Shown in pieces: positions 1-37,213 of a stretch of DNA of 37,213 nt. Numbering within the stretch: position 1 is the first letter of the stretch; the number at the start of each line of letters is the position of its first letter. The stretch covers positions 1-37,213 of the forward strand of contig JASEER010000012.1 of the NCBI GenBank assembly GCA_030019475.1. The letters are read 5' to 3'. The notes below the pieces were generated by a model that did not search any database, was not told the origin of the DNA, and worked only from the letters and a program-made list of their open reading frames with translations. The DNA comes from Thermoanaerobacterales bacterium (GTDB taxonomy: Bacteria; Bacillota; Desulfotomaculia; Desulfotomaculales; JASEER01). A program made the position numbers and the translations under genes.

Positions 1-460
1 TCCGATCTCTCGTCCGTTTGAGTTCCCGTTCGCTGAAGAGAACCAGGTAGTCGTCCACCTTCACCTTCCCGGCAAGCTCGCGGATATATTCCTGGCAGGC
101 CTCCCGTGTAGGCTTGTGGACCATGCTGTAGAGGTTGTAGGGCCAGTGCGGCGGCCCCTCGCGGTGGTAGCAGTGGGTGACGCCCGGGAAGCCGGCGACG
201 GTTCGTCCCACCTCGTCCAGGCGCTCCGGCGGAACCTTCCAGGCCACCAGGGCATTGCCGGCAAAGCCGACCCGCTGGTGGCGCAGGGCTGCCCCGAAAC
301 GGCGCAGGTAACGGCCGTCCAGCAGGGCACGGACGCGGTCCATTACCTCTTCCTCCGTCAGGCCGACCCGCGCGGCAATGTCCCCGAAGGGCCGGCTTAC
401 CAGCGGCAGTCCGGCCTGGAGCCGGCGCACGATCTCGCGGTCAGTCTCTTCCGTCAGCAT
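1..460 (-). CDS. ahbB: Siroheme decarboxylase subunit AhbB (partial, C-terminus off the window)
   Basis: This is the second subunit of the AhbAB siroheme decarboxylase, which removes two carboxylates from siroheme to give 12,18-didecarboxysiroheme in the alternative heme pathway. About 153 codons are visible and the gene runs off the left edge. The N-terminal third is a winged-helix segment of the Lrp/AsnC type, followed by the ligand domain with a His-containing stretch (THCYHREG, then PYNLY). The last visible residues, LFSERELKRTR, match the C-terminal signature of AhbB/NirL-type proteins, so little is missing. The ATG at 460 lies inside the end of ahbA, overlapping it by 20 bases in another frame, which implies translational coupling. 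The A/B assignment rests on order and the C-terminal motif and is an inference. Confidence 0.85.
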   Translation of the reverse strand, partial: MLTEETDREIVRRLQAGLPLVSRPFGDIAARVGLTEEEVMDRVRALLDGRYLRRFGAALRHQRVGFAGNALVAWKVPPERLDEVGRTVAGFPGVTHCYHREGPPHWPYNLYSMVHKPTREACQEYIRELAGKVKVDDYLVLFSERELKRTRDR

Positions 461-923
461 CCTGCACCTCGGAGACGTTGAATTTGACTTCGATCTTGTA
501 TATCTTGCGGGCCGGAAGGGTTATTATCTCCTCGATCCCGGTGCGGGTTTTGATTTCGTCCAGGATCTCCTGCAGCCGGTCTTCAGAGAGGGCCAGGGCT
601 GTAAACCACATGTTGTAAGAGTGGTCGCGCAGATAGTTGTGGGTGACTTCCAGGTAGCTGTTAACGACCTCCGCCACCTCGTCCACCCTTTCTTCCGGGA
701 CGCGCATGGCGCACAGCGTTCCCTTGTAGCCCAGCCGGCGGGAATCAAAGATCCCTCCCAGGCGGCGGATGACCTTCCCCTCTTTCAGGCGGGCCAGCCG
801 GGCCAGTACCTCGTCCTCGCTCATCCCCAGGGCGTGGCCCAGGTCGGCGTAAGGCGTGGGAGAGACCGGGAAGGCGGTCTGGATCAGGTTTAGAAGCTCC
901 CGGTCCTTACTGTCGAGTTGCAT
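441..923 (-). CDS. ahbA: Siroheme decarboxylase subunit AhbA
   Basis: This 160-residue protein is the partner of AhbB in siroheme decarboxylation. It starts with a helix-turn-helix of the Lrp/AsnC type (about residues 1-55) and continues with the ferredoxin-like domain used for tetrapyrrole binding in this family. The motif THNYLRDHSYNMWF, near residue 107, carries the His residues typical of AhbA/NirD-like proteins. The chosen ATG at 923 begins MQLDSKDRELL, the usual family start. A longer reading frame upstream is only overlap with the radical SAM gene. The gene overlaps the preceding radical SAM gene by 17 bases and ahbB by 20, so the three genes form one tightly coupled unit. A regulatory role for the helix-turn-helix is possible but not shown. 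Confidence 0.88.
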   Translation of the reverse strand: MQLDSKDRELLNLIQTAFPVSPTPYADLGHALGMSEDEVLARLARLKEGKVIRRLGGIFDSRRLGYKGTLCAMRVPEERVDEVAEVVNSYLEVTHNYLRDHSYNMWFTALALSEDRLQEILDEIKTRTGIEEIITLPARKIYKIEVKFNVSEVQDADGRD

Positions 924-1917
924 CGGCCACCTCGCCGGCACGGCGATACAGGCACCAGGGCTCCTCGGCCATGTAGTCGCCATAGTAATAGAGCGCCCGC
1001 GCGCGGCAACCGCCGCACGCGTCGCCATAGTCACAAGTGCCGCAACGCCCCCCGTAGGCCCGGGTGCGAAGCCGCTGAAAGACCGGCGCCCGGCGCCAGA
1101 TTTCGTCGAAGGGCGTTTCCAGGACGTTCCCCGCCTTAATCTCCATGTAAGCGCATGGCTGGACGTCGCCCCGCGGGCTGATGATACAGTAAGCCAGGCC
1201 GGCCAGGCAGCCGCGCGTGAAGCGCGTCGGCACCCCCATCTGGCGGGCGATGCGCACGAACTGCGGCGCGCAGGTCGGCTTTAGCTCAATGCCGACCTCG
1301 CCTTGTTTTTTCATAATGCGGCGCAGCAGCTTCTCGTATTCAGCCGCCCGCAGGCTCCCGGTCTCAATATCCACGGCGCGGCCGGTGGGCACGAGGAAGA
1401 AAACGTGGTGGGCCATGGCGCCCTCCGCCACCGCGAAGTCGGTTAAGGTCTCCACTTCATCGTAGTTCCATTGCATTACGGTGGTATGTACCTGGAAGGG
1501 CAGTCCGGCCTCGCGGCAGGCACGCATCCCGTCCACCGCCCCCTGCCAGGCCCCGGGCACGCCCCGGAAGCGGTCGTGGGCCTCGCTGCTTACGCTGTCC
1601 AGGCTAATGCCGATCGCCCCTGCCCCGGCATCCTTCAAGCGGCGGGCGATATCGGGAGTGACAAGGGTGCCGTTCGACCCGAGGACCGGCCGCAGGTCCT
1701 TTCGGCGGGCATAGGAGAGGAGTTCGTAGAGGTCCTCGCGCATCAAGGGTTCCCCGCCGGAAAAGATCATGATTTTGAAACCGGCGCGGGCAATGCCATC
1801 AATCAACTGGCGGGCCTCGGCGGTCGAGAGCTCCCGCGCCGCCTTCTCCCCGGCATCACGGTAGCAGTGAACGCAGTTAAGGTTGCAGGCGTTGGTCGTG
1901 TTCCAGGAGACGAGCAT
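907..1917 (-). CDS. Radical SAM heme-pathway protein, AhbD/NirJ2-like
   Basis: This 336-residue radical SAM enzyme has the [4Fe-4S] motif CNLNCVHC at C11, C15 and C18 and the SAM-binding GGEP motif (SGGEPLMRED). A Cys-rich C-terminus (RGCLAGLAYC, then CGTCDYGDACGGC, then WCLY) indicates SPASM/twitch auxiliary clusters. Its place between hemB and ahbA and its N-terminus MLVSWNTTNAC fit the group called NirJ2 in Firmicutes. By pathway logic that group performs the AhbD reaction, converting two propionates of Fe-coproporphyrin III to vinyl groups to give heme b. The ATG at 1917 is preceded by AAGGAG at about ten bases. Which of the two radical SAM genes here is AhbC and which AhbD is inferred from family resemblance. 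Confidence 0.85.
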   Translation of the reverse strand: MLVSWNTTNACNLNCVHCYRDAGEKAARELSTAEARQLIDGIARAGFKIMIFSGGEPLMREDLYELLSYARRKDLRPVLGSNGTLVTPDIARRLKDAGAGAIGISLDSVSSEAHDRFRGVPGAWQGAVDGMRACREAGLPFQVHTTVMQWNYDEVETLTDFAVAEGAMAHHVFFLVPTGRAVDIETGSLRAAEYEKLLRRIMKKQGEVGIELKPTCAPQFVRIARQMGVPTRFTRGCLAGLAYCIISPRGDVQPCAYMEIKAGNVLETPFDEIWRRAPVFQRLRTRAYGGRCGTCDYGDACGGCRARALYYYGDYMAEEPWCLYRRAGEVADATRQ

Positions 1918-1936
1918 GGTCGCATTACTCCTTGAT

Positions 1937-1991
1937 ATTGGAAATTGGAGATTAGAAATTAAATTTCCAATTTCTAATTTCTAATTCCCAT
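1937..1991. repeat. Heptanucleotide repeat block, forward then inverted units
   Basis: The AT-rich gap between hemB and the AhbD-like gene is built of 7-base units. Three forward units (ATTGGAA, ATTGGAG, ATTAGAA) at 1937-1957 are followed by inverted units (TTTCCAA, TTTCTAA, TTTCTAA) at 1964-1984. The two halves can pair, so a transcript could form an AT-rich hairpin. Composition differs sharply from the GC-rich flanks. Related blocks lie at 31755-31775 and 37140-37167. Confidence 0.75.
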
Positions 1992-2965
1992 TACTCACTG
2001 AGCCATTGCGCCACGTCCTTGGCGTGGTAAGTTAAAATGATGTCCGCCCCGGCGCGTTTCATCGCCGTCAGGATCTCCAGGGTCACGGCCCTTTCGTCGA
2101 GCCAGCCGCGCGCGGCGGCGGCCTTAACCATGGAATACTCGCCGCTCACGTTGTAGGCGGCAACCGGCATGTGAAAAGCATCCTTGACCCGCCGGATAAT
2201 GTCCAGGTACGCCAGGGCCGGCTTGACCATCACAATATCGGCCCCCTCGGCGATATCCTCGGCCACCTCCCGCAGGGCCTCATCGCCGTTGGCCGGGTCC
2301 ATCTGGTAGCCCCTTCGGTCCCCAAACTGCGGGCAGGAGTCGGCGGCCTCGCGGAACGGGCCGTAAAAGGCGCCGGCGTATTTGGCGGAGTAGGCCATAA
2401 TCGGCACGTGCACGTATCCTTCGGCGTCAAGGGCGGAGCGAATGGCTCCCACCCTTCCGTCCATCATGTCGGACGGGGCCACCATGTCCGCCCCGGCACG
2501 GACGTGGGAAACAGCCGTAAGCGCCAGCAGTTCCAGGGTCGGGTCGTTCAGGACCTGGCCGTTCTCCACGACGCCGCAGTGACCGTGGCTGGTGTACTCG
2601 CAGAGGCAGACATCGGTGAGCACCAACAGGTCCGGACAGGCGTCCTTCAGCGCACGCACGGCCCGCTGTATAATTCCGTCAGGCCGGTAGGCATGGCTGG
2701 CCCGTTCGTCCTTCTGCTCCGGGATACCGAAGACAATCACACCGGGGATGCCGAGCGCCTGCACATCCCGCGCTTCCGCCACCAGCGTGTCCACCGAGAA
2801 ACGAAAAACGCCGGGCATCGCCTCAATCGGCTGGCGCAGGTCTTCGCCCTCGGTCACGAAAACCGGGTAGATCAGGTCGTCAACCGCCAGGCGCGTCTCC
2901 CTGACCATGCGCCGCACGACGGGGTTTTGGCGCAGGCGGCGCAGCCGCGTCGCGGGAAAAGGCAT
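1991..2965 (-). CDS. hemB: Porphobilinogen synthase (delta-aminolevulinic acid dehydratase)
   Basis: HemB condenses two 5-aminolevulinate molecules to porphobilinogen in the cytoplasm. The 324-residue length is normal. The metal-site cysteines appear in [14 protein letters not shown], the pattern of zinc-dependent bacterial enzymes. The first active-site lysine is in [16 protein letters not shown] and the Schiff-base lysine in [10 protein letters not shown]. The ATG at 2965 follows a GGGGG stretch. The gene sits between the two radical SAM genes, an order typical of the Firmicute ahb clusters, with 54 bases to the upstream gene and about 70 bases, filled with heptamer repeats, to the downstream one. 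Nothing unusual is seen in the protein. Confidence 0.97.
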
Positions 2966-3019
2966 TTTCGTAAGACCCCCTTGGCTAAACCGGAGTGTTT
3001 CCCAACCCCGGGCTGGTTC

Positions 3020-4192
3020 TCAAACAAGGCCACCCGCCTCGTCCCCGGTGATCTCCTCGTCCGTCAGGTAGCAGGCCGGGTCCGGGGCCCAGAAGTCGCC
3101 GGTCGCCGCTTCGGCCCGCACCCGGAAGTTCCCGTTGCAGATGGCGAGCCAGCGACAGGCCGCACAACGGCCCTTGAGCAGCCCCCGGCGGTCCTTCAGC
3201 CCGGCCAGGATGGGGTTCGTGCGGTCGGTCCAGATCTCGCCGAAGGGCCGTTCCCGCACGTTGCCCAGGGTGTGGTTCATTGTGAACTGGTCCGGATGCA
3301 CGTCCCCCCGCCAGTCAACCGCGCCGATGGCAATGCCGCTGCGATTGCCGCGGGAAGCGGCCAGCCACTCCCAGATCCGCTCCGCCCGTTCCGGGTCGCT
3401 CCGCTTCATTTTAAGATAAATGTAAACGGCGTCGGCATGGTTGTCGACGGTCAGGATCTCCTTCTGCAGGCCGCGCGCCAGCATATCGGCGGTGCGCGCC
3501 CAGATCAACTCGATCGCCGCCCTTTTCTCCTCCGGGGCGAGGTCCAGGTCCCGCAGCCGGCTGCCCCGGCCGCTGTAGACCAGGTGATAGAAGCAGGCGC
3601 GGTTGATTTCTTCCGCCTCGATGAGGTCAAAAATCGCGTCCAGGTCCCGGTAGTTCTCCCGGGTGATCGTAAAGCGCAGGCCGACCCGCTGCCCAACGAC
3701 CACGCAGTGCCGGATGCCCTCCAGCGCAGCGGAGAAGGCTCCGGCAAGGCCGCGCAGGCGGTCGTTGGTCGGTTCCATGCCGTCCAGGCTGATGCCGACG
3801 TAGCCGACTCCCGTCTGTTTGAGGGCCCACGCCGTTTCCCGCGTGATCAGCGTCCCGTTTGTGGACACCACCGGCCGGATCCCCTTCTCGCGGGCATAAG
3901 CGGCCAGATCGAAGAAGTCGCGGCGCATCAACGGCTCCCCGCCGGAGAAAAGCAGCACCGGCACACCAAAGGCGGCCAGGCCGTCGATGAAGCGGCGCGC
4001 CGTTTCGGTATCCATTTCCTCCGCGGCGGGACCGGCGGTGGCGTTGGCGTAACAGTGTAGACAGCGCAGGTTACAGGCCCGCGTGCTGTTCCAGACCACC
4101 ACGGGGCGCGTCTCTTCCTCCTGCGGGCGGACGTAGCGCAGGTGATCCCCGCGTTCCTTCCGGCCGGAAATCATCTTCGAGATCGAAAGCAA
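3020..4192 (-). CDS. Radical SAM heme-pathway protein, AhbC/NirJ1-like
   Basis: This radical SAM enzyme has CNLRCLHC at C40, C44 and C47 (counting from the TTG start), the GGEPLMRRD SAM motif, and a C-terminal Cys cluster (RCAACRWLAIC, then PACY) for auxiliary iron-sulfur clusters. The N-terminus LSISKMISGRKERGDHLRY matches the NirJ1/AhbC type. AhbC removes two acetate side chains from 12,18-didecarboxysiroheme, giving Fe-coproporphyrin III. I chose TTG at 4192 because GGGGAG lies eight bases upstream and the family start aligns there, giving 390 residues. A frame extension to 4264 would begin upstream of a good -10 box at 4248-4253. The AhbC versus AhbD assignment is an inference. Confidence 0.85.
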   Translation of the reverse strand: MLSISKMISGRKERGDHLRYVRPQEEETRPVVVWNSTRACNLRCLHCYANATAGPAAEEMDTETARRFIDGLAAFGVPVLLFSGGEPLMRRDFFDLAAYAREKGIRPVVSTNGTLITRETAWALKQTGVGYVGISLDGMEPTNDRLRGLAGAFSAALEGIRHCVVVGQRVGLRFTITRENYRDLDAIFDLIEAEEINRACFYHLVYSGRGSRLRDLDLAPEEKRAAIELIWARTADMLARGLQKEILTVDNHADAVYIYLKMKRSDPERAERIWEWLAASRGNRSGIAIGAVDWRGDVHPDQFTMNHTLGNVRERPFGEIWTDRTNPILAGLKDRRGLLKGRCAACRWLAICNGNFRVRAEAATGDFWAPDPACYLTDEEITGDEAGGLV

Positions 4193-4247
4193 GGCCTCAG
4201 CTCCCCGATCGTTTGCGCGTTGTATAAGGTATTGGGACATTACTCTG

Positions 4248-4276
4248 ATTATAATCGAAAACAAAGCAGGTGTTTA
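4248..4276 (-). promoter_or_regulatory. Sigma-A-type promoter for the ahbC-like/hemB/ahbD-like/ahbA/ahbB unit
   Basis: On the minus strand a perfect TATAAT lies at 4248-4253, 17 bases from TAAACA (4 of 6 to TTGACA) at 4271-4276. Transcription would begin near 4240, about 50 bases before the TTG start at 4192. The -10 sits in the palindrome GATTATAATC, a possible operator. The 229-base gap between cobA-hemD and the radical SAM gene supports a separate transcription unit. Confidence 0.65.
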
Positions 4277-4421
4277 CCCGGCCGTCGACCGACGCCCCGC
4301 CGGCTCGTCCAATCCTGGTGCTACTACCGCATGGGCGAGGATGTGCCGGGTAATTCGGTCATCGGTCGTCAGGTATCAGGCGTCGGGATAGTAGGGATTC
4401 GCTACGCACGCCAACCAAGCC

Positions 4422-5957
4422 TCAGTCCTGCTTCTCATCCTGCCTGAAGCGCTCCTCCAGCGCCCGGACCAGCCCCGGGATGGTGTGTTCGTCCGCCACC
4501 ACGTCCACCCGAAGCCCCAGTTCCCGCGCCGTAGCCGCGGTTACCGGACCGATGGCGGCCACCACGGTGGACGCCAGGAGGGCCGGCGCCTGGTCCTCCC
4601 CCAGCGCCGCCGCCAGGTTACGCGCCGTCGACGAACTGGTCAGGGTCACCGCGTGGATGCGCCCCTCGCGGAGCAGTTCGCGCACTTTCGGTGCACGGTC
4701 GGCCACGGGGCGCGTACGGTAGACCGTAACCTCGCAGACGACGGCCCCGGCCGCCGTGAGAGCCTCGTTGAGCGCCTTCGGGGCAATGTCGGTGCGCGGA
4801 AGCAGGACCCTGGCCCCCGGTCGCAGCAGCCCCGGAAGCTGCCTGCCGATTTCTTCCGCGCGGAAGGCCTCGGGCATGAAGGCCACCCGGAGGCCGTAGG
4901 CTTCAAGTGCCTGCCGTGTCGCCGGACCAATCGCGGCCAGTTGGATCCCGGCCAGGTCCCGGACGTCGCCCCCGCATTCGCGCAGACGAGCCAAAAAATA
5001 GCGCACCCCGTTGACACTGGTAAAAACAATCCAGTCAAAGCTGCCCACGTCCGCCAGGGCCTCATCGAGAGGCCCCCAGTCCTCGGGCGGCGTGATGGCG
5101 ATGGTCGGGAACTCCAGCGGCTCACCGCCCCCCGCCGCAATGGCCTGCGCCAGGTCGCTGGCCTGCTCCCGGGCACGGGTCACCAGGACCCGCCGGCCGA
5201 AAAGCGGCCGCCGTTCGACCCACTGCAGGCGGTCACGCAGGGTGCAGACCTCGCCGACGATAATCACGGCCGGGTTCTTAATGCCGGCCTGCGCCACCCG
5301 CTCCCCGATATCGGCCAGAGTACCCACCACGGTGGCCTGCTCGGGCCAGGTCCCCCGGTAAACCACGGCGGCCGGGGTTTCGGGGCGCCGGCCGTGGGCC
5401 GTCAGGCGTTCCATGATCGCCGTCAGGTTCCCCATCCCCATCAGAAAAACCAGCGTACCCGCCCCGGTAGCCAGCTTGGCCCAGTCGATGTTGCTTTCTT
5501 CCTTGGTGGGGTCCTCGTTCCCCGTTATGATGGCCACGGTGGCCGTAAAATCCCGGTGCGTCAGGGGGATGCCGGCATAGGCCGGCGCGGCGATGGCCGA
5601 GGTGATCCCGGGCACGATTTCAAAGGGGATACCCCGCTCGGCCAGGAACTCGGCCTCCTCGCCGCCGCGTCCGAAGATGAACGGATCCCCGCCCTTGAGC
5701 CGGGCCACCCGCCGCCCTGCCTCCGCATGCCCGGCGAGGAGAGCGTTAATCCGGTCCTGGGTCAGGGAATGGCCCTCCGGCGACTTGCCGGCGTATACCA
5801 GTTCGGCGCCCGGCCGGGCGTGGCGAAGCAGCCGCGGGTTGACCAGGCGGTCATAGACGATAACGTCGGCCTCCTGCAGGCACTCCGCGCCCCGGAGGGT
5901 AAAAAGGCCGGGGTCGCCCGGCCCGGCGCCGATCAAATAGACGATGCCCTTATTCAC
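4422..5957 (-). CDS. cobA-hemD: Fused uroporphyrinogen-III C-methyltransferase / uroporphyrinogen-III synthase
   Basis: One 511-residue polypeptide carries two enzymes. Residues 1 to about 250 are SUMT/CobA, making precorrin-2 from uroporphyrinogen III with SAM. Visible motifs are GAGPGDPGLFTLRG, RLKGGDPFIFGRGGEE, VPGITSAIAAPAYAGIPLTH and, near the end of the domain, VVYRGTWPEQ. From about residue 255 the HemD domain begins (RPLFGRRVLVTRAREQ); it cyclises hydroxymethylbilane to uroporphyrinogen III. The fusion joins the branch point to siroheme and cobalamin and is common in Clostridia. I chose GTG at 5957, which overlaps the hemC stop by 8 bases and follows AAGGAGG. Reading further upstream in this frame only runs through hemC sequence. 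Confidence 0.95.
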   Translation of the reverse strand: MNKGIVYLIGAGPGDPGLFTLRGAECLQEADVIVYDRLVNPRLLRHARPGAELVYAGKSPEGHSLTQDRINALLAGHAEAGRRVARLKGGDPFIFGRGGEEAEFLAERGIPFEIVPGITSAIAAPAYAGIPLTHRDFTATVAIITGNEDPTKEESNIDWAKLATGAGTLVFLMGMGNLTAIMERLTAHGRRPETPAAVVYRGTWPEQATVVGTLADIGERVAQAGIKNPAVIIVGEVCTLRDRLQWVERRPLFGRRVLVTRAREQASDLAQAIAAGGGEPLEFPTIAITPPEDWGPLDEALADVGSFDWIVFTSVNGVRYFLARLRECGGDVRDLAGIQLAAIGPATRQALEAYGLRVAFMPEAFRAEEIGRQLPGLLRPGARVLLPRTDIAPKALNEALTAAGAVVCEVTVYRTRPVADRAPKVRELLREGRIHAVTLTSSSTARNLAAALGEDQAPALLASTVVAAIGPVTAATARELGLRVDVVADEHTIPGLVRALEERFRQDEKQD

Positions 5958-6894
5958 GCCTCTCGGGCCCTCCTTCGCGTAGTTCGGCCAGGATCTCCCG
6001 CGCCCCCAGCTGCAGGAGCTTCTCCGCCACCCGCTCCCCCAGGGCTGCCGGGGCTGTCGGGGGACCGACCTCAACGGTCCGTACCACCCGCCGTCCATCC
6101 AGGTCGGAGACCACCGCTTCCAGTACCAGATCCTGGTCCCAGAAGCGCGCCAGGGCGCCGATGGGCACCTGGCAACCGCCTTCCAGGCGGGCCAGCAAAG
6201 CCCGCTCGGCCTCCACGGCGACGCGGCTCTCCGGGTCTTCGAGCAGGCGAAGCAAGCCCAGGATCTCGGCATCGTCCGCCCGCGCCTCGACTCCCAGAGC
6301 GCCTTGGCCCACCGCAGGCAGGCAGACAGCCGTGGAAACAGGCTGGGTGATACGGTTCTCTAAACCTAAACGCTTAAGCCCGGCCCGTGCCAGCACCAGT
6401 GCGTCGACCTGCCCCTCGTCCAGTTTGCGCAGGCGGGTGTGAAGGTTCCCGCGCATGGCCACCAGGTTCAGATCGGGGCGGAAGGCAAGGAACTGTGCCT
6501 GCCGCCGCAGGCTGGAGGTGCCGACCCGCGCTCCCGGCGGCAGGTCCTCCAGCCGGTGCCCGTCCCGCGAAACCAGGGCGTCCCCGGGGTCCTCGCGGGC
6601 GGTCACCGCCCCGATGACCAAGCCCGCCGGGAGGGCCGTCGGCACGTCCTTCATGCTGTGCACGGCTATATCAATGGTACCGTCCAATAAGGCTTTCTCG
6701 ATCTCTTTGGTGAAGAGCCCCCGGTCTCCGATCTTGGCGAGCGCGACATCCAGGATGTTGTCTCCCGTCGTGCTGATGTGTATGACACGGAAGGATGTGC
6801 GGGGGCAGGCCCGCTTCAGGCGCTCGATGACCCAGCGGGTCTGCTCGAGCGCCAGCGCGCTCCCCCGGCTTCCGACCAAGACCTCGTCGCGCAA
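5950..6894 (-). CDS. hemC: Hydroxymethylbilane synthase (porphobilinogen deaminase)
   Basis: HemC polymerises four porphobilinogen units into hydroxymethylbilane using a covalent dipyrromethane cofactor. The cofactor cysteine is visible as C241 in LEGGCQVPIGA and the catalytic aspartate as D83 in HSMKDVP. Other family signatures are GSRGSALAL near the start, GTSSLRR (126-131) and MRGNLHTRL. The 314-residue length is normal. The start is TTG at 6894, preceded by a GGAGG and a second GGAG with about six bases of spacing. It begins nine bases after the hemA stop and overlaps the start of cobA-hemD, so hemA, hemC and cobA-hemD are surely cotranscribed. Confidence 0.97.
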   Translation of the reverse strand: MRDEVLVGSRGSALALEQTRWVIERLKRACPRTSFRVIHISTTGDNILDVALAKIGDRGLFTKEIEKALLDGTIDIAVHSMKDVPTALPAGLVIGAVTAREDPGDALVSRDGHRLEDLPPGARVGTSSLRRQAQFLAFRPDLNLVAMRGNLHTRLRKLDEGQVDALVLARAGLKRLGLENRITQPVSTAVCLPAVGQGALGVEARADDAEILGLLRLLEDPESRVAVEAERALLARLEGGCQVPIGALARFWDQDLVLEAVVSDLDGRRVVRTVEVGPPTAPAALGERVAEKLLQLGAREILAELREGGPERRE

Positions 6895-6903
6895 GTCTGA
6901 CTC

Positions 6904-8229
6904 CTACCTCCTTGCCCGACCTTTATGCTTGAAAGGTTCCCATATCGCGGCGTTTACTTCGTCCCCCTCCGGTTCCAGGTCGAAGAGCTTCTGCAGCGCA
7001 TCGGCATACGCCGCCCCTTCGTTGGTGAGGGCGTAGGCCTTGAGCCTGGTTATCGGCTCGTGCAGGAGCTGGTTGACGATGGAGTTGGCCAGGGTGCTGA
7101 TGACCTTGACTTCATGGTCCGTAAGGTCGCCGAGGCGGTTCAAGGCCTTGTGCAACTCACGCTGCTTGATATCTTCCCCTCGACGTTTCAGGGCGGTCAC
7201 CGTGGGGACGACGTACCTTACCTCCAGGGAACGAATAAACTCGGTCAATTCGTGGTCGATAATGGCCTCGGCCGCCGCGGCCGCGCGCCTCCGTTCGGCC
7301 AGGTTGGCGTCGACGACGCTCTGCAGGCTGTCAATGTCGTAAAGTGACACGCCGGGAAGATGGCCGACCTCGGGGTCGATGTCCCTCGGCACGGCGATGT
7401 CGATCATGAATATCGGCCGCGCGTCGCGCCGCCGCATGACCGCCGCCATCGGCTCCGGCTTGATGACGTAATGAGCCGCGGCGGTGGCGCTGATGACAAT
7501 GTCGGCCGTCTCCATCCATTGATAAAGCTCGTCGAAATGCACCGCGCGGCCGCCGAACTGGGCGGCCAGGAGCTGCGCCCGGTCGTAGGAGCGGTTCGAG
7601 ACGATCACCCCGCTCACCCCGTTGGCCAGAAGGTGCTTGACCGTGAGTTCACTCATCTCGCCCGCCCCGACGATCAGCACCGTCCGCCCGTCCAGGGAAC
7701 CCAGAACTTGGCGTGCCAGTTCAACGGCGGCGTAACTGATCGAAACCGGGTTGCGGTCGATGCCCGTTTCGGCGCGCACCCGTTTGCCGACCGCCAGGGC
7801 CTGCTGAAAGACGAGGTTTAAAAGCCCGTTAACCGTCCCCGCTTCCTGGGCGATCTGGTATGCCGTTTTAACCTGCCCGAGGATCTGCGTCTCCCCCAGG
7901 ACCATCGAGTCCAGTCCCGCGGCGACGCGGAAGAGGTGTTCGATCGCTTCCCCCATAAACTTCTCGTAAGCGTACCGGCGCATCTCTTCCACCGACTGGC
8001 CGCAGCAGCCGGCCAGAAAGCGCCAGACGCCATCGACCCTGGTCTCCTCAGTCACCGCCGCATAGATCTCGGTCCGGTTGCAGGTGGAGATGATAACGCA
8101 GCTATCCACCCCGTCGTAGGCGATAAGGGTGCGGAGAACCTCCCGTAATCGGTGCTCCGGGAAAGCGAGGCGTTCACGTACGGCCACCGGCGCCGTACGG
8201 TGATTCAGCCCTACGGCGGCCATCAGCAC
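6904..8229 (-). CDS. hemA: Glutamyl-tRNA reductase
   Basis: HemA reduces Glu-tRNA(Glu) with NADPH to glutamate-1-semialdehyde, the first committed step of the C5 pathway. The nucleophile is C50 in [27 protein letters not shown] lies at the N-terminus, and the NADPH-binding GAGEMSELT is near residue 190. At 441 residues it is of normal length. The GTG at 8229 gives the N-terminus [10 protein letters not shown], which aligns with known HemA starts. An ATG at 8223 overlaps the sirC stop as TGATG and is an alternative six bases downstream. No hemL is found in the window, so the next enzyme must be encoded elsewhere. Confidence 0.97.
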
Positions 8230-8846
8230 CCGTCGATCAACTCCTTTGCCCGCTCCAGGTCCCCCTGCCTCAAAGCGGCCATTACCTCCTGTGTCAGGCA
8301 GGCCTCCAGCCGGCGCTGCCGGGCGCCCTGGTCGGGCTCCCCGGCTTTGATCTCCGCCCGCCGGGCGGCCAGGTACTCCAGGAAAGCCCCGTAAACCGGC
8401 CCGTACAAACGCTCCAGTTCCTCGCGCACACGCCTTGCCAGGAGCGGGCTCTTTCCGGCCGTTGAAACAGAGATGGTGAAGTCGCCCCGCCGTATGCTGG
8501 CGGGCACAAAAAAACTACAGTGCGGCGGGTCGTCGACGGCGTTCAATAGAACGCGACGGGACCCGCACTCACGGGCCACACCGGCGTTTACTTCCGGGTC
8601 GTTGGCGGCGCTGATGACCAGGAAGTGGCCCTCCACGTCTCCATCCCGGTAAGGGCGGGGGTAATGCTCTATCGTCCCCCGCAGCGCTTCACCCGCCAGC
8701 CAGGGAGTAAGGTCCGGGCTTATAACGCGCACGCGCGCCCCGGCCGCCAGCAGGGAGCGTACCTTGCGCTCCGCCACGCGGCCGCCGCCGATAACGAGGC
8801 AGGGCTCTCCTTCAAGTTTTAAAGATACCGGGTAGATAGGCGCCAT
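8223..8846 (-). CDS. sirC: Precorrin-2 dehydrogenase (SirC/Met8 type)
   Basis: This 207-residue protein corresponds to the NAD-dependent dehydrogenase part of CysG/Met8, which oxidises precorrin-2 to sirohydrochlorin. The N-terminal Rossmann motif is [12 protein letters not shown] (18-29). The central region [15 protein letters not shown] followed by [20 protein letters not shown] is the family signature. There is no methyltransferase domain, which is supplied by cobA-hemD. Met8-type enzymes may also chelate iron, but SirC-type ones do not; the sequence alone does not settle this, and no separate chelatase gene is visible. The gene overlaps hemA by 7 bases. The ATG at 8846 follows GGGGG. It may head the tetrapyrrole transcript or read through from the prenyl synthase 65 bases upstream. 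Confidence 0.92.
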
Positions 8847-8910
8847 AATACCCCCAAAATTAGTTGTATTCGTTACCGGAAAACCGTTTCCTGCCGGAAC
8901 TTGACAGACT

Positions 8911-9867
8911 TTAGAAACTGCGCGCCCTGACGAATTCCGTGATGCGGGCCAGGGTCTCCCGCGCGGGGATGGCCGGCAGGCGCTCCAGTTGCGCCCGGGC
9001 TTTGGCCAGGTACCTCTCGGCCACCTGGAAGGCGAAGTTGATGCCGCCGCAGTCCCGGGTAATCCGGATCGCCTCCCGGATGTCCTCCGGAGTCTTCTCC
9101 GGGTGCGCGACGATGGCGGTCAGCGTCCCGGCCTCCGGGCTCCGTTCAAGGGCGTATATCACCGGGAGAGTAATTACCCCCTGCCGCAGGTCGCCACCCA
9201 CCGGCTTGCCCAGCCTCCGTTCGTCGGCGAGCATGTCCAGAATATCGTCGGTGATCTGGAACGCCATGCCGAGCTGGTAGCCGTAACGTCCCAGGGGACG
9301 GTAAATGGACGGCGGGGCGCCGGTGGCCACCGCGCCGAGCTTGCAGGCGGCCTCGATAAGGACCGCGGTCTTGCCCTTGATCCTCTTGAGATACTGCCGC
9401 AGGTCCGGACGGTTGGTCCCCGCCATTTGCAGGAGTTCGCCCTCCGCCATCAGCACGCAGGCTCGCGCCAGTTCCCGGGGGATCATCTCGTTGGGATACT
9501 CCGAGACCAGGATCAGCGCCCGGGCAAGCAGGAAATCACCCGTGTGCGTGGAGACACGGTTCCCCCACAGGGCCTTGACGGTAGGGGTCCCACGCCGTGT
9601 CTGCGCGGCGTCCACCACGTCGTCGTGGACCAGGGTGGCCATATGAATCAGCTCAAGGGCCATGGCCAGGGGAAGGACCGCCGCCAGGTCATACCGGTGG
9701 AACTTCCCGGCTAGAAGTGCGAAGGCCGGACGCAACCTCTTGCCCCCGGCCTTCAAAAGGTGGTTCGCCGTCTCGGTAAGTAGAGGGTCGTTGCTTTGCA
9801 GTGCCTTGTGCAGTTCGCGGTCGACAACCGCCAGGTCGGCGCTGATCTCATCGAAAAGCGGGAGCAT
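8911..9867 (-). CDS. Trans-polyprenyl diphosphate synthase (HepT/IspB-like)
   Basis: This 318-residue protein is a class I trans-prenyltransferase that elongates allylic diphosphates with isopentenyl diphosphate. The first aspartate-rich motif is HDDVVDAAQTRRG (D82, D83, D86), the second is QITDDILD, and GGKRLRP (41-47) binds diphosphate. Chain length cannot be read safely. By resemblance to Firmicute heptaprenyl synthase component II it probably makes the menaquinone side chain. Some Firmicute enzymes need a small partner (HepS), and none is visible here. The ATG at 9867 has GGAGG eight bases upstream. The geranylgeranyl-reductase-like gene at 10993-12123 is a nearby isoprenoid neighbour. 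Confidence 0.9.
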   Translation of the reverse strand: MLPLFDEISADLAVVDRELHKALQSNDPLLTETANHLLKAGGKRLRPAFALLAGKFHRYDLAAVLPLAMALELIHMATLVHDDVVDAAQTRRGTPTVKALWGNRVSTHTGDFLLARALILVSEYPNEMIPRELARACVLMAEGELLQMAGTNRPDLRQYLKRIKGKTAVLIEAACKLGAVATGAPPSIYRPLGRYGYQLGMAFQITDDILDMLADERRLGKPVGGDLRQGVITLPVIYALERSPEAGTLTAIVAHPEKTPEDIREAIRITRDCGGINFAFQVAERYLAKARAQLERLPAIPARETLARITEFVRARSF

Positions 9868-9955
9868 TCCCCATCCTCCGGTTTAAGCGTACGGTACCCG
9901 ATGTAGTTGCTGTTCGACCCGTGCGGCCCTAATTCCTTCCCCCTGGCACTGAATG

Positions 9956-10603
9956 TCAATCCCGGGTGTCGCCGAACGGGTAACGATCTCCGGGGCGGTC
10001 GTCCTCATAGACCATCCCGTCCTCGATAACATAGGGAATGGCCTCGACATCGTCCACGGTTCCGCGGTCCTCTTCCTCTACGTCCTCCACCTCGGTGGAG
10101 AGGCCGTGCTGGGCCACGTCCTGCCAGGTGTCCTCCCGGTCGTATTCGTTACTGCCGTCAAAGGACGGCCCGAAGGGCCGCGCCAACACATCCTCCTCGA
10201 CGGGCCGGGCCCTGCTCGGCCCCCCAGTCTCCTCCGCGGTCTTGCACTGTACGCACAGGGTCGTTGAGGGTACGGCCTCCAGGCGTTCCAGGGGGATCTC
10301 CCGCCCGCAGCGCTCGCATATCCCGTAGTTCCCGTTCTCCACCCGGGCCAGAGCGTCCTCCACGGCACGCAGGCGCAGGCGCGCTTCGTCCTCCAGCGCG
10401 AAGTCCTTACTGCGCTCGAAGCTCTCCGACCCGATGTCGGCCGGGTGGTTGTCGTAAAGGGACAGCTCGCCGATCGAGTCCTCGAGGGCGACGGTCATCG
10501 TCTGACGCATATCATCGATGAGTTGCAGCAGGTCCCGGCGCTCGCTGAGCAATAGCCTTCGCAAATGCTCCAGTTGCACAGGTTTCAGTTCGGCCACCTC
10601 CAT
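9956..10603 (-). CDS. TraR/DksA-type zinc-finger protein, YteA-like
   Basis: This 215-residue protein has an N-terminal coiled-coil region (about 1-95), then the DksA/TraR C4 zinc finger ICERCGREIPLERL...LCVQC at about 112-135, and an acidic C-terminal extension. That architecture matches the YteA family, linked to sporulation in Bacillus. The C-terminal block with DTWQDVAQHG and AIPYVIEDGMVYEDD is the part shared with YteA-like proteins and absent from classical DksA. DksA relatives act in the RNA polymerase secondary channel; whether YteA-type proteins do is not established here. It lies ten bases downstream of the DUF5665 gene, suggesting cotranscription. The start ATG at 10603 gives MEVAELKPVQ. 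Confidence 0.85.
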   Translation of the reverse strand: MEVAELKPVQLEHLRRLLLSERRDLLQLIDDMRQTMTVALEDSIGELSLYDNHPADIGSESFERSKDFALEDEARLRLRAVEDALARVENGNYGICERCGREIPLERLEAVPSTTLCVQCKTAEETGGPSRARPVEEDVLARPFGPSFDGSNEYDREDTWQDVAQHGLSTEVEDVEEEDRGTVDDVEAIPYVIEDGMVYEDDRPGDRYPFGDTRD

Positions 10604-10612
10604 CAGGGGGAA

Positions 10613-10909
10613 TCAGGTCATCTTCAGTTGCACCAACTGGACCACATAGGCGATGAACTCGCTGATGCCGGGAAGGTTAAGAAGAACAAGGTGGCGGAGA
10701 AGCATCAACAGCAAGGCCCCCAGGAGAGTGAAACCCACGGCGATGCCGAGGCCCCGCGCCACACCGGTCAGAAGGTTGAGGTACAGGAGGCGCCACGGGC
10801 TCTCCAGAAGCGAAACGTATTCCGCCAGCCTCATTTTCTCCATGTTCACGGCCAACTGCTGTACGCGCTCGGAAAGCGTGCGCAACTCGGCCGTCTTGGC
10901 CTCGTCCAT
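10613..10909 (-). CDS. DUF5665 small membrane protein
   Basis: A 98-residue protein with an N-terminal amphipathic or coiled-coil part (ELRTLSERVQQLAVNMEKMR), a conserved-looking EYVSLLESPWRLLYLNLLTG, one or two membrane segments (about 50-75) and a short tail. This pattern fits the DUF5665 family of Firmicute membrane proteins, for which no function is known to me. I chose ATG at 10909 because GGGGGT lies eight bases upstream; an in-frame ATG at 10942 has no good ribosome site. It precedes the YteA-like gene by ten bases, so the two are probably coexpressed. Confidence 0.75.
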   Translation of the reverse strand: MDEAKTAELRTLSERVQQLAVNMEKMRLAEYVSLLESPWRLLYLNLLTGVARGLGIAVGFTLLGALLLMLLRHLVLLNLPGISEFIAYVVQLVQLKMT

Positions 10910-10992
10910 ACCCCGACCCCCGGCAATCGTCATCGGTATCATTATTTGCGTAAGGCCGCGGAATAATCACCGGCCATGGTTTTCCGGCCGTG

Positions 10993-12123
10993 CTATACGT
11001 GTAGGAAGTGGCGGCGGAGCCGGCGGAAAAGCGTCCGCCAGAGGGCGGCGTAGGTGTCCGTGTAAAGGTAGGTCCAGAACTCCTGCATCAGGTCGGGCCG
11101 CCTTTCAAGAAAACCGGCCGCCCAGCCGGTCATACCATAAAAGGCGCGTGCCAGGCGGTGGGCGAGGGCCATTTCCCGGCGCAGCCGCCGGTCGAGGAGG
11201 CGCTGGTACAGGGCCGGGGCTTCCCACAAGCGTGCCCTGCGGGCGAGCACGGCCTCGGCTGCCGTGGCGGCCGAGAGACAGCTATGGTAAATCCCTTCTC
11301 CGGTAAAGGGATCACACAGGCCGGCGGCGTCACCGATGAGCATCGTCCGCACTCCGGTGACCGACGGGTCGGCCAGATAGTGGAAGGGCAAGGGGAAACC
11401 CTGACGGTGGCGGACGGGCGTTCCCTTCAGGCGCATGCGCTCCAGGAAGGCATCCAGAAGTGCCGGCAAGTCTCTTTGCGCGGCGGAGAAAGTCCCCAGC
11501 CCTACGTTGAGGTGGTCATCCTTGGGAAAGACCCACCCGTAGCCTGCGGGGATGGCGGCCAGGTCTATGACCAGGTCGCCGCGCAGGTCCGCCAGGCGGT
11601 CGGGAGGAGCGAGGACCTCGGCCACCAGCGCCATGCCCTGCCGGGTACCCCGCCTGATGTCCCGGGCGACCACGCTTTGCGCCCCGTCGGCCCCTATGGC
11701 CAGTTCGGCCTGGAGTGCCCCGTGCGTGGCGGTGTACACCGTAACTCCCCGGTCGTCGCCGGCGACGGCCGTCACCGTACAGCCTTCCAGTGTCCGGGCG
11801 CCGGCTTCCCGCGCCGCCGTGAGGAGAAGATGGTCGAACTTCTCCCGCCTTACCATATGGCAGACGGGCTGTTCCCATGAGACGACGGTCCGCCGGTGGT
11901 AGTAGACGGCAGCCTGCCGCGTGACGTCCTCCACCGCCGTCTGCCAAGGCAAAGAACTCAGCAGGACGGCCGTTTTCGCCGTAATGCCGCCGCCGCAGGG
12001 CTTGCGCCGCGGCATCGGCCGCCTTTCCAGGAGGATGACGTCAAGGCCTTCACGCGCCAGGAGATAGGCCAGAAAAGAGCCGCCCGGTCCTCCCCCGACG
12101 ATAATTACCTGATGACCTTCCAA
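10993..12123 (-). CDS. Geranylgeranyl-reductase-family FAD-dependent oxidoreductase
   Basis: This 376-residue flavoprotein begins with a Rossmann FAD-binding motif (IIVGGGPGGSFLAYLLAREG) and has the second family motif GADGAQSVVAR and the C-terminal FAD motif IGDAAGLCDPFTGEGIYHS. These features mark the geranylgeranyl reductase/BchP-like group of the PHBH superfamily, which reduces isoprenoid double bonds or hydroxylates aromatic substrates. A CGGG motif (RRKPCGGGITAK) follows the first strand, typical of this group. In a non-photosynthetic anaerobe a likely target is a prenyl chain of a lipid or menaquinone; the prenyl synthase two genes away agrees with this, but the substrate is inferred. 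The TTG at 12123 has GGAGGG eleven bases upstream. Confidence 0.85.
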   Translation of the reverse strand: MEGHQVIIVGGGPGGSFLAYLLAREGLDVILLERRPMPRRKPCGGGITAKTAVLLSSLPWQTAVEDVTRQAAVYYHRRTVVSWEQPVCHMVRREKFDHLLLTAAREAGARTLEGCTVTAVAGDDRGVTVYTATHGALQAELAIGADGAQSVVARDIRRGTRQGMALVAEVLAPPDRLADLRGDLVIDLAAIPAGYGWVFPKDDHLNVGLGTFSAAQRDLPALLDAFLERMRLKGTPVRHRQGFPLPFHYLADPSVTGVRTMLIGDAAGLCDPFTGEGIYHSCLSAATAAEAVLARRARLWEAPALYQRLLDRRLRREMALAHRLARAFYGMTGWAAGFLERRPDLMQEFWTYLYTDTYAALWRTLFRRLRRHFLHV

Positions 12124-12172
12124 GCGAACTTCAGCCCTCCGGCGGAAAACTCCCGGTCCTGTCTCGTCTCGG

Positions 12173-12202
12173 CATATACTTTATGGTCTTGGCCCAAGTC
12201 TA
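12173..12202 (-). promoter_or_regulatory. Weak sigma-A-like promoter for the geranylgeranyl-reductase-like gene
   Basis: On the minus strand TAGACT (12197-12202, 4 of 6) is separated by 18 bases from TATATG (12173-12178, 4 of 6). It lies just beyond a GC-rich hairpin that could end the UPF0210 transcript and about 50 bases before the TTG start at 12123. Both boxes are imperfect. Confidence 0.35.
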
Positions 12203-12212
12203 TTCCGCGGGC

Positions 12213-12233
12213 GCGGGGAGAGTCTCACCCCGC
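12213..12233 (-). terminator. GC hairpin after the UPF0210 gene
   Basis: GCGGGG and CCCCGC form a 6-bp stem with a 9-base loop in the gap following the UPF0210 stop. There is no U-tract, so it is at best a pause or 3'-end stabilising hairpin. Confidence 0.35.
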
Positions 12234-12258
12234 ACTCCGTCCGCCACGATACCGATGC

Positions 12259-13620
12259 CTAATTGGTCAGGCTCTGAATAGGTGCAGGGATGCGCCCTCC
12301 TCGTCTCACGAAACCCGCCGCCGAATACCGGTTCACGTTCATCACCGGCGCCCGGCCCAAAAGCCCCCCGAATTCCACATACTGCCCCGGCCCTTTCCCC
12401 GGCGCGGGAATAATCCTTACCGCCGTGGTCTTCCGGTTGATAACCCCGATGGCGATCTCGTCGGCGATAATGGCGGCTATGGTTTCCGCCGGCGTGTCGC
12501 CCGGAATGGCGATCATGTCCAGGCCTACCGAGCACACTGCGGTCATGGCCTCCAGTTTCTCCAGGCTCAGGGCCCCGGCCTCGACCGCGCGGATCATGCC
12601 GGCGTCCTCGCTGACCGGGATGAAGGCCCCGGACAGGCCGCCGACATACGACGAGGCCATGGCCCCGCCCTTCTTCACCGCATCGTTGAGCAGGGCCAGG
12701 GCGGCGGTGGTCCCGGGCCCGCCGCAACGTTCAAGGCCCATCGCTTCAAGGATCTCGGCCACGCTGTCGCCCACCGCCGGTGTCGGCGCCAGGGACAGGT
12801 CAACGATGCCGAAAGGCACCCCCAGTCTCCCGGCGGCCACCCGTCCCACGAGTTCGCCCATGCGGGTGACCTTGAAGGCTGTTTTTTTCACCGTCTCCGC
12901 CAGCGCTCCGAGATCCGCTTCGTTGCCGAGTTTCTCCACGGCGTTCTTCACCACGCCCGGCCCGCTGACCCCGACGTTTATCACGCACTCCGGCTCGCCC
13001 GTACCATGGAAGGCCCCCGCCATGAAAGGGTTGTCCTCGGGCGCGTTGGCGAAGACCACCAGTTTCGCGCACGCAATCCCGTCATCTGCGGCGGAGAGTT
13101 CGGCCGCTTCCTTGATAACCCGCCCCATCCGGCCCACGGCGTCCATATTGATCCCTGCTCCGGTGGTGGCCACGTTGACCGAACCGCACACCCGTTCCGT
13201 ACCGGCCAGAGCGCGCGCCAGGCAGCCGACCAGAAGGTCGTCGCCGGCCGCAAAGCCCTTGTGCACCAGGGCCGAAAAGCCTCCGATGAAGTTTACTCCC
13301 ACGGCGGCCGCCGCCCGGTCAAGGGTCGCGGCCAGGGCCAGGGCGCCCTCTTCATCCCAGCCGTCGAGGAGCAACGCCGCCGGGGTTACGGCGATGCGCT
13401 TGTTGACGATGGGGATGCCGTACTCGCGGGAGATGTCCTCTCCCACCGCAACAAGCCGCTCGGCAAGGCGGGTGATCTTGTCATATACCCGGCGGCACGT
13501 GGCATCCGGCTCCGGCCCGGCACAGTCGCGCAGGCTGATACCCATAGTGATGGTGCGGATATCCAGGTTCTCCTGCTGGATCATCTTGATCGTTTCCAGT
13601 ATCTCATGCAAAGCCAGCAA
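12259..13620 (-). CDS. UPF0210 (DUF711) family protein
   Basis: This 453-residue protein belongs to the UPF0210/DUF711 family, recognisable from [14 protein letters not shown] near the N-terminus, [17 protein letters not shown] at about 65-85, the glycine-rich [14 protein letters not shown], and [12 protein letters not shown]. Family members are cytoplasmic with known structures and similarity to anaerobic ribonucleotide reductase/pyruvate formate lyase folds, but I know of no proven reaction. It lies downstream of the ACT-domain gene, a pairing conserved across Firmicutes and archaea, which suggests that the small protein senses a ligand for this one. The TTG at 13620 has GGGAGGG seven bases upstream. 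Length is normal. Confidence 0.9.
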
Positions 13621-13742
13621 GATGTTTCCCTCCCAAGACGACGACTCTGTTCTCGTTGGGGGCTCGCCTGACGGCCGGGATCTTCACCCTGGTTCGCGAA
13701 AAACCCGGCCTATCCTCGCCCTTGGACCAGTATGTCCAGTGT

Positions 13743-14024
13743 TCAGATCCGGTGCATGTACCGGAAGGCGTCCTCATGCTGGGCATCGATACGCACGCCC
13801 AGTTCCTCGCCTTTGGCGGCCAGCCGTTCCTTCAGCGGCCCCAGCTCGATACGGCTTTCGGCCATATCGGCGATGATGATCATTACGAACAGTCCCTGAA
13901 GGATGGTCTGGCTGATGTCCAGGATGTTGATGCTGTTCTCGGCCAGCACCCCCGCCACGCTGGCGATGATCCCCACGCGGTCCTGGCCCAAGACGGTGAC
14001 GATGATGCGGTTGGAACCGGACAC
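13743..14024 (-). CDS. ACT-domain protein, UPF0237 family
   Basis: A 93-residue single ACT domain. It opens with RIIVTVLGQDRVGIIASVAG, the first strand and glycine-containing ligand loop of amino-acid-binding ACT domains, and ends in FRYMHRI. These stand-alone ACT proteins (UPF0237) almost always neighbour UPF0210, as here, with 122 bases between. Such domains usually dimerise and bind an amino acid; which one is not visible. The GTG at 14024 has AAAGGAG nine bases upstream. Confidence 0.92.
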   Translation of the reverse strand: MSGSNRIIVTVLGQDRVGIIASVAGVLAENSINILDISQTILQGLFVMIIIADMAESRIELGPLKERLAAKGEELGVRIDAQHEDAFRYMHRI

Positions 14025-14067
14025 TTTTACTCTCTCCTTTGCCAGGCTGCAAGGCAGCTAAGGCTCT

Positions 14068-14110
14068 CGTGCCCGGCCCTGACCGCCGGAGGGCGATCGG
14101 GCCGGGCACG
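14068..14110. other. Perfect 12-bp GC-rich inverted repeat between secF and the ACT gene
   Basis: CGTGCCCGGCCC at 14068-14079 is exactly complementary to GGGCCGGGCACG at 14099-14110, with a 19-base loop. On the transcribed strand it lies upstream of the ACT-domain start by about 45 bases. No U-tract follows, so it may be an mRNA-processing or leader structure rather than an intrinsic terminator. Confidence 0.6.
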
Positions 14111-14154
14111 GGAATGCCTTTTAGCGCCTTGGTTCCATGGGTTTTCTCTTGGTA

Positions 14155-14230
14155 GCCCCCATCAGTTCCGGCCCCGCAGGGGCCTGTTTGTGCCGCTTCA
14201 GGCGACCGACCACGCGCCTCGCAGGGCGGC
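14155..14230. repeat. GC-rich hairpin repeat, copy A
   Basis: The segment after secF includes GTTCCGGCCCCGCAGGGGCC followed within a few bases by GCCGCTTCAGGCG and an ACCGA. The same series occurs at 19356-19430. GGCCCC-GCA-GGGGCC is itself a short stem-loop. Both copies lie in gaps between minus-strand genes. Confidence 0.6.
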
Positions 14231-14242
14231 AACTTATAGAAC

Positions 14243-15139
14243 CTACGCCCGGGCGCGCGCCAGCCGTCCTTCCGGACGGCTGTCTCCCCCGTCCTCAAAC
14301 CGCTTCATTTCATACCACAGCGGGCTGGCGACAAAGATCGAGGAGTAGGCGCCGGAGGTGATGCCGACGAGCAGCGCCAGGGTAAGGGTCTTAATCGTCG
14401 CCCCGCCGAAGAAGTATAGGGCGAGGAGGATGAAGAGAACCGCCAGGACGGTGTTGATCGACCGCGCCAGGGTCTGCATCAGGCTGGCGTTGATCACGTC
14501 AAGCAGCGGCTCGCCCTTGTGCGGCCCGCGGACATTCTCGCGGATGCGGTCAAAGATAATGATCGTGTCGTTGATGGAATAACCGAGAATCGTCAGGATC
14601 GCCGCCACGAAGGCGCTGTCCACCTCCAGTCGAAAGAGGGAGAAAACGCCGAGGGTTATCAGGACGTCATGCAGGAGAGCGATGACGGCTGCCACGCCCT
14701 GTTTGAACTCAAAGCGGATTGAGATATAGATCAGCATCAGGACGGAGGCGATAGCCAGCGCGAGCAGGGCGTTGCGCGTCAACTCCTTGCCGATGACCGG
14801 CCCCACCTTTTCATTCCGGAGGACCTCTTCAACCCCCAAATTGTCCTGGAGAGCGGCGATGACCTTGCCGTTCTCCTCCTCCGTAAGCACCCGGGTGCGG
14901 ATGATCGCGCCCCGCTCGCCGCTGGTCTGGATCGGGCTTCTCTCCAGGCCGAAGTCCCGCAGCACATTGCGGATCTCGTCTACGGTGACGTCCTCCTGGA
15001 ACCGGAACTCCATCAGGTTGCCGCCCGTGAAGTCGATTCCCAGGTTGAGTCCCTGGGTGAAGAGGGAGATGATCCCGGGAATAATGACCAGGAGTGATAG
15101 GATATACCAAATTTTGCGCCGGCCGATAAAGTCAAACAT
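14243..15139 (-). CDS. secF: Protein translocase subunit SecF
   Basis: SecF works with SecD and YajC in the inner membrane, using proton motive force to help preproteins leave SecYEG. The 298-residue protein has an N-terminal membrane segment (WYILSLLVIIPGIISLF), then the periplasmic-type loop opening with LGIDFTGGNLMEFRF, a family signature, and five further membrane segments, including FVAAILTILGYSINDTIIIFDRIREN. The ATG at 15139 is preceded by AAAGGA. It lies 18 bases after secD, in the usual yajC...secD-secF order. Confidence 0.97.
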   Translation of the reverse strand: MFDFIGRRKIWYILSLLVIIPGIISLFTQGLNLGIDFTGGNLMEFRFQEDVTVDEIRNVLRDFGLERSPIQTSGERGAIIRTRVLTEEENGKVIAALQDNLGVEEVLRNEKVGPVIGKELTRNALLALAIASVLMLIYISIRFEFKQGVAAVIALLHDVLITLGVFSLFRLEVDSAFVAAILTILGYSINDTIIIFDRIRENVRGPHKGEPLLDVINASLMQTLARSINTVLAVLFILLALYFFGGATIKTLTLALLVGITSGAYSSIFVASPLWYEMKRFEDGGDSRPEGRLARARA

Positions 15140-15157
15140 TCTTCCTTTCTCCCTCCC

Positions 15158-16390
15158 CTACATCCGGTAAAGCTTCGGGTTTTTCGCCCCGGCCGCGGCG
15201 ACGGCATGCAGCAAGAACCGCGTGAAGGTGATCGCCGTGAACATGCTGACCAGGATACCAATGGTCAGGGTGACGGCGAAGCCCTTGATCGGGCCGGTCC
15301 CGAAGTAATAGAGAACAATGGCGGCAATGACCGTTGTCACGTTGGCGTCGAAGATGGCCACGAAGGCGCGCTTGAAGCCGATGTCGATGGCCGACCGCAG
15401 GGTGCGTTTGGCGCGCAGCTCTTCCTTCAGGCGTTCAAAGATGATGATGTTGGCGTCGATGGCCATGCCGAGCGACAAGAGGAAACCGGCGATGCCGGGC
15501 AGGGTCATGGTTACCTTGAACGCCACATAGATCAGAAGTACGATCAGGGCGTAGGCCACCAGGGCAAAGTTCGCCACCAGGCCCGGCAGGCGGTAATAGG
15601 CGATCATGAAGAGCAGGATGGCCCCAAAGCCCACCAGCCCGGCCGTGATCGACCGGTCAAGGGAGTCGGCTCCCAGGGTCGGCCCGACCGTGCGCTTCTC
15701 CATGACCTCCAGTTTCACGGGCAGAGCGCCGGAGCGCAGCAGGACGGCCACGCGGTGCGCCTCATCCAGGCTGGCGTAGCCGGTGATCTGCGCCTTACCG
15801 TCGGGGATCGGTGTCTTCACCACGGGGTTCTGTATCAACTGCTCGTCCAGGAAAATCCCGATCGGGCGCCCGACGTTGGCGGCCGTGACATCGGCGAAGA
15901 TCCGCGCCCCTTCCTTATCAAAGGTCAGGTTGACCTCGGCCTTGCCGGACTGCGGGTTCAGGGCGTCCTGGGCGTCTTTCAGGTGTTTGCCCGTGAGGAC
16001 GGTCTTGCCGTCCTCAGTCTTGAACTCCAGGAAGGCCGCCTTGATCAGGGTGTTGACGACCGCGTCCGGATCCTTGACCCCGGCCACCTCGACAATGATC
16101 CGGCGGCTGCCTTGCTGCTGGATGACCGGCTCGGTGACCCCGAACTGGTTGACCCGTTCTTCCAGGATAGCGATCGTATCCTTTACTGCCTTATCGGTGA
16201 TCTTGACCCCCGGCGCCTCCTTGGCCTCCAGGACGACGTGCACGCCGCCTCTCAGGTCCAGACCAAGCTTGATGGCCTTGGTCCAGGGCAGCCACGGCAC
16301 GCTTGGAAACAGCTGCTGGACGGCCAGGAGGCCGACAAAGGCCACCATGGCGACCAGGGCCACGATTTTAGCAATGTTCCTCCCTCTCAC
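15158..16390 (-). CDS. secD: Protein translocase subunit SecD
   Basis: SecD is the larger partner of SecF. At 410 residues it is of the compact Firmicute/Thermotoga type. An N-terminal membrane helix (about 7-27) is followed by LGLDLRGGVHVVLEAKE, the family signature, the extracytoplasmic P1 domain with the head subdomain, and five C-terminal membrane segments including the conserved LSLGMAIDANIIIFERLKEE. The start is GTG at 16390. It is preceded by an HD-domain gene rather than directly by yajC. No fusion to SecF is present, unlike in Bacillus. Confidence 0.97.
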   Translation of the reverse strand: MRGRNIAKIVALVAMVAFVGLLAVQQLFPSVPWLPWTKAIKLGLDLRGGVHVVLEAKEAPGVKITDKAVKDTIAILEERVNQFGVTEPVIQQQGSRRIIVEVAGVKDPDAVVNTLIKAAFLEFKTEDGKTVLTGKHLKDAQDALNPQSGKAEVNLTFDKEGARIFADVTAANVGRPIGIFLDEQLIQNPVVKTPIPDGKAQITGYASLDEAHRVAVLLRSGALPVKLEVMEKRTVGPTLGADSLDRSITAGLVGFGAILLFMIAYYRLPGLVANFALVAYALIVLLIYVAFKVTMTLPGIAGFLLSLGMAIDANIIIFERLKEELRAKRTLRSAIDIGFKRAFVAIFDANVTTVIAAIVLYYFGTGPIKGFAVTLTIGILVSMFTAITFTRFLLHAVAAAGAKNPKLYRM

Positions 16391-16404
16391 GCTTGCTTCT
16401 CCCC

Positions 16405-17064
16405 TTACAACAGTTTGGCGCCGTTAATCACCAGTTCAAAATTCGATTTCAGGAAATTGGCCGCCCGGCGGCAGAGGGCCATCCGCGTCAGGAAGATTTC
16501 AAAGTACTCCATGACAGGACAGATCTCGATGTCAATGGATAACTCCAGGGTGATCGTCCGCCGCTCTTCGTTGACCCACACAAAAGAATGCTCCACCGCG
16601 TAGTTCACCCGGTCGTGGATGTCGAAGGTGGCAAAGTCCGGGTTGCGGACGCGGGAGCGGTGCACGTCGGATTTGTCGGCCAGGATCAGCGCCGCGGCGA
16701 CGTCATTGACCGGCTGGCCGTACTGTTCCTCGTGGTTGGCGATGGCCGAGATGACCGTGGCCACCTCGTCCGGCGGCATTCCCATGCCCGTAAGCACCTG
16801 AAAACAGATCAGGGCCCCCGAGATACCGTGGTCATTCCGGCTGACGACGTTGCCCACGTCATGAAGGTAGCCGGCGATGGCCGCCAGTTCGGCGTCCCGT
16901 TCCGGGTAGCCCAGGCGCTCCAGGATGTTGCGGGCGATACTGGAGACCAGGTTAACGTGCCGGTAACTGTGCTCGGTAAACCCCATGGCCCCCAGGTACT
17001 GGTTGCCCTTGCGGATGAAACTGTCCAGGATGGGGTTGGCCTTGACATCCTGTAAAGTGATCAA
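16405..17064 (-). CDS. HD-domain phosphohydrolase-like protein inside the yajC-secDF unit
   Basis: This 219-residue soluble protein carries an HD domain: EHSYRHVNLVSSIA supplies the first histidine, LHDVGN the HD pair (about 68-69), and ANHEEQYG plus ILADKSDVHRSR the later metal and phosphate-binding residues. HD proteins hydrolyse nucleotides or phosphoesters; the substrate is not visible. The C-terminal third (about 130-219) has no family I recognise. It sits between yajC and secD, with only 14 bases to secD, so it is cotranscribed with the translocase genes. The start is TTG at 17064, giving MITLQDVKANP. Confidence 0.85.
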   Translation of the reverse strand: MITLQDVKANPILDSFIRKGNQYLGAMGFTEHSYRHVNLVSSIARNILERLGYPERDAELAAIAGYLHDVGNVVSRNDHGISGALICFQVLTGMGMPPDEVATVISAIANHEEQYGQPVNDVAAALILADKSDVHRSRVRNPDFATFDIHDRVNYAVEHSFVWVNEERRTITLELSIDIEICPVMEYFEIFLTRMALCRRAANFLKSNFELVINGAKLL

Positions 17065-17183
17065 CCCGCCGGCCCCCTAGGACGCCCCTGAATGATTTCG
17101 GATCTCAGCGATGCGCCGCCGTGCAATGTTCAAGCGCCATCCGTCCCATTCCAGACCAGTCTTTGAACCAAAGGCGGCTGCCT

Positions 17184-17474
17184 TTATCCCTGCTCGCCGC
17201 CTCCGGTCCTGGTTACCTGGGCGACGGAGCCCTTCAAAAGCTCGATGCGTACGTTGTCGGCCACTCGCAGTATAACCGTATTGTCCTTGACCTTGACGAC
17301 TGTCCCCAGGATGCCGCCGGCGGTGATGACCTCGTCGTTGACCTGCAGGTTCTTGATCATCTCGGCATGCTTTTTCTGGCGGACCTGCTGCGGCCGGATG
17401 AGCAAGAAGTAGAGCAGAGCGAACAGCCCGATGATGTAAATAATGGAAATGACGTCGGGACTCAGTTTTGCCAA
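17184..17474 (-). CDS. yajC: Preprotein translocase accessory subunit YajC
   Basis: YajC is the small single-span partner of SecDF. The protein has one membrane segment (IISIIYIIGLFALLYFLLIRP) followed by the diagnostic PQQVRQKKHAEMIKNLQVND and the VITAGGILGTVVKVKDNTVIL core. The start is uncertain. The TTG at 17474 directly abuts AAAGGAGG with no spacing. A CTG at 17465 lies nine bases from the same site, so initiation at CTG, giving LSPDVISI, fits better although CTG starts are rare. Without the first three codons it has 93 residues. It heads the HD-secD-secF unit. Confidence 0.93.
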   Translation of the reverse strand: MAKLSPDVISIIYIIGLFALLYFLLIRPQQVRQKKHAEMIKNLQVNDEVITAGGILGTVVKVKDNTVILRVADNVRIELLKGSVAQVTRTGGGEQG

Positions 17475-17557
17475 CCTCCTTTCCGAATATCGTATAGCGT
17501 ATGAGATTTCTACTCACCTGGCGGAATCTCCTGTTTGCCGGCAGGGGTTAATATGGC

Positions 17558-17576
17558 GGCGGACCGGGGTTCCGCC
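17558..17576 (-). terminator. GC hairpin between the CBS gene and yajC
   Basis: GGCGGA and TCCGCC form a 6-bp stem with a 7-base loop just after the CBS gene. Following bases on the minus strand are GCCATATTAA, not a U-tract, so terminator function is doubtful. Confidence 0.35.
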
Positions 17577-17603
17577 CTTTGCCGGGGGTCCGACGCCGCG
17601 TCC

Positions 17604-18071
17604 TTAATTGCCGTATGACGCACGAATGATGTCCTGGCGGCTGACAATGCCCACCAATCTCTGTTCCCGGTCCACGACAGGCACCCGGTTCACGCCCTTG
17701 TCCGCCATGATGGCGGCCACCTTCGTCATCGGGTCGTCGGGAGCCACGGTATGTACTTTCTTTGACATCAGGTCGCCGATCTTCCGGGCGATAGCACGCC
17801 TGAACTCTTCGTCAAAGCGCCGGGGGTTTTCGAGGTAGAGAACGCCGCCCATGAAGACCGTGTACAGCGGGCCCCTGACGCCCTTTTCCTGCAGCACAAG
17901 ATCAGCCTCGCTGACGATTCCCACGAGCTTTCCCGCGTCGTCCACCACCGGAAGGCCGCTGACGTGATGCTCCAGCAAGAGCCGCGCCGCCTTCTCCACA
18001 TCGTCCTCGGGGCATACCGTGATTACGTCCCGGGTCATAATGTCCCGGGCCAGCAGGTTCTTCTCCGCCAA
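17604..18071 (-). CDS. Tandem CBS-domain protein
   Basis: A 155-residue protein made of two CBS domains. The first (about 8-65) has ARDIMTRDVITVCPEDDVE and SGLPVVDDAGKLVGIVSEADL. The second (about 97-152) has IGDLMSKKVHTVAPDDPM and NRVPVVDREQRLVGIVSRQDI. CBS pairs bind adenine nucleotides or SAM and regulate partners. Here no other domain is attached, so it may act as a stand-alone sensor. A linker with PRRFDEEFRRAIARKIG separates the domains. The start is TTG at 18071 with AAAGGGG upstream. A promoter with perfect TTGACA precedes it, so it is probably transcribed separately from tgt. Confidence 0.92.
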   Translation of the reverse strand: MAEKNLLARDIMTRDVITVCPEDDVEKAARLLLEHHVSGLPVVDDAGKLVGIVSEADLVLQEKGVRGPLYTVFMGGVLYLENPRRFDEEFRRAIARKIGDLMSKKVHTVAPDDPMTKVAAIMADKGVNRVPVVDREQRLVGIVSRQDIIRASYGN

Positions 18072-18093
18072 TTCCCCTCACCCCTTTTGTGAA

Positions 18094-18123
18094 ATACTAC
18101 CTGATGCGGCATCGCACTGTCAA
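18094..18123 (-). promoter_or_regulatory. Sigma-A-type promoter for the CBS-domain gene
   Basis: On the minus strand a perfect TTGACA (18118-18123) is 18 bases from TAGTAT (18094-18099, 4 of 6). It lies about 25 bases before the TTG start at 18071, which leaves a very short leader containing AAAGGGG. Confidence 0.6.
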
Positions 18124-18203
18124 ATGGGACGTCCCCGTTCCCGGCGCCGCGGCGGCGTATCCCCCGGAGAGTCCGGCGACGCCCGCCCCGGACCTCGTGC
18201 CGA

Positions 18204-19352
<1,149 letters not shown>

Positions 19353-19355
19353 TTA

Positions 19356-19430
19356 ACCCCCACGAACTCCGGCCCCGCAAGGGGCCTGATTTCGCCGCCG
19401 CCAGGCGGCCGATTTCGCACCCACCTGGGG
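19356..19430. repeat. GC-rich hairpin repeat, copy B
   Basis: The queA-tgt gap contains CTCCGGCCCCGCAAGGGGCC followed by TGATTTCGCCGCCGCCAGGCG and GCCGATTTCG. It matches copy A at 14155-14230 over about 40 bases with a few changes that keep the first stem (GGCCCC/GGGGCC) intact. A second stem, GCCGCC-GCCA-GGCGGC, is stronger here than in copy A. Confidence 0.6.
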
Positions 19431-19432
19431 TT

Positions 19433-20467
19433 TCACAGAATCAGCATCGCGTCGCCGAAGCTGAAGAACCTGTACCTGCGCTCGACGGCCTCCCGGTAGG
19501 CCGCCAGGATCAGTTCCCGCCCGGCGAAGGCCGAGACCAGCATCAGGAGCGTCGAGCGAGGCAGGTGGAAATTCGTCAGCAGGGCATCGATCACCTTAAA
19601 GCGGAACCCGGGATAGATGAACAGCTCCGACCAGCCCGCACCCGGCGGCACCGTGCCGTCCGGGAGGGCGGCCGTCTCCAGGCAGCGGGTACTCGTCGTC
19701 CCGACGGCGATCACCCGGCGCCCCTCCCGCTTGGCGGCGTTCACGGCCTGGCTTGTCCCCTCCGGGATCCCATAGTGCTCGCGATGCATCCGGTGGGCGG
19801 TGATATCCTCGGTCTGGACCGGGCGGAAGGTATCCAGGCCGATGTGCAGCACCAGCGTCGCTGTCCTGACCCCGGCGGCGCGGAGGGAGCGCAGGAGTTC
19901 CGGCGTGAAATGCATCCCCGCCGTCGGGGCGGCCGCCGATCCCGGCTCCCGGGCGTAGACCGTCTGGTAGCGACCGGGGTCGGCCAGGGGTTTTTTGATG
20001 TAGGGAGGCAGAGGGACTTCCCCCGCCTCTTCCAGGACCGCCTCGAAGGTTTTCCCGGCCGGCAGGCTGAAGCGTACCAGCCGGCCCCCGGCGGCGGTGC
20101 GGGCCACAACCTCCCCGCGGAGGCCGGCGGCGAATTCCGCGACCGTCCCCGGCGGGAGGCGCCGCCCGGGCCGGGCAAGGCACTCCCAGGTGTTCTCCCC
20201 CTCCCCGCCCGGCCTGAGCAAGAGAAGCTCCACCCGGCCGCCGGAGCCCGCCTTACGGCCGTATAGCCGTACCGGAAGGACTTTGGTCTCGTTGAGGACC
20301 AGTAGGTCGCCGGACTGGAGGTAGTCCCCGATGTTACGGAAAACATGGTGCTCGATGCACCCCGTGGCGCGATGAACGACCATCAGCCGGGACGCCGTGC
20401 GGTCGGCCGGGGGCTCCTGGGCGATCAGTTCCGGCGGCAATTCGTAGTCAAAGTCTGAAAGGTGCAT
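19433..20467 (-). CDS. queA: S-adenosylmethionine:tRNA ribosyltransferase-isomerase
   Basis: QueA moves the ribosyl part of SAM onto preQ1 in tRNA, giving epoxyqueuosine. The 344-residue protein opens with FDYELPPELIAQEP and has GDLLVLNETKVLPVRL, AAPTAGMHFTPELL, LHIGLDTFRPVQ and the C-terminal LTNFHLPRSTLLMLVSAFAG, all signatures of the family. The ATG at 20467 follows GAAGG. It begins nine bases after the VWA gene stop, so expression of queA may partly depend on the accessory module upstream. Tgt follows and QueH, which finishes the pathway, is 8 kb away at 28251-28805. Confidence 0.97.
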   Translation of the reverse strand: MHLSDFDYELPPELIAQEPPADRTASRLMVVHRATGCIEHHVFRNIGDYLQSGDLLVLNETKVLPVRLYGRKAGSGGRVELLLLRPGGEGENTWECLARPGRRLPPGTVAEFAAGLRGEVVARTAAGGRLVRFSLPAGKTFEAVLEEAGEVPLPPYIKKPLADPGRYQTVYAREPGSAAAPTAGMHFTPELLRSLRAAGVRTATLVLHIGLDTFRPVQTEDITAHRMHREHYGIPEGTSQAVNAAKREGRRVIAVGTTSTRCLETAALPDGTVPPGAGWSELFIYPGFRFKVIDALLTNFHLPRSTLLMLVSAFAGRELILAAYREAVERRYRFFSFGDAMLIL

Positions 20468-20476
20468 GGTGAACCT

Positions 20477-21715
20477 TCATTTCATAAGAATGAGTCGTGT
20501 CCGGGGCAGGGCCGGATCCCGGTCGGTGGTTACGAACACCATCCGCGCCGCCCTTGCCGCCAGGCGGCGGTAAAGGCGCAAAGTGGCCGCGTCCCCGAGG
20601 TCTGCAATGTGGCCGTCGGAAAGGATGACCACCATGTCCTGGGGGGCCATGTGCCGCGCAAGCTGCGCCAGCGCGGGGGCCAGGACGGTCCCCCCGCCCC
20701 CCCGCATTTCGGGTGCCAGGCGGCGCCGGACCTGGGTCGCGGTGTTCACCGTAACCACCGGGTAAGCCTGCGCGTCCCAGGGAATCACCCTCAAAGTACA
20801 GTTCTGCACGCGGGACAGGGACCAGACCTCGGTCAGAAAACGGCCCAGGCTGTGGTCGTCGATCGAGCCGGAGCAATCCACCAGGGTCCAGATGGTCCGT
20901 AACCCCAGGCGCTTGACCCCGGGGAAAGACTCGTAACGGCGGGAAGGGCGCTGCCAGGTCGTGACCACGGTCCGGCCGACCCCCTCCTGCAGGCTCCCTC
21001 TAAGCTGCCGCCTCCAGTCGATCTGCGGCCGCAGGGCGGTCTTGACCGCCCGCGCCAGGTCGCCGGGCATCAGGCCGGCCTGCCGCGCCGTCACCAGGGC
21101 CTCGGCAACCGCTGTGAGCCAGTGCGTCTCCGGGTCGTCCCCCTCATTCAACCCCCCGTCCTGGACCACTTGCCCGCCCGGTTCGGGCCCCCGGTCAAGC
21201 AGGTCCCGGGGCATGCCCTCCGGGGCGCGGAGCGGCTTCGCCGCCGATGTTTCCTCCAGCAGCCGGTATACCTCGGCCGCCGAGGCACGGCGCAGGTCTT
21301 CCAGTCCGATGTCCCGTCCCGCGGTCCTGAGGTATTGCCGTACCCCGGCCGCCGTTACCGGCTGCCCGGCGGCCTTGTCATAGCCGTGAACAAAAAGCAT
21401 CTCATTGACGACCATGTCGGTGGACAGGTTCCAGAGTTCGCGGTCCTTGCCCGACACCTGCCACGGGTGCCCGAAGGCCAGGTGCAGCGCCTCGTGCAGC
21501 AGAATAAAGGTCTTCGCCTCAACCCCGTCCAGGCCGGACCAGAAAAAGGGATTGACAATGACCTCGCCTGAAGACGTGGCGCCTACCGTCTCAATCCGGT
21601 CGTGGACCAAAAGGCGCATCTTCCGCAGGAGCAGGCCCAGGAAGGGGGCGCGCAGGAAAAGCAGGGCCTTGATATCCTCAAGGTCCTGCCGCATACTCTT
21701 GGCCAGCGTAAGCAA
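20477..21715 (-). CDS. Putative metallopeptidase-like/VWA protein (DUF2201 type)
   Basis: This 412-residue protein has two parts. The N-terminal DUF2201 region contains ILLHEALHLAFGHPW, a zinc-peptidase HExxH motif (H74, E75, H78) with further H83. The C-terminal region is a von Willebrand factor A-like domain with the MIDAS motif DCSGS (280-284), a later threonine in GGGGT and the aspartate in ILSDGHIADLG, so metal binding looks intact. Such proteins partner MoxR-type ATPases, as here, where the MoxR gene is 16 bases upstream. The target is not visible. The start TTG at 21715 has GAGGGG about seven bases upstream. Proteolysis is inferred from the motif only. Confidence 0.85.
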   Translation of the reverse strand: MLTLAKSMRQDLEDIKALLFLRAPFLGLLLRKMRLLVHDRIETVGATSSGEVIVNPFFWSGLDGVEAKTFILLHEALHLAFGHPWQVSGKDRELWNLSTDMVVNEMLFVHGYDKAAGQPVTAAGVRQYLRTAGRDIGLEDLRRASAAEVYRLLEETSAAKPLRAPEGMPRDLLDRGPEPGGQVVQDGGLNEGDDPETHWLTAVAEALVTARQAGLMPGDLARAVKTALRPQIDWRRQLRGSLQEGVGRTVVTTWQRPSRRYESFPGVKRLGLRTIWTLVDCSGSIDDHSLGRFLTEVWSLSRVQNCTLRVIPWDAQAYPVVTVNTATQVRRRLAPEMRGGGGTVLAPALAQLARHMAPQDMVVILSDGHIADLGDAATLRLYRRLAARAARMVFVTTDRDPALPRTRLILMK

Positions 21716-21731
21716 GCTTTTCCCCTCCCCG

Positions 21732-22979
21732 CTACTTCAGCAGGTCGCCGACCGCCGCGTACGCATCCCGGACCTTGTGGGACTGGGCGCACATCTCGAG
21801 GTAGACGGCGGCGTGCCAGGGCGCCGTAAGACGGTTGGCCAGGGTGAACCACAGCAGGGTTAAATACTCCCGGCTCTGAGCGGCCACGGCCTCCAGTAGC
21901 CCGACCGCCGCGCTGACCGCCGGGCGAACGGCGGCTCTCGCCAGTGGCATTTCGATCTCCGCCGGACAGTCCCCTGCGATCTCGCCGCCGGCTTCCGCCA
22001 ACCTTTGCCCGATGATGACGACCGCGATATAGCGTTCATCGACATCCAACCGTTCGAAGAGCGCCGGCTCCTGCAGGAGTTCCTCGTAAGTAGGGACGGA
22101 ACTCTGCCTGAAGGCGAAAAGTTTTTCCCCGACTTCAGGGCCCAGGGCCGCAACGCAGAGGATACGGATCGACGCGCTGTCCAGGCCGGCTTCCGCGGCC
22201 GCCGCCAGGTCCCGCGCCAGGAAGGTGTAGCTGCGGGGTGTCGGAAAACCTTCCATGGTCTCCCCTTCCTCGGGCACCCGGCAGAAGTCGTCGGGGAACC
22301 GGGAAACGTAGGCGAACACCTTTTCGTCGCTTCGCGGGTAATGGGCGCCCATCCAGCGCAGCCACTCGCGCACCGCCGGCGGTCGCACGCCGAAGCGGTA
22401 GACCCGGTTGAGAAGGGGCGCCGGCAGAAGGTTGGCGATCGAACTCTCCTCCGGCCGGTTGCCGGCGGCCACCACCTGCACCTGCGGGCCGAAAGCGGTA
22501 AAGCCGGCCGCCCTGTCCTGGATGAGCTTGTAGGCCGCGGCCAGCACATCGGGGCGCTGGACATTAGTCAACTCATCCAGGAAGAGAATCCCCGGCACCT
22601 CTGAGAGGAGCACGGCCCACTGGGGCGGGTGATAGACCAGTTGCTTGCGGCCCCCGACGGTAACCGTGACCGGGCGGCCCAGGAGATCCACCGGCTCGGT
22701 CTCAGTCAGCCGCAGATCCACGAACATGAAATAGCGGTCGGGCGCGGCATATAAGTCGGCCAGGTCGATGCCGTCGAGATGCTGCCTTTTGTATTCTACA
22801 AGACGGCGGCCAAGCATGCCAGCGGTTTCTTCCGCGGCTTCCCTTACCAGCACGCTCTTGCCGATTCCGGGCGGGCCGAGAAGGAGCACACTCCGCCGGG
22901 CATCAGTACGGTACAGGAAAAAGAGCAGTTCCTTAACGGCTTCGGGCGTCAAAGCATCGGCTCTGTTCAAGCGACGCAC
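21732..22979 (-). CDS. MoxR-type AAA+ ATPase
   Basis: A 415-residue ATPase with Walker A GPPGIGKS (35-42), Walker B GILFLDELTN (D135, E136), a sensor-1-like VVAAGNRPEE and the sensor-2 region FPTPRSYTFLARDL. The absence of extra domains and the neighbouring VWA protein place it in the MoxR group, whose members act as chaperone-like remodellers with VWA partners. The first start, GTG at 22979, overlaps the LRV gene by 47 bases. A TTG at 22970 has AAAGGGGG at eight bases and is a good alternative, reducing the overlap to 38. The overlap on one side and 16-base gap on the other indicate one operon of three genes. Confidence 0.9.
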   Translation of the reverse strand: MRRLNRADALTPEAVKELLFFLYRTDARRSVLLLGPPGIGKSVLVREAAEETAGMLGRRLVEYKRQHLDGIDLADLYAAPDRYFMFVDLRLTETEPVDLLGRPVTVTVGGRKQLVYHPPQWAVLLSEVPGILFLDELTNVQRPDVLAAAYKLIQDRAAGFTAFGPQVQVVAAGNRPEESSIANLLPAPLLNRVYRFGVRPPAVREWLRWMGAHYPRSDEKVFAYVSRFPDDFCRVPEEGETMEGFPTPRSYTFLARDLAAAAEAGLDSASIRILCVAALGPEVGEKLFAFRQSSVPTYEELLQEPALFERLDVDERYIAVVIIGQRLAEAGGEIAGDCPAEIEMPLARAAVRPAVSAAVGLLEAVAAQSREYLTLLWFTLANRLTAPWHAAVYLEMCAQSHKVRDAYAAVGDLLK

Positions 22980-24219
22980 CCCCTTTTTCCATGGCGATCA
23001 TCGTCCGCAGAAAGGACGGGAAACAAGGATGGTGGGACAGATCCCGTAAGACCATCGCCGTGTCGCTGGTAAAGGTCCAAAGGCAAACGGCGGCGGCCAT
23101 AGCCGTAACAGCATCCTCGGTGCAGTTCGGATGCGCCAGCGCGCGCAGCCGCACCGTCCGGTAGCTGTCGGTCAGGAGGACGGCCAGCACCCCGGGGGGG
23201 CAACCGGGGTTTTCACTTACCGCCAAGCGCACCCCCCCTTCTCGGTCGCGGGCCAGGTCCCGCAGCACCCAGGCCGGCGCTGCGGCATTGGCCGCCACGC
23301 GGGCCCGCACAACCGGGCGCGTGTCCAACGCCTGCCCGGCCAGTACCCCCGGCGGGGTCCGGCGGTTCGCCGCCACAGCCTCTCTTACCCGGGGGTTGCG
23401 GTCGAAGGCCAGCGCCGCGAGAATCACCCGGGGACAGCGCCGGTTCCGCGCCACCGCCTCCCGCACCTGCGGGCCGCCGTCCCGCGCCAGGTCCGAAAGC
23501 AAGGATACCGGGGAGGCGGCGTTGGCGGCGATGCGGGCCAGGAGAGAAAGGTCAGGATTGGGCGGAAGGGTATGCGGGGCATAGTCATCCATGTACACGA
23601 CACGGAACGCCAGGGGTCTCCGTTTCGCCGCCAGCCGGAGCAGCACCTGAACCGGGGCGGCAGGGTTGGCGCTGACCGCCAGGCGCAGGGAAAAGCTCGG
23701 GGCCTCGGCCAGGTCGGCCAGGACCCACGGCGGGCAGGCCGGGTTCAGGGCCGCCGCCTCCTGTAAGACTTCGTCCGGTGAACAGGCCAGGGCCACAATC
23801 TCATCCTGCGGAAGAGACGGGTTGGCCGCCGCCCGCCTGACGACCCAGTAATCGGAGTCCGCCGCCAGTAACCGCAGCGTTTCCGGCGGAGCCGACGGGT
23901 TCGCCGCGACCGCCCCGCGCACGGCGCTGCTGGGGTCATCGGCCAGTTGCCGGCTGAGCCGGGCCGGGCAGGAGGGGTTTGCCGCCACCGTCTCGCGCAG
24001 GCGGGCATCGCTATGACCGGCGAAGGAGGCCAGGACGGCCGGCGGGCAGTTCGGGTGCGAGAGCACCCGGCGCCGGAGCGAGAAGTCGCCCCCCACTGTC
24101 ATACGGGCCAGGATATCCGGCGTGCATCCGGGATGGCCGGCGGCAAAATGCCTCAGCCAGAGATCGTTGCTCCCGGCGAACGAGCGTAACAGGCCGGGCA
24201 GGTACGGCGCCCCGTTCAT
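22933..24219 (-). CDS. Leucine-rich-repeat-variant (LRV/HEAT-like) repeat protein
   Basis: This protein of 428 residues is nearly all repeats of about 24 residues with the core VRxAVAANPxCPPxVLAxLA. I count about 13 units from HPGCTPDIL to HPNCTEDAV, including NPSCPARLS, NPACPPWVL and NPGCPPGVL. One irregular insert between units 7 and 8 (RVVYMDDYAPHTLPP) breaks the array. The pattern matches the LRV family first described in Azotobacter, but the N-terminal Cys cluster that binds [4Fe-4S] there is not seen. It is a superhelical scaffold for protein binding, probably the adaptor of the downstream MoxR/VWA pair. The ATG at 24219 uses GGGGTG at eight bases, inside a hairpin arm. Confidence 0.85.
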   Translation of the reverse strand: MNGAPYLPGLLRSFAGSNDLWLRHFAAGHPGCTPDILARMTVGGDFSLRRRVLSHPNCPPAVLASFAGHSDARLRETVAANPSCPARLSRQLADDPSSAVRGAVAANPSAPPETLRLLAADSDYWVVRRAAANPSLPQDEIVALACSPDEVLQEAAALNPACPPWVLADLAEAPSFSLRLAVSANPAAPVQVLLRLAAKRRPLAFRVVYMDDYAPHTLPPNPDLSLLARIAANAASPVSLLSDLARDGGPQVREAVARNRRCPRVILAALAFDRNPRVREAVAANRRTPPGVLAGQALDTRPVVRARVAANAAAPAWVLRDLARDREGGVRLAVSENPGCPPGVLAVLLTDSYRTVRLRALAHPNCTEDAVTAMAAAVCLWTFTSDTAMVLRDLSHHPCFPSFLRTMIAMEKGGASLEQSRCFDARSR

Positions 24220-24226
24220 GAGCAAA

Positions 24227-24260
24227 ACACCCCGGTATTAGTCTATTAACACCGGGGTGT
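24227..24260 (-). promoter_or_regulatory. Hairpin covering the LRV gene's ribosome-binding site
   Basis: ACACCCCGGT (24227-24236) and ACCGGGGTGT (24251-24260) are perfectly complementary with a 14-base AT-rich loop. On the minus strand the 3' arm contains GGGGTG, the ribosome site of the LRV gene, eight bases from its ATG. The same hairpin is followed by TTTT, so it could also act as a weak terminator for spoIID. Confidence 0.6.
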
Positions 24261-24291
24261 AAAAATATACTATTTGGGCGAATCGTGAAAC

Positions 24292-25731
24292 CTAGTACGC
24301 GTAATTCGTCACAATCTCTGTATCGGCGTAATAATGGCGCAAAATATCGCCGTAACTGAAGCCGGCTTCGGCCATGCCCCGGGCGCCCCACTGGCTCATC
24401 CCAAGGCCGTGGCCCCAGCCGTTGCCGGTAAAGGTAATACTCAAAAGCCTCCCGCTCCGGTCGGTCTTTTTCATCATTGTGAAATAGGAACTCTTCAGGC
24501 CGAATGCGATCCTGACCCGGTCGGCGTTATAGATCTCCAGCTGGGCGGGACGCCCGTAGGGATCCAACCCCGTCACCCGCACCTTTTCGACCCGCCTGCC
24601 GGTCGATGTCCGCTCCAGTTCCTCGATATCGAGCACGGTCTGGGCTATACGGCCGCGGCTGGGTTCCGGCGGCAACGGCTCACCGAAGATGAACCCCTTG
24701 GCGGCCATCTGCGCCGCCAGTTGATCAGCCGAATAACTGACCTGCCAGCCGTAATGCGCTGGATTCCTGTCGTAGGGGTCGTCCTGGGCGCGGATATAGG
24801 GCAGCCGGGCGGTCCAAACGTCCTCAGCGTCTTCAGTGCACCCCCCGCTGCTGGAATGGAAGAAAGCGGCGATCAGTTCCCCGCGATGCACCAAGACCAC
24901 CCCCCGGGTCGCCTCGACGGCCGCCGTGGTTTCCGGCCGCTCCCATTCGGCACCGTGATACACCTGGCTTCCCGTGTTGGGGACGACATCGTAGTCCCTG
25001 TTGCGGGCCTTCACCCGTTCAAGGGCGTACGTCCGGGCGGCCACCGCCTGGGCCTTCAAGGCCTCCGCCGGCCAGCCGTACGGCATCTCGCTGGGTACCA
25101 CGCTGTAAAGGTACTGCTCCACCGGCAGCTCGTTTACCGCCAGAATGGTGTCGCCGCCTGTATTCTTAATGACGAGGTCCCCTCGGTACCGGCGGTAGCT
25201 TCCTTCAACCTGCAGGGCAAAAGTGGCCTGTACAGCAGAACCGCCTTCCAATGTCGTCATCCCGGCGGCGCTGCGGACAGTATAAGAGCCGGCTGGCGGA
25301 AGAGATGCCAGGCGGCCTTCGCCGGTCACGGCCGTCTTGCCGGAGTCCAGGGAGACTTCGCCATCCCTTCCTCCGGCCCCGGCGACGGTCACCGGCTTTC
25401 CCTTAGCACCGCGCAGGACCACCGGTCCTGAGAAGGTCCCCAGAGTCTCACCGCCGCGCAGCACCTGCAGCCGGTCCCCCCGCGGCCGGACCTGCCACGT
25501 TTCGCCGGCGGCGCAGTCGGCAATTAACGCTCCGGAGGCTGTGTTGACCAGGGTATAGCCCTCCCCGGCCCGGAAGCTCACGTCGGAGACACCCTGGAGC
25601 AGGGCCACACGGACCAGAGGTTCCTCGCCGCGGACGCCGGCCGCCGTTCCGGTGGCGAGCAGCAAGACAAGCAAACAGGCCAGGATGAGGAAGGTTCCCT
25701 TCCGGCCTGAATGTTTGACTCGCTTAGCCAA
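24292..25731 (-). CDS. SpoIID/LytB-domain protein
   Basis: A 479-residue secreted or membrane-anchored protein of the SpoIID/LytB family, lytic transglycosylase-like enzymes that cut peptidoglycan, in sporulation during engulfment. TTG at 25731 (GGGAGG at seven bases) gives KRVKHSGRKG followed by a hydrophobic signal segment (about 13-30) ending near ATGTAAGVRG. The region to about 190 has no family I recognise. The SpoIID domain follows, with VNELPVEQYLYSVVPSEMP, containing the catalytic glutamate in SEMP, AVAARTYAL, FHSSSGGCTEDAEDVW and the end motif GNGWGHGLGMSQWGARGMA. Whether it is the engulfment SpoIID or a paralogue (LytB type) is open. Upstream is a strong bipartite hairpin. Confidence 0.92.
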   Translation of the reverse strand: MAKRVKHSGRKGTFLILACLLVLLLATGTAAGVRGEEPLVRVALLQGVSDVSFRAGEGYTLVNTASGALIADCAAGETWQVRPRGDRLQVLRGGETLGTFSGPVVLRGAKGKPVTVAGAGGRDGEVSLDSGKTAVTGEGRLASLPPAGSYTVRSAAGMTTLEGGSAVQATFALQVEGSYRRYRGDLVIKNTGGDTILAVNELPVEQYLYSVVPSEMPYGWPAEALKAQAVAARTYALERVKARNRDYDVVPNTGSQVYHGAEWERPETTAAVEATRGVVLVHRGELIAAFFHSSSGGCTEDAEDVWTARLPYIRAQDDPYDRNPAHYGWQVSYSADQLAAQMAAKGFIFGEPLPPEPSRGRIAQTVLDIEELERTSTGRRVEKVRVTGLDPYGRPAQLEIYNADRVRIAFGLKSSYFTMMKKTDRSGRLLSITFTGNGWGHGLGMSQWGARGMAEAGFSYGDILRHYYADTEIVTNYAY

Positions 25732-25782
25732 ATCAATGCCTCCCCTGTCTTTGTCCCGTCCCTCTCTTGGCATTCGACACAA

Positions 25783-25823
25783 AACGCGGGTCTCCTGCCA
25801 CCGGATGGCAGAAAACCCGCGTT
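25783..25823. terminator. Bipartite perfect hairpin between AOR and spoIID
   Basis: AACGCGGGT (25783-25791) pairs with ACCCGCGTT (25815-25823), and inside it CTGCCA (25795-25800) pairs with TGGCAG (25806-25811) around a 5-base loop. The two stems are separated by a symmetric 3x3 internal loop. On the minus strand it is followed by TTGTGT after the stem's own TT, a modest U-tract, so it is probably the terminator of the AOR gene. Confidence 0.65.
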
Positions 25824-25844
25824 CAGGCAGAAAAGGAAGCCCTA

Positions 25845-27587
25845 TTAAGCGCGTGCGGCGATGCGCGCGCGGTAACGGCTCAGAAGATCCCCCAGGACAT
25901 CCTCACGCAACGTTCCCTGAAGGGTGGACGTCTCGAAATAACGCCGGGGAACGGTGACATGCGAAAGATCGAAACCCATGCGTTTTTTGGCCGCCAGCTT
26001 CAGGTCGAAGATCTCCGCCCCGAGCTGCGCCAGGTCCTCGGCCCCCGCCGGGACACCAAGGGCGTTCAGCGTCCGGACGACCGTCGGCGGGTCGTAAATG
26101 TTGCGGGCGAAGAGGCAGACCCCCAGGGAGTTTAAGACGTTCCGCCACTCTTCCTCCGCGATCAGCCGGTCGACGACCCCTTCAGGGTCTTCCCCCAGCC
26201 CGGGCTCCTGGTCCAGGGCATAGCCGGCGTTGCACAGGTGGGAATGCCGCGCCCCGACGGTCTGCCCGAGGATGAAGGCGTAGCCGGTATGGTAGCCGGC
26301 CATTTCATTGTTCCCCAACAAGCAGGCGAAGTCCCGCCCGCCCAGTTCGGCCGTCGCCCGGTGCAGGCCCCGGGCGAGAACGGCGTAAAGGGGGGTGGGC
26401 TGCTCCACCAGCCCGTGGAGAGCGGCAAGGTACCCATCCAGGTCCCCGAACCTCAACTCGGCGCCGAGGTCCGCGGTGTGGATCAGCCCCTTTTCCAGGG
26501 CCTCGGTCGCCCAGCCCAGGACAACCCCGCTGGAGATGGCGTCCAGGCCGAGGGCCTCGACCGCTTCGATCAAGGCATAGACATCCCCCGGCTCGGAAAG
26601 TCCCAGGAAGGATCCCAGGGCATAGATCAGTTCGTAGTCGTAGGCCAGCGTTATGCTTTCGTATTCGTGCCCTTCGGCGAAACTCCGGCGGTAAAGGCCC
26701 ACATGGATACAGCCCACGGGGCAGCCGGGACAGGCAAGCTTACGGATCAATGTCTTTTGGGCGAAGGCTTCCCCGCTTATCCGCTCGGCGCCCTCGAACC
26801 GGTTTTCCCGCAGGTTACGTGTCGGCAGGGCGCCCATCGCGTTGAGGCTCAAGACATTCCCCGCCGTGCCGAGCCCGTGATACTTTTCCATCACCTCGGT
26901 ATCCACGGCGCGCGCATGGATCTCTTCGTACACGGCGCGGTAGGCCCGGCGGTCCGGGATGGGAATACTCTTCTCCCCGTGGACCACCATCGCCTTCAGG
27001 TTTTTCGCCCCCATCACCGCGCCCAGGCCCAGACGCCCGAAATGCCGGACGGTATCGACGTTGACCCCGGCGAAGGCCACCCCCCGCTCCCCGGCCGGGC
27101 CGATCCGCACGATGCTCCGAAAACCGCGCCCCTGCTCCCACTCGCGCAGGCACCGGCCGGTCTCTTCGCAGTCCAGCCCCCAGAGGCCCCTGGCGTCTTT
27201 GAACGACACCCCGTCCCGGTCCACAACCAGGTAGACCGGCCGTTGGGCCCTACCGGTCAGGTAGACGGCATCGTAGCCGGCAAAGCGCAGGGCCATGGCC
27301 AGGCGCATGCCCGCGTAGCTTTCCCCCCATTCGCCGGTCAGGGGCGAGCGAAAGACGGCCGCCGTCTTCGTGGCCAGGGGAAAGACCGTGGTAAGGGGGC
27401 CGATGCCCAGGACAACCGGCTGTTCGGGCGCGGAAGCCTCCGCGTCCGGCACCAGGCCTTCAGTAAAGAGCTTGGCCGCCACGCCGACCCCGCCCAGGTA
27501 GCGGGCCAGTTCCGGGCGCTCGTCCACCCGCCATTCCCGCCGGCCGAGGTCGATATACAAAACCCGGACAGTGTTGGCGTCAAGCAT
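25845..27587 (-). CDS. Aldehyde:ferredoxin oxidoreductase family protein (tungsten enzyme)
   Basis: This protein of 580 residues belongs to the AOR family, which oxidises aldehydes, or reduces acids, with ferredoxin using a tungstopterin and one [4Fe-4S] cluster. The N-terminus VLYIDLGRREWRV, GRLGLGAVMGAKNLKAMVV for cofactor binding, the cluster cysteines in ACPGCPVGC, and the fourth cysteine near the C-terminus in NSLGVCLFARN are present. GARHSHLCNAGYALD is also typical. The substrate is not readable. ATG at 27587 overlaps the ferredoxin stop by 8 bases with AGGAGA nine bases upstream. The adjoining polyferredoxin is the expected electron partner. Confidence 0.93.
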   Translation of the reverse strand: MLDANTVRVLYIDLGRREWRVDERPELARYLGGVGVAAKLFTEGLVPDAEASAPEQPVVLGIGPLTTVFPLATKTAAVFRSPLTGEWGESYAGMRLAMALRFAGYDAVYLTGRAQRPVYLVVDRDGVSFKDARGLWGLDCEETGRCLREWEQGRGFRSIVRIGPAGERGVAFAGVNVDTVRHFGRLGLGAVMGAKNLKAMVVHGEKSIPIPDRRAYRAVYEEIHARAVDTEVMEKYHGLGTAGNVLSLNAMGALPTRNLRENRFEGAERISGEAFAQKTLIRKLACPGCPVGCIHVGLYRRSFAEGHEYESITLAYDYELIYALGSFLGLSEPGDVYALIEAVEALGLDAISSGVVLGWATEALEKGLIHTADLGAELRFGDLDGYLAALHGLVEQPTPLYAVLARGLHRATAELGGRDFACLLGNNEMAGYHTGYAFILGQTVGARHSHLCNAGYALDQEPGLGEDPEGVVDRLIAEEEWRNVLNSLGVCLFARNIYDPPTVVRTLNALGVPAGAEDLAQLGAEIFDLKLAAKKRMGFDLSHVTVPRRYFETSTLQGTLREDVLGDLLSRYRARIAARA

Positions 27588-27999
27588 CGGCCGCACTCTC
27601 CTCCATTACCAGCACGTCATGGGGACAGAAACGCGTGCACGTCCCGCACTGAATGCAGACTATGGCCCGACCGTCCGTATCGAGACGGATGGCCCGCACC
27701 ACGCAGGCCTCCACGCAGGCCCCGCACCCGCTGCACTTGTTGCGGACGAATCTCACCCCTCCGCCCGGCCGCGGGAGGAGGGCCCCCGCCTGGCAAGCCG
27801 CGGCGCAAGGGGCATCCCGGCACCCGATGCAGACGTCCGCGGCCAGTTTGCTCTGCAGGCCGCCGCGCGTCCGGATCTGGACGGCGCTGTGGGACGGCGA
27901 ATAGTCACCGTAAACGGCGCGCGCGCAGGCCAGCATACAGGAGTAGCACGCGATACAGCGGGCCATGTGTTTTACTGTCAGAACCTTGGGCACGGGCAT
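27580..27999 (-). CDS. Four-cluster [4Fe-4S] ferredoxin-like electron carrier
   Basis: A 139-residue protein with four cluster motifs: CIACYSCMLAC, CIGCRDAPCAAAC, CSGCGACVEAC and CIQCGTCTRFCP. Spacing matches the HycB/DMSO-reductase-type iron-sulfur subunits. It lies directly upstream of, and overlaps, the AOR gene, a pairing seen for AOR proteins with dedicated ferredoxin subunits. It presumably passes electrons between AOR and another carrier in the cytoplasm; no membrane segment or signal peptide is visible. The ATG at 27999 gives MPVPKVLTVK. Confidence 0.92.
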   Translation of the reverse strand: MPVPKVLTVKHMARCIACYSCMLACARAVYGDYSPSHSAVQIRTRGGLQSKLAADVCIGCRDAPCAAACQAGALLPRPGGGVRFVRNKCSGCGACVEACVVRAIRLDTDGRAIVCIQCGTCTRFCPHDVLVMEESAADA

Positions 28000-28017
28000 G
28001 ACCTCGCACTGTTTTTT

Positions 28018-28248
28018 TTAGCGCCGCCAAAGGAAGAAAAGGTTCAGCAAAACGGTAAGGATGATACTGAGGATGATCCCGGTGGCGATGGGAAAGTAGA
28101 AGCTGAAATTGCCGCGCTGGATGAAGATGTCGCCCGGCAGCCGGCCGATACCCGGGATCTTGCCCAGGAGCAGCATCAGGCCTCCCGCCGCGAGCAGCAC
28201 CGCACCGGCGATGAGCAGGAATTTCGCCATGCTGTTAAAGAGGTCCAA
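28018..28248 (-). CDS. DUF2905 small membrane protein
   Basis: A 76-residue protein with two hydrophobic segments (about 8-28 and 50-72) joined by GKIPGIGRLPGDIFIQRGN, the signature of the DUF2905 family. No function is known to me. The TTG at 28248 uses a GGGGGG stretch that lies within the end of queH, two bases upstream of the overlap-free gap, so translation is tied to queH. DUF2905 genes are commonly near ruvCAB in Firmicutes. Confidence 0.88.
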   Translation of the reverse strand: MDLFNSMAKFLLIAGAVLLAAGGLMLLLGKIPGIGRLPGDIFIQRGNFSFYFPIATGIILSIILTVLLNLFFLWRR

Positions 28249-28250
28249 GG

Positions 28251-28805
28251 CTAACGTCCCCCCTTGTCTTTCTTGCGACCCGGCGCGTAACGCTCGTACT
28301 CCGAGAAGAGACAGCCGCAGTATTGCTGACGGTACATCCCGAGGTCGCGGGAGCGCTGCGTGGCATCCTTGAAGCCCTCGCGGAAGTCGTGGTAAAGAAA
28401 GGAGACACCGAATTCGCGTCCGGCGGCTTCGCCGATGGCGCGGATCAGGTCATGCTTTTGGAAGGGGCTGACGAGCAAGGTCGTGGTGAAAGCGTCAAAC
28501 TTGCCTCGCCGGGCGACACCCGCCGCCTGCCGCAGACGCAGGGTGTAGCAAAGGCGGCAACGTTCGGCCTCACGATAGGCCACGTGGCGGAAGTAGTCCT
28601 CCAGGCGGTAGTCCTTGGCGACGATAAGGGGCAGGTCCACCTGGGCGGCGTACGCCTCCAGCGTCTCCCGCCGCTTCAGGTATTCCGTGTAGGGGTGGAT
28701 GTTGGGGTTGAAGAAGTAACCCTGCACTCTGTGCCCCTCGGTACGCAACCATTCCAACGGGTAGATGCTACAGGGGCCGCAGCAGATATGCAAAAGCGTC
28801 TTCAC
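28251..28805 (-). CDS. queH: Epoxyqueuosine reductase QueH
   Basis: QueH reduces epoxyqueuosine to queuosine in tRNA and replaces the cobalamin-dependent QueG in many bacteria. The 184-residue protein has the expected cysteine sets: HICCGPCSIYP at the start (C8, C9, C12), ERCRLCYTLRL and the C-terminal QQYCGCLFSEYER, together the [4Fe-4S] and adjacent metal ligands of the family. FFNPNIHPYTEYLKR is another signature. The GTG at 28805 is the only sensible start. With QueA and Tgt in the same window, three late steps of queuosine synthesis are present. Confidence 0.94.
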   Translation of the reverse strand: MKTLLHICCGPCSIYPLEWLRTEGHRVQGYFFNPNIHPYTEYLKRRETLEAYAAQVDLPLIVAKDYRLEDYFRHVAYREAERCRLCYTLRLRQAAGVARRGKFDAFTTTLLVSPFQKHDLIRAIGEAAGREFGVSFLYHDFREGFKDATQRSRDLGMYRQQYCGCLFSEYERYAPGRKKDKGGR

Positions 28806-28878
28806 GCGCCGTCCATCCCTTACTGTCCTGAACTACTCCTAGGGCACTCCGGGCTCAGGGGTCTTTTACATTATCAGT

Positions 28879-29916
28879 CTACCACAATGTATCCTGTCGC
28901 TGCTCCTGCGGAGCCGCCAGCCCCAGGTGCCGGTAGGCCGCCGGCGTGGCCACACGGCCGCGCGGCGTGCGCGCCATCAGTCCGACCTGCAGCAGGTAGG
29001 GTTCGCAGACGTCCTCCAGGGTCCCCGCGTCCTCGCTGGTGGCCGCCGCCAGGGTATCCAGGCCCACCGGCCCTCCCCCGAAGGCCTGGACCAGGGTCGC
29101 CAGCAGGCGCCGGTCGGTGCCGTCAAGCCCCAGGCTGTCGACACCGAGGAAATCGAGGGCCGAAGCGGCGATCTCACCTGTGACGACCCCGTCACCCCTG
29201 ACCTGCGCGAAATCGCGCACCCTCTTAAGCAGGCGCGTGGCCACCCGGGGCGTGCCCCGCGAACGGCGGGCGATCTCCCCGGCCCCCTCTTCATCGATCG
29301 GCACCTTGAGAATCCCCGCCCCGCGGAAGATGATCGCTCTCAGCTCATCCTCACTGTAGAACTCCAGGCGGCTGATGACCCCGAAGCGGTCACGAAGCGG
29401 GGAGGTCAACATGCCGGCCCTGGTCGTAGCCCCGACCAGGGTGAAGCGGGGCAGTGAAAGCCGAAGGGACCGCGCCCCGGGCCCCTTCCCGATGACGATG
29501 TCCAGGGCGAAGTCCTCCATCGCCGGGTAGAGGATCTCCTCCACCGCACGGTTCAGACGGTGCACTTCGTCAATGAACAGGATATTCCCGGGCTCCAGGT
29601 TCGTCAGGATGGCCGCCAGATCCCCGGGACGCTCAATGGCCGGACCGGATGTGACCCTGATGCTGGCGCCCATCTCCCTGGCAATAATGTGCGCCAGAGT
29701 GGTCTTGCCCAATCCCGGCGGTCCGAAGAGAAGAACATGATCCAGAGTCTCACCCCGGGAGCGGGCGGCGTCGATGAACAGGCGCAGCGATTCCTTAACC
29801 TGTCCCTGGCCGATGAACTCGTCGAGGGTCGTGGGCCGCAGACCGGACTCATCCGCGTCCTCCGGGCGGAGGCGGCCGGCCACGATCCGTTCCTTCCCTT
29901 CCTCTTCACGCATCAT
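28879..29916 (-). CDS. ruvB: Holliday junction branch migration ATPase RuvB
   Basis: RuvB drives Holliday junction migration with RuvA. The 345-residue protein shows Walker [14 protein letters not shown], Walker [12 protein letters not shown], sensor [20 protein letters not shown] and the C-terminal winged helix with [14 protein letters not shown]. Length and motif order are standard. It follows ruvA with ten bases between, in the order ruvC-ruvA-ruvB. Confidence 0.98.
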
Positions 29917-29926
29917 ACCGCCCCCC

Positions 29927-30529
29927 CTAAGTCCGTCCCAAGCGCTGCAACGCCTTCTTCACCAGCTCGGCCGTGTCCTGACCGGCGTCATCCCCGCCGG
30001 AACCCGCAACGGCCGTTACGGCGTCCAGGGCTTCACCCGTCCCGTAGCCAAGGGCGATCAAGGCCGCCACCGCGTCGCCCACCGCCGACGACAGGCCGGC
30101 GGCGCCGCCCGCCGGCGCCGCCTCGGCTTGGGCTGCCTGGTCCTTCAATTCCACGATCATCCTCCGGGCCGTCTTCTTACCCACGCCGGGGACGGCACAG
30201 AGGAGCGCGGTGTCCTCCTGGACAATAGCCTGCCACAGGCGCTGCGGCCCGAGCCTTCCCACGGCGGCCAGAGCCGTCCGGGGCCCGATACCGCTGACAC
30301 CCAGCAAGCGTAAAAAGGCCGCCCTCTCCGCCTCGCTCCCGAGGCCGAACAACTCGAGGGCGTCTTCCTTGACCACCAGGTGGGTGTAAAGCCGTACCGT
30401 TTCTCCTATCGCCGGCAGCCGTCCGATCAACTCCGGCGAAACGAAAACGCGGAAGCCGACGCCGTTGACCGCCAGTACCACAGCGTCGGCCTCGGCGGCC
30501 AAAAACCTTCCTTCCAGGAAAGCAATCAT
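29927..30529 (-). CDS. ruvA: Holliday junction DNA-binding subunit RuvA
   Basis: RuvA binds four-way junctions and loads RuvB. The 200-residue protein opens MIAFLEGRF, has the OB-fold N-terminus, helix-hairpin-helix motifs ([12 protein letters not shown] and [19 protein letters not shown]) and a C-terminal RuvB-interacting domain ([19 protein letters not shown]). A longer frame to 30565 exists, but the ATG at 30529 overlaps the ruvC stop as ATGA, with GGGGAG nine bases upstream, and matches the family start. Confidence 0.96.
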
Positions 30530-31014
30530 CCGCCCCATCTCCCTCCCCGCCGGTAACAATGGCACACGGCCACCGCCAGCGCGTCGGCCACATCATCCGG
30601 CTGAGGAATTTCAGGGAGGTTGAGGATCGCCCGCACCATGTACTGCACCTGCCTTTTGACCGCCCGCCCGGAGCCCGTCACGGCGGACTTGACCTGCGCC
30701 GGGGAATACTCGAATACAGCGGCGCCCGCCTCCGCGGCCGCCAGGAGGGCCACGCCCCGCGCCTGCCCCACCGTCAGGGCCGTAGTGACGTTACGGTTAA
30801 AAAAAAGCTGTTCCACTGCGACTTCCTGCGGCCGGTGTTCGGCAAAGACATCCGTTAGTTGGCGAAAAAGACGACGCAGCCGGTCAGGCGACGCAAGATT
30901 CGAGGGGGTGGTCAGGGCGCCATAAGCCAGAACGCGGAAGGACGCGCCTTCCGCGGGAATGAGCACCCCGTAACCCGTGAGGGCGATCCCGGGGTCGAGG
31001 CCCAGAACGATCAT
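30526..31014 (-). CDS. ruvC: Crossover junction endodeoxyribonuclease RuvC
   Basis: RuvC resolves Holliday junctions. The 162-residue protein has the catalytic start VLGLDPGIALTGYGVL (first acidic residue D7), the second carboxylate in VAVEQLFFNRNVTTAL, and the C-terminal PDDVADALAVAVCH with the last aspartates. It overlaps ruvA by four bases. The gene starts at an ATG at 31014. Confidence 0.97.
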   Translation of the reverse strand: MIVLGLDPGIALTGYGVLIPAEGASFRVLAYGALTTPSNLASPDRLRRLFRQLTDVFAEHRPQEVAVEQLFFNRNVTTALTVGQARGVALLAAAEAGAAVFEYSPAQVKSAVTGSGRAVKRQVQYMVRAILNLPEIPQPDDVADALAVAVCHCYRRGGRWGG

Positions 31015-31056
31015 GCGCCATCTCCTCCCGGCCCACTTGTTCGACAGCCGGCTGAG

Positions 31057-31644
31057 CTAATCCTGCAGTTCATCAAGGTTTTCCAAAACCGCGGCGGCCG
31101 CATCCTCATTGGTGAACTCGAACTCCTGACGAAGCTCCGCCTTTACGGCCGGCACCTGCCGGTCAAAGGCCATCGCCTGTTTAAGCCTTTCCTGCAGGTC
31201 AGGAGGCAAAAGGCCGGCTGGCGTTTCCGAGACGCGCCACAACCGCTCGTTATGGCCGAGAGGCCCTTCATATACCGCCACATAGTCCCCGTAAAGGCCC
31301 AGGTGGCGCAACGGGGCGTGCGCGGGGCAGAACTCCTGGGCGTGCCGCGTGATGAGTAGGCTTTCCGGCAGGTTGAGGGTCACCGACCAGCCCTCGGCCG
31401 ACGGGTACCGCTCGAGCAGGCCGGCCAGGTCCAGTCCCACCATTTCGTCCACCGCCGGGCCGTCCCGCACCGTGGCGCTGTCGCCGCACAGGTATACCCG
31501 TTCCTCGATCACCCGGGTGTCCGCGGTGACCATATCGCCGCGGTTCAGCAAGCGGGCCACGTCCACATGACGGTAGGCGAGCCCCGCCCCGGCCCCGGCG
31601 AGAGCCGCCAAAAGAACGATCAGGGCAACTACCTTTTTTCGCAT
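31057..31644 (-). CDS. bofC: BofC-like forespore intermembrane-space protein
   Basis: A 195-residue exported protein with an N-terminal hydrophobic segment (about 4-23). The C-terminal half has VAVYEGPLGHNERLWRVSE followed by LLPPDLQERLKQ, the signature of the BofC C-terminal domain. In Bacillus subtilis BofC inhibits SpoIVB signalling that activates sigma-K. Position between yebC and ruvC is the usual Firmicute location. The middle (30-110) is diverged. The ATG at 31644 uses GGAGGAAGG, which lies in the 3' arm of a hairpin. Confidence 0.82.
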   Translation of the reverse strand: MRKKVVALIVLLAALAGAGAGLAYRHVDVARLLNRGDMVTADTRVIEERVYLCGDSATVRDGPAVDEMVGLDLAGLLERYPSAEGWSVTLNLPESLLITRHAQEFCPAHAPLRHLGLYGDYVAVYEGPLGHNERLWRVSETPAGLLPPDLQERLKQAMAFDRQVPAVKAELRQEFEFTNEDAAAAVLENLDELQD

Positions 31645-31646
31645 TG

Positions 31647-31695
31647 GGTCCTTCCTCCAGCATACTCTTTGTGCTAGTTATTGCCGGGAAGGACC
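31647..31695 (-). promoter_or_regulatory. Hairpin covering the bofC ribosome-binding site
   Basis: GGTCCTTCC (31647-31655) and GGAAGGACC (31687-31695) are perfectly complementary, and an inner AGCA/TGCT pair (31659-31662, 31672-31675) can extend the fold. On the minus strand the 3' arm overlaps the GGAGGAAGG ribosome site just before the ATG at 31644. Confidence 0.5.
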
Positions 31696-31754
31696 TGGAA
31701 AATACTTGGGGCCGCCCCACGACAGCCCCGTCCAATCACCGATTACCGATTTAA

Positions 31755-31775
31755 TTTCTAATTTCTAGTTTCTAA
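31755..31775. repeat. Heptanucleotide repeat block, second copy
   Basis: Three direct heptamers, TTTCTAA, TTTCTAG and TTTCTAA, lie in the yebC-bofC gap. The reverse complement reads TTAGAAA, the same unit as in the block at 1937-1991. Flanks are AT-rich too. Confidence 0.7.
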
Positions 31776-31784
31776 TTTTCCGAT

Positions 31785-32513
31785 CTACTGCTCCTCCAGG
31801 TTGGTGTAGACCTCCTGGACATCATCATAATCCTCGAGGGCCTCGATCAGCCGGTTAACCTTTTCGGCTTCCTCTCCGCTCAGCGGCACGGTCGTCTTCG
31901 GAATGCGGGTCAACTCCGCCTCGGCGATCGGCAGGCCCTGGGCCTCCAGCGCCGCGCGTACCGCATTGAAGTCCTCCGGCTTGGTCAGGACCTCGAAGCT
32001 GTCCTCTTCGGTCTGTACGTCATCCGCCCCGGCTTCCAGGGCCGCGAGCATCAGCTCGTCCTCGGAGATATCCGTCCGCGCCCGGTCAATAATGATTAGC
32101 CCCCGGGGCTCGAAGAGCCAACTCACACAGCCGGCCTCCCCCAGGTTACCGCCGTGCTTGGAGAAGAGGTGACGGATATCGGCCGCCGTCCGGTTGCGGT
32201 TGTCGGTCATCGTCAAGACCAGCATCGCCACCCCGCCGGGGCCGTAACCCTCGTAGGCGACCTCCTCGTAGCCGGCCCCCTCGCCGCCGCCCGTTCCCTT
32301 CTGGATGGCGCGCAAAACGTTCTCATTCGGGAGGTTGGCTTCCTTCGCGCGCTGAATAGCCGCCTTAAGGCGGAAGTTGGCCTCCGGGTCGCCGCCGCCC
32401 TCCCGGGCGGCAACGATGATCTCCCGTGCCAAACGTGTAAAAACCTTTCCCTTCTTGGCGTCTACGGCAGCCTTCCGCCGCTTGATGTTGGCCCATTTGG
32501 AATGTCCGGACAT
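31785..32513 (-). CDS. yebC: YebC/PmpR family protein
   Basis: A 242-residue protein of the YebC/PmpR family, characterised in various bacteria as DNA-binding regulators or ribosome-associated translation factors. It opens with [18 protein letters not shown], then [12 protein letters not shown], and contains [19 protein letters not shown]. The position upstream of bofC-ruvCAB is the typical one. The ATG at 32513 is the family start. No unusual features. Confidence 0.96.
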
Positions 32514-32548
32514 CGATCCACCTCAAGCCGCAGAATAGACTTCGCTTC

Positions 32549-33277
32549 TTACACCGGGGGGATCAGGGGCATCATGCGCTTGTGTTCGCTCTTCGCAATC
32601 CAGCCCTCAATGATTTCACGGGCGCGCGGTGAGCCCTTACCGAGTAGGAGGTAGTCATCCAACTCGCGGTAAGTAACCCCCAGTTCGGTCTCGTCGCACT
32701 GGTTTCGCCAGAGTCCGGCCGACGGCTTACGCTCGATAATACGTTGCGGCACGCCAAGCGCGGAGGCCAGAGTATAGACCTCGCCCTTGACCAGGTTGGC
32801 CAGGGGTAACAGGTCCGCCCCGCCGTCACCGTATTTCGTGAAGTAACCAACCATTAACTCGCTCCTGTTGCTGGTCCCGACAACCAGCGAACGGCGACGC
32901 GCCGCGTGGAAGTAAAGGGTAGTCATTCGCAGGCGCGGCTTAATGTTGGCGATCGTCAGGTCACAGCCGGCGGGATCGTAGGTTTCCCCGCACAATACCT
33001 TCAAGAACTGTTCAAAAACATCGTCCAGGACGATGGTCTTATAGGGGATCCCCAGAGTCTCAGCCAGGAGGCGCGCGTCCTCAGCGTCGCGCGGGTCGCT
33101 GTGGCACGGCATGATTATGCCCAGGGTGCGCTCCGGCCTCGCACGCTGGCAGAGGGCAGCCGCCACGGCGGAATCGATGCCCCCGCTCAGGCCGACGACA
33201 AAGCCTTCCGCTCCGGCGGCACGCAGCTGCTTGTCAAGCCACTCCGTCAACTTGGCCGCCAACTCTCTCTCCGCCAC
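32549..33277 (-). CDS. nadE: NAD synthase, ammonia-dependent
   Basis: NadE amidates nicotinate adenine dinucleotide to NAD with ATP. The 242-residue protein carries the PP-loop SGGIDSAV (31-38), the GTSNRSE motif and PSAGLWRNQCDETELG near the C-terminus. There is no N-terminal glutaminase domain, so it needs free ammonia. The GTG at 33277 is preceded by AGGGGG. It is separated from rmuC by 189 bases in which I see no gene. Confidence 0.95.
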   Translation of the reverse strand: MAERELAAKLTEWLDKQLRAAGAEGFVVGLSGGIDSAVAAALCQRARPERTLGIIMPCHSDPRDAEDARLLAETLGIPYKTIVLDDVFEQFLKVLCGETYDPAGCDLTIANIKPRLRMTTLYFHAARRRSLVVGTSNRSELMVGYFTKYGDGGADLLPLANLVKGEVYTLASALGVPQRIIERKPSAGLWRNQCDETELGVTYRELDDYLLLGKGSPRAREIIEGWIAKSEHKRMMPLIPPV

Positions 33278-33466
33278 AAACCAACCCCCTATACCAAAAC
33301 AAAATGATCTAAACCCATCTTAGCACGCTTGACCCTCGGGCGTAAATATTAAGGGTTCTTAAGTAGCCACGGTCAGGTCCCGTCCGTGTTCCTTAGCCAG
33401 ATGCCGTTAGCAGGCCGTGCAGGAATCGCCCATCTGATATTCACCACCCCCCAAGCCGCAATACCG

Positions 33467-34810
33467 TTACGGGGCTTCGCCGGTCCCCGTCGCCTGGCGC
33501 AGGGCGGTATCCACCGGCTCCAGCAGGCACGGCTCCCTTTCCGGGTTCCCCGCGCCCAGTTCCTTTAATCGCCGGGCCCCGGGCATGACCCGGCCCTCCC
33601 ATGAACCAACGGCCGCATTGTAGGATTGCACGGCCTTGGACAGCCCGTCCCGCATCCTACCGAGGTGTTCGGAGAAAACGACCAGGCGGTCAAATAACAC
33701 CGTTCCCTCGCGGGCGATGCGCTCCGCGTTCTCGGCCAGTTGCTCCTGCTGCCAGATGTGGGCCACCGTGCGTAGAAGAGCGATCAACGTGGTGGGGGTG
33801 GCCAGGATGACCCGGTTGTCGATCCCGTATTCGATCAGCCCCCGGTCCTGCTCAAGGGCGGCGCTGAAGAAGGACTCCCCCGGCAGGAAGAGGACGACGA
33901 AGTCCGGGCTGGGCTTGAACTGGCTCCAGTAGCTTTTTGCGCTCAGGGCGCGCATGTGTTCCCTTACGGCACGGGCGTGGTGGGCCAGAGCCGCCTGGCG
34001 GGCGGCCTCGTCCGCCGTTTCGACGGCCTCCAGGTAGGATTTCAACGGGACCTTCGCGTCAACCACAACCGTCCGCCCGCCCGGTAATTGTATCGTCAGG
34101 TCCGGGCGCAGGCGCCCTTCCTCCGTGGTCACCGAGGTCTGTTCCTCAAAGTCGCAGTACCGGCTCATTCCGGCGACCTCGACCACCCGGCGGAGAGTGA
34201 TTTCGCCCCACCGCCCCCTCACCTGCGGGGCGCGCAGGGCCTGCACGAGCCGGGCCGTTTCCTTCTGCAGCTGCTGGTGCGTGGCGGTCAGTTCCTCCAG
34301 GTGTCTCTTCAACCCCCCGTAGGCTTCCTGCCGAACCTGCTCAAGAGACCTGATCCCGGCCTCGTAACGTTCCAGGGCCTCCTTGATGGGCTGAACCAGG
34401 CCGGCGATGGCCTCCTGGCGCCGCCCCAGGTCGCCCCGGGCCACCGACAGCTGGCTCTCCAGGGTTTCCCGTGCGAGGTCCAGAAAGAGGCGGTTATTGT
34501 TCTTCAAGGCCTCGGCCGAGAGGGCGTTGAAGGTGTCCGTGAGCTTCTGCTGCGCCTCTGAAAGTATGGCCTTCTCCGCCTCCAGCGCGGACCGCGCTTC
34601 CTCGAGCCGCGTCTCGGCGGCCACCCGCGCCTCCCGCTCTCGATCCAGATCGGCGCGCAAGGCTTCCAGTTCTCCGCTTTTAGCCTCCATCTGCGCCCTC
34701 AGCTCGGCCGCCACGCTCTCCGCGGGGCGCGCCCGCGCCCCGGCCCAGAGCCACCCCACGACGGCACCCAGAATAAAGCCGCCAAGAACTAGAAGGAACC
34801 CCGCTTCCAT
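33467..34810 (-). CDS. rmuC: RmuC-domain protein
   Basis: A 447-residue protein with one N-terminal membrane segment (LLVLGGFILGAVVGWLW), a coiled coil of about 150 residues (EAKSGELEALRADLDRERE...), and the RmuC nuclease-like domain with RGRWGEITLRRVVEVAGM, VVVDAKVPLKSYL (endonuclease-fold acidic and lysine residues) and FVVLFLPGESFFSAAL. RmuC limits recombination between inverted repeats in E. coli. I chose ATG at 34810 because GGGGGT precedes it by seven bases; a longer frame to 34912 has no ribosome site. Adjacent to the plus-strand pseudogene. Confidence 0.92.
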   Translation of the reverse strand: MEAGFLLVLGGFILGAVVGWLWAGARARPAESVAAELRAQMEAKSGELEALRADLDREREARVAAETRLEEARSALEAEKAILSEAQQKLTDTFNALSAEALKNNNRLFLDLARETLESQLSVARGDLGRRQEAIAGLVQPIKEALERYEAGIRSLEQVRQEAYGGLKRHLEELTATHQQLQKETARLVQALRAPQVRGRWGEITLRRVVEVAGMSRYCDFEEQTSVTTEEGRLRPDLTIQLPGGRTVVVDAKVPLKSYLEAVETADEAARQAALAHHARAVREHMRALSAKSYWSQFKPSPDFVVLFLPGESFFSAALEQDRGLIEYGIDNRVILATPTTLIALLRTVAHIWQQEQLAENAERIAREGTVLFDRLVVFSEHLGRMRDGLSKAVQSYNAAVGSWEGRVMPGARRLKELGAGNPEREPCLLEPVDTALRQATGTGEAP

Positions 34811-34905
34811 TATGTAACCCCCATAGCCGCCTCTTTGAAAATCTCTGACACCGCCCTTCATTAATTTAGACGGTTGGCAACCGTTTCCTGCCTGCTGTAC
34901 GTTCC

Positions 34906-34934
34906 TTGACAAGCAACCGCTGGCATTCTAAGAT
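34906..34934 (+). promoter_or_regulatory. Sigma-A promoter for the nitroreductase remnant
   Basis: A perfect TTGACA (34906-34911) is followed after 17 bases by TAAGAT (34929-34934, 4 of 6) on the plus strand, about 60 bases before the GTG at 34996. It is the only convincing plus-strand promoter in the window. Confidence 0.65.
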
Positions 34935-34953
34935 CTTTTCGCCGGGGGTTGAG

Positions 34954-34971
34954 ATACCTCGGTTGGTATCG
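34954..34971 (+). promoter_or_regulatory. Inverted repeat in the nitroreductase leader
   Basis: GATACC-TCGGTT-GGTATC is a perfect 6-bp inverted repeat between the promoter and the GGGGG/GGAG ribosome region. It may be an operator or a small leader hairpin. Confidence 0.4.
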
Positions 34972-34995
34972 AAGGGGGTTAGGCATGGAGTTGCC

Positions 34996-35652
34996 GTGGC
35001 GCGCTGGTATGCCGCCATTGCCTTGCGGCGGTCGCGGAGGCGATACGACCCCCGCCCGCTGGAGGCGGCCCAACTCAAGGAACTGAAGAGGGTCTGTGAG
35101 GAGTTCCGGCCGTTTGCTGAGGCGCGGGCCGTCCTGGTGAAGCCCCCGCGGAGAAGGTCTTCCGGGGCGCTGTGGGCCACTACGGCCAGGTCAAGGGCGC
35201 GCCGGCCTTTGCCGCGTTCGTCGGCCTTGTGGATAGCCCGCATGTGCAGGAATACGTCGGCTACACGGGGGAGGGAATCGTCCTGGAGGCCACGGCCCTT
35301 GGACTGGGCACCTGCTGGGTCGGCGCCTTCTTCCGCCCGGGGGCGGTCGCATCCCTCGTCGGCCTGGGCCCCTCGGAACGAGTCCTGGCCGTCACTCCCC
35401 TCGGCTGCGTCTCTCAAGGCTGGACGCTGGAGGAAAAGGTGATGGCCGGCTTTGGCCGTAACCACCGCCGGCATCCTCTTGAACAACTGGTCCGGGGACT
35501 TGAAAAGGAGGAGCGGCCGTCCTGGATGGATGCCGCCCTGGAAGCCGCCCGGCTGGCTCCTTCGGACGTCAACCGCCAGCCCTGGCGTTTCACCGCCAGC
35601 CGGGGAGCGGTTACCGTTGCTGTGGGACACAAAAGATCACGGATAGCCCGCG
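34996..35652 (+). pseudogene. Nitroreductase-family pseudogene (frameshifted, C-terminus lost)
   Basis: The first frame (GTG at 34996) encodes WYAAIALRRSRRRYDPRPLE and then FRPFAEARAVLV. At about 35150 the reading must change: the second frame continues EAPAEKVFRGAVGHYGQVKG, then FAAFVG, GYTGEGIVLEATALGL, TCWVGAFF and APSDVNRQPWRF. Together these form the FMN-binding nitroreductase fold of the TM1586 type. One missing base near GGTGAAGCC would explain the break. After NRQPWRF only about 20 more residues follow before the end of the neighbouring minus-strand gene, whereas the family continues for some 50. Two defects make a pseudogene likely; a sequencing error could explain the first only. 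Confidence 0.75.
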
Positions 35653-36780
35653 TCAGTAGCGCAGTATGGCGCCGATATACCCCGCCCGGGCTAGAGCGGG
35701 ATGCCCCTGGCGGACGACCTCCACCAGGGCCCCCTGGTCCGCGGCCATCTGTACCACGAGATCGACAAGACGCGGGATTTCCTCCATCATGCCGTTGCAG
35801 AATGGGCAATCGCCATCCGCCGTTGTAAACAGCTGCCCGCAATCCTGGCAGCGGTACCCGCCGGACTGGTAGCCCGAGGTAACGGCCAGCTTCCGGATCC
35901 TGCCCTGCACCGCGCTGAAAGCGACATCGTCGAGGCCGATGACGGCCCTTCCGCCCTCCGCGACCGCAGCCGTGATCTCCTCCACGAATTGGTCTTCCAT
36001 CGCCCTTTCCACCTCACTCATCACCGACTGGGTCGTGGTCAGCAAGTCACCCCGGTCAACAACCGTCTCTTCCTTGAAGAAGGTCAAGATCTTGCTTTCC
36101 GCTTCGGCCGGCAAGAACGACCGGAAGCGAGACACAGCCTCCACCGGCCCGGCAATAGCGATGCGGCCGATGTAGCCGGAGGAAAGCATCGTCTGCAGCA
36201 AGTCGGCCACGCCCTCCAGGTGACGGTCCACGTGATATTCTATGTGGCGCGCGTAGCGCGTCTGGCTCAGGGCGAACCAGCCGCCTTTCTTGTGTTTCCC
36301 CGGGATATCGTCGCGGCTCGCTTCGGTATACTCCACCACCTCACCGAGTTGAACAAGGAAAAGCCGTGCCGAACGCCTGTCCACCAACACGATGACATAA
36401 GGCTGGTGGTCATCGAGCAAGGCAAAAAGCGGTTTTAAGTACGGCCGCTGGTCGATCACCAGGACGTCCCTTACAGGAATGGCCAGGTGATATTCACGCC
36501 AAACGCCGAGCGGACCGCAGGCAATGATGGCCAGGCCTTTCTTAAAGTCGCTCCGGGCCAATGCCACATAATTGGCCAGCCTCTCCAGGTCATAGGCCAA
36601 GGCGTAGCGTTGTTCCCGGTCTTCCACAGCGGGTACGGCGTCGCGCAATAGATTTTTAAGACGTGTCACGTACTCCGCCCGCGGATTGGTTGCCGGGTCA
36701 ACGTCCAGGTAAAGGCTGCAATAGTAATACTCCCTGTCCGGCAAGGACATGAGTTCAGAGACCTCTTCCCGCGTCAGCAT
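35653..36780 (-). CDS. Release-factor-like (baeRF/Vms1-type) protein with C-terminal zinc ribbon
   Basis: This 375-residue protein resembles bacterial members of the eRF1/Vms1-like superfamily, candidates for peptidyl-tRNA hydrolysis on stalled ribosomes. The region KKGGWFALSQTRYARHIEYHV corresponds to the GxxQ-containing catalytic loop and following helix, with the candidate glutamine in SQTRYARH. A later segment, VIGLDDVAFSAVQGRIRKL, precedes a C4 zinc ribbon (CQDCGQLF and CPFC) at about 310-330, and a C-terminal VDLVVQMAADQGALVEVV. Function is inferred from the family. ATG at 36780 has AGGAGG nine bases upstream. Its neighbour is a 5S rRNA gene, but terminators lie between. Confidence 0.75.
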   Translation of the reverse strand: MLTREEVSELMSLPDREYYYCSLYLDVDPATNPRAEYVTRLKNLLRDAVPAVEDREQRYALAYDLERLANYVALARSDFKKGLAIIACGPLGVWREYHLAIPVRDVLVIDQRPYLKPLFALLDDHQPYVIVLVDRRSARLFLVQLGEVVEYTEASRDDIPGKHKKGGWFALSQTRYARHIEYHVDRHLEGVADLLQTMLSSGYIGRIAIAGPVEAVSRFRSFLPAEAESKILTFFKEETVVDRGDLLTTTQSVMSEVERAMEDQFVEEITAAVAEGGRAVIGLDDVAFSAVQGRIRKLAVTSGYQSGGYRCQDCGQLFTTADGDCPFCNGMMEEIPRLVDLVVQMAADQGALVEVVRQGHPALARAGYIGAILRY

Positions 36781-36915
36781 CAACTAACACCTCCTCCGGA
36801 CTTTGTGAACACCGTAACAACCCCCGCTGATGTTTGCAACCCTTCCCAGGGTTTATAGCCCACAAGCTCGTGACTTGTCCCAAAGTAATGGCGTAACAGA
36901 CGTGTACGATCGCTC

Positions 36916-36959
36916 AAAAAAGCCCTCTTTCGTCACTAGAGGAGTCCCTTCGGGCTCCT
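36916..36959 (-). terminator. Terminator with an overlapping alternative stem
   Basis: On the minus strand CCTCT-AGTGACGAA-AGAGG is followed by GC and TTTTTT (36916-36921), a short intrinsic terminator. Immediately before it AGGAGCCCGAAGGGACTCCT (36940-36959) forms a longer stem with one bulged base and uses three of the same bases. The two stems cannot form fully together. Confidence 0.55.
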
Positions 36960-36978
36960 AAAAGATTATCCATATGTG

Positions 36979-37007
36979 AAAACCTCCTGCTTACTGCAGG
37001 AGGTTTT
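36979..37007 (-). terminator. Intrinsic terminator of the 5S rRNA
   Basis: AAAACCTCCTGC (36979-36990) and GCAGGAGGTTTT (36996-37007) are a perfect 12-bp inverted repeat with a 5-base loop, nine bases beyond the 5S 3' end. The strand-specific end TTTT completes a strong rho-independent terminator. Confidence 0.9.
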
Positions 37008-37016
37008 CGAAGATAG

Positions 37017-37130
37017 TTCCGGCGGCGACCTACTCTCCCGGGGGAACCCCCAGTACCATCGGCGCTGGAGGGCTTAACGGCCGTGTTCGGGATGGGAACG
37101 GGTGTGACCCCTCCGCCATAGCCACCGGAA
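37017..37130 (-). rRNA. rrf: 5S ribosomal RNA
   Basis: The minus strand contains the conserved 5S elements: GGCGGAGGGGTCACACCCGT near the 5' part, TCCCATCCCGAACACGG, GTTAAGCCCTCCAGCGCCGA, TGGTACTGGGGG and GGGAGAGTAGGTCGCCGCC at the 3' end. The ends TTCCGG and CCGGAA pair to close the molecule. Length of about 114 bases is normal. The 23S gene, if adjacent, would lie beyond the right edge. Confidence 0.97.
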
Positions 37131-37139
37131 ATTTGAGAT

Positions 37140-37167
37140 GTGGGAGGTGAGAGGTGGGAAGTGGGAG
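37140..37167. repeat. GC-type heptanucleotide repeat upstream of 5S rRNA
   Basis: Four direct 7-base units (GTGGGAG, GTGAGAG, GTGGGAA, GTGGGAG) lie just upstream of the 5S gene. They fit the same degenerate unit, RTKRGAR, as the AT-rich blocks at 1937-1991 and 31755-31775. Confidence 0.7.
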
Positions 37168-37213
37168 GGAGCCCATTCCTTATCTCACTGCACATCTATT
37201 TTTCGCTTTTTTT

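Follow-up and report, generated by a model that had tools for sequence, protein, structure and literature searches.

MoxR AAA+ ATPases are divided into nine named subfamilies, including TM0930 (PMC11432383). In NorQ/NorD, CoxD/CoxE and RavA/ViaA, a MoxR motor works with a VWA co-chaperone on a client, the same division of labor that is proposed below. To our knowledge, none of these systems has a zincin-like domain or a solenoid gene. In the NorQD case, the motor NorQ remodels the linker of NorD, which binds cNOR through its MIDAS (PMC9976466, PMC13036017). A closer likeness is found in phages: a MoxR/metallopeptidase-vWA pair was reported in group 2.2 jumbo phages (Iyer et al. 2021, PMC7824862) and has a relative in N4-like phages (N4 gp25 vWFA; PMC4193335). 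In both, the neighbor of a MoxR-like ATPase is a protein with a metallopeptidase-like domain at the N-terminus and a VWA domain at the C-terminus, as in the locus described here, and a role in virion assembly has been proposed for the phage pair. Finally, the VMAP, iSTAND, FtsH and beta-propeller ternary systems (Kaur et al. 2020, PMC7159879) likewise combine MoxR and VWA proteins with a third component. They often contain TPR, HEAT, pentapeptide and propeller repeats (PMC7159879), but in most cases these occupy the effector position as fusions to the vWA protein, and the systems also have VMAP or another third core and N-terminal aromatic motifs in MoxR. Neither DUF2201 nor LRV was found among the described MoxR-vWA ternary systems, and a literature search returned no paper pairing DUF2201 with MoxR; of the four papers that mention DUF2201, apparently none, judged by title, is about its function.

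The 37,213-nt stretch of DNA analyzed here (the window) encodes such a pair together with a separate repeat protein. All three open reading frames are on the minus strand, with the LRV gene first in the operon:

22933..24219, minus strand: LRV solenoid protein, 428 aa, ATG start, about 14 repeats of 26 aa (PF01816/PF25591)
21732..22979, minus strand: MoxR-like AAA+ ATPase, 415 aa, start at GTG 22979 or TTG 22970 (PF00004/PF07728)
20477..21715, minus strand: DUF2201 protein, 412 aa, zincin-like N domain and C-terminal VWA (PF13203/PF09967)
22854..22877, minus strand: ATPase Walker A motif, GPPGIGKS, from the translation; GxPGIGKS in 8/8 aligned sequences
21482..21496, minus strand: conserved HEALH (HExxH) motif of the DUF2201 protein, residues 74-78
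20864..20878, minus strand: MIDAS core DCSGS of the DUF2201 protein (D280, S282, S284); the full D-S-S-T-D set is present in 65/67 relatives
20687-20689, minus strand: MIDAS T343 of the DUF2201 protein, part of the D-S-S-T-D set
20615-20617, minus strand: MIDAS D367 of the DUF2201 protein, part of the D-S-S-T-D set
24227..24260, minus strand: 34-bp inverted repeat ACACCCCGGTGTTAATA-NNN-TAATACCGGGGTGT, 7 nt 5' of the LRV ATG
24264..24269, minus strand: TATATT, a -10-like box directly 5' of the inverted repeat

The preliminary description of this DNA, which recognized an LRV array, a MoxR ATPase and an HExxH/MIDAS VWA protein between spoIID and queA, agrees with the Pfam matches and motifs for the trio and for its neighbors (SpoIID, PF08486; QueA, PF02547). 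Its 47-base overlap between the LRV and MoxR genes and 16-base gap before the DUF2201 gene are correct if MoxR starts at GTG 22979; the alternative TTG 22970, which lies 8 nt after GGGGG, would shorten the overlap to 38. Its authors knew of no characterized system with exactly this trio; the pair of MoxR and a metallopeptidase-VWA protein is not itself new (PMC7824862).

The ATPase exceeds the cut-offs of PF00004 and PF07728, has the catalytic motifs of a MoxR AAA+ protein and lies next to a VWA gene. (The Pfam names are AAA and AAA_5, not MoxR; the MoxR label reflects the VWA partner and the homology with genes annotated as "MoxR family ATPase".) K41, D135/E136, N174, R192 and R249, corresponding to Walker A and B, sensor 1, the Arg finger and sensor 2, are invariant in the eight ATPase sequences, and identity across the LRV clade is 61-67%. 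The DUF2201 protein, at 44-55% identity across the clade, passes the curated cut-offs of both Pfam domains that define the family, PF13203 (2.8e-28, 99.8 bits, cut-off 23.2) and PF09967 (4.8e-9, 36.8 bits, cut-off 26.4). Its AlphaFold model (pLDDT 79) has two well-formed domains, residues ~10-261 and ~273-411, the second of which matches VWA folds in the PDB by Foldseek; the VWA domain dominates these matches, leaving the N domain without an assignment, and no relative of it with a solved structure was found.

The LRV protein matches PF01816 (5.6e-24, 83.3 bits, cut-off 21.6) and PF25591 (2e-18), has a repeat period of 26 aa and is predicted to form a continuous all-helical superhelix (AlphaFold, pLDDT 88). 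Foldseek matches of the model to HEAT scaffolds (PP2A A subunit, importins) had low TM-scores and indicate no more than a generic helical solenoid. In a PDB sequence search, the sole informative match to this protein (P0001) was the Azotobacter vinelandii LRV protein, 1LRV (3.8e-5), with which it has LRV repeats in common. The A. vinelandii protein has an N-terminal 4Fe-4S region, and we know of no link between it and MoxR or VWA proteins. P0001 has no counterpart of this region: no 4Fe-4S domain was matched by Pfam, and the repeats start at the N-terminus in both the Pfam and AlphaFold results. At 38-45% identity in the seven other loci, LRV is the fastest evolving member of the trio. Such rapid change is what might be expected of a recognition part, but it could instead mean relaxed constraint.

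Is the trio a unit? Among 113 genomes examined, it is intact and in the same gene order in eight of the order (the window and seven others), in four chromosomal contexts, and is decaying jointly in two more. Since the order is conserved and dN/dS is well below 1 in the seven other genomes, reflecting purifying selection, the association is not due to chance. The LRV gene lies beside the MoxR/VWA pair in every close relative, so that of the two outcomes set as refuting in the preliminary description (loss of this linkage, general loss of HExxH) neither occurs in this clade, and the LRV-type protein is never found without the VWA protein, the sole exception (G021) being a different, weakly similar LRV. 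In the gene trees the well-supported groups are the same, and only the internal node that joins them differs. By these comparisons of sequence and gene order, the trio is a real functional unit.

The third gene varies with lineage. It encodes a repeat solenoid in about five separate clades, and the folds are unrelated: LRV and, in other DUF2201 clades, pentapeptide, LRR_5, TPR, DUF4116 and MORN-like. (DUF4116 repeats were considered as divergent LRV, but have no profile similarity to it.) In several DUF2201 clades the third gene is not a repeat (phages, Pseudomonadota, the f7 clade) or is absent, and a solenoid is therefore not obligatory. The window proteins match the N4-like phage families phrog_1297 (9.7e-48) and phrog_1314 (5.2e-51), so that both the two-gene architecture and the homology of both proteins extend to these phages. 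The two phage loci examined differ in having no solenoid gene and two small unknown genes between the ATPase and VWA genes. The pair occurs frequently among N4-like phages, and 350 phage records match P0003; IMG/VR contains few phage DUF2201 and no LRV homologues. While the MoxR/metallopeptidase-VWA pair was already known, what is new is that its third gene changes with lineage and yet is a solenoid in about five clades. It is tempting, if somewhat less than an even bet, to regard MoxR-DUF2201 as a general remodelling chassis that accepts interchangeable, unrelated solenoids as targeting arms, each supplied by its own gene in the operon, mostly the first, and whose metalloprotease is active only sometimes. 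If solenoids do swap on one motor-VWA chassis, this would be a natural example of the retargeting of an AAA+ machine.

What might the trio do? We give roughly even chances to a dedicated three-part remodelling machine acting on a client recognized by LRV, on account of the linkage and co-loss of the genes, the invariant ATPase residues, the retention of MIDAS and HxxxH, the solenoids elsewhere, the fast evolution of LRV and the precedent of NorQD. We infer complex formation, the roles of the parts and the direction of action. The MoxR ring would be the motor, and the DUF2201 protein a co-chaperone that uses the MIDAS of its VWA domain to hold a partner or client, its zincin-like domain binding metal. 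The LRV solenoid would recognize and deliver the client, an idea strengthened by the unrelated solenoids that adjoin the same pair elsewhere. ATP hydrolysis would then pull or twist the DUF2201 protein and thereby reshape the client. In the LRV clade, the intact HExxH may additionally clip the client, but the conserved core would be remodelling rather than cutting. Clients are known for only a minority of the widespread MoxR-VWA pairs, and a fixed, separate solenoid is a natural bait for one.

The preliminary description instead proposed an ATP-dependent protease in which LRV selects the client, MoxR unfolds it and the zincin domain of DUF2201 cuts it. PF13203 is described as a putative metallopeptidase domain, and the jumbo-phage pair has been proposed to act in peptidolytic processing (PMC7824862). 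HExxH has not been lost in the LRV clade, where all eight intact loci keep the catalytic Glu (HEALH, or HETLH in one), and this strict retention would suit proteolysis at least as well as remodelling. In the wider family, HxxxH and a third His are each found in 66/67 relatives, and the three His, an Asp and the MIDAS are near-invariant (besides HEALH, conserved polar residues include H83 and D100). The catalytic Glu, on the other hand, is kept in 52/67 and replaced by T, Q, M, H, S or V in the other 15, in about four independent losses, with metal ligands and MIDAS retained. The family's core function is therefore something other than cutting, and the machine presumably works without catalysis in the Glu-less lineages. 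Together with an N domain that has no solved relative, this makes the protease rather unlikely; the idea of one functional unit stands, but the cutting role is weakened. ATP-driven remodelling is favored, with proteolysis a possible secondary activity, and comparison of homologues with and without the Glu offers a way to separate the two.

A conflict or defense system, in which the LRV arm of a ternary MoxR-VWA system senses an invader and the metallopeptidase is the activated effector, is decidedly improbable. The distribution is patchy, with loss and decay, other MoxR-vWA ternary systems with variable repeats were proposed as conflict systems (PMC7159879), and in Synechocystis, pSYSA carries both an LRV protein and a MoxR-DUF2201 pair close to CRISPR and toxin-antitoxin-like genes. 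However, PADLOC 2.0 gave no confident match to the trio proteins (the best, 0.0045, was weak and covered the AAA region only), and the flanks match only generic defense-library entries (methylase, WYL), with no recurring defense system. The contexts are ordinary, core chromosomal ones, the gene trees are largely congruent, and the conservation of MoxR and VWA is unlike that of fast diversifying effectors. VMAP, iSTAND, FtsH and propeller components are all absent. The third gene is LRV, the N-terminal MoxR motifs WxhapG and PsWRxa of the VMAP systems (PMC7159879) are missing, and the window ATPase has only ~30 residues before Walker A. The suggestion of a self-contained conflict system is not supported, and none of the evidence points specifically to conflict or defense.

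Least probable of all is a maturase for one metalloenzyme, such as the neighboring AOR: NorQD and CoxDE are MoxR-VWA pairs that act in this way, the named hosts are subsurface Bacillota, and AOR genes are found close to the trio both in the window (25845-27596) and in L028 (5369-7324), but there is no AOR beside the trio in L025-L027, L139 or L140, and no other enzyme gene is common to all contexts. AOR was rejected as the client, being near only these two trio loci; NorQD and CoxDE, by contrast, share an operon with their known client, and RavA has a known interactor.

The 34-bp inverted repeat travels with the cassette as a promoter-proximal element. Its exact pattern is also found 5' of LRV in two genomes with different flanks, and it is unique within three mismatches among the 113 genomes. 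The identical element preceding LRV where the upstream genes differ means that the hairpin is not only a spoIID terminator. The 3' arm contains an SD-like GGGGTG, and RNA folding gave z-scores of -5.5 to -6.6 for the three genomes with the exact repeat. An SD-sequestering hairpin throughout the clade was nevertheless rejected: the fold is significant in the window, G058, G049 and G077, marginal in G001, G037 and G061, and not significant in G020, G040 and G060. (MAFFT aligned the diverged sites too poorly for covariation to be counted.) A WYL regulator encoded upstream of LRV in G058 and G049 was rejected as a general binder, since nothing comparable is encoded by the other genomes with the trio (best in the window, 31%). 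No clear -35 box was seen upstream of TATATT, which is an unproven candidate for a -10 box; TATAnT occurs at the same position in most relatives. The trio is carried by some bacteria of the deep subsurface.

The trio occupies the minus strand of the window between the SpoIID and QueA genes, with the following features.

24227-24260, minus: 34-bp inverted repeat, 7 bases before the LRV start
22933-24219, minus: LRV-repeat protein gene (Pfam match)
21732-22979, minus: MoxR-like AAA+ ATPase gene (Pfam match)
20477-21715, minus: DUF2201 protein gene (Pfam match)
DUF2201 protein, residues 74-78: HEALH (HExxH)
DUF2201 protein, D280, S282, S284, T343, D367: MIDAS

Open reading frames and Pfam bear out the preliminary description of three adjacent, so flanked genes with one 47-base overlap and one 16-base gap. 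AlphaFold predicts an unbroken helical superhelix for the LRV protein (pLDDT 88) and two well-formed domains for the DUF2201 protein (pLDDT 79), the second being a VWA fold whose Foldseek matches include CLCA1, Ro60 and midasin. Between queH and queA, the window holds the trio, spoIID and a gene pair for AOR and a 4Fe-4S ferredoxin (25845-27999, minus); the corresponding place in a relative, G001, lacks AOR, ferredoxin and spoIID.

The three genes form one unit. Close DUF2201 and LRV types co-occur intact in 8 of 113 genomes from the order (the window, G020, G037, G049, G058, G060, G061 and G077, in which LRV and most of MoxR sit at two contigs' ends), and the order LRV-MoxR-DUF2201 holds wherever it is readable; LRV is kept beside MoxR/VWA in close relatives. 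Four chromosomal contexts are found, all but the first named by eye: ahead of queA (in the window and G001), close to rph/rdgB-like genes (G049, G058), adjoining a YdjC-like gene (G020, G040, G077) and adjoining a glycosyltransferase-like gene (G037, G060, G061). The DUF2201-type and LRV-type genes are both broken in G040 and G001, and only a DUF2201 scrap is left in G078. The G001 remnant precedes queA like the window trio, with MoxR lost and the other two genes in pieces. Since all three genes decay jointly in two relatives (loci L030 4930-5491 and L029 8242-10222), the module is dispensable.

LRV, MoxR and DUF2201 trees are concordant on well-supported groups, disagreeing only on the node by which those groups are connected (63-67% in the MoxR and DUF2201 trees, 91% in the LRV tree). 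Purifying selection acts on each of the three genes, and LRV changes fastest: identities to the window proteins are 38-45% (LRV), 61-67% (MoxR) and 44-55% (DUF2201), with counting-method dN/dS of 0.18-0.50, 0.04-0.20 and 0.08-0.27, distant pairs being near saturation. By species name, the close type was found only in Desulforudis sp. (SURF_60, J_13, Kmv41), Ammonifex sp. SURF_55 and Bacillota DeMMO5_7 among 84,980 species, a lower bound because exact short peptides were required and genomes near the window were left out; judging by the isolate names, its hosts are mostly deep-subsurface lineages. Among 398 genomes of the phylum, PF13203 occurs in 28 and LRV (PF01816) in 5, and only in this order do the two lie together.

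The inverted repeat is a cis element that travels with the trio. Both arms are identical in G049 and G058, despite upstream genes unlike the window's, and the 113 genomes hold no further copy at up to three mismatches. The remaining loci carry a diverged repeat in the same layout: TATAnT-like box, CACCCC-like arm, A/T-rich loop, GGGGTG-like arm, start codon. The GGGGTG-like arm could serve as a ribosome-binding site. The RNA fold is significant in the window (z -6.6), G058 (-5.5), G049 (-5.5) and G077 (-3.0), marginal in G001, G037 and G061, and not significant in G020, G040 and G060. The repeat may be an operator or a hairpin masking the ribosome-binding sequence. In G049 and G058 alone (L026 7154-8350, L025 11912-13336), the gene immediately upstream of the trio encodes a WYL/WCX regulator; a divergent response regulator takes its place in G020 and G077.

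What does the trio do? With about even confidence, we favor a remodelling machine, going by gene and protein anatomy and by likeness to NorQD. In that system the MIDAS of NorD binds cNOR, and the linker of NorD is remodelled by NorQ activity (PMC9976466, PMC13036017). The MoxR ring would be the motor, the DUF2201 protein a MIDAS-bearing co-chaperone and the LRV solenoid the client arm; we infer both complex formation and the order of events. The main rival, a protease in which the HExxH domain cuts what LRV recognizes and MoxR remodels, as the preliminary description had it, seems rather unlikely. Among 67 relatives, 66 keep HxxxH, 66 the next His and 65 the MIDAS, but just 52 have the Glu of HExxH, the other 15 representing about four branches (LRR/TPR, pentapeptide and Pseudomonadota clades, and L135). 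Because His and MIDAS persist where Glu is lost, the metal site and MIDAS are constant and catalysis is not; the LRV clade always retains Glu, so proteolysis is allowed there. Of the preliminary interpretation, which is partly supported, the single unit stands, but a conflict role is improbable, as the trio has no confident PADLOC match and no defence neighbour recurs around the loci.

Operon neighbours were also scanned around MoxR-DUF2201 pairs of other lineages.

Third gene beside MoxR-DUF2201, by clade
LRV clade: LRV solenoid
Pentapeptide clade: L031, L032, L034
LRR_5/TPR clade: L134, L195, L198; L137
DUF4116 clade, 22-aa repeats: L135, L196, L199, L200, L202
L136, sister of the LRV clade: eight 28-aa MORN-like repeats

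The solenoid is the first operon gene in most such clades and the last in L136 and L198; in L194 (LRR_5/TPR clade), a 1174-aa gene at the matching place lay outside the repeat scan. The L136 protein (5733-6653, minus; 306 aa) has WY..G..HR.DGPA repeats (MORN_2-like), its gene overlapping that of DUF2201 by 17 bases. DUF4116 and LRV have no profile similarity, so the solenoids are not visibly one drifting family. Third genes of the phage, Pseudomonadota and f7 clades were not recognized as repeats. As a control, 89 proteins from more distant genes of these loci were scanned, and none of the repeat families named here matched two or more of them (single-match families being partly listed). At a 2-5% background, solenoids in 5 out of some 15 clades would be surprising (8e-6 to 6e-4), a lead rather than a test, since the division into clades and partner types was made with the data already in view. 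Tentatively, and at somewhat less than even confidence, MoxR-DUF2201 may be a chassis with swappable solenoids.

The trio is a variant of the MoxR-VWA kind, and the pair itself is not new, a metallopeptidase-vWA/MoxR pair having been reported in jumbo phages with a proposed role in virion assembly (PMC7824862). DUF2201 relatives with a MoxR gene nearby also occur in N4-like phages and on plasmids, including Synechocystis pSYSA. In Schitoviridae phage MN812691 (16899-18133; L153), two small uncharacterized genes separate the MoxR-like ATPase from DUF2201; phrog_1314 is the DUF2201 family, and its label 'HNH endonuclease' looks wrong. In three Pseudomonadota loci (L184, L185, L190), an uncharacterized 228-262-aa gene with likely membrane helices precedes the pair, and the DUF2201 motif is HH[VI]LH, without the catalytic Glu. 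On pSYSA (L151 11365-13281 and 17451-19729), a 638-aa LRV protein, 36% identical, is encoded about 4 kb from the MoxR-DUF2201 pair in a separate operon, and the same stretch holds a type I-D CRISPR and toxin-antitoxin-like genes.
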